Of a stretch of 64,000 nucleotides of DNA, positions 1-64,000 are shown piece by piece (position 1 is the first letter of the stretch; every line of letters starts with the position of its first letter). The position numbers were made by a program, and so were the translations under genes. The DNA comes from Polytrichum commune (lineage: Eukaryota; Streptophyta; Polytrichopsida; Polytrichales; Polytrichaceae): contig OX485804.1 of assembly GCA_950295325.1 (NCBI GenBank), forward strand, positions 55,616,001-55,680,000, given 5' to 3'. The notes under the pieces were generated by a model. The model did no database searches and had not been told where the DNA came from. It was given only the letters and a program-made list of their open reading frames with translations.

Positions 1-2279
1 TCACATTTGGAGGATAATAAATCTTATGATATGTAGTGGGTGATTTTGCTTATCCTATTTTGGCGCAAATTCAAATACCTTACACTACAAGAATGACATG
101 AACAACTTAGAAATGAATATGCATATGACACAAATATGAGGAAAAGACAGTCTTACTAAACGTCTAATTCGTCCAACACAAAATTAGGTGTAGTAGAGTA
201 GGCAACTCAGACCTTTCTAATACATTTTTACTAATATAATTCAATACATGGTGGCTTGAAAACTAGTGCGACCCTTCAAACTTCCTAATTATTCTAAAGA
301 AAACATGAGGATTGGACGTTTTGTGAGCTGCCTCACGGAAATGTCTATAAATGCATATGTTTTTTTAGAATAGAGTAAAAATTAGCTAGACTAGAAAATT
401 TTTAATATCTACCTAGAAGAAATATACATCATCCCCAAGCACTCCGAACAGACAATGCGTAATCGGATGACCTCTGGCGAAGAGAATCGGCAAAGAAATC
501 GGAATCAGGAAGGTGAAGAGAGTGAGTGTCTGTCTGTCTTCTTTGTCTATCTGTCTACACAGGCAGTGGACGGAGGAGATTAGGGGAGAGGGTTATATCG
601 GTCAGATCCGACGGTCGAGAAAGCACAGGCGACGTGGCCTCACCAGAAGCCAGAAGTGGCTTTCATCGCCCATAGACTTCTTCTCGAATATAAAACTCAT
701 AAAAAAATATGAACACCCTAGCAAATTACAAAGTTAGCAGTATTGAATTACAAAAATTGTCTCATAGAAATACTCATAACTTCTAAACTGAATTTGAATT
801 TCTATAAGACCATTTTTGTTGAAAAAAAACTTTAATATCTATCTGTATATAAAAGACATATTAGAATTGGATTTAGAAGCAAACTATGGTAAGCTTTTGA
901 AGTTAGTTGTTCTTTTCGGGTTAAGATCATCAACTCATGAATTAATTTATTGAAACTAATTATGATCTATTGACAAATAAAGAGGGATTAGCCTAAAAAC
1001 TCAATACAAAAAATGAGCATTAAATGAAAAATAATTTTTTTTATTAAATAAATAAAACAACTCTCTTTTAAAAAATACTATCACTCTAAACTTTTAAATA
1101 AACCAAATAATGGGTCTTTCGATCAATGATGGGGTTGATTGAGGTTGAAGGAGGATTAAAATTAAAAGAAATAAAAGTTAGAAATGAAGTAATTCAAACC
1201 TTCAGAGGTACACGACCGAAATGAAAGGGTAAAAGATGATAAAATCAAAATATGTCGTTTTTTAAATAGGATTTTCTTACGCGGTGGAATTGAATCATTT
1301 GGTTGACTTTTTCTTCATTACGTCCCATTTGTCTTAGAATTTTTTTTGAAAGACTTAGCCATCATTGACTTATTATCCAATCATTTCATTTATTGTTGAC
1401 CTAGTCAAATCAGAAGATAATTGTCAAAATCGTTCTTATATTGTTAAGGTGAATTGACTAAGTCAAGGATGTTTTTAATTTGCTTGTTTGGTTTGTTTGA
1501 TCATTTTAGCACGGAGTCACTCCGAATCCTTGAAATATGTTGAAATTCTGAATTTTATCAATTATTTATTATTTGAATTTAACTAAATTAATTCAAAAAA
1601 TCATCTCATATTTTGTTGATACTTATTATTTAGGATTTTATTTACTGAGCTGATTTGCAAATTTCAATTCTTTCAACCGAACAAATAATTTATTATCCAA
1701 CTTTTATTAACCATCACGACTAGGTTAATTGATTAAAGAATCATTTTAACCTTTCATATATATTAGCACATCATTTAGGATTGGTTTAAAAAACCATACC
1801 AAATCCCTACTTTTGTTTTACATATCCATTGAAACACAGTCAACCTACATCAAACTACCAAACATTGAGGAAATATCTACCCCAATCAAAGTGGTTTGGA
1901 CTTATCAATAATAATTTTTTTTAAACCGCCTTCTTTCTCCAACATAGTGGATTCGAACTAAAGAAAACAAATCCAACGTAATAAATTGTTAAACTCATTT
2001 ATTTTCCCTCAATAGACTGAATTTGAATCCCCTTAGCAATGATATAATCTAATATGATTCTTTGACATCTTTCCTTTTATAGGTTTGGATCACTAGTCCT
2101 AAATCGTTCACGAATGACACAAAACCCTAGTATGGCATTCAAACTTTACGTGGACACAAATCTACATATTCAAACAAAAACAAATGTGACCTAAGACATA
2201 TATCCTAATATTATATTTCTTTACCTAGGTGATTTATATTTATACCTTATATTCTTTACACCTTTATCATTCATACATA
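1..2279. other. AT-rich non-genic sequence
   Basis: Strongly AT-rich sequence without a credible coding region. The only recognisable item is the duplicated block at 447-697, listed separately. It lies downstream of the gypsy remnant's 3' end on the minus strand, so part of it may be old LTR or flanking sequence, but I could not identify an LTR boundary. Confidence 0.5.
447..697. repeat. Dispersed duplicate of the XRCC1-like gene's 5' flank
   Basis: This block is nearly identical to 41958-42158. Shared stretches include the run from gtgaagagagtgagtgtctg through the segment ending atagacttcttctcga. It carries a small insertion near 465-495 relative to the other copy. The other copy lies about 375 bp upstream of the start codon of the minus-strand XRCC1-like gene. 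Both copies have the same short plus-strand reading frame, which looks like a by-product and not a gene. Direction of copying is unknown. Confidence 0.8.
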
Positions 2280-4440
2280 TACATCTTCTACCAATGTATC
2301 TAATAACATGATTCATTGACAAACAACTCTTTGACCACAGAAGAACCTAACCAAAGAACATTAAACTTTCCCGATAAGTTTTTATATTTATCATCCATAT
2401 GTAACATCCATTTACCTAATTTAAAGGATTGAAATTTTTTTGGGGACAAAAACCATTTTCTTATGTTATTGGCGAGTTTTGATACATTGCGCATTCAACA
2501 CCCACACCTCATTCAATTCCACTAAAACTTCTAATCGATGTGCAATAGATTTTAAAACATCTAACATTTCACCCATAACGATCCGCAAAGTTGAAACTTC
2601 AAATTCAATATGAAAAACTGCCTCAATCATGTAATTAAAAGAACAAGATGATTTGTATATAAAGCTTATAAGTCGTCCAATAGGTCCAAAGAGCAGCCAA
2701 AAGCTTAAAACTCTCAATTTTTTTTCGAGTCATTCACGGTGTTGCGCAAAATACTACGCAAAGTTTTATCTTCTGTTTCATCTCAAGGATGCATGATACA
2801 GTTAACTCACATATTTAATATCTCATTTTTCAAATAAAACCAAAGATAAAGAAGGTGAAACATGTATATCAAGTCCTACATCATTACAAGAGTACCTTTG
2901 ACATGGATCACATTTTCGGATGTGCTCATAAGAATCTTATTGTATGCCAATATTTCCCCGTTTGATGCATCTTATGTGCAATCAACATACCTGCAAAATG
3001 TCCTTTGCAAGAGCTATCATAGATCACTTCAAGACCTTATAAATATTTTCAATGTCGATTCACCTTCGAAACATTCCATCTTTTGTCTATTGATATAGTT
3101 TATCCAAAATCAAAACAAAATGAAGATTCTAAATTTAGATGTTTTGATGTTTAATTTCGGTGTTTAAAAACTCCACAATGTGATTATACCATATTCTCAC
3201 AGAAGATAGTATAAAAAGTGTCACATCCAAAAATTCATCATCAATTCTTTTATTCAACGATTCTTCCTTGAAGATTCGCGACAAGTCATCCGTTTAAAGA
3301 TATATTCTCATAAATTTGTATACCACTCATAGTCAAAAAAAATTATTAATATTATTCAATAAGTTATCTATCCATTCAAATCGGATTTATTAACAAAATA
3401 ACATAAAGCTATACGATCAATTTAAAATATAATTTTGCTCAATAAAAGAGTCTATATTTATTTACCGAAAATATTTATTTACCGAAAATATCATTGTCAA
3501 AGCCTCACGCTCCGTTATAGTATAGTTTTACTCTACCCCCATAAGTTACATACTAGCAAAGGCTATAAGATCGTCTCTTTAATCTTCTTCAAATGGTTGG
3601 CACAAAGTACTACCCATGACAAAATAAGATTCTTCGCAATAAATATAAAATGTTAGGTCCCAATTGGACGATATAAAACATAAGATACTCGTAACCTTAC
3701 CCTTTAGTATGTCAAATGCATCTTGAAAATTTTAAGTCCAATAAAATAAAACATCATTCTTTGTTAGGTTTGTAAGTAGAATATTCGTATTAGCATTATT
3801 CTCAATCACCTCACGATATCTTTTAATGTGGCCCAATATAGTTGGTATCTTTGATATATTCACTAGTAGAAGAAGTTCCACAATTACGTTGATCTTGTCG
3901 AGATCCAGTATTCTATCTTCTTTCAAGACCAAGTAGTCTAACAAAATACCGCATGAAATAAACAAAATGATATTATCAAGATTGGGAGACACGTGATATT
4001 TTTGGCAGCGTTCGAAACAAGATCCTACGTCTTCAAACTAATTCTCTTTCGAACCATGCATACAAAAATCGCCATTAACTTATGCAAAAAATCAACAAAA
4101 ATATATTTATCGCCTTTTAGAATGTATTCGGAGTATTGCACAATTTAAATGGCATTATGATACAAATAAACATCTCCCAAGGTGTGATAAACGTCATTTT
4201 TTATCATTCTTCTTACACAATATTAAATTTGATTATACTCATAATATCTTCTAACGAATAAATATATTGCATGACAAGCTACCTACTCTAACATACTACT
4301 CATAAAAAATTTGAAAATTAATTTTTTAATATGACATTTTTTAAGTCCTTATAATCAATGCACACCATCAATTTTCCATTTTCTTTTACAAATAATTATC
4401 ATTGATAAAACCCATGTCGTAAGCTCAACATGTTGAATAA
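2280..4440 (-). mobile_element. Decayed Ty3/gypsy retrotransposon pol remnant
   Basis: Reading the minus strand, fragments of gypsy pol appear in order, broken by stops and frameshifts. Near 4400-4340 there is a reverse-transcriptase strand with the family pattern of a lysine-rich turn followed by V-C-I-D-Y-K-D-L. Near 4320-4180 a stretch resembles the YxGYNQI and TPWG region. At 3992-3732 is the segment after the RT active site (DKINVIVELL ... ILGHIKRY). RNase H-like sequence follows, then integrase-type CDPCQRY near 2900 and a C-terminal region with IEFEVSTLRI and GKFNVLWLG at 2700-2330. None of it is intact. No LTR pair was found. Confidence 0.75.
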
Positions 4441-4671
4441 TCCAGCCTTTATCATTTTTTTTAGTTTTTTCCTCACCAACAACTCAAATCAAAGATTCAT
4501 TAGCCTTTGTCTTTATTTCACGTATTTTGCCTCGGAAATGAAAAAAACAATATAACGTGTAACTTCAATTGGTATTCTATTGCCTAAATTTTTATACAAC
4601 CAAGCAAAAACGTTACGAAATTCTCTTACGAAAATTTTTATATCCTCCATTTTTCATCATTTTTTTATAAC

Positions 4672-6240
4672 TTGCCCACCTTAATGTATTTTGAATCCTC
4701 ATTTTTTTTGGCGTGGAATCAATTTATGCACATCAAGAGTTGCAAAGAACCAGCGAAGGCGTGGAAGACCCTTTGCAACATCCATAAAACGAAGAGTTTG
4801 TCCAACATTCTCTTCGTTGGCCACAAATTCTTCAAGTATAAAATGCAAGAGGGTCATGACTTGTAGACTCCATATCAACAAGGTCAAGGCACTCGCGGAT
4901 CAGCTCATTTATTTTGAGGTATATGTGGGAGATAAAGATTTCATCATGACGTTACTTGAGAGTTTGTTGGCGTCATGCGAAAATTTGATTATCGCCTTGG
5001 AGACGATACCCATGAATGAACTTACGATGAACTATGTGACGACGTGTATTATGCATACGATGTTGAAGTGTAAAAAGAAGGAGCCCAAAGGTGAAGATGT
5101 CGCCATGGTGTTGTAACAAAGCAAAAGGGACGATTTATTTCTACGCCAAGGCGCAAGGTCGTACTTCTATTGCAACAAACCAGTCCACACTGCCCGTTTT
5201 TGCTACAAAACAAATAATAACGAGTACAAAATATAAAGAATGAAAATAACGATGATGAATACGCATTTGTAATGTGTAATGACTCATATTCCAAGAATGT
5301 GTGCAAATGGATCATGGATTAGGAAGCCACCAAACATATAACTTCTCACATGACTTTACATCTTATTCGTATGAGGTAATCACTCTATGCAATGTGTATT
5401 TGGGTGATGATGGTATTATGAAAGCCATTGGAATGCGATTCATTGTCATGAAAATAATTGTGAGAGATAAAATCAACCAAATTTACATCAAAGATGCGCT
5501 TCGTGTGCCCAAGTTGCAAGCTAATTTGCTCTAAATGAGTAAAGTTGTATCAAATGGTTTAATAGTGCAATTCAACCTAAACGAATGTTTTGTAAAAACT
5601 TGCAACGGTGAAGATAACTTGTACAAATGAATTTCATGAAGATGTATGAAGTGGATGCAACCAACTTGGTGCAATGTCCAACGGAAGATGATACACTCGA
5701 GCCTTGGTACCGCCGGCTCGGTCATTTGAATGTGAAGGATATTCATAGACTCCAAAACATGATGACTGACATGAACGTTGGCAAATTCACATCCTCGTTG
5801 CTTTATGAAGCGCGTGTTGAAGGCAAACAACATATAACTGTATTTTTGAACAAGGGAGAAGATGAGCAACCAAGCCTTTGGAGATTGTATAATCCGACAT
5901 ATGTGACCTCATGATGATTACATCCATGGACAGTGCAAGGTATTTCGTAATCTTCATTGATGATTTCTCGAGGAAGATATGGTCATATGCATTGAAATCC
6001 AAAGGAAAGTGTTTTGAGAGGTTCAAGGAGTTCAAGGCGCTTGTAGAGACGCAATCGAAGCACAAAATCAAGACATTTTGGTTAAACAACGTCGGGGCAT
6101 TCATTTCCAAGGCATTCAAGTAGTTTTTGAAAGACCACGGCATTGAGAAGCAAACATCCACCAAATCAGAAATGCTCAAATCAAGGTTGACAAGAATCAA
6201 ATATATAGATTATTTTGTACAATTCATCGTACCTATCAAA
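4672..6240 (+). mobile_element. Decayed Ty1/copia gag to integrase remnant
   Basis: On the plus strand the copia order is visible: a gag segment (4672-5116, with TKSLSNILFVGHKFF and later LADQL, LLESL), a zinc-knuckle-like CNK motif near 5170, a protease region in which the expected D-S/T-G context is interrupted by a stop (near 5315), the GAG-pre-integrase motif RRLGHLNVKD (5713-5745), and an integrase core piece with FIDDFSRKIW and FKALVETQSKHK (5950-6080). Stops and frame changes break it repeatedly. It ends near 6240 with no reverse transcriptase or LTR seen. It lies head to head with the gypsy remnant to its left. Confidence 0.85.
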
Positions 6241-9200
6241 AGTGTGTAAATCAAAGTGTGCGAACACCCTACCACAAAATTAGATTGTTATTAAGGTATA
6301 CAGGAATTTGTTTAGATAAGGTTTTTAAACAATGACAATCCTAGTAGCTATTAATGAACCTATTGGGGCCATTCATGATTGGGGTGCCAAGAATGAGTGT
6401 CTAATGGAAAATGAACTAAAGTAGTTTGCTTTACATAGTTGGTGTGCTTAGATTTGTATTGTGGAGCATGTTTTGGATCATACCTACATTTAATATCTCA
6501 TAATCAATACATTGACAAAGTTAATTTACAAGGATTATGGTTATCTAAGATATTATTTTGATTCCTTAACTACTATCTATGGTTGTTGTTTGAACTGTTG
6601 ACCTTAGGATTAAAGAATGAAAAGGACAACAAAAATTAACAGAAATGATCCCAATTTTCTTCCTCATACTTATCAGTCAATTGTGTAAAGATGTATTGCA
6701 TACCAATTGTGTAGCTTTACGTATGACACCAAACATGGGTCACATTACACAATAACATGGCTACATGAAAAAAGAACGTTTAGAAATAAAATTGGACATA
6801 AAAAAATATATGTATGGACACATGACACTTACACCAAGGTACTAGGATGGAAAACAATAAATAATTCACCTCCAATGTACACTTGAATAATGAAATTGCT
6901 ATTGATGTGGCCCAAACAAGTCCTATGACCTATCTACTTATCTTTTAGAAATTTATGAATTAAATAATAATAAATCATAATAAAACATCGAGATCCAATG
7001 CAACATAGTCCTTGGTTCCTTTGTCCCAAAAGCAGTACCCCAATCGTGAATGGACCCTATTATAGAGTGTAATGGGTTGGAAGATGAAAGTCGAGTAGGG
7101 CTCACCAAAAGGATACACATGAGACAATGTGCTTCTTGAGTAGCATGTAATGATTATGCCTAATTGCACAAGTATGGGTTGTGGGAATGTGGGACAAAAA
7201 GTGACACGCCACACATGATTATAATACTACCCTATAAATAGTTCATTAAAGAATAAAAATGAAAAGCCCATGGCCCTACCTATATCAAAACCTCCACTAA
7301 CTTGTCTCCGACATAGTGCAAACTATGCTACGTGATGGACATCTTTTGTGTGCACATAGGTTGCTATGCCTTTGTAGTGTATGCTAGGGTTGAATAACTT
7401 ACACTCTAGATGTCTCCTAAACCACCTAATAAGTTCCACAAATCGTATTGTGGTTGGATGGAGAACGTTGCACAAACATAACACTACCAACATGTGAGTC
7501 CTTGGCAATCACCTTGCCTTGTTGGAAGAAATAAGCAAATCTACCACTATGGTAGGTTTGCAGATTTTTCATTGATGCATGTCAATTATCCAAGACACAT
7601 ATGCTTGTTTGTGAGTAAGGTACTATGTTTCCCTTATGTGATTACTTTTCTTGGACACCTATATTTGAGTGGTGTATGGCAAGGCTTGTGGTTAAGAATG
7701 GACACCAAAAAAAAAAGATATGTGTTCACAAAAACAATGACATTGAACTCTAACTCAAAACATATCGAGCATTCTAAGTTCAACAATGTGCACAATTGGG
7801 GGAGTCCATATGAGATCACTTAAAAGAGAGAGTAAAAAAAAATCTTGAACACTTTGGCCCACCAAAACTTTTGCATCTGAACTTTGATTCCGAAACTTGA
7901 AACAACAATTTTCTCGACTCCCGATCGCTGACCGGATGGGACAGTTCCCTAGCCAATCCAAGAGTCAAAATTGTACGTGGAGTCGGAAGTGCCCACAATA
8001 TGGCCACATACATCAACCTCATCCAGCCACATTGCCGAAGTGGCTATGGCCGGATGTGGGCCCATGTATTTGCACCGTTGCGGTGTCTCGTCTCTACCAC
8101 TGTCATGGTTGTCGTTTGTATACGCAGTAAGTTAGGATGCATTGTTGAGAGAATATATGCTCGTGGGCACTCCTCGGAACGTGGGATAAAACTCCAGGAT
8201 GAGACAATGAAGAGCATCATGGGTCATGTGAATCTCTCCTCCCACGAATAACTTAAGCTTAGAGACATGAATCGTCGTCAACTTCGGAGTAGTAGCTAGC
8301 TTAGCCTGCTACACACGAATGTGACAAAACTTGTCATGGTAGCTAGGGCTCATGTAGCCCTACTGTGGGCACTTGCGACTCCCCATGAGGTTTTGGCCGT
8401 CAGATTGGCTCGGGTAATGTCTCCTCTAGTTAGCACTCGCGAATCACGAAGAGTTCCATTAAGATTTCTAGATCGGAATGGATAGGAGGTCAAAGTGAAG
8501 ATTATTCTAGTTTTTGAAGCAATCACATCAACCCTCCTAAATGTGTTCATTGTTGAACCTAGATCGTGTTTTATTTTTATGTTTTGAGCACATAGTTCAA
8601 TGTTATCGTAACACATGTATGTTTGGTGTCTGCTCTTAACTACAAGCCTTGTGATACGCCATTCACGTATAGGTGTTCAATTAAGAAGAGTGACCACACA
8701 ACAGGATCCACATATTATATAAGCATGGTATTGATAAATTTTAGGTTCTAATAATGCAAAAAGTTGCAAAATTCTGGGCATCAACCTCGTTCGTTATGAA
8801 AGGGACTTGAGAAATGGTAGTTCGAAACCCCATCTATGCATGGCCAAGTAAGGTAGAGGGTGTTAATCGTGCCCCCTTCCCAAAACCACACCCTATGCAT
8901 GCCTCCTAGGCTTGTAACCACAACACACCTAAAAGCTAAAGAAGTTGTTTTGGAAGAAAAGTGGGTCAGTTGTGGGAAAGTGTTGGGACATTCTGGGCCA
9001 AAAATACATGAGGCGGGATTGGAGGAGTGTTGGGTCAATATTGGACGAATGCATGAGCACTTTTGGAGGAGTGTCGAGATGGTTTTGGACAAAAGCCGTG
9101 GTGGATTGTTTATTTGTTGTGTTTGAGATTTATGTAAGATATATGCAAGGTGTCAAGGTGTTGATATTGGGTGGAGTGTTGGTTTAGCAGCATGAATAAT

Positions 9201-9470
9201 TCATATGGTTGGTTTTGGGGGGGGGGGGGAATGGGACATCATTGGGAGCCGTTTGGAGTGAAAAGGGGGAGGGGGGTTAGGGAGGGAGTTAGGTAGCTAG
9301 GGGTGGGCTATTTTCAAAAATCATAGTATATTCATATAATGCACAAGCTATTTTAATTTTGTTCTACCTTATCTTAGCTAGTTTGCTAATCCAATCATGT
9401 TTGATCACTCGTCTTCTTCAAACATCTATACTTGAGTGGTATAGTATATATGGAAGGCTTGTGCATAAGA
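6241..9470. other. Non-genic, repeat-derived region
   Basis: No coding region can be supported. About 7475-7590 contains a short motif (caaatctaccactatggtagg context) that recurs at 57330-57440, including the ggactcacatg...gtagtg block, so this is dispersed repeat DNA. 7860-8640 is more GC-balanced, but its open frames do not resemble a protein family. A G12 run lies at about 9217-9228. Confidence 0.5.
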
Positions 9471-9479
9471 ACCAGTGAT

Positions 9480-9696
9480 CGGGGAGATTTTTGGGCATAA
9501 TCGGTTAAGATCCTAGTGTTTGCAAGTCCAACCGGTTACATGTTGACATCCTTCCGTTTTCCTTTATTGAATTGGGGTATATTCTATAAACCCCCTAAAA
9601 TGATCGGTAATTTTCCTGCATTCTTGAACTTCGACCAGTTATTTCTCAAACTCAACCGGTTTATATGTAACTAACTGCCGGTTCTCCCCGATCATG
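9480..9696. mobile_element. Small TIR element (MITE-like)
   Basis: The segment starts near TGATCGGGGAGA and ends near TCTCCCCGATCA, a perfect 12-bp terminal inverted repeat about 215 bp apart. Several aaccggt motifs lie inside in both orientations. There is no coding capacity. A target-site duplication could not be fixed by eye. Confidence 0.6.
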
Positions 9697-9699
9697 TAT

Positions 9700-10617
9700 A
9701 AGAACAGACACCATTTGAGGTTCAAGTATAGCCATTATTCTTAGATCATTTGACCATTAAATGTTCAAGCATCCATATTGGGCCTCTCGAAATGTTTAAA
9801 GCATTCAACGCCTACCAATTTGGAATTTAGCCATACTTGTCAACTATGACCCTAGCTTAATCTATCAATCCTCTCTATTGCACTCTTCCAATCGGCACAA
9901 ACTGATTTTAAATCCAACTAATTATTTATAGCTACCAAGAGATCCAATTTTATTATATAAACATTTCAAATCTTACAAACCTTTGTAGTTAAATTTAGAC
10001 CTTTTCAGACTCATTAGACTAAGCTTAGGTGTTGATCCTTATTAGACTTATTGGACCTTTGGAAATCTTTGGTGTTGATCCCAAGTTCGAATCAGCTTAA
10101 AGAAGCAATATCTGAGCTATGGACATTTCACAATGATTTCACTAAATGGATGAGAGGTACACTTGTATGTAACTTCAATTCCCTACTACCCCTGTCAAAA
10201 TACAGGTTACAATGACCATGTTGTCATGGAGCACATATCGTGTGCAACTCAAAAACATTCAGACCTACCAGATGCTACTCAAACATTTAAAACAATAGTC
10301 ACCAAGTTTGGATTCTGTCATTCGCCTTGATAATAATTCCATCCTCTCATGCCTTTGGCACCATGCATGATTGTTGGATCTTGGGAGGAGGCAGATAGAT
10401 GGAAACATTCACCAATGTTGGCTGAATCAGATGGACACAAGTACAACAACTGAACATCTCAAAAATAGAGATGAACTATCTATACATTTGGTGGGTAAGA
10501 TTACATGTGTAGAACAAAAACACAGCATTACACAGTATTACATGGCTACATAACTTTCTGTTTCTGCCTTGCAACAAACCTAAGAAGCCAAATTATGGTC
10601 AAGTTCAGTCACACCGG
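9700..10617. other. Intergenic, 3' flank of the RNase T2 gene
   Basis: No coding region was recognised. The part next to 10618 should hold the 3' UTR and polyadenylation site of the minus-strand RNase gene; AT-rich stretches are present, but no site can be fixed from the sequence alone. Confidence 0.4.
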
Positions 10618-13600
10618 TCACATGTCTTCAACATCTCCTGAAACTTTGAGTGGAGGAAGTAAAACATAGCCACTGCAGCGAGACTTTCCAAGTTCTCCTA
10701 ACTCTTGAGCTCGTGACGATACTGAGCTTCCACAATGCCTTGGCTGCAACATGCCCCATAAATAGTTATTGGGTATAGTACATTATATGACAAAGAGACT
10801 GGATATCTTTTCAAATAACGTCTTCACTGAGTAAAGTTATGAAGATGAAGTCATTAAAGTGCCTTGTACATTGAAGTTACTTCAACATTAGTACACTAAA
10901 TAGTCCTATTAGTGTAGGTCAAATATTATTGTGCAAATAATTAATGTGGACCACACTAATTGTCTTGTCATGGTGGAAGTAATGTGGGCCAAAGACCCTG
11001 GTCTTCCCTGAGTCTTTCTGAGACTTCCAAGCAGCTCCTTATGTATTAGTTCAGGACAAAAGTACCATAAAATAAAACAGTCACCCCAATCGATTTCCTA
11101 GAAAAGAAAATTAATGTGGGCCACTGATTTTAAAGTAGAGATTGGTGTGGGTTGAACATTAACATGGGTTCTAAAGTGTGGCCCACACTAAATAGGACGC
11201 TTTACCAGTATGGAGTTGCATAATACACAAGTCCAATCACTTTATTTGTTAATTTCTTGCAAACCCTTCCAGACATCCTTTCATGAATGAGAATTTGGGA
11301 ATTCAAAAATAGGAGAAAACTTCAAAATATTCACTGACTCCCCAAAACTTTCAAATAAAGCATATATATTTTAGAGAGGCATTTAAAGCTTGTCAAAGTT
11401 AACCTCGACTAGAGTAGTAACTCGATGGGTCACTTGGGCACTTAAAGATTAACAATGCCATGTGGGACCTTGATTAGTCTTACAAATAAGCGTGCAGCTT
11501 CATAAGATTTGCATAGCAGCATATAAAAGGGTATAGGTTATCAAGAGGCATCTCATTACCTTGAAAGTCTTGTCAAAGCAAACATATATTTCTTTGATTT
11601 GCTTGGCTTGACAGACAATCGTTGGTTTGAAACCAGTATGTTTCCGAATTGCTGCTTCCATGCTGGTTACTTTGTACCTTGTCTTGCTGTGAGGAACAAT
11701 GCCAGCTTCGGATAGCATTTCCTGTTCCAGTCAACAATTCCCACCCTCACTCTCTAGCAGACAATAATTGATCAAGTGAAATAGAAGGTTGCAACAACAT
11801 TAAATCACAAGTAGCACGTAGTGGGGTGATGTAGCTCCTCAGCTAAAAAGGTACAAAACTAAGGTAAACATCATTGAGAGCAAGGAAAACATGAATACCA
11901 GTAAATCATATTTCTGGTTAAGAAGAAGCCCTATTTGGAAGAATGCAGCCTCATCAATAATTGTTGGATAGGCACATGTCCCATGCTTCTCTGCAAATTC
12001 ACAAACCACAGTTGGTACAGAGGGTAGAATCTTCGAGGCAACTACGATCAGTACTTAAAATCAATTCCTGGACAATACCTAGGTTTACAAGAAAATTTGT
12101 AGTGATCATTGGCACAGTTCCCCTTTTAAGCATATATTGTCTTATACAAACTGTAGTATGTCTGATGGAGAAAACCATGCCAGTGGAAGTTAATACTCAC
12201 CCCACTACAATAAGCAGAAGATTGAACATTAACAGTTCAGCAGCAGCAAGCCACATCCAACAAACAACCCAACCAATCGAAACATCACATGAGTTAAAAG
12301 TAAGAAAAGTTTTATGAAAATCCACAATCAAAGAATCTGCACGAACTTGCCACCCCTTAACACTAGGAAGTGTTCAATTATGTCACTAGAAAGGGTTCAA
12401 GATGCACATTTTATTATGGTCTTAAGTGAGCTTGTGGGTAGCCACAGTAGATGTAACAAAATAAACATTTGGGACCTTCAAAAAGTAAGTGTATATACAC
12501 AAGGGATTTCACAATTGGAAAAGTGAATGCTGACACATTGGAAGATATACACAAGCACGATTTTCTTTTCTGCTAGGGCTTCCGGTTGAAGGGACACTGC
12601 AAGTGCTGAACTACTAACCTCATGCTGCCAGAAATTGCCAGTCACCTTTCCATTACACTGCCTTGGTGGTGAGCAGTAAAGGGTTGGCCAGTACTTTTGG
12701 AGGTCATCTGCAAGATCCTCAACCTAAAAAAACAACAGCAATTACTGAGTCTGTAATTTTGTTGCTACCTATGCAAATTTTGAGACACATTGGAGTCATG
12801 TACACATCCAGTTCCATGAACAGCTATAAACCTTCAGCTGTACAAAAACTCATGCATGAAATTCATGAGCAATACCATACTATCAGGTCTAATAGGGCAC
12901 GTCTCTACCAAATTCAATTTCCAAATCATCTTTTAAGATTTTTCCAACCACTTATATGATGACATGTGGCACTCTTGGGTCCAAAATAATTAATCTATTC
13001 CTAATTGACCTGCTCATAGGATACTTCCCCATTTTAAGCACACTGCTCCAAGGATAGGTATGCAAAATACCAGTACCTTTGTCATGTTGAAGGCCGGCCC
13101 ATCACAACATTCTGGCCAGGACCCATCATTGAACTCGGGCCACACACCATCTGCCATAGGTAGTGTCCACCAGTATTAATCACCACACAACACATGATTG
13201 AATGCAGAGAAGTGCAAAAATTCACGATTATTTACGACTATAAGTCATTTTGCATTGCACCAAGCTATCAAGAAAATGGACGCAGGTAGCACATGCTTAC
13301 GGATAGAGAACTTCACTGGCTCCTTCAAACTGCATGAACAAATGCCCACGAAAATTGTCCTCAATGTCCATTCACAATCTTCTAACCACATTTTGAGGGG
13401 ATTCCAGAATTTCAGGTCTATGGAAGCAATCAGAAACAAGAGGAATAAACACGAGCATCTGTAATTCAGTTGCATGATGGAGATGACAGATATTTATTAG
13501 GTGAACAATCTGAGCACTCTCTGTAGAAACAGATGAATTTACCGTTGACAACAGCTGGCCTTCGACTCGCAATATGTTCCCGGCCATTCTTGTGAGAACA

Positions 13601-15813
13601 CGAAATAGTCAAATTTGAGTGCTGATAGCTCTGTGGAAGAACGTCCCAAATTAGGTCAGATTTCACAACATTTCCACACATTTCCAAAGGTTCATAATTT
13701 CCCTCGTGATGTAGAGCTGGGAGGAACGAACTCCCATGTGCAAAGAAGACTCACGTTGGAGCAAGTTCACAGAGATCCCCCGACAATCATTCAAGTCCAG
13801 TGAGGAGGTATGTATGACCTTTTGCAGACCAAGATTTCACTCAAAATCACACCCTATTGTCTGTTTTCTACACTGAAAGCAAAATTCTCAAGCAGTGTGC
13901 AACCATTTAGAGTGCCAGGAAGTGATTGGCATTCTAAACATATCACTTACTGGCAACATCACTCAAAAATAGGTCACATTTCACAACATTTCCACACGAT
14001 TCCTAAGTTTCGTAGTTTCCCTCATGATGTAGAGCTGGAGCTGGGACCGGCGAACTCCCATGTCCGAAGGAGACCACATTGCAGCAAGTTCAGGGCTCCC
14101 TCAACAATCATTCACAAGTCCAATGAGAAGGAAGCATGTACGACCTTTCGCAGATGAAGCACTCTCAAAAACTCATACCCTCAAGGAATGTTACAGTAGG
14201 GACGGAGAAACCTTCATATCTCCAGGCATATCACTCATAAGCAACACTACCCCTGAGCAAGCTGCCCGGTTTAAAAGAGGTCAAATTTCACAACAATATC
14301 ATACAGTGCTTCGAACCGAGAAAGATTCACATCTCCAAGCATATCACTCACCAGTGATATTATCACTGAGCAAGACGTCCAGCTCAAAATAGGTCAATTC
14401 TCACAACATTTCCTCAGAGTCCTGGGTATTGTAGTTCCCCTCATGACGTAGAGCTGGGAATGGTGACCTCCCATGTCCAAAGAAGACTAAATTGCAGCAG
14501 CTTCACAAACTGAGCTCCCTCAACAATCATTCAAGTCCAATGAGAAGAAGGCATGTATGACCTTTCACAGATGAACCACTCAAACCACCAAACCATAACA
14601 TAACGTTCATCTTCTATGCAAAAAGCCCAAGTTCTCAAGCAAGGTTACAGGGCCAGGAACCGAGAAACATTTTATCTCCAAGCATATCATTTACCAGCAA
14701 CATTACGCCTGAGCAACACGGCCAGCCCAAAAGAGGTCAAATTCACAACATTTTCTAGGTTTTGTAGTTTTTCTCCTGATGTAGAGCTGGGAATGGTGAC
14801 CTCCCATGTCCGAACAAGCCCACATTGCAGCAAGCTCATAGACAAGGCTCCTCAACAATCATTCAATTCCAGTGAAAAGGAGGCATGGCATGATGTATGT
14901 TCTTTCGCAAATTAAGCACACACAGAGATCATACACCGACCATCTGCTTCCTACGCAGAAAGCCCAAAATCTCAAGCAATATCATACAGCGCTTGGCACC
15001 AAGAAACATTCGCATCTCCAAGCATATCACTCACCAGCAACATTGCCCCTGAGCAAGCTCTCCGGCTCAAAATAGGTCAAATTTCACAACATTTCCACAT
15101 AATTCTTAGGTTTTGTAATTTCGCTAGTGATCCAGAGCGCGGACCAGTGACCTCCCATGTCCGAAGAAGACCACACTGCAGAAAGTTCAGAGACAGAGTT
15201 CCCTCAACAATCATCCAAGTCCAATAAGAAGAAGCCATGCATGACATTTCGCAAATCAAGCACTCAGAAAACAAGCATTCCCTAACGTCTGCTTCCTACA
15301 AAGAAAGCCCAAATTGCCAAGCAGTGTTACAGAGCAGGGATTCACCTTCATATCTCCAAGCATAACACCCACTAGCAACATTACCAATGAGCAAGCTGCC
15401 CGCTCAAAATAAGTCGAATTTCACAACATTTCCACACAGTTCTTAGGTTTGTAATTTCGCTAATGATGCAGAGCCAGGAACGGCGACCTCCCATGTCCGA
15501 AGCCCACATTGCAGCAAGTTCAGACAGCGCTCCCTCGACAAGCATTCCAAGTCCAATGAAAGAGAGGCATGTACCTATGATCTATTGCACATGAAGCACT
15601 CACAAACAATCATCACAGACCATACCCCCTACCGTCCTCCCTACGCAGAAAGCCCAAATTCTCAAACATTGTTAACCGAGAAACATATATGCAAGCATCA
15701 TCATATCACTCACCAGCGACATAACCCCTGAGCAAGCCATCCGGCCCACCGTTACAGCATCCCAGCAACGTGGTCGCCAGCAAAAGCCCACAAATCAGCT
15801 TCGCACCAGCCAT
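10618..15813 (-). CDS. RNS2: RNase T2, class II S-like (RNS2-like), nine exons
   Basis: Predicted secreted or vacuolar RNase T2, which cleaves RNA through a 2',3'-cyclic phosphate intermediate and in plants serves rRNA turnover. Exons in order: 15714-15813, 13543-13630, 13301-13329, 13077-13150, 12619-12723, 12201-12204, 11899-11990, 11560-11721, 10618-10743. All have GT-AG borders and consistent phases, giving 260 codons (259 aa), the length I recall for RNS2-type enzymes. Residues about 1-22 form a hydrophobic signal peptide (MAGAKLICGLLLATTLL). Then come FDYFVFSQEWPGTYC, active-site motif CAS I (FSIHGVWPEFNDGSWPECC), NFWQHEWEKHGTC (CAS II) and the C-terminal EIYVCFDK. Both catalytic histidines are present. 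The last exon adds a 41-aa tail as in vacuolar class II enzymes. Intron 1 is a tandem array (separate entry). Confidence 0.93.
10744..11559 (-). repeat. Repeat-bearing intron 8 of the RNase T2 gene
   Basis: This 816-bp intron contains repeated pieces such as gtgggcc and gtgtggcccacac, and the pair cactaaatagtcctattagtgt (about 10903) and cccacactaaataggac (about 11184). It looks like an old MITE-type insertion. Exact ends and a target duplication were not resolved. Confidence 0.4.
12201..12204 (-). other. RNS2: 4-nt microexon (TGGG) of the RNase T2 gene
   Basis: Minus-strand context is a pyrimidine-rich tract ending ttattgtag, then TGGG, then gtgagtatt, a consensus donor. The upstream exon ends CAT GAG (H-E) in phase 0, and the downstream exon begins AG AAG CAT GGG ACA TGT. 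Without these four bases the join is out of frame and lacks the family's tryptophan. With them the join reads H-E-W-E-K-H-G-T-C, the exact CAS II signature of RNase T2 enzymes. Frame rescue and motif completion together make this a strong prediction. Transcript evidence would settle it. Confidence 0.85.
13631..15713 (-). repeat. Tandem array filling RNase T2 intron 1
   Basis: Intron 1 (2083 bp) consists of about six diverged tandem units of roughly 335-345 bp. Marker positions on the plus strand for the tatcactcaccagc-like segment are about 13945, 14229, 14341, 14687, 15026 and 15361, with the true exon 1 end at about 15704. Each unit repeats the last 30-40 bases of exon 1 plus its donor. Several keep a sequence matching the real donor (GCTG followed by GTGAGTGATATG on the minus strand), notably those at 14341 and 15026. 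A further shared block (ggtcaaatttcacaacatttcc on the plus strand) marks each unit. Open frames inside the array are by-products. Confidence 0.85.
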
Positions 15814-17889
15814 GGCAAAAGATGGGATCTCCTGCTCCCAAAACACCCACTTCTACTACAAAACACGAAACAATTCGAACCCACAAATGCTGCCAGTGCA
15901 GTGCAGATGGGACAATCTGTGGCGACGCTTCGCAACTCAAAGTCCTACGAAACCCTCGGAGTCGCAATCTGGAAATGGAGAAGAAGCGATAACATAAAAC
16001 TTCTTAGCAACGGTGGGAGGCAGAAGCAGAGGAAGGCAAGATTCCTTGCCCAGGTTTTGGGACAAACTTTCTTTATAAGCTATGTAACCAGGAAGAACTG
16101 ATCTTTTGGGACTGAGCAAAAGTGGGCCCACTAGCCTATTTCCAACATCTCAGGAGCCGAGCCGAAATCCGCTCAAAATTACTTTCTCGGTTGTAAGGTA
16201 CAAGCAGCTAACTTGTACTATGGACAGGAGCTTTGGTCTTTCAGAGTTGTAAGACCCTGTTGATGATGGTTATCGCCCTCATTCCGAATTCTTGGCCCAC
16301 ACCCATAAGTTAGCCCACAAAAGCATGTGACGTAAGCAAAAAGCATCGGCAGTAGAAAGTAATTTCAGAGTGAAGTAAATGTGATGCTTACAAGCTAAAT
16401 AATAAAACCCATGCAGGTGCTGTGTCCGCAAACAAATTCTACGGACTCCGTGTACTTCATTGTAAGACACCACAAGAAAATTTGCAAAACCGTGAGGGTC
16501 CGATGGTACCAGCGAAGAAACCATCACTAATTACATGCCTCGTGTATGGAATACAATATGCACGGTTGCTTGGCTTTCGCAGCATGGTGCTCGCGGTCGC
16601 AGCCTCGCTCTTGCCGTCGTAGCCTCGCTCTCGTTGCTGTACCCTTGCACCCGCGGTTGGTGAGTACGCCCGTCATCGTTGACGGGTGGCTACCGGAGCA
16701 ACCGGTTGTACTTGGGCGTCATTGACATTGCCCGGGCAACCAAGCCTACCCGAGGAAAATGCAAGGGTAATGACGTCCCCTCCCCAAAGAGACATGGAGG
16801 AACTCATGCTCATGATGTGAGTGTCATTTTAAATCGCATCACAAACAAAAACTCATGATGTGAGTTCCATTTTACATCTCATGACACACAAAAACTCATT
16901 GACCTAATCAAACTCAAGGGCCAAAAACGTTTTAAACTCAGTAGTTGTACTAAAATCTAAACCCACACACCAATTATGTGATATTTCATGATGTGAGTGT
17001 CACTTTACATCTATGTGTTCCACACATTCACTCTATATGAGCACTTCAAGCTTTGGGTCTTATGATCTATTCTAAAATACGTAAAAGTAAATTATATATA
17101 CAACATAGTTGTAGTTGGTGGGTGTGAGGGCCTTGTCCCATCATTCTAAGAACATGAGCAAAGGGGTCAGCTTAGATCACAAGCGGACTTCATTTAATGT
17201 TTTCATATTTCATATGCAAGGGTGCAACATATTGGGATGGCACGAGTTACAACTAGTTTCTTGCAATACATAAGAGTTCCAATTTTTTTTTTTGAAACCA
17301 TGACTTCATATTAATCAAAATCATGACATAAGTGGGGAATGGTTCTCTTATTATATAAGAGTTGATATTGTCCCCCCTCTATGTTGCATTTTGAAGGGGT
17401 TGGGAGAGTTTAAAATGGAAATAACATCTCTAATTTGCAAATAACGATAATGTGTGCATACCTACTTTGTAAAATCTCACCTTGGCAATCCTAAAACATG
17501 GTTAGAGCACTAGACAATGTTGGGACATGTTGTCAATACCAACATCTCCAATTGTATGTTGAAGGTTGAATTTGAACCAAAGAGCAGTCATTCACATGTT
17601 CCCATGATCCATCCTCGCAAAATAGAAGTTGGCTTCTCCCCTTCAAATATGCAACATATGGAGTGTATGAGATCTTCACCCCTACATAAAGGAATCAACC
17701 ATCAATAATTTGTAATCTTTGACCAAATAGAATTTTAGCTCCATTTTTCTATGCAAAAGCTCGTGTTTTGCAAGTTCATAAAAGGATGAGTTTTCATGTA
17801 GGCCCCTTGCCTGCCATATTCTAGTATTAATAAGGACAAACCCGCCCAAATGTAGAGGGAATCTAGTGGGTAGGGTTTGCATGTGCCAA
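15814..17889. other. RNase T2 promoter side and repeat-rich intergenic DNA
   Basis: 15814 to about 16100 should hold the promoter and 5' UTR of the minus-strand RNase gene; no clear TATA box was fixed. 16540-16770 is a GC-rich block whose start matches, in opposite orientation, sequence near 21480-21560 (atggaatacaatatgcacgg). 16803-17010 has about three short tandem copies of a 42-bp unit around actcatgatgtgagt. No gene was seen. Confidence 0.5.
16540..16770. repeat. GC-rich dispersed repeat, copy 1
   Basis: The stretch beginning atggaatacaatatgcacgg followed by alternating tcgcagcctcgct-type motifs matches the reverse complement of about 21450-21560. It is much richer in GC than its surroundings. 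No coding meaning is apparent. Confidence 0.6.
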
Positions 17890-18265
17890 CTACACTAAAC
17901 ATGATATTCAGTGTCATATGATACTTAATGTCACTATGGTAACTTTTTGGATGGCACTTCTTGTGAATAAGTCAACAAATATTGTCATTGATGATGGATG
18001 AGTTCATCCATTGTTCATAGCCCTACCTTCTCTTGTTAGTCATTTGTGATGAAATATTGTCATGGATGACTCAAATTTGGATGAAAAATCACTTGGTTAG
18101 TGACGGTAATTACAACACTGTAAATCTTTAATCTCCCAAAAATATTACAAGGAATGACAAATAATGTTAACTTAACATCTAGTGTTGGTGACACTACCAT
18201 AGTTTACAATTGGTATTGAGCAAGACAATTAACATTGGTGGCACTAAATATCATATTTAGTGTAG
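17890..18265 (+). mobile_element. MITE with CTACACTAAA ends, copy A (full)
   Basis: A 376-bp element begins CTACACTAAACATGATA and ends TATCATATTTAGTGTAG, an imperfect terminal inverted repeat of about 17 bp. It has no coding capacity. Related copies occur at 44404-44733, 47137-47457 and 60214-60819. The ends recall CACTA-type termini if the first two or three bases are target sequence, but the superfamily is not settled. Confidence 0.75.
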
Positions 18266-18269
18266 CTAC

Positions 18270-19358
18270 TCCCAACTTATGAATTTAGGCCCATTAGTAA
18301 CCTCCTCCATGCTAAAATTGGGTCTTCAATCCTTTGGTGTCCGAAACGTGTAAGTTAAAGATTTTTTAGTGGATGCATGGAAATTTAGCGGCATGTGTCC
18401 ATGGCCCCCCACATTCTAGCGGACTGCCATAATGTGTTTGGATGACGGCTTATGCTTAACTACATACAAACCCCTCCAACCCAATATTTTCTAAAATCTA
18501 ATGGATGAGCAGCCTACATGGAAACTCACCATAAGCTTAATGGTCCCACACCTTGAAGTGCTTTGTGTAGAGCGAGCATGTAGAATATGTATAGGGTCTA
18601 CTCTCTTGGTGATTGGTATTCCCAATTTAACAATATGGCTCAAGATTGCTATTTGATGTGTTACCATGAGCCTTTCTTAAAATGGCCACTTCGCACTTTA
18701 TGCAAGCATTTCACTATTGCGGTTGCGTAACCAATTGTTGAATGACCCATTGTAATGTTAGGTAGATGAGTCTTTAAATTGTTATTTTTTCCAACTACCC
18801 TACTTCTTGTAAGATATGAAACACACTATGAGACTTGAGCTCAAGATGGTTAGACCCTAAATTGAGGTTTTAGCAACTCTCCTTATGATTTGTGGAGCTC
18901 GTATGAATATCTTCATGCAATGTCAAAGCAAAGATTCTTGTGCTCATTAAAGGATCATATAGAATCTCCGACCGTGTTGACTATTAAATCTAGAATAATT
19001 AAGTGATTTGAACACGAGTCCAATATATTGTAAAAACATATCTTAATCACATCCACTATCTTTCATCACATGAGAATGATGGAGCAGGTTCTATGGCCTC
19101 TCAAATGTGCAGTGAGACTAGGACCACATCACAATCACCATTGCGAAGACCATTGTTTTCATGGATTGGAGTAGAAGTATGTGGGCCTATTGCATGCACT
19201 TCCAAATCCACATATAATTTTAGCCATTGCATGGGGCCGACAATACTGATTCTTACTTTGTAGACAGCACACCAAACCACGTGCTATTCAAATATAGGCA
19301 TCTAATAACCAAATATAACCAGAGATTGGTTGTCTACACTTTACATCAAATAATAGAG
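18270..19358. other. Intergenic repeat DNA
   Basis: No coding region is supported. Near 18510-18537 is a cagcctacatggaaactcacc segment related to the foldback elements at 60.1 and 60.5 kb. 18870-18960 shares a ttttggagctc...atgaa block with 25345-25440 and 53215-53310, so it belongs to a dispersed repeat. Confidence 0.45.
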
Positions 19359-19688
19359 TTATCCTTTAATTCAACATGACTTTTGGTAGGGAGTTGGTTG
19401 TTTTGCTTACAAAACCTTCCATGTTTGGTAAGTTTTTGGTGCATGCGTGGAGGTGGTGTGGAGGTTTGAACAAAGAACATTATATATTGGTTCATGGAGG
19501 GTCAAACTCATTTTAGAACCTCTTGGCATGCCAAAATGAGTTTGACCCTCCATGAACCAATATATAATGTTCTTTGTTCAAACCTCCACACCACCTCCAC
19601 GCATGCACCAAAAACTTACCAAACATGGAAGGTTTTGTAAGCAAAACAACCAACTCCCTACCAAAAGTCATGTTGAATTAAAGGATAA
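19359..19688. repeat. Long inverted repeat, 156-bp arms, 18-bp spacer
   Basis: Left arm 19359-19514 and right arm 19533-19688 are reverse complements with no mismatch that I could find, separated by agaacctcttggcatgcc. Transcription across it would give a long, fully paired hairpin. No protein is indicated; the open frame starting at 19552 is a by-product. Short telomere-like repeats follow at about 19795-19826. Confidence 0.92.
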
Positions 19689-19792
19689 TTCAAATACCAC
19701 TATCTTGACCCAAGCGCAAACTACAATATGCCAATTACATTGTCTTGAACCAAGTAAGAATGCTCACTCAATGTTCTTGCATTCATGCTAAA

Positions 19793-19827
19793 CCCCTTAA
19801 ACCTTAAACCCTAAACCCTTAACCCAT
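19793..19827. repeat. Short interstitial telomere-like tract
   Basis: Degenerate CCCTAAA and CCTTAAA units in a row (cttaaaccttaaaccctaaa and following cccttaaccc), matching the plant telomere repeat. It is too short to imply a fusion point. Confidence 0.7.
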
Positions 19828-20629
19828 AGTATTATGTTGTTCTTCTTAAAATCTGGTGAAATTTCTTCCAAGCCTTGCACTTCGAGGTTATCTTATTGAT
19901 ACCGGCTTAGGACGACCTTAAGTGACGGAGGAGAGTTATGTCCTCCAAGAATTAAAGAGATTAACATGCAAATTCATCCAAACAGAACATGAATGTCATT
20001 ATTGTTCACCCTCTTCAGTATGACACGTGTGAGAAACACAAAAAGGTCATGTTATCTAGGTGTCGTCTTCTCATTCATATGACAAGTGGCGTAAAGTTGT
20101 CATATTACTGAGGGAATACAAAATCATCACAATAAATATGAGCTTAAACATATATATACAACAAGTTTAGGCAATATAGATGGTATGAAATAAGAGCTTG
20201 TAACTCCAAACAAATACAAATATTTTCAAAAACTCTTGATAGAGGAGTCCAAAGAGTGTAGTTGGATTGACATCCCCCGCTACCTCATTTTATCATTAGA
20301 ACTCTCAAATGAGAGGCAAGCAATTGGGCCTCATGGTTGGACACATACACCTTCATTTTCATTGGGTTATAGCCATGCATATATTGATTGGGGACAAGGA
20401 ACATTTTTTGGATTAAATTTGGACATAGTTCCAAGATTTGAACTATTTGGTTGATTCATAATTGAATTGTATGGGCGGACCCCCAATACGCTAGCAATAT
20501 ACCTACTTTTCATGATGATACATGAGTTGACAATAGATATTTGAATAATATGATATTTGAATATGATTATATTATGCCAAAAGGACATATATTGAATAGA
20601 GATTGGACTATATCTTTAAAATAAAGATC

Positions 20630-21201
20630 ACCGGGGGGGGGGTCACTGGCAAAAATTTAGAAAACCACGTGCGAGAAAATATAGGGTGGATTTTATTCAA
20701 GACACATAATTTTTACATTCTTTTAGATATACAATAGCGTCCTCTAAATGTAAGTTTGGGAATTATATATAATGTATGGTATGGTTTAAGTTGTGGTATT
20801 TATTATTATTTAGATATAAAGTAGCATAAATAAAAATTAATTTAATTTTTTAATATTTATAGGTTCAACATAAATTATGTGTCATTAGTGGCATTGGATG
20901 AGAAATAAACAAATGTATGTGAACATGTGAATGAAGTTGTTGAAACGGTTACCTGGATGAAAAGTACCCTAAACCCTACCCTAAACCCACAACTCTTTAT
21001 TATTTATAAATAAGATAGGGTGATTAAAACCATACATCTTTAAATTTATATACAATGACAGGGTGTTAGAAAATACCATTCAGTAGAAATTTAACTACTT
21101 ATAGGGTAGAAAATATTCAACGAAGGAAGGTAAATACCCCCCATTAAATAGGGGGTTCTCGCGCATGTATACATAAATTAAGTGTAGGTGCACCCCCCGT
21201 G
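20630..21201. mobile_element. Non-autonomous element with G-tract ends and 9-bp TSD
   Basis: The element starts with ccgggggggggg followed by TCACTGGC and ends GTGCACCCCCCGTG. It is flanked on both sides by ATAAAGATC (20621-20629 and 21202-21210), a perfect 9-bp direct repeat, typical of Mutator-like target duplications. Both its start and the segment before its end (aaataccccccattaaatag, cgcgcatgtatac) match the element at 63058-63337. It has no intact coding region. Confidence 0.8.
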
Positions 21202-21249
21202 ATAAAGATCCATTCTATTTCAAGGATCAATTTCCCTCATAATATACTC

Positions 21250-21565
21250 CCAAGCCTAGTGTTGAGTAATGCCTTGGCCTTGGAGTTGAGGCATGGACAA
21301 GGGCATGCGGGACACGGCGGCCCGCTCCTTTTTTTTTCAGCGGGCAGGCCCCCGAAGCCCGTCCGGCACGATGTCCTATGTTGACCTGCAATGGCCGGTC
21401 TTGTAAATGCACTTCGCCTGCAATGGCCGGTTACCGCCCCGTCAAAGTGTACCTGGTCCTTTCTCTAGGTTGCAACGGTGAGCGCGAGGTTGCGACGGCG
21501 AAGGCGAGGCTGCCAAGGCCAGGCAGCCGTGCATATTGTATTCCATACTCGTGTATATTATCATG
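21250..21565. repeat. GC-rich dispersed repeat, copy 2
   Basis: This GC-rich stretch just right of the previous element matches the block at 16540-16770 in reverse orientation, best at 21480-21560 (gccgtgcatattgtattcca). Its open frames are in conflicting directions and are not supported as genes. Confidence 0.55.
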
Positions 21566-21869
21566 TGTATGTGTAAAGTGATCAAAACCAGAGCTCGGAC
21601 TTGGTCTTGTACTTCTCCTCATCAATCTCAATGTGCTTCTCGCAGGCTGCATCTTCTCCAGATTTGTCGTTGATGGCTAACCTCCCTTCCGACCCATCTC
21701 CTGGTACCCCTCCCTTCCTTGCCACTTTTACCACATGCTCCTGCACATCACCAAGCCATCCAGATTACATTCCAAACCACAAATCACAACAAATCGGTAT
21801 TGCATGCACAAATTAGTTGCATCAGGGTGAAGAAGAATTAAATTGGCAATCGCTTTGTCAGACAATCCC

Positions 21870-23155
21870 GGGGGTGCACCTTTCAAAACATGTCTGAATA
21901 TACTTGATTGCACAAAAGAGGTATTTGAACTTTTTCCTTACTACATATACACATGTATGGAGGACTTCTAGTAAAATATATAACATTTTTTTTTGTATGG
22001 TAGGATCACATATTGAGGCTCATTTATTTGGAAATATGGAGGATGAGGAGTGTGAATATGAACACACATTGATTGATGATTCTAGTGCATAAGGTGGTGA
22101 CAAGGAAATTTGTAGTGTTGGAGAAGACAACTCAAACATGTGCAAGGGTGTTGTCATATAGATGGAATTGATGCAATCGCAGGTTAAAAATGATTTACAT
22201 GAAGATGCAGAGTTGCAAAGTGAGCTTCGACATGCCTTGGATGTTCTAATTGATGAACATGAAAATGTTGAAATGCCCTCTCAATCTAATGTGAGTCCAT
22301 TGTGGGTTATGTAGAGGTAGGGAGTCTAGAATATTCAAAAGTACACTTGTTTGTCAATGGAATGGCAATCCAACTATATCTAAAGATCAATTGACTCGGA
22401 TTAAGGCTGGCATATTATATATGAAGCCTAAACTCCTAACTGCTACAAATCATGATACTATGTTAAATCTTGGTTGTGATTGTGTAGTGTGTTTTTTTAA
22501 CACACTTGAAGCCACAATTGTCAAAAAAAAAAACCTAGTAGACTAATATCATTAGCTCCAGTTAAGGTTAGGTTTGTTGGGAGGGTTTATAGGATGCATA
22601 GAAAATTTGGTACTCATTGAGTGGAGTATGGGGATCCAATTGATTTGATGGATCGTCCATCAAACATGGAGATTGGTTTATGTTGGTACCAAAAAGGAGC
22701 CAACAATAAGTGGATTTATGACCTTATGGATCAATTGATGATAGATTTAGAAATAATAATTGCATTAGCTTCTATGACATACATTAGAGACTTATAAGCT
22801 TATGAGTTACATCCAAGGGATGAAAAGTCTTCAACAACTTTATTGATGAATGCCAGGGTTTTAAATTATACATATGATATGAGTTCATTATTATTCAAAA
22901 GCATATTTGTATAATTATGTTAATGACTATATATGAATGTAACTTTTATATATATATAAATTATTATTTCTATTTTTATCATTGAAATTGTATGTATATT
23001 GCTTGCTTTTACAACAACAACAAATAAACAAACAAATAATAAATATTATATAAACAAATAATAAATAAATAAACCTTGTATTTAGGGGGTTTTTAGAGTA
23101 TGTTGCGGATGTATGTGGTTCTTGGTTTTTAATGAAAGGTGCACCCCCCCCCCCC
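21870..23155. mobile_element. TIR element with G-tract ends carrying a decayed coding stretch
   Basis: Terminal inverted repeats GGGGGTGCACCTTTCA (21870-21885) and TGAAAGGTGCACCCCC (23133-23148, extended by further C) are perfect over 16 bp. The flanks carry near-identical cagacaat and cagacgat. A related uninterrupted site exists at about 23545-23590 (attaaattggcaattgctcc ... aacgattgatta), which supports insertion. Internally, 22000-22310 on the plus strand reads as an acidic protein remnant (HLFGNMEDEECEYEHTLIDD) with stops. Its family is not recognised. Confidence 0.75.
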
Positions 23156-24329
23156 TCAAGGCAGACGATTGATTTGTGAGAAGTGATTATGGTCTAGAAT
23201 GCCTAACCTTGAGTTGTTATTCCAAGCATTGCATGTCAACAAGAGGATCAACATGTTGAGCAACAAAAGAAACAAATGTCGATAAGGAAAGTGATAATGC
23301 ATAAATTAGGTGCATTCGTGTGAGGGGAGGGTGAGTGTGAAGTGGAATCGTTGACAACTACACCTATGCCACATTAATGCTTTATTAGAAGTGATTGCAT
23401 TCTAGATAGCTTAACCTCTTGAGATGTTGTTGCAAGCATTGCATGTCAACATGAGGGAACAACATAAATGCATGTCAAGAAGGAAAATGATAAACCACAC
23501 CTCACATTGCAAACAAAAATTAGGAGCATCAAGGTGAGTGTGAAGGAGAATTAAATTGGCAATTGCTCCACCAAACGATTGATTATGCCAAGTGGTGGTA
23601 TTCCATATTACCCAACTTTGGGATGATGATCCAAGCGTTGAGCAACAAATGAAATGAATGTCGAGAAGGAGAATTGTGACAATTGGCAAAGAAAAGGTAG
23701 GATGATTTAGGTGTGGGATGACCTTTTCAAGCTTACTTGGCTCATCACACTACTTAACTAAACCCCCACTAAAGCCCCTCACAATGTACAAACACTTCAC
23801 TAACACCTCAACTAAACCATGAAGCTCTTCAACTGACAAAGAATTAGCTCTAGCACTAACAAGTATGCTATACTCAGGGTGGGTTTCCATGTACATTGCT
23901 CACCCACCATACTATGCTTGGAATCATGACAAATGTAGATGAAATTTGATGGGTAGGGTTCGTGTGTGCCAACCAACTATTATTAATCTAAGTGTTTAGT
24001 AGACGCATGGAAGTCTTAATGGGCCATGGTCACGGTCCTCCACACTCTAGTAGGCAACAAGACTTTGGTTGGTTGATTACTTGCTTGTGTTGTCTTCATG
24101 AGAACACATCCAACACACTAATTTTAGAATCTAGTGGGTCAGCAACAAACATGGAAACCCACCCTTAGCTCATCACAATTCACTAGTTGTTGTTGATGGC
24201 AAATTACGCATGATTATGTAGACCAAGGTTTTGCGATTTATTAGTTCACATGAGTGGATCAGAGGAGAGGTGGTTGCATGCATAGGGTGGTGGATTACCA
24301 AGTGGCCCAAGTAGAGGCAAGCATGATTG
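23156..24329. repeat. Host repeat copies around the G-tract element
   Basis: 23160-23420 and 23400-23660 contain related segments (gttgttgcaagcattgcatgtcaac, agaagtgattatggtctag-like), so a dispersed repeat is present at least twice. 23875-24175 starts cagggtgggtttccatgtac and ends catggaaacccacccttag, a TIR element related to the hairpins at 60.1 and 60.5 kb. No gene was seen. Confidence 0.5.
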
Positions 24330-24729
24330 GGGCCAGTTCATACAGGGTCCCAAGTCCTAAGTCCTAAGTCACTAGAGGTCAATCCGTGCAATCTTATTAG
24401 CCGTTGAGAGCATGGAAGTTGGGACTTACCACTTCACACGGGGTCCCAAGTCCTAAGTCCCAAGTATGACATGAATGCCTACATGGCAACACTTTTTGGA
24501 GGTGAGGCTTGGGACTTGTGTTGAGAGTTGGGTCGAGCAAAAAACTAAACCCAACTCTCAACACAAGTCCCGCAAATATTTGCGCATAAAATAATCAAGA
24601 TCCGACTTTAATGATAATTAACCGTATTCTAATGTTTTCTTGAGGCTCAAAAGTTGGGACTTTGCCTCCATGTTGGGACTTGCCAACATAAGTGGGACTT
24701 GGGACTTTGGGGCCCATGTGAACCGGCCC
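24330..24729. mobile_element. Foldback element, GGGCC-GGTTCACA family, copy 1
   Basis: Ends GGGCCAGTTCATAC and GTGAACCGGCCC form an imperfect terminal inverted repeat of about 14 bp. Inside, 24511-24533 and 24549-24571 are perfect 23-bp inverted arms around a 15-base loop that contains gtcgagca-type sequence (cgagcaaaaa). Short direct repeats of ggtcccaagtcctaagtcc occur near 24347 and 24440. It shares this architecture with 55322-55706. No coding capacity. Confidence 0.75.
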
Positions 24730-26076
24730 TTAGCAATACAGCATGTAGTTTATCTACATAATTCATAATCAACTCAGCATTCAAGCGCCGGCTATTTAGT
24801 ACTCACAGGACTCACGATTTGCACACGCTCCAGCTTCCACAGTATGTATGTATGTATCCTTCAAAGTGGATCATTTGCAAACATCAGTTTGTAATTCCTG
24901 GAAACAGTTTTTTTGGTTATTTTTAGATTGGTAAGTTTCGAGGTGTTTCTCGTTAACAATTAATAGGGGATTCCAACACACCAATGTATGTCTTATTTGA
25001 ATTCCATATGCACATTGCAAAAGTTACAATGGTTCAACATTTTATTGATAGATGACCCAAAACAACACATGAGCATGATGTGAAGCTGGTGGACATTCTC
25101 AAAATCAAAACGTATGTAAGTGTAAGATTTTAGGGCGTTGGTTTAAGGATGCTCTAACTTACCATCTGTTGCTTCAAACTAAACCCTAATTTGTTCCGTT
25201 TAAATTCCATGGATAATTCTCACAAACTGTATTCCAGATGATCGATGCTAATCGTGTTCCCTTCCATCCACCGTAAATTCAAAGAGGTCATTACAAGAGA
25301 GAATTCCTTCCTCCACTCACTTCTCCTAGGATATAAAACACCCGATTAGTACGAGATGATTAGCAAATCCAAATCAAGGCCGGAGCCATTTTCCTTATAC
25401 ATTTTGGAGCTCATATGAACAAATCGATTCATCACTTCAGCTCGGTCATTAATTGTAGCAACTTGCTAAGCTTGTGATCAGCAAATCATGCAATGATAAT
25501 TTGTTGACAGGTAAAGGGTTTAGTCTTCACCAACATGAAACCACCTGTCTATATCGAAGGCATCAAACTCCGCAGTGATTTAGCTGATTTTCCACTACTT
25601 TGCAGATTGCAGCTACAACTTGGTGGAAAGCTTCCTTCTCGCTCCCGAATTATCAAAGTTTCTCATCATCCCCCAGCGGGGTTGCTCTTGAAGGCAGATA
25701 ATTTCGGATGAATACAGATACGATCATCCCCCAAAAAATCACATTCTTTGACTCCTACATTACCCCCATCCACCTCAGCTTGCGTCCCTCCCTTCGAACG
25801 AGGATGCGATTCAATGCCTTGGATAAGAGTCCATTTTCCTTTGCCTTCATAAGTGGACTCCATCCACCACTGGTGCATCAGATATCCGCTTCGAAGTGCT
25901 CCCCATCAACATCCCGTTGTTGTAGTTGCAGATTTGAGGAGATAGGTGAAGAAGGTGCTGCCAATCACTTCAGTTTGAAGAACAGAGACACTCATTTGCC
26001 GCACAAGTAGCTCTCACAATATTTTTGAGACAACTACGTAGAAACAAGTTGGAGGAAATGGGGGACGTACCAAATT
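24730..26076. other. Intergenic region, 3' side of the kinase gene
   Basis: No coding region was recognised. 25345-25440 shares a repeat block with 53215-53310. 25600-26076 has moderate GC and open frames on both strands but no family resemblance. It most likely includes the 3' UTR of the minus-strand kinase. Confidence 0.45.
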
Positions 26077-27465
26077 TTAGGTTAGTGAGCTCTTTGCACT
26101 GGTGATTACTTCGCATATGTCGGAGAAGGATGGTCGTTCCGCAGGGTTATGAGCCCAACATTGTTCTACTGCGGAAACAAAGTGACTTGAATATCCATTG
26201 ACTTCTTTGTATTCATCAATCGAGAGGCTGCATCCATTATCTATGATTTCTCTTTTAAATCGAGTCATTGAAGTACGTTTTCTAAAAGGTTCTCTAAAAG
26301 GCTCAAACCCGGTTAATACGTAATACGCTATAAGACCGAAGCCGTAAACATCCGCTTTGTAAGGATGCTCCAATGGAGTTGGGTCCTCTCTAAACTTCAG
26401 GACTTCTGGTGCAGCCCACCAAGTAGTTCCCTTGCTAGGTGCGAAACTAGATTCAGTGCTATAATCAACTACCTGTGCCTCTCCAAAATCAGCAACCTTG
26501 ACAACAGTGTACACAAGATCTTTAGAAATTGGGATCTCACTTAACAGAATGTTCTGTGGCTTCAAGTCTCCATGGACCACCTTCTCCTGATGCAGGTACT
26601 GCATAGCCTCCGCAATTTGCAGCAACACATCGAGCGCATCCGAGGGCGAGATCTCAGGCTTCTTAATCATCCAACGTTCAAGATCTTCTTCCAGCCACTC
26701 CATGAGTAAAGAGAATTCTCCATTAGATGATGTGGAGCCAAAAGTGTGCACGATGTGAGGATGGGAGACTCTCTGTAAAATTGCAGCCTCATTGTTGAGT
26801 TGCATCTCGGTACTAAAGGATTTCCTAGCAAAAAAACCCTGGCACCATGCACACTTTGCCACGCCATAAAGTCCACCCTTGTTATTAATGTTGTTCAAAA
26901 ACTCCAAATCTCGCGGCTCTATCTCCTTTAAGCTTTGAGAGGCTAGAAAATCCGGACCCCTTCCCCATTCCCTCTCCAACAGATCTGCCAGCTGGCGCCT
27001 CTTTTGATTAGCCTTTCGGAGCTCGCTCCAGGCATAGTACTCAGTTGCTCTGCGCCTTCTCATAGCCAGCTTCGTCGAAATAGCTTTGCAGGGCAGAACA
27101 TTACTCTGGACAGAGATATGTTTTTCACTGAAATCTTCTCTTAGTGCAATATCTGAACTCTTCAAAGTTATTCGAGTTTTGAGCCACTGGTTGTAACCAA
27201 CTCGCACTAACAAATGGATCCCCGACCTATAAGCAACTTGGCAGAAGCTGCGTATACGATTCAAGTCGCGCGTCTCGAGTTTAGGGCCATCGACATTCTC
27301 TTTCTTAAGCACATTCTTCAATTTAGAAGACAACGAGATGCGCAGCTGCTTAGTACATAGCTCAAACTGCTCCGAGTCCGTCAACAAGAGCGAACTAAGA
27401 TCTAGACCACCTTGCGCAAGGTCAAGGTAGAACTCCACCTCGTCCGCCATAGCCAACATCCTCAA
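26077..27465 (-). CDS. Intronless TKL-like protein kinase, non-RD
   Basis: A 462-aa open frame without introns. Residues about 1-185 are an N-terminal region without a motif I recognise, predicted helical, with a basic stretch (MRRRRATEYYAWSELRKANQKRRQLADLL). The kinase domain spans about 190-455. The glycine loop is degenerate (INNKGGLYGVAKC). The ATP lysine is likely in FFARKSF. The catalytic loop is VVHGDLKPQNIL, so the usual HRD is HGD (non-RD) with the catalytic Asp and following Lys and Asn kept. DFG is intact (VADFGEAQ), APE is intact (WWAAPEVL), and the DVYGFGLIAYYVLTG and RPSF motifs follow. It resembles plant tyrosine-kinase-like enzymes. The start chosen is the first ATG; MADEV a few codons on is an alternative. 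Activity is plausible but the weak glycine loop leaves doubt. Confidence 0.9.
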   Translation of the reverse strand: MRMLAMADEVEFYLDLAQGGLDLSSLLLTDSEQFELCTKQLRISLSSKLKNVLKKENVDGPKLETRDLNRIRSFCQVAYRSGIHLLVRVGYNQWLKTRITLKSSDIALREDFSEKHISVQSNVLPCKAISTKLAMRRRRATEYYAWSELRKANQKRRQLADLLEREWGRGPDFLASQSLKEIEPRDLEFLNNINNKGGLYGVAKCAWCQGFFARKSFSTEMQLNNEAAILQRVSHPHIVHTFGSTSSNGEFSLLMEWLEEDLERWMIKKPEISPSDALDVLLQIAEAMQYLHQEKVVHGDLKPQNILLSEIPISKDLVYTVVKVADFGEAQVVDYSTESSFAPSKGTTWWAAPEVLKFREDPTPLEHPYKADVYGFGLIAYYVLTGFEPFREPFRKRTSMTRFKREIIDNGCSLSIDEYKEVNGYSSHFVSAVEQCWAHNPAERPSFSDICEVITSAKSSLT

Positions 27466-27679
27466 CTTACTCCATGGAATTCATCGTCTTGCTGCCCTAA
27501 CAACCTGAATTCAATCCTCCAAAACAAAGCCACCATCTCAAACCCTATTGACCGCCTCCCATCTCTGGCCACCACTCCGATATTTGGTTTGTAGAATCTT
27601 TGCGTCCTCTCGTTTTGTTTTTTGTTTGCTTTTTTGAGACAGAAGGCCAACAAAGCCAACACCAAACCAAATGCATTGA

Positions 27680-28177
27680 GGGCCACTTCACACACGAGCC
27701 AAGAGCCGTTTCCATGAAATTGTGAGAGCCCAAAAGAAAGTGTCCAAAGGCCCTCTCAACACACCTCCCAAAATCATGTAGTGGGTCACGGACCCTCAAG
27801 TGTAGTGTGAAGTCATATGTGACTGGGCCTCAACCAAATGCTATTTCAATGAAGTCTTATTCATGCGGGTCCTCACACATGATAAAATAAAATAAACCAA
27901 CAGTTGTGAGCGTTCGGAGTGCCATGGTCTCCAGGTTTTGTGTTGGGCCTACCATCAAGAGGTGGTTTTTGAAAATAATCCAAGTGACCATGAAACATGA
28001 TCCATTCGATGCCATGTAGGAATCCATGTAGACTTTACATCCATCTTGCATTCAAATACTTTGTTGGTCCCTCAAGCGTAGTGTGAAGTGAAATTGGACC
28101 GGCTCCGTCTTTTCTACCAATGAGAGTGGTTGAAGTGTAATGATCACGGGCTCTTAGTCTCATGTGTGAAGTGGCCC
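27680..28177. mobile_element. TIR element, GGGCC-ACTTCACACA family
   Basis: Ends GGGCCACTTCACACACGAG and CTCATGTGTGAAGTGGCCC are inverted repeats over about 16 bp, extending imperfectly. Flanking triplets are tga and taa, so a 3-bp target duplication is only approximate. Internal sequence has no coding capacity. It sits directly beyond the 5' end of the kinase gene, so it may overlap or displace the promoter. Its ends resemble those of the foldback elements at 24.3 and 55.3 kb. Confidence 0.7.
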
Positions 28178-28377
28178 TAAGAACCGAGAAAACGCACCCA
28201 CCTCGCAAGGAGGTGGGGCCCTGCGGACACAAAACACTGCCATGTAAAAAATAACAACAACCGACCCCCACCAAGGACAACCCACCAGACTCACCATGCC
28301 AAGGACTACCCCCACCCCACCTACCAAGGACAACCGCCCAAGCCACCAAGACAACTCCCAACAAAAAGTTGGACTAC

Positions 28378-29045
28378 CTATCTACGTTGCCGTTTCCAAT
28401 TCCATTCAATATGTAAATTATTCCTTCTGCAAAGGACATTCCTAGCACCCCATATTTGGTCAAAACCTTGAAGCATGGCCGCAGCAAAGAAGTTGTTGTT
28501 CTTAATTTGTTTGATCACTCGTTCCCAAGCCACCTTGGCATAAATGATGAGTTCATCCTCGATACGGTGCTTGACCTTAGACTCGTGCCATTGTTCATAG
28601 TTGAATATTTTGTCGTCGTGCTCAATCCAAATGGTCCAAAGTGTAATACCTTTAAGGAGTGCCAAATTTTGATATGTTTACCATATTTCTTAGGAATCCC
28701 TTCCCCAAACATGGTTTGCTTCCAATTGAAACTATCATAATTACTCGTTCTATCCTTGCAGAGTTCATGTATGACAAATGTTGCCCATCTCCACGCCCTC
28801 CTAACTTGAATGCAATCCTAGAATATGTGTTTAACCTATTTGCTCGTGTTAGGAAGGCAAAACGCACATTGTTTGGAGATGAAGGCCAGTGCAATACGAA
28901 CCCTCCATTCATTGATAGCCACTGCTTTGTACCAAATGGACCATAGCTCTCTACCCCGCGAGAAAAAGACCAGTAAAGAACTCCGAGGAAGTCCAACAGT
29001 CCAAGAGTTCCTTTCTTGAACTCTTGTACTTCTCACTCTCGTCAA
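28378..29045 (-). mobile_element. LINE (non-LTR retrotransposon) 3' coding remnant
   Basis: On the minus strand, pieces of the C-terminal part of a plant LINE reverse-transcriptase protein are present in more than one frame. They include a zf-RVT-like cysteine region (CAFCLPNTS near 28836) and the tail with LLKGITLWTIWIE, NYEQWHESKVKHRI and the ending EWNWKRQRR before the stop at 28378. Frameshifts separate the pieces. The remainder of the LINE lies outside or is lost. Confidence 0.7.
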
Positions 29046-29439
29046 CCACTTTTCTCTTATCTCCCCCTTCTATCACTTCTATTCATTGAAGATTCTAGTA
29101 TGTACTATTCATTGCATTGAGTTTACAACTTTGTAAGCGTTATTTATTGTGAGTCACATTTAGTATTGAAATGTACATAATTAGTTACATTCTTGGTGTA
29201 TATGTTGTAGTGTTGGAGAGGTTTCTTTGTACATGATTTTTATTTTGAGACATTGGTTGTTATTGTTTTTTAATGCACATCATATATTTTTCTTTTTTGT
29301 ATTAGTTATTAAGTTTAAGATTAAAAAATGATGGCTAGGGTTGTCAAGATTAAGGGTTAACTTTATTTATTGCATACATTGTTTCAAAATGTATGTGTGT
29401 GTTTGTGGAAGGAGGTGTGATGATATAGCTTTTATGAAT

Positions 29440-30520
29440 ATGTGATGTCGAACATAGAGGATGATGGAGAATTTTTGGATGATGATTATTTTTACCAATC
29501 AGATTTTGAAGATGATATAAAAGATTTGGTGGATGTGGAGGAGATTCTTCAAAGTGTAAATAAGGGGGGGGGGGGTGATGCAAATATTGGTTCTTCAACT
29601 TTCCAAGAAATATATTTCTAATCATCGGATATGAAATTGGATTACGATGAGAATGATGGAGGTGATTAAATATTGGAGGTTTGGGAGGATTTGGAGGCTA
29701 TTAATAAAAAACATATTAACATTGGAGCATAAAATTCTACTTATGAGACCTATTTATTATTATTTGAGGATATTCTTATTGACGCATTTTAAAGTATATG
29801 CACTTCACCAGTGATTTCAAACAAACTTATGATTGATTGCATACAATGAGAATGTTTTCTTATTTTTCATAAAATTCATGAGGCAAATTATTTTTGTTTG
29901 TTCCCCTTTAAATCTTTATGAATGTTCCATAAGTAATAACATAGAAAATCTAACTATTGAGCGGTAGGAGAAACTACAAGGAAAATTAAAAATAATAAAG
30001 GGTGTTGATAAATTTGCATTGTCATTTTTTAATGACACAAAGAATAAACAAATTCTTCCAATAGAATATTGGCATTCAATTGTGGAATGAGATCATGCTA
30101 ATTATAATGGAAAACATTTATTGTTAATTTTAACAATCAATGCAATTCGTAGAAAATAAAATATTAATATTAATATAAAGGGTATTTGTTCATCTTTCAT
30201 TCATAATTGTATGAATACCTGTGAAATATGTCAAAATGTTAAGATTTATGATAAATTTAGTATGGAGCTCTAAGAGGATTTAAATGCCATTTTTTATGCA
30301 CTTTGCACTAAACATATTGTCCTTAGAAAATGATATAAATGCCAAGAATGAAACAATCAAATATTGACATTGAACTGTTGTTTTTGGAATGAAAAAAAAT
30401 ACCGTGCCCATAAAGAAACCAATGATGTTAAGTCTCTAGAAATAACTCTAGAAATGATAGGTTATCTAGATTGTACAATTGTGAGTTTTAGTTGAAAATA
30501 ATGATGTCTAGAACTACAAA
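29440..30520 (+). pseudogene. Decayed mobile-element protein with H2C2 integrase-type zinc finger
   Basis: From an ATG near 29453 the plus strand reads an acidic N-terminus (MSNIEDDGEFLDDDYF), passes a G-run at 29567-29577 that could encode glycines, then continues with many stops. At 29990-30245 it reads FALSFFNDTKNKQILPIEYW, then an H...KH spaced pair and CMNTCEICQNV, the pattern of an H2C2 integrase zinc-binding domain. Cysteine-bearing sequence follows to about 30500. It is clearly non-functional. Family assignment rests on the H2C2 pattern only. Confidence 0.5.
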
Positions 30521-31239
30521 AAAATATTTACTGCATTAATCGAAGGTGAATTCCAAGTCACTATATATGTGCACACCATACATAGTGAATATACAATTAG
30601 ATATGCTTGAAATAGTTTTTGGGGGGAGTTTACTAATATGTCATATCTTGGGTTATGCAAAACTTAAACTATATATATTCAGCAATAGCTTTAAAATCAA
30701 TATAAAAGCAAGTACAATAGTTGTTTTGTCAAATTATTGGGGAGTTAGATCATGTTGTTGGTGGAAAGGTGGGATTGATGACCCTTGAATCCACTATTAT
30801 GTTGTTGGCCCCATGAATTGGGAGTTGTGGCCCCAATCTATAAAAATTATACAACAAATTAAACTTACAGATCGTTCGTCACCCTTGTCCCATTCAATTG
30901 CATTTTGTGGTCTATCCAGTGTAATACACTTAACGATAAAAATATAAAAACATATCATGAACCCTTGTTGACAGTATAACTCGAATCGGAAACTTACTTA
31001 ATTTGGTAGGGTGACATCACCCTTCAGACCGTTGAAGTCTGAAGGATTTGAGTTGTCATTCGACCTTTAAGAGGCTTGCCCGAGGCCCTAAGAGGTTCCG
31101 AGCTAAGGGGTGCATCAACCAGGTAAGGGATGATGCCTAACACATGAATGTAGTAAGATAGGATGTATGAACAAAATTAATTAAACAAGAAATAAGTTGT
31201 GTAAAGAGTGGGACTTAAGCCAAGTCCCCCCCCCCACGC

Positions 31240-34200
31240 TTAAACACAATTATATAAGGAAGTAAGAAGAAATTAAATGGTAGATCAAATTTTATTTTTT
31301 CAATCTTAATAAGCGAGGTTGATTATACTTCCTTGTCACATATTGATGTTGACAACTCTCAAAATTTAAAACTGATCGAGAAAATTGTAGTTTTGCAGGA
31401 AGCATCCTTGTAGTGGACGACTCACCAATATCATGAATATGTTTTGTTTTTGATACATTAAATCCGAGCCTTGTCTATATCACATTCCTTTGTTGAGTTT
31501 TTATATTACCTCCAGTACATGGCATAGAGCTTGTTGGTGGCCGAGCTATCATCTATTATATTGCAACCATCTGTTATCTCAATTTATAACTTTTCTCTTG
31601 AAAAAAGTTTTTTTGATCAATAGATCAAGCTCCAATGTTAAAGCTCTGCAATGATTTTTGGAGATCTTCAACCTCCTTATAAAACTCAACATGATCATTA
31701 ACCATCTCGAGGGTTCTTGCAATCTCTATTTCTTCTTCGTTGGATGGTAGTTCCTCATAGATTGCATTGTGTGTGCAGAAGGTATCATCTTCTATAACAC
31801 CTCATACATTGAAGTATTTCTTTCAACAATTTTAAAAAAAATCAACATATGTTTGCATCTTGATTGAGTATCGGTATAATTGCATTGTTTGAATTTTATA
31901 GACACTATGTATCATAAATCATCTTTAATTTGAGACCGCATTTCAAATACTAAGCCAAATATGTCAACTTCATAAAGAACTTAAGAAGTATCTTTCAAAT
32001 ATTTTTAAAAAAAACTTTTGAATTTTTTGTAGTTTGTTGGTGTGGGATTTGGTAGATCCACAAAGAAAGTATATTCCCAATTTATTTTTTTGTCGTTCTT
32101 TGTAATGCTTAATCAAAGTCATACCCTATTCGTTCTCCATTCAAACTTGGGTCACCAATAATAGTTGAAACTAACTCATCCAACCTAGAATTGACTTTTC
32201 TTCACAATAATGTGTATTTGATAAAATGCCACATTCATTCTACAAGGATGGCGGTGTCAACAAACCCATGAAAAAACAACCTTTCAAATTTAATCCACAT
32301 TCTCCTACAATAATAATTTTGGCCTACCTAACTTACATTCACTTATCTCATAACAATTGCAATATGTCTATAGTCTTCTTTGAACATATTAAAAAAAAAT
32401 CAAATTTTATTTCGGATTCTACATCCATCAACATACACATTCCTTTTTTTGATTCATTTCTTTCATTTTGACAAACTTTAGGTAGAAGATTTTTCACCCA
32501 TGTTTTATGCATATGAAAATTGCACAACAAAAAGTGAAACTTTCTTTGTGTCCCTCCCCCAACACCATACTCCCAACAATGTGGATCATTTTGAATAACG
32601 GCAACATAAAAATCATATATTATTTTGTTTTTGTCAACAACAATCGCATTGGGACGGACGAATCCCAAAACCTCAAATATTTTTCTCACCATTAATTATA
32701 TAGCAATCCCTCATGCCCACTATTCTTATCATTGGAACATAACATAAAAAAACACAAGCATTCCGATGCTTTCCTCGTTAAGACATACAACGCCAAATAA
32801 TGACATGCTATATTGATTAGTGTTGAATGTTAAATCGACTGTCCATGTTGAATTTGGTATCAACCTCTTTGCAAGTTGTAATATCCAACCATCCATCACA
32901 ATTATGACGATCAATCGTTTGTAAGAATCTACATTGCATGGATCATGTCTTTGAAATAATATTATTTTTATTTTCCCCCAATTAGAATTGTAAGCATATA
33001 TGTTTGTCCAATCATCTTGTGACATCACATTATGTACTTAGAGATTTCATGCAATATTTGCAACATCCTTTGATGTAAGTCGAAATCGGAAAAAAAAACT
33101 TCTTCATGAGGAGGTGCAACTTCACTTTAAAACTTTGTTCTCTATCTTGATGCCAAAAAAATAGCACGTATATGTTTAAGGTTTGTCAAATAAAATTTTG
33201 CAGCTTGAGGATGTATTGAAAGAAAAAAAATAATCAGCCCGAAATCCTAGTTCATGTCCAGTGTGGTTTCTTAAGTATAGTTTAGCTTGAAGACCTTTGA
33301 TTTCCCCCATATCCAAGGACAAAATCTCATTCTTCTCTTCTGCATATGGTTATACTATATTTAAAACAAACTCACACTCATAAGGCTTTGAAAAAAATTA
33401 TTCACGTGTGGTTACATTTTGTAAATTGAATTTTCGTTGACCTTGGCGGTACACCACACCTCGATGACATCGGTATAAAGTCACAATTGCCTTGAATGGT
33501 CTTGCATTTTTTTTTGAAGTTTTGAACTTAACTAAGTTCACCTTGTAGTCTAATATGATCTTTTCAATAGCAGTTTCAAAGTCTTACATTGGAACCTCAA
33601 ATTGAAGATTATACAAGCGTCTTGTACGTTTTTTTTATAAAAGATTTTTCGGAAATTCTTCCTTAACTTTCTTAAATACGCAATGTGGACATTAATGTAT
33701 ATACTCCTTGATGTATTCCTATGAGATTTCATACGATTGTTGACCGATCACCCAACCCTTCTCTTTTAATTGTGTTGCACTTGCATTGTCTCCCCGATGT
33801 CCTTCTTCATGCACATATCGCACAATATGTCCCCACTCTTCAAACCATGGTAGTCTCAAAGTGGGATTTTTCTTGTTGCAAAGACGAAACTCTCCAAGAA
33901 GTTGAAGTTGTTAAGTATATTCATCCACTTCGTTAAAATAACTTGATGGTACCGTAGTTTACTAGCAGGTTAGGCAACTTGCTGCCTAATATTTAATTAA
34001 AGTTCAAAAAGTAGGTTCGGCACCTAAAAATAGTATATTCTTATTTTCAGCAATTTTCTCTTTTAATTTTTAAAAATTCGGCTTACATTCATTTTTAATT
34101 TTCTATTTCAACTTATATCTTGTACATCTCTCTTGCATTGAATGACAAGTAAGATGTGAGTGAAGAGTTGAGAATGCTCTGTGCTTCATGCAAGTAGAGT

Positions 34201-35262
34201 GGAGTTGTGTTCAACAATGCATATGGGATATGTAAACTTTGAGGTGAAGCACCTAATTAGACGTCATTTTTATAACACGCATAACTTTTGCATAGAGTCT
34301 TCAAATGACATAAAATTTGTTGGAGGTGAAATATTACTTGATTTCTAAACTTTTCTTAGACCAAAAAAATTCCAAAAAAGTTGATCTTCTATGCACAAAT
34401 GAGCTCCAAAAAACTGTTATGAACGCATTTTAATTTTTTGATCTTTACACGGCTGCAATGTTTTGTCCATATCTTTTGCATAAAGACTTATTTTGACACA
34501 AAACTTGTTGGAGGTGGAAGAAGGATTGATTTCTCAACTTCTGTTAGTTGGACAAAATTCTATAAAACTTCATCTTCTATGCTCAATTGGACTCTAAAAA
34601 TTTGTGTACAACACATTTGAAAAGCCTCGCCTAGAGTCTTGCTACTTCTTAACCCATATTCTTTGTGGACTAATGTACGTGAGCTTGATTACAAAAGGAG
34701 CACCTTCTCTCCTTCAACATTCACATATGCTTCCACTGTAAGTAAAACTCTAGTGAGAAGTAAAAATTTCTTACTTTTAGGCAATTTCGAAAAATAATTA
34801 ATTTTATATTCGGCAAAAAATGCCAATAATATTCCAAAAATTTAGACATCTATTTTTAGAATTATTTTGTGCCGAACCTGCTATTAAACTACGGTAGTCA
34901 CCAAGTATGCATCTTCATTATCTTGAAAAATATGATCCACAACAATAATCATATCTACGGATGGTGTAAAATTATGCTTAAGGGACTCAACCATCAATAT
35001 GTATGATTTTTCTGTGAAAGCATAGTCTATCCGGAATAAACGACATTGGATTTATATGTTTTATTATTGGTTGAGTGGGTTCATTATCTTCCAATTCCTC
35101 TTCACTATTATCATCAAATTCATATACCAAATCACTCTTTGAGTATTCTAAGGCATAATCAAAACTTTGAAGCACGTTCTCCATGTTTGAACGAATATCT
35201 ATACAATTATATAAATTTCTATAAATATTATATAAATTACACGCGAGATTGTTGAAATACAA
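31240..35262 (-). mobile_element. Decayed Mutator-like (MULE) transposase
   Basis: The minus strand carries an ordered but broken transposase. At 35262-34920 is an acidic N-terminus (YEFDDNSEEELEDNEPTQP). At 33930-33730 is a DNA-binding-like segment (HIVRYVHEEGHRGDNAS, QLKEKGWVIGQQSYEIS). At 33028-32729 is the transposase core (DDWTNIYAYNSNWGKIKIILFQ ... DLTFNTNQYSMSLFG). At 32692-32348 is the next block (RPNAIVVDKNKI, DPHCWEYGVGGGTQ). Stops and frameshifts interrupt it. The reading is split between 33945 and 34905 by another element. The terminal repeats of the MULE itself were not found; a C-run at about 31227-31237 may lie near its end. Confidence 0.8.
33949..34898. mobile_element. TIR element inserted into the MULE remnant
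   Basis: Ends TACCGTAGTTTACTAGCAGG and CCTGCTATTAAACTACGGTA are inverted repeats with one mismatch over 22 bp, with weaker matching beyond (cttgatgg and gtcaccaag). The transposase reading frame stops at one side and resumes at the other, which marks this as an insertion. Inside are two diverged tandem units of about 180 bp (34265-34440 and 34441-34620) sharing cttttgcata, ttgttggaggtg, gatttct and catcttctatgc. No coding capacity. Confidence 0.8.
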
Positions 35263-35335
35263 TACAAATTTGTCTCAAAGTTTGAAAGAGAAATATAAAA
35301 TTATTATACTTTAAATCATGGATCCTTTGGTGAGC

Positions 35336-35440
35336 ATATACATATATGCTCAAACCTTTACTTAAAGTGAAATGTATACACACTCAAACTTTCACTTAAA
35401 GTAAATTGTATGCACACTCAAAATTTTACTTTAAGTTTTT
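35336..35440. repeat. Short tandem repeat, about 36-bp units
   Basis: Three diverged copies of a unit containing acactcaaactttcacttaaag follow one another, with a fourth partial copy near 35500-35530. AT-rich, no coding meaning. Confidence 0.7.
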
Positions 35441-35540
35441 TAATTATTGAAATAAAATAAATTTTTATTTTATTTTTAAATAAAAAATAAAAAATAAAAA
35501 ACATGAACCCAAACATTCACTTAAAAGAATATGAACCTCA

Positions 35541-37369
35541 AATATGTACATCTACTTATACATTAGGGAGGGTGTCTTCTTTGTGAATGTCTTTTTTAAA
35601 TTTATTTAGAATGTTGAGCAAAAAGTTTTATGGGTCATCGGCATCAATCAATCAATCAAAATCAATCAATCATGACATTAGTACAACTATAAACATATCA
35701 ATTTTAATGAGAATTAATCATGTCTTTTATTTTATAATTATATTTTCATTTTCATTTTTCTTGAAGGAAAATGGCTAGTGCGGAATGGGATTGACACTCG
35801 AGACTACCATGCAAGTGATGAACTCCAAATCACACTGAGCTTGGCATAGAAAGAGCAAGGGAAATCCATAGTCACACAATCGATTAATTTAGTGGTTTGC
35901 AACTCCTTACGAGCCCTCTGTGTATAGTGCCTTGATTGTTATATCGTTTCTTGTCACTCATAGCCATAAAACTTGTATTTATTCAAAAACAAGCAGTGTC
36001 ACCATTGAACAAAAAGTAAGATCGTATGAAGTTAGTTTATCGTTATGATGGTTTTTAATCTCATTCAAGCCTCAAAAATCATTAATGGCTGATGGATATG
36101 ACCATAGAAAATATCATGTGAACTTAGAAATATTGACAAACTTATCACTAGTTCAACAAGTCACATAATCTCAATCCAATTTATAATGTTTGGACAATCC
36201 ATAAAGTATCCTTTCATTATGGTCAACTATACCTTGATGATGCATTGTTCCCTGAGGTGTTTTCCAGTAAGATAGATGACATTGAAAATGTGTCAGACAT
36301 AATAGAATGGATCTTGCTATTTCCAAAACTATACTTTATGTTTTGTCCATAGAACGAGCTCAAGTTTCACAATGGCAAGCATGCGGCATTTTGAAGAATG
36401 GTGTTGCTCATGCAACTTCATTGTGTGGGAAACTGTGAATACCAACATGGGGCGTACTTATTGTGCACACATGAAATACCCAAGGATGCAACATCTCTTA
36501 TTCATGCCAACCCTCATAATGTTGCTAAGCTCTAATGACCATATCAGCCCAAAGCCCCCACCCTTGGTTGCGTCTTAGTCCAAGTGAGAGCTCGAGGCTA
36601 ATATGTACTTGCTCCTTGTGTCAGCTAATGCTCGAGGCCATTAATTCATACTAGCAACTTCACATTCAAACCCACCTTTTATTCAAAGAGCACAAAGTAT
36701 TAGTGTTCAAAAACACTCTAGAACTTTGTGGTCATTTAACACTGCATTAACATCACAACGAGCCGCTAGGGGCCAAAGGCCCACCGCTAGTGGGAGAAGA
36801 AGTCCGCAAGGAAGTTGGCAAAGCAGAGAGTTTGTTTGGGAAATAGGTAGTGATGCTTACACGAAAAGAATCATCAAAACAACTACAAAACAAGATGGAA
36901 TTGTTTGACTTTTGTTCTTGGCATTGAAATCTGGCCCACAACTAACATAGGGATGATTGATACAATCTAAGACATTATAAGATGGCTTGCAATAATCTCA
37001 ATTAAGCTGTGTTTGGAAGTGTGCATATGGGTATTGCAGTTCGCACTTGTTGAGAATGTTCGGATTCAATGTTATACTCTTGACCATTTTGCTGAAATTA
37101 AGATATTCAATCCTAAATGTCCAATACACAAACGCACAAGCCCAAAATTCAAAAGGAAACAAGACAACTTCCTACTTGTCCGTGGATACCCTAGTCTCTA
37201 AGCAGACGATCGGATATACAAATTGTCCTTTGTCTCTCATTTAGTGTTTACCGTGAAAGGCTTGACATAGGAGCTGCACATAGTTTTGCCAAGATTGTTC
37301 AATCTGAGGATGCAATTAGTTGGTCACATAAGATGCCATGGTTGCTGATCACTGGCAAAGCATCCTTGA
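35541..37369. other. Intergenic region
   Basis: No coding region can be supported. 36730-36920 is a somewhat GC-richer patch with open frames in both directions but no family match. Confidence 0.4.
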
Positions 37370-37530
37370 TCACTCTTCAATGATCAAATTCCTCTCCAAT
37401 CCAGGTAGGACTTCCACGGTAGGTGGGCAAGTAGACCGGGTGTTGTATGAGCCACACCCTTGGCACTTCTGTCCTACTATGTGAAACACGACTTCACCAC
37501 TATTTCTACAGTCGTTACAGAGAATACAGA
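37370..37530 (-). pseudogene. Orphan zinc-ribbon exon of a CHY/RING zinc-finger protein
   Basis: The minus strand has an acceptor (ccattcttgcag) at 37531, then 52 codons beginning [20 protein letters not shown] and continuing [12 protein letters not shown] before a stop at 37370. The C-x2-C ... C-x2-C-xSYNTR arrangement matches the C-terminal zinc ribbon of RCHY1/MIEL1-type E3 ligases. The CHY, CTCHY and RING exons expected upstream were not found within several kilobases on this strand. It is either a fragment or the last exon of a gene I could not assemble. Confidence 0.6.
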
Positions 37531-37695
37531 CCTGCAAGAATGGAGGAAAAAGTAAATACATAATTCCATAATTTCATTTCATTTGATCATTGTTCTGAAC
37601 ATATTATTCAGAACATACAACAGCTACTCTACATTTACACTTCGTTGTTATCTAAGGAACTATAAGCCCCAAATGTATAACAATGATTTGTACAG

Positions 37696-38182
37696 TCAGG
37701 TATCATGTGCATGGTTCGCAGCTTTCACTTCAGAAGCTGTGGGCTCCTTGGGCAATTTCACAACAATCAAAGGACATGGGCTGAATGGCCCGCACAATGT
37801 AACATCCAGTAGCTGTAAATACAGCATTTTCTGTCATGCGTCTATAATCTGCTTGCATTTCATGCTCATTATCAAACATTCCTTTGGGTAAAGAGCAGAT
37901 GGAAGAAGAGTTGCAGGCTAAATATGATCACAAGTTCTCAATTTCTTAAAAATATTCGAGACTTCAAAGAGTTAAACTCCAATGATCTGCAGATTTCAAA
38001 TATTTGCACAGGCTTAAAGAAAGTGATATACATTGAAGAAAGGTGGGTTGCTCAGTAAACATACAGTACAGGGCCAGTGTTTTCAAGACGATGAACGGCA
38101 ATTGTGCTCACGTATACAGAGTGAGATATATCCCTGTCCCCAAGATCGGTCAAAAATGCAAAATCATTGCGTCCAGGCAGTG
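37696..38182 (-). CDS. Two candidate 3' exons of an unrecognised gene
   Basis: Exon-like segments with good borders: 38112-38182 (after gatgcag, ending before GTGAGC; reads LPGRNDFAFLTDLGDRDISH and SVY) and 37696-37812 (after tttacag; reads LLDVTLCGPFSPCPLIVVKL then a short tail and stop). The phases join without a gap. The second has a hydrophobic strand ending in LIVVKLP, which recalls but does not prove a universal-stress-like fold. Function unknown. They may continue the ClpT-like exon upstream through a short exon at 38212-38229, but that join is ambiguous. Confidence 0.4.
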
Positions 38183-38519
38183 CTGCATCATTCTTCGTAT
38201 ATGCCTCTTACCCTTGCTGGCTTCTTCATCTGCAAGAAGCTCATTAATGGAGTGGTTAGTATGGTGCTATAAAATACCATAAAGATCAGGTATCTCCAAG
38301 CAATGATCAGGTTGTTGCTGCTTTCAGACAAGACGAATCGTTATTTAATTTACCTACGTCAATGGGATGAGCTTGAACATGATATAGTTATTTGATTTGA
38401 TCTACCTACTTCGGTGAGATGCAGCAACCACTTTCCAAGAGGCCGACATTTCAGACAACAGATAAAATTGCAAATATATAGGTCTCAACAGAATCCTTAA
38501 CTTCAAGGAAAATACTTAC

Positions 38520-38656
38520 AGTAGCAGCAAGCTCAGCAGTTTTGTCCTCATTGAAACCAAGGTATTCTAGTACTTTTTGACCAGCTGAACCTTTTTGAGC
38601 CCAAATCCCAAGCACCAGCATTGTTGTACTGAGCTCCTTAGCAGAAGAACCCTCTG
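38520..38656 (-). pseudogene. ClpT-like (Clp N-domain) exon, gene incomplete
   Basis: Between acceptor tttacttcag and donor GTAAGT lie 137 bases, entering in phase 1 and leaving in phase 0. They encode EGSSAKELSTTMLVLGIWAQ and then KGSAGQKVLEYLGFNEDKTA. The spacing LGIW-x4-S-x-G-x-K-x-L-x2-LGF-x3-K matches the second Clp N-repeat of plastid CLPT1/CLPT2, small accessory subunits of the plastid Clp protease. No N-terminal exons or transit peptide were found before the XRCC1-like gene begins, so this is a fragment or a gene with unresolved exons. Confidence 0.5.
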
Positions 38657-39024
38657 CTGAAGTAAACCAACGGTGAGGAAAAAAGAAGTTTACCAAGTAA
38701 ATAGAAGCTCTGGTAATGTATCATCTAGTACACTCTCAAATTTCATGAGATAAACAATCTGTAAGATGATGTGAACCTAAATAAAGACCAGAGTTATGTA
38801 CCTAACACAATTGTGTTCTCTGAACAATGACAGATATGTTCGTAACAGATATGATGAATTGCATCACGCTCAAGAAGCAACGGATTTGTGATCAAACAGC
38901 AGAAAGAACTCGCTGACATAATAAAGCAACCGTCAGATAGGAGCGAAAGACTAATTTCTGCAATTATTCATAGCCCATTGGGCTCATTTCAACCATGCAA
39001 TACATCAATCGCATGCTTCGCAAA

Positions 39025-39690
39025 AAAACACTACCGCAACTCCGTCTCAAAAGGGTGCAAAGCCTCAGCTCGTCCTAGTCTAATGAATGTCCTCATGTCA
39101 TTCGGATATATGCTTGTCATTAGTTCGTCATCAACGCCCTTGCACCCTTCATCCCTTTGGAATCAACCAACACGTCTCAGGAGGAAGCCAGTTAAGTCCT
39201 AAAGAAATCGTAGAGAATCTCATTGTAACCTTTCTTGCAAGGAACCTTCTTCATCACAAAATACACACTCGCACATTCACACACATGCGTAAAGGAAGAC
39301 ACTGACTCATATAAAGCCACCTGTACACACATTAGATGAATACTGCACAGAACGCGGCGGTGAGCGCAGCAGGAAGAGGATTGCAGAGGAACGTGTGGAC
39401 TGACATTTAGAGTTTCAATTCTCTCATCAGCAAAGCATCATTCCCCTGCTCCACATCGGCACCAAACCTAAAACTAAGGCTGCGACATCTCAGTTCTAAT
39501 GAATGTCCTCATATGGATAGGATATATGCTTGTCACTATTTCGTCCTCAGCGACATTGCAACACCCACTCACAACCTACGCAGACCTGTCACATGAAACC
39601 TCAGAAGGAAGGCAGTTCGGTCCTAAACAATCACAGTGGAACTCAATGCAATCTTGTTGCAAGGAACCTTCTTCATCATAGATCGGCATC
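39025..39690. repeat. Two diverged tandem units beside the XRCC1-like gene
   Basis: About 39056-39262 and 39487-39687 share several blocks: ctaatgaatgtcctcat, ggatatatgcttgtca, cctcaggaggaagccagtt versus cctcagaaggaaggcagtt, and ttgcaaggaaccttcttcatca. Spacing is about 430 bp. The right-hand unit begins next to the acceptor of the last exon of the XRCC1-like gene, so the duplicated sequence abuts gene structure. Confidence 0.7.
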
Positions 39691-41583
39691 CGAATGACTC
39701 AATGGCCTCGACAAATACAAAACCTTCAGAACCTCTTGGACGAGATCTGAACCCTAGCTTGGTTGAGGAAGAAAGACCCCATGAAAGACCGACTACAGAC
39801 GTCCTCGGAAGGAAGAGAAAGTGAGTATTGATCTTTTTTTAGTAGCTTCTTGTTAGCTACAGTAGGCTTGCAAGGAGTGAAATTAATGTATGCCAAACCT
39901 ATGCAGGCACGATGTTCGAGAGTGCCAAAAGGTTGCCGACAATTCACCCTTATCCTTCTCCACCTGAAAAATTAAGCACATGCCCGTCAAATTTAGGGGG
40001 TCAATCTAACCTCTTCATTGCTTATTTGATTGATCACAAAACTTTTTGAGAGTTATCTTTGTAACCACATCAACAGTAGACTTTGCTTCCAGTTGGCAAA
40101 AACAAAAAGGTAGAAGCAGACATCACAACTTTCACCCAATTTTGAAAAATCTCAACAAAATTAGTCCAACACCACATCCTTGATAAGGTTGTGATGATGG
40201 TACCTCATACTTATACATGAGTCTGAACTTGCTACAAGTCTTACTTGCAATATGGGAACACCATAAGAATAACAGAAGCCACTTTAAGCCCAACTGGAAA
40301 ATGGTTTTGATTTTCTTTAGCTTTAGCTTTAAAATCTTGTGGTCAAAACTGGTCTCAATGTCCTTCACAATTTGACCAATGCAATGTACGGTTTTATCAT
40401 GTGGATTAAGAATTTTACTTGTGTTGGGCGGCAACTGGCAAGAGCTTGCGAGTATCAATGTCATACACAAACGCTCGGTTGCGGTTGCTCTTGCTCATTA
40501 AATCCTTCACTGACATGACCTGCATCACATGTTTCCACAGTTGCTACATTGTATTATATGTATGAATACATAAAACTATACCCAGTGGGGTATATTGCAA
40601 TTATCTTCTAAAATATGTGATAATTTTGATTGACAATCTGCTACCTAGTAGCAGAATGTGGCACATATTAGAAAATAAGAAAATCACAACCATAACATGT
40701 TAATGAGAAATTTATTATGTTATTTCAACATTTTATTGTTTCTACATGATAATTTTGCCTCAGGAAAATTGTGATGTGTTTATTGCGATCGTCCATAATC
40801 TAACTTGTTATTGCTCGACGACACATAACCTCCTTACAGGGTTTAGGGTTTAGGGTTATGGATTTGGGGTTAGGGTTTAGGAGGAATACCACAAGCAGGA
40901 CAAAAAGTTCATAATTGGCATATTTTCATGACTGATCCATGATACATACCGATCATTGGGTAATTTCAAAATAGCGCTCTATGCAGTGTTTGGAACTATG
41001 ACATCAAACTAACCACCTCTTTTAACCTAGTCAAGGATTCAAAAGCTTTGCTGAGGACAAATGTGATCAAACTCAAACTGTTACAGATCGATATGCATAA
41101 ATGTACTACTCAAGAACCCAAAAAGAAGATCAATGATGAAAATTGAGGTAAAGAATGAGCAGGAGTAAATTTCGCTCAGCTTACTTCAGCAGGAAACAAA
41201 CTCATGTGGACTAAGCACACTAAAAAGAGGGGTAGTTAAAATTGCTGAATTTATCCTCCAACAACCTGCTGAAGGTGCAGACTAAATCATAACTAACCCA
41301 CCTGTTGTGCAGACAAGAGAAGCTCATAATCCTCAATTTCCTCCCCCTCAGCGTCCTCCCGCAGCCCGTGAATCTCCACAAGTGCCGATCCCGCATTCAC
41401 CATCTCCACTTTGTGGAATGCCGTGGGCGGCCGTGGTTGCAATATTAACCATGCGTCATCAGTTGGGGATTCTGTCTGCCATAGCCTGTACCTGTCTGGG
41501 TTTAACACATTTGTGGCTGGGTGCACCTCATCCTCCGAGGATCCATCTTTTATTACCCATTCAACTTCTTCTTCCTCCCCCAT
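39407..41583 (-). CDS. Small XRCC1 N-terminal-domain protein, four exons
   Basis: Exons 41302-41583, 40419-40519, 40136-40231 and 39407-39467 join with GT-AG borders and consistent phases to 180 codons (179 aa). The product is nearly all one domain. Residues about 14-95 read GSSEDEVHPATNVLNPDRYR, then LW, LILQ, FHKVEMVNAGSALVEIHG and YELLLSAQQ. Later come SNRNRAFVYDIDTRKLLPVA and SSQPYQGCGVGLILLRFF. The order and spacing match the XRCC1 N-terminal domain, which in animal XRCC1 contacts DNA polymerase beta. No BRCT domain follows. The first two exons are firm; exon 3 is likely; the last exon is chosen by phase and gives a short tail. A DNA single-strand-break repair role is inference from the fold. 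Confidence 0.75.
40836..40882. repeat. Short interstitial telomere-like tract
   Basis: Units of TTTAGGG and near variants (gggtttagggtttagggtta, then ggggttagggtttagg) inside intron 1 of the XRCC1-like gene. Too short for structural meaning. Confidence 0.7.
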
Positions 41584-44403
41584 TCAACCCGAACACCTCA
41601 CCAACCCTCACAAAGTCCTTGTTTCTTCTTCAAAATTGCTGAAAAATGTTGAGAGTTCAAGAGTAAATCCTTTCCCCCATTCATCAACCCTCAAAACTTC
41701 CTTCACTGACTTGATTCCCAAGTCTTCACTTAAAACTCTTCTCTCTCTCTCTCTCCTCCCCTCTTACTCATACATAGATACATAACCTCCCACATTCACC
41801 CAAACACCTCACCGGACCTCACAATGTCCTTGTTTCAAAATTTGCTACAGAACTTTAGGAATTCAGGAGTTGGGTAGCAGAGAAATGCTTCTCTTATTTA
41901 CGAAGAGTTTGAAGACCCATCTCTCCTCAAATTCCTCCCCCCACATTCACCCAAAACCTCACCGAACAGACGAGAATCGGAATCGGGAAGGTGAAGAGAG
42001 TGAGTGTCTGTCTGTCTTCTCTGTCTATCTGTCTGCACAGGCAGTGGACGGAGGAGATTAGGGGAGAGGGTCAGATCCGACGGTCGAGAAAGCACAGGCG
42101 ACGTGGCCTCACCAGAAGCCAGAAGTTGCTTTCATCGCCCATAGACTTCTTCTCGATAACTCAAAGAACTCCACTCTAGGCATTCCTTGTGAATGCTTGT
42201 TCTCCTATCAACTCCCTAAATCACTTCTAATCCCCTAATCTTCACTAATTAACTAACCCCATCCCTAATTCTCATTAGCTAACAACACTGATTTACCCCC
42301 TAATCACCCTTTTTGCTTAATCCCTTCTTATTTTTACCAAAACAAGCTTACTCCCTAGTGCCCACACCATTCATCTACCCCTCGGTCAATTCTTAGACCT
42401 TCAGTCCCAGCCTAACGGCAGTGGCATTACGTTGTTCACCCAGTGTTTGGGCCCGTCAAAGCCCGTCACCGTGCCACGTGTCCCTTCACCCAGCTCCGGC
42501 TCTGCCTCGCCTCTCCCGAATCCAACAGCGGCGAGTTGCTTCAATCTCACTTACTCAGTAGCCCTTTCTCCCGATTCCAGCAGCAACAAGCTGATTTCCT
42601 TCCACTTACACAATCGCTCATCTCCAGCTGTGTGTGCACATCCTTGCCTTCCCTTTGGCAATCCAAACTCCGCCAAGGAACTAATTTCCTCAACCTCAAC
42701 TACCTGCACTCAACTTCGAGTATTCTCCTGTAGATCTTCAATAAGTCCGAAACCCAACCTTCTGATTTCGAGAGCAATTCGCATTCACTCAGCTCGGATC
42801 ACACACAAATCCCAGCTCAAAAATGATTCCACTTGACTCGTTTCTACCCGTTCCCTTTAGCTCCTGCCAAAGTTCAGATCTCCTCTCAATTCCAGTCTTC
42901 TGATGCCGAATGTGTTCGGTAGCCCAGCTTCGTGAAAAATGCCTCGAACATTCAACCAACTCACCAAAACCAATATGTTTCTATCCCTCGGTTAGCTTTC
43001 TCCACGGTGACATTCCCCTAGCTCCCGCAATCAGATCTAATTAAGGCTAACCTTGCCCAATATGGCAGCTGAGGCTCCGCCTCCAGCATTGCCGCTCCAG
43101 CTTCAGAGAGAGAGAGAGTCCCCGAAAGGACCAGCCGAACCCAACCACCTTTCCCAGGCCCGGGAATAGTTAGGGTACAGTCCCCCGTGCCCCAAAACGA
43201 ACACCGAGGAATCCTAATTTGGGCATTTAACCCAGCTTGCCCCTCTTCCAAGTCCTAACCCAATACAACTCAATTAATCATTTAACTAGGTTCTAAGACA
43301 TAACCATATCCCTAACGTCCTAACTATAACTAAATGCCAAGCATAATGCTTGCACTCTTTTTAGTTCTCAATAAGTTTTAATAAAACTGCAAGTCCTAAG
43401 TTCTACCACTCCTAATCCTAACACCAATGTGAGACCTCATTTTGGGCTCATAGACCACTTACCCTAGGTAGGAGAATAATATGGTTAAAGACCGGGAATA
43501 AACATGACATGATTTTCAAAGAATGACGGCCTAAGTCTTAGCTCCGTGGCAAGGTCATCATGAAAGAGGGCATCTCTTTGATTTAGAAAGGGTGGGGGAG
43601 CATGAAGCTCAATAATGTTATGCTTGGTAAGCTCGGCATCATCTCACAATATGCAGACATATTAAGCATCTCGCAACATCCTTCAAGGGGACATCTCCAA
43701 TATTGCAATGATGCAATCACAAGCTTATGCTTGGATCATGTGGCCATGGGATAATTTATTGTTGATGTCATGATATGGATTGCTTGTTTTGTTGTTTCTC
43801 TTGTGGGGTTTTTTAAAAATAAATTAAAATAACACACCAATCTAGGGATGGGCACCCTAATCACATGTAGGAATACTTTATTACTGTTGTAATGAGATTC
43901 AACTATGTGCTTGAAATGTATCAACCTTTGTAGATTTAGTAGGCAACACACTTGGAAGGGCTTATGTGATGGTTAAAGAGATAGAATCTTCATTTTGACC
44001 TCCCATGACTTGAGCATCTCAATTCCAAATTTAAAACTTGAGATGACAATAATTTTGTCTTATAATTGAAAACCGGATGAGAAAATTCTTGATCTTTTCC
44101 AATGGCCAAAATTGTTTGTGTAGTTGACAATCCCCACAAAAAGGCCAACTAGATTAGCTACACGTAATTGTGACCCATATGCAAAAGGGACTACTCTAGA
44201 TGTTTGCATCAAATGAACACCGTTTGAACATGATAATGTAGGGTCAAATTTGGGCACACCTATAATCAACACATTGAAATTTTTTAGTACGTCCAAAAAC
44301 TACATAATAAGCTAAGATGTGTTGAGATCCTCTTTGAATTACCAACTGAACCCAACATGCATAAAAAGCCTATTATAGGTGCATTTACCATACCTTTTTA
44401 CAA
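41584..44403. other. 5' flank of the XRCC1-like gene and pyrimidine-rich DNA
   Basis: 41584 to about 42160 is the upstream region of the minus-strand gene and includes the block duplicated at 447-697. 42180-43300 is notably rich in C and T on the plus strand with serine- and proline-rich open frames, none of which resemble a family. It could be an old LTR or regulatory DNA. 43300-44400 is ordinary AT-rich sequence. No gene can be supported. Confidence 0.45.
41958..42158. repeat. Duplicated block, copy next to the XRCC1-like gene
   Basis: Near-identical to 447-697 over about 200 bases, including gtgtctgtctgtcttct and aggcgacgtggcctcaccag. It lies about 375 bp upstream of the start codon of the minus-strand gene, so it may be its promoter or 5' UTR. 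Confidence 0.8.
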
Positions 44404-44733
44404 CTACACTAAATATGATATTTTATGTCACTATGGTAACTTTTCAAATGACACTTCTTAATGAATAAGTGAACAAATATTGTCATGGATGATGGATGAG
44501 TTCATCCAATGGTGCAAACACTACCTTCTCTTGTCCGCAACTTGTGATGAAACATTATTTTGGGGGATTATAGACTTAGAGTGTTTCAATTACTGTCACT
44601 TACCAAGCAATTTTTCATCCAAATTTCAATCATCCATAACAAGGAATGGCAAATAATGTTGGGTTAACATTTAGTGTTGGTGACATCACACCACAGTTAA
44701 CCAATAGTATTGAGCAAGACAATTAGAATGTCA
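44404..44733 (+). mobile_element. MITE with CTACACTAAA ends, copy B (3' truncated)
   Basis: It starts CTACACTAAATATGATA and follows copy A (17890-18265) through the gatggatgagttcatcca and gagcaagacaatta blocks, then loses similarity near 44733 before reaching the right terminal repeat. Confidence 0.7.
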
Positions 44734-47136
44734 GTTTTTGCCAATTGATAAAATGTGGCATAGAGGGGCCAGGTTTCGTACAGATCTTCTAAAGCTCTCT
44801 TCTGAAAGCCAAAGTTTAAATTAGGTCTTCAAATCAAAATTGATATAATGCATCTGTGATATGAGAATGATCCTCCATCTTACTCTTCCATATAGTAATT
44901 TTTGTAACAAATAAAAGAGGACAGTCCTTCAGGATGATTGCATTTAATTAAATAAAAGGATTTTATGTTGTAGTATGTTGTTTGATTCAACACTTTGAGT
45001 GCCGAAAACCAATGTTCATGTTGGATTGAGTTGGTCTTGACCAATGTGGATACAACGTATAACAATTTTCTTTCATTTTTTTTCTTCTTTTTTTCTTTTT
45101 TACCAAACATCAACCTACAATACTTATAGTTCAAATCGTAAACATTAAATGAGAATTATAATTCTCATGAAGTTTTTTTTAATAAGTGAAATGGGAGAAT
45201 GACATTCAATAGAAAATAATAATAATAATAATAATAATAGAACTTTACCCAATAAAGCTTGAAACCACATCTAGTTCCTTGCTAGTGAAGAGAGATAAAA
45301 TGGGCTCGACAGGGCTACGAGTTGGAAGAAGATGACAGTATTCTAGAAGGCAGTTGCAGTCTCAAGTACAATTTGATAAAAGTGGGTATGTTGCCTACTT
45401 TAGTGGGCTTGTTTTTTCTTCTGTATTTTCCTCTGTTGAGTTACATCATAATATGCTTCATAAGTGAATATCATTGAAATTGGGTATTGCTCTTAAAAAT
45501 GCAATTCTTTGGTCCAAAAGTTGGGTTATCACTAGGCCTCCTTATTTTTGGGAAACGCATGGTGGAGTCCCCAAACTAACAAAATTAACTTTCATAAATT
45601 CCCAAAATTAGAGTAGCTCATATTGCCGTGCGTCCTACATTTTTTGCAAGTTTGTCCTGCGTTGTTGTCTCCAGATTTTCAGTCTTTGCGACCAAAATAT
45701 TGGTAGGATGCCTCCAAAAGTCAAGAAGCCACTTTTCATATCAAAACATCAACATCAATTTGGGCTCATCATCAAAGCCCATGATGCTACCACTATAAAG
45801 TCACCAACGTTGTTTGTCATTTTTGCATTACTTTCGAAAAAGAAGTAGGCCACAAGAGAAAGGCAATATCCAATGTGAAGTATTTTGAATCGTTCCGTAA
45901 CGACAACTACCTCTTTCATCTTCAAGGGCAACACCCTTTAAAGTTAATGAACTCAACCAACAGTTTGTTATGTTCATGTGAGCATATCGTGAAGAATGTG
46001 CTTTTAAGGGTGCAATCAAGCAGGGTGATAATATCAAGAATGACTTCAAAGAGGCCCAGTCCTTGACCAACAAGCACTTTCCTATGTTGGCATTGTTACG
46101 TGGAGGACTTGCCTTTGCTTTTCCAAACACCACTATAAGCTTAGTGAAATCCGACTTCTCCTTGTTGGGATATGAGAAAGATAATGCAAGGAAGTGCCTA
46201 GTTTATTTATCTTTAGATGGTATTTTCCATTGTAAGCAATAGATAAACATGAATAATCTCTCTCTACCTCAATGGGCCAATCAATAGACTGATTTGACTC
46301 AAAATCATGCAATTCCGAATATAACAAAAACAATGGTAATAGATGTCCCGAAATTATCTTATATTCGGTATATTCAGAAATTTCCGAAAATAAGGAGGCA
46401 TGGTAATCACTCTTGTTGATTTGGATCCATAACATTTTGTGTCAAGAGTTAAGTAGCATGAACAATCCTTTAAGTCATACTTGGGTGCAAGGGACAAAGG
46501 CCTTTAAACAAGTAGACCTAATTAAATTACTCGTCTAAAACAATCACCTATTTTGGAGTGGTGCACATCTAAGAACGAACACCAGAAAGAGATATGTCTA
46601 AAGAGATTGGACCACATCCTCAAATTTTATCAACGTGGTATTTTAGGCTCAATTCTCAACATGATTGAGCACATTACTCAAATCTAGTTGTCTACTCTCT
46701 TTGCTATATGCAGAGGCCTAGCTGGGCTTCCCAAATCCTCGTGGAGAAATTGTGATAGAGTTCCATGTGTTTTAGCATAGGATTGCTTCTTTGAAAGAGA
46801 ATGAATTTGATAACTAACCACATTCGGCAAGTAGCCTTTTGGGTTACCAAACCATGGGTCTACCCCCCCTATTGGGTTGCCATTGTGAGATGAACAAAAC
46901 TAAGGCTAAGTTTTGTCCATTTGGCAAGACTGGTCCATAAGTGGGGCATTATTCTCATGGAGTTCCCCGAATTCCCGGCATTTGGGGACTAACACCCTAG
47001 CTTTGGGTAATGTTGTGAGGTTCACCTACATTGATCATTCAATGAGAGAGAATAAGACATTCATATGAGCTCTGAAAGTGATGAGGAAGACAATTACAAG
47101 CATGATTTGGATTTGTTAATCATCTCATGCTGATTG
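44734..47136. other. Intergenic region with a possible element remnant
   Basis: 45700-46130 on the plus strand contains broken protein-like pieces (KVKKPLFISKHQHQFG, then KYFESFRNDNYLFHLQGQHP), followed by FPMLALLRGGLAF-like sequence. It looks like decayed coding DNA from a mobile element, family not recognised. An (AAT)n run of about eight units lies at 45216-45238. Nothing else was seen. Confidence 0.4.
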
Positions 47137-47457
47137 CTACACTAAATATGTTATTTAGTGTCATATGGTACTTAATGTCACTTTTCAGTTGACACTTCTC
47201 ATGAATAAGTGAACAAATACTGTCATGGATGATGGATGAGTGCATCCATTGGCCAAAACCCTACCTCTTCTTGTCAACAACTTGTGATGAAATGTTGTCA
47301 TGGATGATTGAAATTGGATACAAAAATTACTTGGTAAGTGACAGTAATTGCAACACTGTAAATCTATTATCTGAATGTTGGTGACACAATACTGCAGTTT
47401 ACAATTAGTATTGAGCAAGGCAATTAGAATTGGTGACAGGTGTCATATTTAGTGTAG
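47137..47457 (+). mobile_element. MITE with CTACACTAAA ends, copy C
   Basis: It starts CTACACTAAATATGTTA and ends GTCATATTTAGTGTAG, with the same internal blocks as copy A and some internal loss (321 bp against 376). Confidence 0.75.
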
Positions 47458-49066
47458 TTTCATATCCTACGAGAAGTGGGTGCAGAGCTAAATGTGTCTG
47501 TAAGGCCCACTTACCTTACAATGAAGTCCCTGTGACTGCCTACCCTCATATTTAAATGAGTGTATTCTAGACACAAATTACATGCCCAACATATCTCATG
47601 TATGATATGTGTGATCTGTGTGGCATATAAACCATCAGGGCATGGAGGCGGTGTAGAAGTGTATGTACAAAAGGTAAAAGCTACAGTCTACAAAGCCCAC
47701 TACCTACCCTTTTGAGAAGAGAAGAGTGAAATTCTCATAGGCACAATTGAGGCTGGAATTCTACACAATGTCATGACCTAACTCCATTTGACTTCAAATC
47801 TGGATGTCAAAACAGACAGCAAGGGGATGGTCTGCAAGCTGGCTGGTGATGATGACAGGACTGTTCACCTATGTCATCCACCGCAACTATGCAAACAATA
47901 ATTTTACAAGTATGGATACCATTTTTATCACCCTTCTCGCTGCATTGCACTCTCTAGCATAGGCAAGTCATAACTTGGCTGCCAACTAATCAGTACCACT
48001 CAAAACAATAAACCCTCGACAATTGTGCATGGTCCATCATGCCCTGCAAGTAGGACATATGAAATGTGTTTATATAAGTCTCCGAAATAAGTCCAGATGC
48101 TTCTCTGGACAAATATCACGTGAGAATGTAGAAGTAACCACTTCAGACTGCATGATAAAACACTTCAATTGCAGAAAAGAAGAGTAACTGTAATTGCAGT
48201 AAATCTCCAATTTACTTGTTGCTGTTCTCTTCAACATCATTTTGGACATATCGAGGACTAGCTGAAACAATAACCCCAAAAGCACAAAGTGCATGGTGAT
48301 TTATTCAAAACCCTGCCCCTGAAGCAGAACCTAGATCTGGACGAAACACACAGCCCAAGGCCCAAGTACAATGTTTACATTCGTGCAAGGATGAATAACT
48401 TGAGCAAAATCTGGCACAAAGCAGTTTCTTATTTTCAGTGTGAAGTTATCCAATTTATGAGGAATGCCAGTATCCTTGCCACACCAAGGTTTTCATGGTC
48501 AAAAAGTAATGTATCTGAGGATGTCTTACAGTGGAGGTTCTGTCTTCACGACTTGACCTCAATACCCAGAATTATACCAACTACATAAAAAAAACAGAGT
48601 GTGATCTAGAACTAAATACTGTCCTTCTGGGGATAACTATACTTTCCGTCAACGAGAATCTGAAGGCTATTTGACAAGTTGATGGTTTAGGGTTGCAAGT
48701 AGGTATGTATGCAAAACAGCATAATTTTTCATCTAAGACCTGCAGTCGTCCATCCTGAAAAGACTGGATGGCAACAAGATAACAACAGTCGACGCAGCAG
48801 TTGACACCTCAAGGTTCTGTGAGCAGTTGAATTGGAAACACCAAAAGAACTTAGTATATATACACAGAGCAAAGTGGCAGGGCTTGTGCAGTGGTTTCAC
48901 CTATCAGTAAATTAAACCTTTCAGGCCAGCCAGATAGAAAGCACAGTGCACGAGGCTCAGTCCCTCAGCTTGAGTATGGAGTGACAGTGGCAGATGCCAC
49001 TTCCAATACAGTCACCCGCACCAATGAGAACTTTCACTCTGAAGCCTCACCATGTTTCTGCACACT
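47458..49066. other. Intergenic, 3' side of the MAPR gene
   Basis: No coding region is supported. The part next to 49067 should be the 3' UTR of the minus-strand MAPR gene. Open frames on both strands near 48290-48590 have no family match. Confidence 0.4.
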
Positions 49067-51200
49067 TCACTGTGCTTCGGTTTCTACTGGGCTGTCATCC
49101 CGTGGAACTTCAGTCTCAGTAGCTTCCTCTGCAGCCTTCTCCTCACTGTTGACTTTCCCACTTCCTTTGATCTGGCCAACCTTGTTGTACTTGCTCATAA
49201 ACTTGTACTCCCAATCCGTCAAAGCTTCCAACTCGTATGGACTCAAGCCCTCCAGATCTCCTGTCAAATCCTTTTCCTCGAAAGACATCTTTGCCAGAGC
49301 TCTACTTGCGTCCTTTCCTGCAAACAACGCATACGGTCCCCCAGGCCCATAGAACGTCCTGCAGCATCAATTGACCCCACGTTAAAAATTGGTACAAATC
49401 CCAGAGACTATGTGATAATTACAACAAAGATCAGTTTAGACAAAACTGGCACCTATACCACACACAAAAAGCGTAAGACAATCCTCAAAATTAGTCAGGA
49501 TTGTGCGCATCACAAGCCTTGAAGCTAGAATCATGAAAATAGTCCTCACCACCCCATCCCCCCCCTCCCCCCCTCCCCCTTTCTTTCCCTTTCTGATCGT
49601 TGTTTCAAAAAACAGGTTAGAGGTGGCTTCATACGGCTCCGGATGACAAATTCCAACACATTTTCGTCTAGCAGTTGGAAGAATTACAAATATATCAACA
49701 ACCAATTATTACAGCAGATAAGTGATTAGTCACCAGGTAGTCTGCCTTCTATTCACCTCAACTCACTGTATTTCACAGCAAGAAACTCTTGCCTATTGTG
49801 CCCGCGCATGGAAACAGTATAGCTGATGTCTCATATAACAAGACTGACTCGTCTAGCCGAAACTTACACATGAACAGGCAAAAATTTATTAGCCTACCGC
49901 TCAACAGCATCTTAGCATCACAATCTTTGCACAATTCACATGAGGGACACAATTGTGTCACGACTTTCACAGAAACCTCAGGGGATTCTACATGACAACT
50001 AGAAACCCCTAAGATTTTCCCCTTCGCCAAAATCGACACCAACACCATCCTGAATACCTCTCAAAAGGTTTCAAGGAAATGCAAATGAGCGGCGCATACA
50101 CATACCACACCTGGACTGAGAAATGTCGTAAATCTGCCCCTTAATAGCCATGACAAGATGCTTCACTAGCACAATACTTGCAGCAAGAAACCCTTGGTTA
50201 CAATGCCCACGCACGGAAATACTTTAACTCCCTGCTGTTTCGTATATAAGACTGACTTGCCCACTCGTCTAACAATTCTAACAACCAATACTTACGAACC
50301 TACGTGCTTGACAACCTCTTAGCATCATCATCACCTTTGCACTCAAAGAACACAATTAAGATACGAAACTTTCATAGAAACCTCAGGAGATGATGATCCT
50401 AAACGGAAACTAAATTTAAAACACGCTGAGGGTTTTCCGTCCGCAAAATCATCAACACCATGCCAGAAACCTCTCCCAAAAAACATGCAAGGAAACGCGC
50501 GCGCGCACGAACACACGGACCGCGACACGTCGTAAATCTGCCCCTTGATAACCATGAGAAGATGCTTCACTAGCACAATTTTCACAGTAAGAAAACCCTG
50601 CTTAAAATGCCCACACATGGAAACACTGTAGCTGCTGCCTCGTATATAAGACCGACTCGCCTCGCCTACTCGCCAAACAATTTAACAGGCAAATTTTCCA
50701 AAACCTAAATGCTCGACAACCTCCCAGCATCATCATAACCTTTTTCACTCAAAAGAATACAATTAAGACACAAATAGCTCCACAGAGAACCTCAAGGATG
50801 ATCAAGAAAACCTGGGGATATTCCCTCTGCGAAATCATCAACATCAACACCATGCCAGAAACCTCTCGTAAAAAAACACTTAAGGAAACACTTGCGCGCG
50901 CGCGCGCGCACACACACACCTGGACTGCGACACGTCGTAAATCTGCCCTTTGATAGCCATGAGGAGCTGCTTCTTAGAATCGCTGCCGTCATACTCAGCG
51001 AGCTCCTCCAGAGTCACGTCCCCCAGCTGCACGGGTGGTGGCAGGGGCTCCATAGGCACATACTTGTACGGTGGAGGCGCCAAAAGGCCCGAAATCAAGT
51101 AATAGGCAGCCATCACGAGCGCTAGGACCGTGAAGAACGTCCCGGGCGACAGGCCGGTGTACACCGGGATAGCCTCGAGTGCCTGGGACACCAACCCCAT
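49067..51200 (-). CDS. MSBP: Membrane steroid-binding protein (MAPR, cytochrome b5-like)
   Basis: Two exons, 50920-51200 and 49067-49358, join in phase 2 to 191 codons (190 aa). Residues about 18-40 form one transmembrane segment (TFFTVLALVMAAYYLISGLL). Then come a proline-rich linker and a cytochrome b5-like heme/steroid-binding domain at about 58-155: VTLEELAEYDGSD, LLMAIKGQIYDVSQSR, then TFYGPGGPYALFAGKDASRA and DLTGDLEGLSPYELEALTDW. The tail is acidic (EEKAAEEATETEVPRDD). This is the layout of plant MSBP1/MSBP2 and animal PGRMC proteins, which sit in ER or plasma membrane and bind heme or sterols; MSBP proteins also organise monolignol P450s. The start is the first ATG. Intron 1 is a tandem array containing copies of the exon 1 end (separate entry). 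Confidence 0.95.
49779..50990 (-). repeat. Three tandem units of about 400 bp spanning the MAPR exon 1 end and intron
   Basis: Units run about 49779-50185, 50186-50589 and 50590-50990. Shared blocks are agaaac.cttg...atgcccacgcatggaaac near the left of each unit, then tatataagac.gactcg, agcatcatcat and aacctcagga. The right edge of each unit repeats the last 60 or so bases of exon 1. The real exon reads LLMAIKGQIYDVSQSR; the copy at about 50519-50585 reads KHLLMVIKGQIYDVSRS, and the copy at about 50108-50170 reads KHLVMAIKGQIYDISQSR. The third copy keeps an AG-GTGTGG donor. Confidence 0.88.
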
Positions 51201-51359
51201 GGCTTCGACCTTGGGCAGGGAGGAGCTCTAAAGTTTGGGAGAAAGGGGGAGAAGAGGAGACGAGGCGCTTAGGCGCTGCGTCCAACGAGCTAAACGTCTG
51301 CGATGTTCTGAGGGCAGGAGGGCGAGCACACCGAGAAGAGAGAGAGAGGGAGGGAAGGG

Positions 51360-52030
51360 AGGCAGAGAAGGAGAGGCCGGAACCAGAGGAGAGAGATGAT
51401 GTTCCCCATGCTGTTCCCTTGACCCGTTCCTATGGTGTGCGTTCCCATCCTTCTAGAACTTCTCCTTCAACCCTCCGGTCAAAGCAAGGAGGAGATGAGT
51501 GTTAAATGGCTGCCTCTTTAATCTCTTCTTCCAATTAAGTAGCCCATTTCCCATTTGGTATCACCCCTTAACCCATAATCACATTGTGAGAAGAGTGAGA
51601 AAATGGAGAGAGAGAGAGAGAGGGAGGCCGGAATGAGAGGTGAGAGACGATGTTCCCTACGTGTTCCCTATGATAGGCATTCCCGTGCTTCTAGAACTTC
51701 TCCTTCAACCCTCCAGTCAAACCAAGGAAGAAATGAGTCTTAAATGGTTGCCACTTTAACTTCTTCCGCCACTTAAAAGTAGCCCGTTTCTCCCTAAGAT
51801 ATATCAACCCTAAACCCATAATCGCATTCCAAGACGAGAGAGAGAGCCCGTAAGAAGAGGTGAGAAACGATGTTCCCAATGTGTTCCTTATGGCATGAGT
51901 TCCCATCCTTCTAGAACTTCTTCTCTCCGACCATCTAGTCAACTAAGGAAGATGAGTCTTACATAGTCACCTATGTGTTCTCAATTAGGTAGTCTACTTC
52001 CCCTTGGATATTAACTCTTAACTTTGATTC
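51360..52030 (-). repeat. Tandem array upstream of the MAPR gene
   Basis: Three diverged units (about 51360-51595, 51596-51838 and 51839-52030) share gagagagag runs, gatgttccc, cttctagaacttct, ccaaccct/caaccctcc.gtcaaa, gatgagt.tta and a taaccc.ataatc tail. A fourth, partial copy is at about 52780-52935. The first lies only about 160 bp beyond the MAPR start codon, so the array probably includes promoter and 5' UTR sequence. Confidence 0.75.
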
Positions 52031-52151
52031 CATACTAGGAGTGAATTGGTCCCTTGCATATCCATTATATGTGTATAGCATCATGACTTAATTTAGACCA
52101 ATTTTAATCTATGTAATTGGTTTAATATTTATTACTTCAACCTATGAATTT

Positions 52152-52182
<31 letters not shown>

Positions 52183-53825
52183 CCCCAACACACACCTATG
52201 ATATGCATTCCCCCCTCTCTTTTTATAGCATCTCTTTTATCTTGATTGTCCAAGCAAGGTAAAATAGACCAAAAATGGTTATGCCATTTCATTCATGTAA
52301 TTTATTATTATTCAAAAGCATGATTATGATGCAAATTTAATCATCATTTTATGAATACATATATGGCACCCTTAATTACAATCTTATGAACATATTTCCC
52401 AAAATTGAAGGAGGAAATAGCATATAATATACATGCTAAGTCCATTCAAAATGTAGTCACTAGGTCTTCATTTTGATCAAATTCTTATTTATGAATATAT
52501 ATATATTCACAAAAATTGATAATTATTATGTCCATGATTTTATTGAGGATGCCACTATGTTGCAATCCTTAAATACATTATTGTTGGTGTAGTTTCAAGC
52601 CACTTTTGCTTACTTTAAAAAATATATTAATGCCCCTTGCATATTATTTGTGTGTGTGTGTTTTTCCTTCAATTTTTTCTTTCCCAACTTTCAAGTGGTC
52701 ATTATCAAATGTAACATCTTTTACCTATTGGTAAGAAAGAATTTTAATTTCAAATGCTTTTTGAATGCACTTCTATTGTCCCTTCAAGCATGACAAGGAT
52801 CAAGAATGGATTGTGTCCTTCAACCCTATGGTCAAACAAAGGGAGATAAGTCTTGAATGGTGACCTATCTTATTCCAATTCGCCCAATCATCCTAGGATA
52901 TTAACCCTTGATTCCTAAGTTAGTTGCATATCTAGAGTAGATTGGCCCCTTGTGGTTTTGTTGTATACATATAACACTATGACTTAATCTACACCAATTT
53001 CAATATGTATTAGTAAGGGTTTGTGCAATTAGGGTTAAAGGTCTACGGGGCTCAATGTATGACCCCTATATGCACTATTTTTACAAGCCCATATCAAAGT
53101 CCTAATATTTATGAGTTTGAAACTTGCTTTAATGCATTCTCTCATGTCTTATTATCTTAAAACATCAACGTTCAAAGAAGGCCTCTTGAACACTTTGCGG
53201 TTCAACATGCAATTAGTACAAGATGATTAGCAAATTCAACTTGAGGCCATAGCCTGATCTGTCATAATTTTTGGAGCTCATGTGAAAATATCGTCTCATT
53301 GTCAATATGAAGATTTTCTTTCCTCTTTAATGGCCATGTAGGTCTCCCCCATTTGTGTTTCCTATTGAGCCTAAAGAGTTGACAAATTATGAGCATGTCC
53401 TCCTTTTTTTTTTAAAACACATCTTTCTTGTGACTGTTCTTAGATCCAAACCTAAACACTCACCACTCATATATGGGTGTCAAAGGAGGATAAGTTAATG
53501 AATCAACCTTGCATACCTTAAGTTCATTGTAGGTTACTAATGCCCTCACCACCTCATACATGTCCACTACCTAGTTGTCAACATAAGTTTTTTTTTAAAA
53601 TATATATATATCCTTTCACATTTAGGTATATAACATAATGAGTTAGAAATGTGGTGACAACTTAAGGGTTGGTCCATCACATGTGTGAGATCTCTTCATG
53701 TATGACTTTAATATTACATACTAGACATGAAATAACTAGAAAAATATTCCTTAACGGTTGTTTACACCATGGACCCACGAAGTCGTCCCAAGGCCCTATA
53801 AAATTTGTGATTGGTTGTTGAACTT
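52031..53825. other. Intergenic AT-rich region
   Basis: No coding region is supported. It has a GA-rich run at about 52151-52181, a TG run near 52651, an AT run near 53601, and a dispersed repeat block at 53215-53310 shared with 25345-25440. Confidence 0.45.
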
Positions 53826-54169
53826 GTCCTGAGACCACTTTGGTTTACACCAAGGAAAAAATGTCAAAGTGACCGTGGAGTTTGAGGTCCCCAAAATACA
53901 TATTTTAAGGCCTGCATTATTCATTGACATGGTCGAATGGGTTTTGCGGTGGGAGAGGCAAAAGAGGTGCTCTAGTAGAAAAAGGCAAAGACCCATGATA
54001 AAGAAATGTTTTTATAATAAAAATTTAATGATTTCTTTTTGGGGAAGAGAAGATGAAGACAAGAGAATGGTCCAAGATGAATTATTTTTTCAAATTTTTT
54101 GCTTTTGGGCATATATTTAAAAAATCAACACATTCACTTTTTGATGCATGGTCATTCCTCTTGGTTCAC

Positions 54170-54306
54170 ATTCGGTTTACACCTAGTGAGGGGCTCAAAG
54201 GCTTGGTAAATTGTTATTTTAAGAAAACGGACCATGGAAGTTGGACCATGGAGAAAGGCCATCTTCCATTGTCTAACTTCATGGTCCATGATGTAAACCG
54301 ACCCTT
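54170..54306. repeat. Small inverted-repeat element
   Basis: Ends TCGGTTTACAC and GTAAACCGA are inverted. Inside, gaccatggaagtt and aacttcatggtcc pair as an inner stem. The layout resembles the foldback elements at 24.3 and 55.3 kb. A similar ggtttacacc motif at 53839 may be an older, more distant left end. Confidence 0.5.
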
Positions 54307-55318
54307 AGTAACATACTAATTATTCTAGTTGATATTATTACAATCATAACGAAGCCTATGGTCACTAACATGATTTTCCCACATAGGCAATGGCACAATA
54401 CCCAACTAGAATTGCATACGTGGACACAACTCCAAGAATGTGTTGGCCTCCACAACTGCAACATCTTTCCCAGGTGTTGCACGGTAGATTTATCCATAAA
54501 GTCATCCTTCAAAGAGGGATGAAACTGTGGGTTTGGTCCTTCTTTGAGAAAACAATACTTCTATTAATAGATCATTAGCTCGTCATACAATCAAAGCCTA
54601 TTTTGAAAGTTGGGTGAAACTTTTGGGACCGCCTCTTTTCTCTTTTAAAACTTAAAGAGAGTTTCTAGGATCTAAAATAGGGCATGCACCAATGTTGGAC
54701 ATGTATATAGGTGAATGCACGGTATCAAACAATCAACATCAATAATGGTATCTAAGAACCTAACCATGGATATCAAAATTGTAATACCAATCAAATATAG
54801 GTATTTGGTGGGTTTGTCAAGGTGAGAGAATCTTTGTATACTCGAGTTATTATTTGGGTCAATACCATTCTAAACCATATTGATACTAGGGCAATTTTAC
54901 CTAGGTATGAAAGTTGCATGGTATATAGACCCAAATGGTATCAAAACAAAAATACTATCAAATACCCATACCCGTACCCGTCAAAAAGTACGAAGTCCTT
55001 GTTATAGATACCCAAATGGTTTTGAAAAAAGATGATACCGGTTTAACATTGGATACGCACATGAAACCCATTGTCCTAAATCCCAGATCGACCTGTGCAA
55101 GGCTAGCTTGGCCCACCCACCCATCCTACCTACTAGAACACGCTAGAAAAACCAAATTCTAATAGCCTAGCACCACTCTTTTATGTATGATGATTGAAAC
55201 ATTAAAAACATTTGGGTGACTTTGTGTTAATCCTCAAAAACTTAGGGTTTGAAACTAAACCCGACTGGTTTCATCTGCTTTACTCTACAAATAACTCTAC
55301 TAGTTGAGTTCATAATAT
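54307..55318. other. Intergenic region
   Basis: No coding region was recognised. Repeated gatacc/ggtat motifs occur between 54720 and 55030 without a clear unit length. Confidence 0.4.
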
Positions 55319-55321
55319 TAA

Positions 55322-55706
55322 GGGCCGGTTCACACTATGCCCAAGTCGAGAGGAGAAGCGTCACTTTTCTGGACCAAACCATGTTGAGAGGAGAAGCCTT
55401 TGGGCTGAAAAAATATATTAAAATAATCCATTGTCAGATTTTGAATATTTTAATGAAAAAAAAGTTCGGCCTCTCGACGGAAGTTTGGGTCGAGCATTTT
55501 GCTCGACCCAAACTTTGCTCGAGAGGCCGAACTCTTGGCGCCATAACTTCCTAAAAGTGCTGCCACCTAGGCTCTTTTGGAGGCGACGTCCTTTTGGACT
55601 TCGGCCTCTAGCGTGAAGGCCGAGAGGACGGACTTTGGACATTTCTGCATTTTCATTGGTCCAAACGCTTCTCCTCTCGAAGTTTGGCCATAGTGTGAAC
55701 CGGCCC
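55322..55706. mobile_element. Foldback element, GGGCC-GGTTCACAC family, copy 2
   Basis: Terminal repeats GGGCCGGTTCACACTATG and CATAGTGTGAACCGGCCC are perfect over 18 bp, flanked by TAA on both sides (55319-55321 and 55707-55709). A TAA duplication with G/C-rich ends suits the PIF/Harbinger Tourist type. Inside lies a palindrome at 55464-55532 whose arms pair over about 14 and 16 bp around the core cgagcattttgctcg, with one 3-base mismatch block. No coding capacity. Confidence 0.85.
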
Positions 55707-55709
55707 TAA

Positions 55710-58466
55710 CATTCATCATCTGTTTTTTCTCCCTCGTACACCCGGCCCATAGTAACCCGAGTGCCAATGTGGTCTATTTTTACTCTCTTCAACGGAATCC
55801 AATTTGAGGCAAATATGTTACTAAAAAGAGAGGCTAATAGACCAATCAAGGTTTAATTGCAAAAATTGTATCTGGAATTAAAAGTGGCCACAAAATGGTC
55901 ACACATCTTGAACATGGAAAAAGATATCTCTCTGCGAAGAATCATGGATTCTGATTCATTCAACATAACTAACTGATGGCTTGAAGTCCAAGTCCAAGAT
56001 TTCAGATTCTCTAGTACATCATAAGTCAACCGTTCACATGAGTGTCCTGTAGTCCTCTTTGAGGGCCTTCTTCAACCTTTTCACTTCTTCCAAATTAACT
56101 TCTTTTGAAGTTTCTCCATTCGTTATTCACGGTAGCAAACTCACCAAGTTTTCAACCATCTAAAGGTTGATAACTGGTGGAGTCTTGAGTCTAGAGTTTG
56201 GAAGGTGTATTGTTAGCACCAAGGACTCCAAATTAGTCTTGCCAGTCATATGACATACCATCAATCTGAAGAGGAGGATTTTTTTTGTCGCACTTTTGTC
56301 ATATGTAATATTGTGATTTCATTCAGGCAATGAACCGGATTTGATTTTAAAGTTCAAGAAGCTAAAAAGTTTTTGGGACATGAAGTAAATCAAGGTGGAG
56401 TCTAGAAGATTAAGTCTCTATAGTAGTGTAGTGTGATGGCCATTAAGAGATTTATGACTAATATCAACATGATGATCGAGGTTGGTAAAAAGGATTTGAG
56501 GTTATCTGATACAACACTCTGAAATAGGGAACTTGAAAGCAAAAATCTCTCTAACTTAAAGGAGGCATTCCATCACAAATTGTAGTAACTATGCCCATAC
56601 TGTACTTCCCAGAATGTGTGATATAAATGACGCTAACTCCTCCTTTTGTACTGTGAATGGAGGCTGACTGCTAGCTAGGCCTGTGTATTCATGTCACTCG
56701 AACTTTAAAGTACCCAAAAGTAGTCATTGACATAAGCTCCTCTAAAGATTCGGTGCAACAAATCTGACACTTGAACACAAGTTCAGGCTAGTGTTTTGAC
56801 TTAACTTGTAGTTATGTGTGTTGACGTGTTATCACAGTAAGTATGAAGCACCTCCATGCATGTTAGCTTTGAAGTTGGAGCAATTGACATTTCGGATAAA
56901 CCCAGCCTTGGTGATCTATCATTCCATTGCTGCAAACTTACGCTCAAATCATGTAATTATTTACCACGACATTGATTGAATATCATCATAACTGAACCCA
57001 TCACATTATTATAAATCTGACCAAAACAATACCATCTGTACCGATCCAGGACCACGGCAGCTCTGATACTAATTAATTCATGTCACATATTGACTGAGAA
57101 TGTTGCACAAAAACAAATTACAATTTGACATGGAAAGTGTTAAACATGCCATAGTAATACTTACGGTACTCATCCTTCAATTACCTTCTTGATCCTAATC
57201 TCAAGTAGCAGTTGATGACCTGGTTGCAGGTGCTCTGGCGGTGTTTATGATAACACCGATGGATTTGATGCAGGACTCCATCACTAAGTTAGCATACAAA
57301 GACCTACGCAATCGTCCCACATCAATAAAAGAATAATGCAAATCTACCACCGTGCTAGATTTGCAAAATTCCAACTCCACAGGACAAGTTTCCAGTGAAG
57401 TAGGTCAATTGCCTAGGACTCACATGCTTGTAGTGCTCACACAAGTGATGGCCAACTTAAAAGTGGCAGTTGAAACTTTTGCAAAGCAAATTCGGAAAAA
57501 GAAGATAAGCTTTCCTACTGCTCTTCCCTGCGTATTGAACCTCCTTGGAAAGCTGTTTCCAGACATTATGCTATGCATGAAAGTTAAGCAACAAAGGTAT
57601 TTTCCTGCATTGGGGTAGTATTCACATGGTGGAACAACTGCCAACACTTCCAAATTCCTGTAACAGAATTTCATGGGCGAACTCTGTCATGCTTGCCTTC
57701 ACAAAATTAAACATTTAGCAAAAATATTTGACAACTTTCGCACTTTCATGCACAAGAAGCTGCCACAAACTGGACTTCAAAGTAACCTGGAAACCATGAT
57801 GCATTTGTCATGCGTGGGTGTATGTGCAACCATGGAATAACTGAACTACGAGCAACTTCACATTTACCCTGTTTTGAAAACACTTCAATTAACATAAAAC
57901 AACAGGAAAACAAAAGTAAAATCTGCTAAAGTCAAAATTAAAAAGTAGTATTGCATCCTCTACATCAATGGTGATTTCAAGATCACCTGAACTGATATAT
58001 AGCAGTGAAATTCGATTTCATGGAAAACTGCTTGTGCCCCAATACTGGGGTTGCAAAGCAAAGAATATCGTCTATGGTTCCAAGCTCGAAATGCATTCCA
58101 TCATTTCTGCCTCAAGGGATGACAGATGCAGGACAGAGAACAAACTCAGGTAGGAAAATAAACTAGGAGTAAAACTATAAAAGCACGCTGAAACATCTGA
58201 TGTTATCCTCACATGCTCCTCAAGCAAATTTTCTGAAGTCCGGGAGCTTGCTGCGGATGTTAGCCATTCTTGCACCAAACCAACTAAATCGATTGGGCCA
58301 GCAAAGGAGAATAAAACCAACCCAAAAGGGGTGATGCTGCTGGATCATCATGTCCGAGATGGTTGAATTTCATCTCATCTCAATTTGAGAATGTAGCAAG
58401 GAAGATTTTAAAAACTAGGTCATCTACGAAGGGCATTGAAACATCCAGGGGAGAGAAAATTCTGGT
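55710..58466. other. Intergenic, 3' side of the DUF493 gene
   Basis: No coding region can be supported. 57330-57440 shares sequence with about 7475-7590. 57352-57618 and its reverse strand are open but do not resemble a family. The segment just below 58467 should include the 3' UTR of the minus-strand DUF493 gene. Confidence 0.4.
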
Positions 58467-59009
58467 CTACAAAAAGTACTTCATTCTGGCATCCTTACGC
58501 ATGGCATCATAAACAGCCCGGACCTGGTCACTAGACATCACAGTGATACCTCCGATTTTGACAGACACATATTTGCCTTGAGCAGAAAGCTTTGTGGTGA
58601 CACCTCCATCAGGGACAGGGCATTCAACAACAGCCTCAACAGCCTCCACCATGGCTTGCACAAATTCATCTCCCCCTGTTCCGATGGCGGTGAAATCCCT
58701 AACCATGGGGTACACATTCACCTTCTGGTCTATGCTGTTCCAGTCACTCCCGGGGGCGTTATCCTTCACTGTGCCTCCTATGACTATGTTCGTTGTCTTC
58801 CCTACTCGGCCCTCCGCCTTGGAAACTTCCGAAATGGCTTTCAACACGGCATCTTGTGGTGGACTCTTCTCCGGCTTCTCTTTGTCGAAGCCCTCGCCAT
58901 TTGTTGATGCCCCATGGCTGCCGCTGCTGTACTTGCATACCAGACATGGCCTCCCAGTTTTCCTGTCTACAGGAATCCTTCTCTGCGTCGCCATAGCCAA
59001 CCTCTGCAT
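58467..59009 (-). CDS. DUF493 (YbeD-like) domain protein
   Basis: An intronless 180-aa frame. Residues about 1-80 are a variable region (a Cys pair in GRPCLVCKYSSG, then polar, charged sequence). Residues about 95-180 match the DUF493 or YbeD-like fold: VYPMVRDFTAIGTGGDEFVQ, AMVEAVEAVVECPVPDGGVT, then KYVSVKIGGITVMSSDQVRA and VYDAMRKDARMKYFL. The fold is an ACT-like small ferredoxin-type domain of unknown function, in plants often found in plastid proteins. No clear transit peptide is seen, so location is open. The start is the first in-frame ATG; a second (MATQRR) follows five codons later. A tandem repeat array lies upstream. Confidence 0.88.
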   Translation of the reverse strand: MQRLAMATQRRIPVDRKTGRPCLVCKYSSGSHGASTNGEGFDKEKPEKSPPQDAVLKAISEVSKAEGRVGKTTNIVIGGTVKDNAPGSDWNSIDQKVNVYPMVRDFTAIGTGGDEFVQAMVEAVEAVVECPVPDGGVTTKLSAQGKYVSVKIGGITVMSSDQVRAVYDAMRKDARMKYFL

Positions 59010-59499
59010 GGCTGCCCCTCTGCCTCCTTCCTCCCGCTCTCTAATCTCTATCTCTCTTTACCTCGTCGAAAACCTAATTCCGCCTTCGCCCGCACATCGA
59101 ACTTTCTTTTGTCACAAAATCCCGAGGATTATCCGTGACTGACCTCAAATTCGATGTGCTTTCTTCCTTCCACCTCCGGCAGCTACAACAAATCTGCTCC
59201 CAATTTCACCGTAAAATTGAAACTCGTCGGTACGGAAGCTCGATGCCGGAGAACCTAAGCACAATTTTGTCACAGTTTTGTTTATTTCATCGGTGCCTCC
59301 CGGATTGCAGCTTTACAAAATTGTTGCAAGAACTCAAATTTCACCAGACTTCTTGCTCCAGCGCCTTAAAAAAAAAAAAAATTAATTGCGCCACAACAGT
59401 AGTGAACCGAATTTGGAAATGCAGATCCAAGCCGCTCCGAATTCGGGAGACCGAGGAGCTTCATGGATAGCCTTCGGAGATGGGATGGGCGAGGAGTTG

Positions 59500-60090
59500 G
59501 TTCTCTTGGGAGCACCCCAGATCTAACTTTTCACTAGATTCAAGATTCCGCGATCTACAGATTCAGTAAATATCATCATCTTGTTCATACCCGCCAATGG
59601 ACGGGTACCAAGCATAGTGTCATAGTATAGGTCCCTCAGAATTCCCTTCAGAAGCCAGGGCTGCACCCCAGATCTACCCCAAGACTAGATTCAGATTCAA
59701 AGATCTACGAAATATGTAGACAATATCTTCGTATTCATACTCGTACACGGTCGGGGTACCACGCTAAACGTCGTATTGTGGTCCCTCAAGAGGAGTTCTC
59801 TAGGGACCCAGGGTTGCATCCCAGATCTACCATACGGATAGATTCAAGATTCTAAGATACCATAGTCATGTTCATACCCGCGAAAATTAGCGGGTATCAA
59901 CCACCAAAGGAGTCGCTTGGGAGCAAGGGTTGCACCCCAGATCTAGCTATATAGGAGATTTAGGATTCAGAAATCTGAAGATTCTCTGAATACCATAATC
60001 ATGTTCATACCCGTGAAAACGGCAGGTACCAAGCTGCTTGTCGTAGTAATGTGTCTCTCAGGGGAGTTCTCATGGGAGAGAGGGCTTAGG
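59500..60090. repeat. Tandem array of about 115-155 bp units upstream of the DUF493 gene
   Basis: Four copies are marked by ccccagatct-like starts at about 59514, 59665, 59818 and 59936. Each contains agattcaagatt, gatctac or aagattct, atgttcataccc and gggtaccaagc or a variant. A fifth, partial copy (tgttcatacccatgtgtgtg, gggtaccaagc) appears at 60850-60905, separated by the nested elements between. Confidence 0.75.
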
Positions 60091-60092
60091 CT

Positions 60093-60205
60093 TAGTTTCC
60101 ATGTAGGCCGCTCGCCCATGAGATTCTAGTGGAAATGTAGATTTCAAATGAAGACATCTACGTTTTCACTAGAATCTCATGGGCGAGCGGCCTACATGGA
60201 AACTA
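60093..60205. repeat. Near-perfect 113-bp hairpin-forming element
   Basis: Arms 60093-60135 and 60163-60205 pair with one mismatch over 43 bp (tagtttccatgtaggccgct at the outer end). The middle also pairs in part (tgtagat with atctac). It shares outer-arm sequence with the element at 60525-60652 and with segments near 18.5 kb and 23.9 kb. No coding capacity. Confidence 0.85.
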
Positions 60206-60213
60206 ACCTTTGA

Positions 60214-60819
60214 TTACACTACATGTTGTATTTAGTGTCACCAATTCTATTTGTCTTGCTCGATACTAATTGTAAACCACCCATGTAGTGTTGCTAACAC
60301 TACAGGTGAACCTAACATTATGTGTCATTCCTTGTAAAACATTTTGGCATTATAGATTTACAATGTTGCGATTATTGTCACTTACTAACTGATATTTCAT
60401 CCAAATTTTAACCATCTATGCCAATATTTCATCACATAAATGTTGAGATGTAGAATATACCAAGTTTGTAGTATGGGACCACGTCTTTATTATGCATGTG
60501 TGCTTAAGCTTCAAACATGGGTGTTTAAGGGTGAGTTTCCATGTAGGCCGCTCACCTACCACATTCTAGAGGAAATGTAGATGCCACTAGATGGAATCTA
60601 CGTGTCCATTTGAGTTTGGTGGGAGAGCGGCCTACATGGAAACTCACCCTAAGAATCCCATTAGCAACCTCACAGACCATGTAGGGTTTTGGGTAGTGCT
60701 TGAACTAAATGGAACTAAATGGAACATTACTTGTAAAGACATTCATGAGAAGTTTCATCAAAAAAGTTACCATAGTGACATAAGATACCATGTGACACTA
60801 AATAAAATGTTTGGTGTAG
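60214..60819 (-). mobile_element. MITE with CTACACTAAA ends, copy D, split by a nested element
   Basis: Reverse-orientation copy of the family at 17890. 60214-60450 and 60769-60819 correspond to its two parts (cttgctcgatactaattgta; ccatagtgacataagatacc; ggtgtag end). Between them lie the element at 60525-60652 and other sequence. The order shows the MITE was already present when the nested element arrived. Confidence 0.65.
60525..60652. mobile_element. Small TIR element nested in MITE copy D
   Basis: Ends ttaagggtgagtttccatgt and acatggaaactcaccctaa are inverted repeats of about 27 bp that continue aggccgctc and gagcggcct. It is related to the hairpin at 60093-60205. The nest shows that this small family has been mobile relative to the MITE. 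Confidence 0.8.
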
Positions 60820-60905
60820 ACTCTTAATATGTGAATACCATTTGTCATGTTCATACCCATGTGTGTGGTGGGTACCAAGCAAGATGTCATAGTATGGGTT
60901 GCCAC

Positions 60906-63057
60906 TGAGAGCAAGTCCACTCACCAAGTTTGCATTTGCATTTGTACCTACATATGCACTTTATCAACACGATGCAAATGCAAATGCACATCCAAGAGCA
61001 TGAGGGTTATCAAAACTAACATGGTATTTGTGAAAATGTTACATGGCACGTAAAAATGTCATATGTGTCGGTTTTTCGAATGCAAGGAAGGCCACCTTGA
61101 ATTGGTCATTGGAGGCAATTTTTGTCAACTAAACAAGTTTTTGCCAACTATACATTTTTCCAAAGTTCAAGTGCATTCCACAAGACTAGAAACTGAGTTG
61201 GCCTTGAAAAAAAAACCGGCACATGTGAATGTGATGTTTTCATGAATACTATGTTAACTCGACGCAATGTTTCATCCATGAAGGCACAATGGCATCCATA
61301 ATTCTTGAATTATGTACATGAGTTGATCGGTTATGACATATAACCAACTTGAGTAGGTGGATGACAAGCCACAAGTGATTCACAACTCGTCATCCACTCT
61401 CCTCTCGCTGATTTATTAGTCCATAGTGAGCTCATGCTCATGCATGCATATGCTATAAGATAAGTGACCATAAACTTTCCATATTTAGCTATGCACCCAC
61501 TCCGCCTAGGATGTCAAGCACACAACTCATGGAAGATGATTATGAGATGCAAATTGCATGAAGATAATATGAATATCTTATTATTTGTGTTTTTAATTCC
61601 ATGCCTCTGAAAATGATACACATGCTTCAAGGTTGAATTATGGCGGTCAACATCATTAAGTGGTGGCTTACCTTTCGACCCCCTTTTGGAAAAAAAATCA
61701 ACGCTAGAATGTGACCAAATCAACTCAACCACATGAAGGATTGAGCCATGTAACACAATTTGAAAGTCGATGCACCAACCAATCACATAAGTTTCTTGTA
61801 TGGTCTATTTGGGGTCATTGAGCACCCAAAATACTCAATATGTATGGCTCAACATGGAAGTGGTATGGAGTACACTATAAACGGCAAAAAATGATTCATA
61901 GTATCAAAATCAAATTTGTTAACACTCTCTTACCAAGTAGGGAATATTTTCTTTCCACGTGGGTAACAATGCCTTTATTAACCTTCCACTTTCTTCTCAA
62001 TTCTTGAGGAGGCATCTTTGCTTCATTCTCTTGGAACTTGTTATCTACTCTTAATCTCTCAATCCCTCTTTATAAGATAGTTTCTTTCTTTCTTTCTTAT
62101 AAGATAGTTAACTTTTGAACACATTATCGTTATTGCAGAAGCACAATCATATGAGCTTCAATTTATTTTTAGCACAACCACATTAGTTGTATACAGGTCT
62201 CAACTTTGAATAATTACGATCTAGATCTTGATACTTTCTCCTTGTGTATTGTAGTATTGCATTTCTTCATGTACCGTAATTGTCTTTTAAACTCAAGTGT
62301 TACTTCTAAGCATTGAATGATTGAAGTGAAGGAATAGGAGAAGAATTGATTATGTAAAGAGATCGTATGAAGTGATTGTACAATTGAGTGAAGGGATTTA
62401 GAAGTGAGGCAAATACACTTAAGGAAGTCTTCTCAAGTAAAGAGAATTGAGAAGAAATGCTACTATGCTATCATTGACACTCTCTCCAAGAGTCCAACTT
62501 AATTTATTATGCACTATATAAAAATTGCAAATGATAAAAACACGTAGCTATTTATAGCTTAACTTAATTAGGCCCGCTTAGGCTTATTTGGATGGGATGT
62601 AAGACAATTGTGTCTTCCCCCCTTGCATGTCCATTGAACTTGCAAGCACATCAATAATAGACATTACAACACCATTGATGTGAGAATAAATCCATTTTGG
62701 AAAGGTTATGGTTGATATGAAAGTTGACCCAAATTCATAATATCAAAGCTTGGAATTTAAATAACTAGATAAGAGAGTTACCTTGGATGTTACCCAATTT
62801 GTTCTCACCCTTCTTTGTATAGTAAGAAAACAATGCATATATCAATAATATGTGAAAAACATGATGAAAGAAAACGATGACATAGAAGTTCATCTTCATA
62901 TTCCAAGATTTTTTAAATCGTTACAACTTTGTTTCTTTTAACCCTTTTTCTCATTTTGTTTTATTTATTTATTTCATATTATCTAGGTATTGGATTTTAT
63001 TTGAGGAGATTTCTTTGAACTTAAATTTCTTTTGAAACTGCTAGGACCAACGTCCTC
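60906..63057. other. Intergenic region
   Basis: No coding region was recognised. A (TTTC)n run of about five units lies at 62081-62098. Sequence is AT-rich and mostly unremarkable. Confidence 0.45.
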
Positions 63058-63337
63058 GGGGGGTTCACTGGCGAAAATCGTAGAACAACATGCGATAAAA
63101 AATAGGGTCCAATATATTCATTGTAAATAAATTTTGTAAGAAATGTACATGTAAAATAGGGGATTTTAAGATAGTGAAACATGTTTACATGTAAAATACC
63201 ATCACATATAATATTTTCAGGCTTTTTACATGTAAAATACCATCACCTTATAATATTTTCTGCAAGGTAAATAACCCCCCCAATAAATAGGTCCCGGACG
63301 CACGTGTATGCAAAATATAAGAGGGAGTGAACCCCCC
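63058..63337. mobile_element. Short element with G-tract ends
   Basis: Ends GGGGGGTTCACTGGC and GGGAGTGAACCCCCC are inverted repeats of about 12 bp. Its start (TCACTGGCgAAAATc.TAGAA) and its segment near the end (taaataaccccccc, cgcacgtgtatgc) match the element at 20630-21201. Related flanks ccaacgtcc and ccaacgcca suggest a degraded 9-bp target duplication. Two near-identical internal repeats of tacatgtaaaataccatcac occur at about 63188 and 63228. Confidence 0.7.
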
Positions 63338-63417
63338 AAGCCAACGCCAACAAGCCAATTACTCATTACTTCCATACAATCCACAATGACATTGCTATCC
63401 ACCCTTATGATGAGGAT

Positions 63418-64000
63418 TTAGGGCTCATTTTGCAACTCTAGCGTCCTCTTCAAATTTGTTTTCTTCCCACGACTTTTTTTGTAATTTGTGATGAAGCGAT
63501 CCAACTCCCATAATGTGTCATTGTCCAAGTTTTCAAAGTCCATCACAATATCGTTCTCGATCTCCACCCATGCGTGCGAGTTTTGACGATTTTCGAGAAT
63601 TTGGGTAACACGGTTAATCTTGTCTTCCGGAAGCATTTCCAACTCGACTTTCAATCTCTCTTTCTCTTCAAATGTCATTTGTCTCTTGCAAGGGTCCGTT
63701 GGATGAGGCTTTGGAGGCTTTGGCAACTTCCTCCGCATCGGTGACAATGTGTTAGTTTCCCTATTGGCAAGGGGCAATTGTAGTTCTTGGTCATATATGT
63801 CACATGAGTCTTCAAACCAATTTTTGATATGGGTATCTTCTTCATGAACATCCAACGGTTTTGTAACCATGTTACCCCACCAATCTTCAAAGATTGCTTC
63901 CAACATTTGCGCAATTTGGTGTATCTCATGGGTCTCCGAGTTATATTTCCTTGCATTTGCAAACGTGAGACGAACATCATGAACAAATTCCATTGGAGAG
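63418..64000 (-). CDS. GTE: BET/GTE bromodomain transcription factor, 3' part
   Basis: The reading frame runs off the right edge of the window, so the 5' part is missing. The visible protein starts inside a bromodomain: SPMEFVHDVRLTFANARKYN, with the acetyl-lysine-binding asparagine in the final YN, then the last helix (IHQIAQMLEAIFEDWW). After a linker comes an NET (extra-terminal) domain: MTFEEKERLKVELEMLPEDK and INRVTQIL, ending DFENLDNDTLWELDRFITNY before a basic tail. One bromodomain plus NET is the plant GTE layout; these nuclear proteins read acetylated histones. The frame also opens at an internal ATG (63993) but that is not the start, because the bromodomain continues upstream. Confidence 0.92.
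   Translation of the reverse strand, partial: SPMEFVHDVRLTFANARKYNSETHEIHQIAQMLEAIFEDWWGNMVTKPLDVHEEDTHIKNWFEDSCDIYDQELQLPLANRETNTLSPMRRKLPKPPKPHPTDPCKRQMTFEEKERLKVELEMLPEDKINRVTQILENRQNSHAWVEIENDIVMDFENLDNDTLWELDRFITNYKKSRGKKTNLKRTLELQNEP

Follow-up and report, generated by a model that had tools for sequence, protein, structure and literature searches.

RESULTS

The window analyzed here is a 64,000-nucleotide stretch of the Polytrichum commune genome (C2:55616001-55680000; the genome comprises 407.8 Mb in 64 contigs). On its minus strand, between positions 15813 and 10618, we modeled exon by exon an RNS2-like RNase T2 gene with nine exons, all of them open, and eight introns, all of them GT-AG. 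The protein encoded by this model, 247 amino acids long, matches the RNase T2 profile PF00445 from end to end (1-188 of 188 profile positions) at 170.8 bits, with a cut-off of 26 bits, and holds both FSIHGVWP (CAS I) and HEWEKHGTC (CAS II), the two motifs that presumably supply the catalytic His, Glu, Lys, and His residues. The full profile match and the presence of both CAS motifs place the gene in the RNase T2 family, in line with an earlier note on this DNA, which had recognized an RNase T2 of the RNS2 kind.

Exon 1 (15750 to 15813, 64 nt) supplies the ATG and what looks like the start of a signal peptide. Its end is marked by one of two donors of the same phase (window 15714-15750), namely, ACG|GTGGGC, which is used in the 247-residue model, and the stronger CTG|GTGAGT after 15714, which would lengthen the exon to 100 nt and the product to 259 residues. 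Exon 2 (13543 to 13630, 88 nt) carries ELSALKFDYFVFSQEWPGTYCESKASCCQ and is followed by exon 3 (13301 to 13329), only 29 nt long, whose donor TCC|GTAAGC scores lowest in the gene when judged with a donor table based on the general plant consensus. Intron 3 splits the CAS I histidine codon (C|AT; 13301-13329/13150), the remainder of the motif being encoded at the start of exon 4 (13077 to 13150, 74 nt), which runs through FNMTK. Exon 5 (12619 to 12723, 105 nt) ends with FWQHE, in phase 0, at the donor GAG|GTTAGT. Downstream of the 4-nt exon 6 (12201 to 12204) lie exon 7 (11899 to 11990, 92 nt), exon 8 (11560 to 11721, 162 nt), and the coding portion of exon 9 (10618 to 10743), which ends at a TGA stop codon. 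With the CAS I histidine codon split behind a 29-nt exon and a 4-nt exon within CAS II, both catalytic motifs rely on very short exons.

Exon 6 consists of the letters TGGG (minus strand, 12204-12201), flanked by TTATTGTAG and GTGAGT, with CAATCTTCTGCTTATTGTAG as its 5' neighbor and GTGAGTATTAAC as its 3' neighbor on the same strand. These four bases provide the tryptophan codon and the first base of the following glutamate codon, whereas exon 7 begins AG|AAG and thus contributes the rest of this codon and then KHGTC. Joining 12723-12619, 12204-12201, and 11990-11899 yields ...GNFWQHEWEKHGTCAYPTI..., and the protein that includes the TGGG exon reads FWQHEWEKHGTC. The earlier note had reported such an exon, bounded by a pyrimidine-rich acceptor and a GTGAGT donor, and its position, letters, and splice signals proved exact. 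Being internal and in frame, with putative splice signals on both sides, the exon would qualify as a plant microexon (≤15 nt). In the table of donors, which is not trained on this genome and is read here for rank order only, GTGAGT ranks second among the 52 GTs of the interval, directly after the donor of exon 5. The acceptor, with 12 pyrimidines among 17 positions, shares the maximum with two others among the 24 AGs scanned. Intron 5, upstream of the microexon (12205 to 12618, 414 nt), contains 37% T, and intron 6, downstream of it (11991 to 12200, 210 nt), contains 34% T; T-rich introns are the usual state in plants.

We listed the possible joins between exons 5 and 7 in two ranges: single GT-AG introns of at least 60 nt, whose donors start 60 nt within exon 5 and whose acceptors extend at most 30 nt into exon 7, and cassette exons of 1 to 60 nt between the normal outer splice sites. 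Within these ranges, 39 joins are open, 35 with a single intron and 4 with a cassette, TGGG among the latter. The sequence HEWxKHG is restored by just one of the 39, the TGGG join (the four cassettes were judged by eye from their peptides), and every other listed join loses or alters CAS II. Hence, the claim that TGGG completes CAS II holds, whereas describing it as the single frame-preserving join was too strong, since the 35 single-intron joins and the three other cassettes are open as well. The best single-intron candidates, with donors 4 and 7 nt downstream of that of exon 5, were rejected at 163.7 and 157.3 bits, respectively, compared to 170.8 bits with the microexon. Likewise, the statement that skipping TGGG shifts the frame is right for the normal acceptor, where the product is cut to 139 residues with a truncated PF00445 match of 73.4 bits, but does not apply to two other joins, both in frame: skipping TGGG with an acceptor 2 nt downstream (a CAG|AG site), which gives HEKHGTC at 155.9 bits, and the donor at +4 without the microexon, which gives HEVKKHGTC, in which the spacing of H, E, K, and H is kept and Trp is replaced by Val. 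At the level of the transcript, the microexon model would read CATGAG-TGGG-AGAAGC, and the rival joins would read CATGAG-AGAAGC, CATGAG-AAGCAT, or CATGAGGTTA-AGAAGC. The frequency with which such a string arises by chance was estimated from 2,000 dinucleotide shuffles of the 628-nt interval between exons 5 and 7, with 60 nt trimmed at each end: AG|TGGN|GT appeared in 69 shuffles and the stronger pattern YAG|TGGN|GTRAG in none.

Searching proteins of solved structure returned 16 distinct PDB sequences at an E value of ≤0.001, of which the best five are 1jy5, 1iyb, 1dix, 1sgl, and 1vcz; some of these we take to be of plant origin, the named ones all being plant proteins. Among these best 5 of 16, CAS II reads HEWEKHGTC in 1iyb and 1dix, HEWLKHGTC in 1vcz, YEWAKHGTC in 1jy5, and QQYEKHGTC in 1sgl; because of the last, tryptophan at this place is to be seen as usual rather than invariant. 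In this genome, PF00445 finds at least five matches at three places, which are the RNS2-like gene, C1:14.73 Mb, and C5:22.36 Mb. Both paralogues have an uninterrupted CAS II within one open stretch and therefore lack the TGGG microexon, an absence that says nothing about the age of the microexon in class II. The C1 paralogue has an intron (AACACG|GTATGT...TTGCAG|GTGGCC) whose place and phase 0 are those of intron 4 of the RNS2-like gene (PFSPNT|VADVV and FNMTK|VEDL, respectively). In the C5 paralogue (L007, 2994 onward), CAS II reads FYEYQWRKHGSC, with YQ replacing HE, and its product may be inactive, given this replacement.

DISCUSSION

In this study, we described a gene that very probably encodes a class II RNase T2 of the RNS2 type, a housekeeping enzyme of RNA recycling, with nine exons of which the sixth is a constitutively spliced microexon of 4 nt. 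TGGG would normally and constitutively be part of the mRNA, and its inclusion would rest on good flanking splice sites rather than on regulation: the acceptor behind its pyrimidine tract, the GTGAGT donor, and the T-rich introns on both sides would all serve constitutive inclusion. We infer that the gene belongs to class II. According to a 2017 survey of plant T2 genes (PMC5598434), each of the 46 class II genes examined there carries eight introns, at positions 3 to 8, 10, and 11; position 5 is common to all classes, and positions 6 and 7, which lie between 5 and 8, are specific to class II. Our model likewise has eight introns, one of them, in phase 0, at the shared position 5, if intron 4 is equated with this position through its match in the C1 paralogue. 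Two introns, 5 and 6, surround the microexon between this intron and the next one of phase 0, and they would fall where the text of the survey puts positions 6 and 7. Introns 2, 7, and 8 can be paired by phase with the published positions 3 (+2), 8 (0), and 10 (0), but the outer introns differ from the survey's text, with three instead of two before position 5 and one instead of two after position 8.

A 4-nt exon in a gene of this type is already on record in Arabidopsis. In a gene-prediction paper from 2005 (PMC550657), the sole paper that we found on a 4-nt exon in RNS2, the note to Table 1 lists such an exon in ESTs of At2g39780, which GeneSeqer and sim4 miss with default options; the note calls the exon "not involved in AS" and gives neither its position nor its letters. 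At2g39780 is named Ribonuclease 2, RNS2, in passages of two other papers. The two cases are thus alike in the kind of enzyme and in having an exon of 4 nt, which is supported by ESTs in Arabidopsis and read from DNA alone here. The Arabidopsis exon presumably sits at the equivalent place, and the class II genes have probably inherited the microexon from a common ancestor; its conservation across class II is likely.

The first alternative to constitutive splicing is that the microexon is included in only part of the transcripts and acts as an on/off switch, so that skipping to the normal acceptor would produce a truncated protein and skipping to the AG at +2 a full-length protein without the W-E of CAS II. 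The CAG|AG acceptor does permit the in-frame HEKHGTC form beside the 139-residue product of a plain skip, and alternative splicing of coding microexons can occur in plants, as reported in PMC8831610. Against this, we see no hint of regulation in the sequence, and the sole published statement that we found, the table note on Arabidopsis RNS2 in PMC550657, says the opposite. On balance, a switch appears very unlikely, and its use to make a full-length but catalytically dead HEKHGTC form of RNS2 through regulated inclusion of TGGG is less likely still, although such an isoform, if real, would amount to control of rRNA turnover at the level of splicing. The on/off role of TGGG is therefore unsupported, and so is the suggestion in the earlier note that the splicing of four bases decides whether an active enzyme is made, given how the Arabidopsis exon is described.

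A second alternative dispenses with the microexon and joins exons 5 and 7 across a single intron, from a donor at 12614 (TTA|GTAGTT) to the normal acceptor. This join is open and in frame, has a full Pfam match, and retains the spacing of the catalytic residues in HEVKKHGTC. Yet it scores 7 bits below the microexon model, and its donor ranks 25th of 52, with a score of 0.6 in the donor table, where the donor that lies four bases upstream of it reaches 9.47. Moreover, valine at the place of tryptophan is absent from the best 5 of the 16 PDB matches, as aligned here, and YAG|TGGG|GTGAGT would have to be a coincidence. We regard this reading as extremely improbable. The same holds for a decaying gene in which TGGG is a chance string between an AG and a GT: the loose pattern does recur among the shuffles, but a chance string is unlikely because the stronger pattern never does and TGGG alone among the 39 listed joins restores HEWxKHG, and a pseudogene is unlikely because all nine exons are open, the introns are GT-AG, and both motifs, with their histidines, are intact.

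Comparable exons have been described for other plant genes. Conserved plant microexons span 1 to 15 nt and include a size-4 cluster in RECQ3, and coding ones mostly have a PSI above 0.5, according to PMC8831610. As described there and in MEPDB (PMC12409088), such exons are, like TGGG, tiny and coding and make a protein motif complete, and the main texts of these two papers name neither ribonuclease nor RNS2. APC11 has a constitutive plant exon of 1 nt (PMC4674806), similar to TGGG in being tiny and, as we propose, constitutive, but different in gene and size. This also qualifies the remark in the earlier note that four bases are near the lower limit for exons: four bases are indeed few, but the limit lies lower. 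With the phenomenon itself known from the Arabidopsis entry in PMC550657, the value of the present case lies in annotation. Gene finders that miss the 4-nt exon would annotate the RNase as truncated or as damaged in its active site, and the microexon therefore matters for the correct annotation of RNS2-type genes. If it is conserved across class II, a tiny exon would have been kept because it encodes residues of the active site.

At the other end of the gene, exon 1 and the beginning of intron 1 form a block of 521 bp (15891-15371, minus strand) that is 98.5 to 98.7% identical to segments of five copies of a dispersed repeat (C3:24.1, C2:51.1, C2:54.0, C1:9.6, and C1:63.3 Mb). Over the stretches fetched, these five copies have at least 4 kb in common at 97.9 to 99.9% identity, with one start, TCGAGGAGGAGG, and different flanks. 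Two of them were traced to their far end; they are about 4.8 kb long, 99.8% identical, and end in GTGGCTCGT, preceded by a GC-rich, palindrome-like stretch. TTTCTCT flanks one of the two traced copies on both sides and the other has no such match, so a target duplication is not consistent. These sequences suggest that a transposon captured the RNS2 signal-peptide exon and multiplied; the simplest reading of the repeat is a nonautonomous element, perhaps a Helitron-like one. Within intron 1 lies a diverged tandem array (window 14294-15573; period 333, 3.8 copies, 73% matches) that is related to the 521-bp stretch and the start of intron 1, and because of this array, the capture would have run from the gene to the element.
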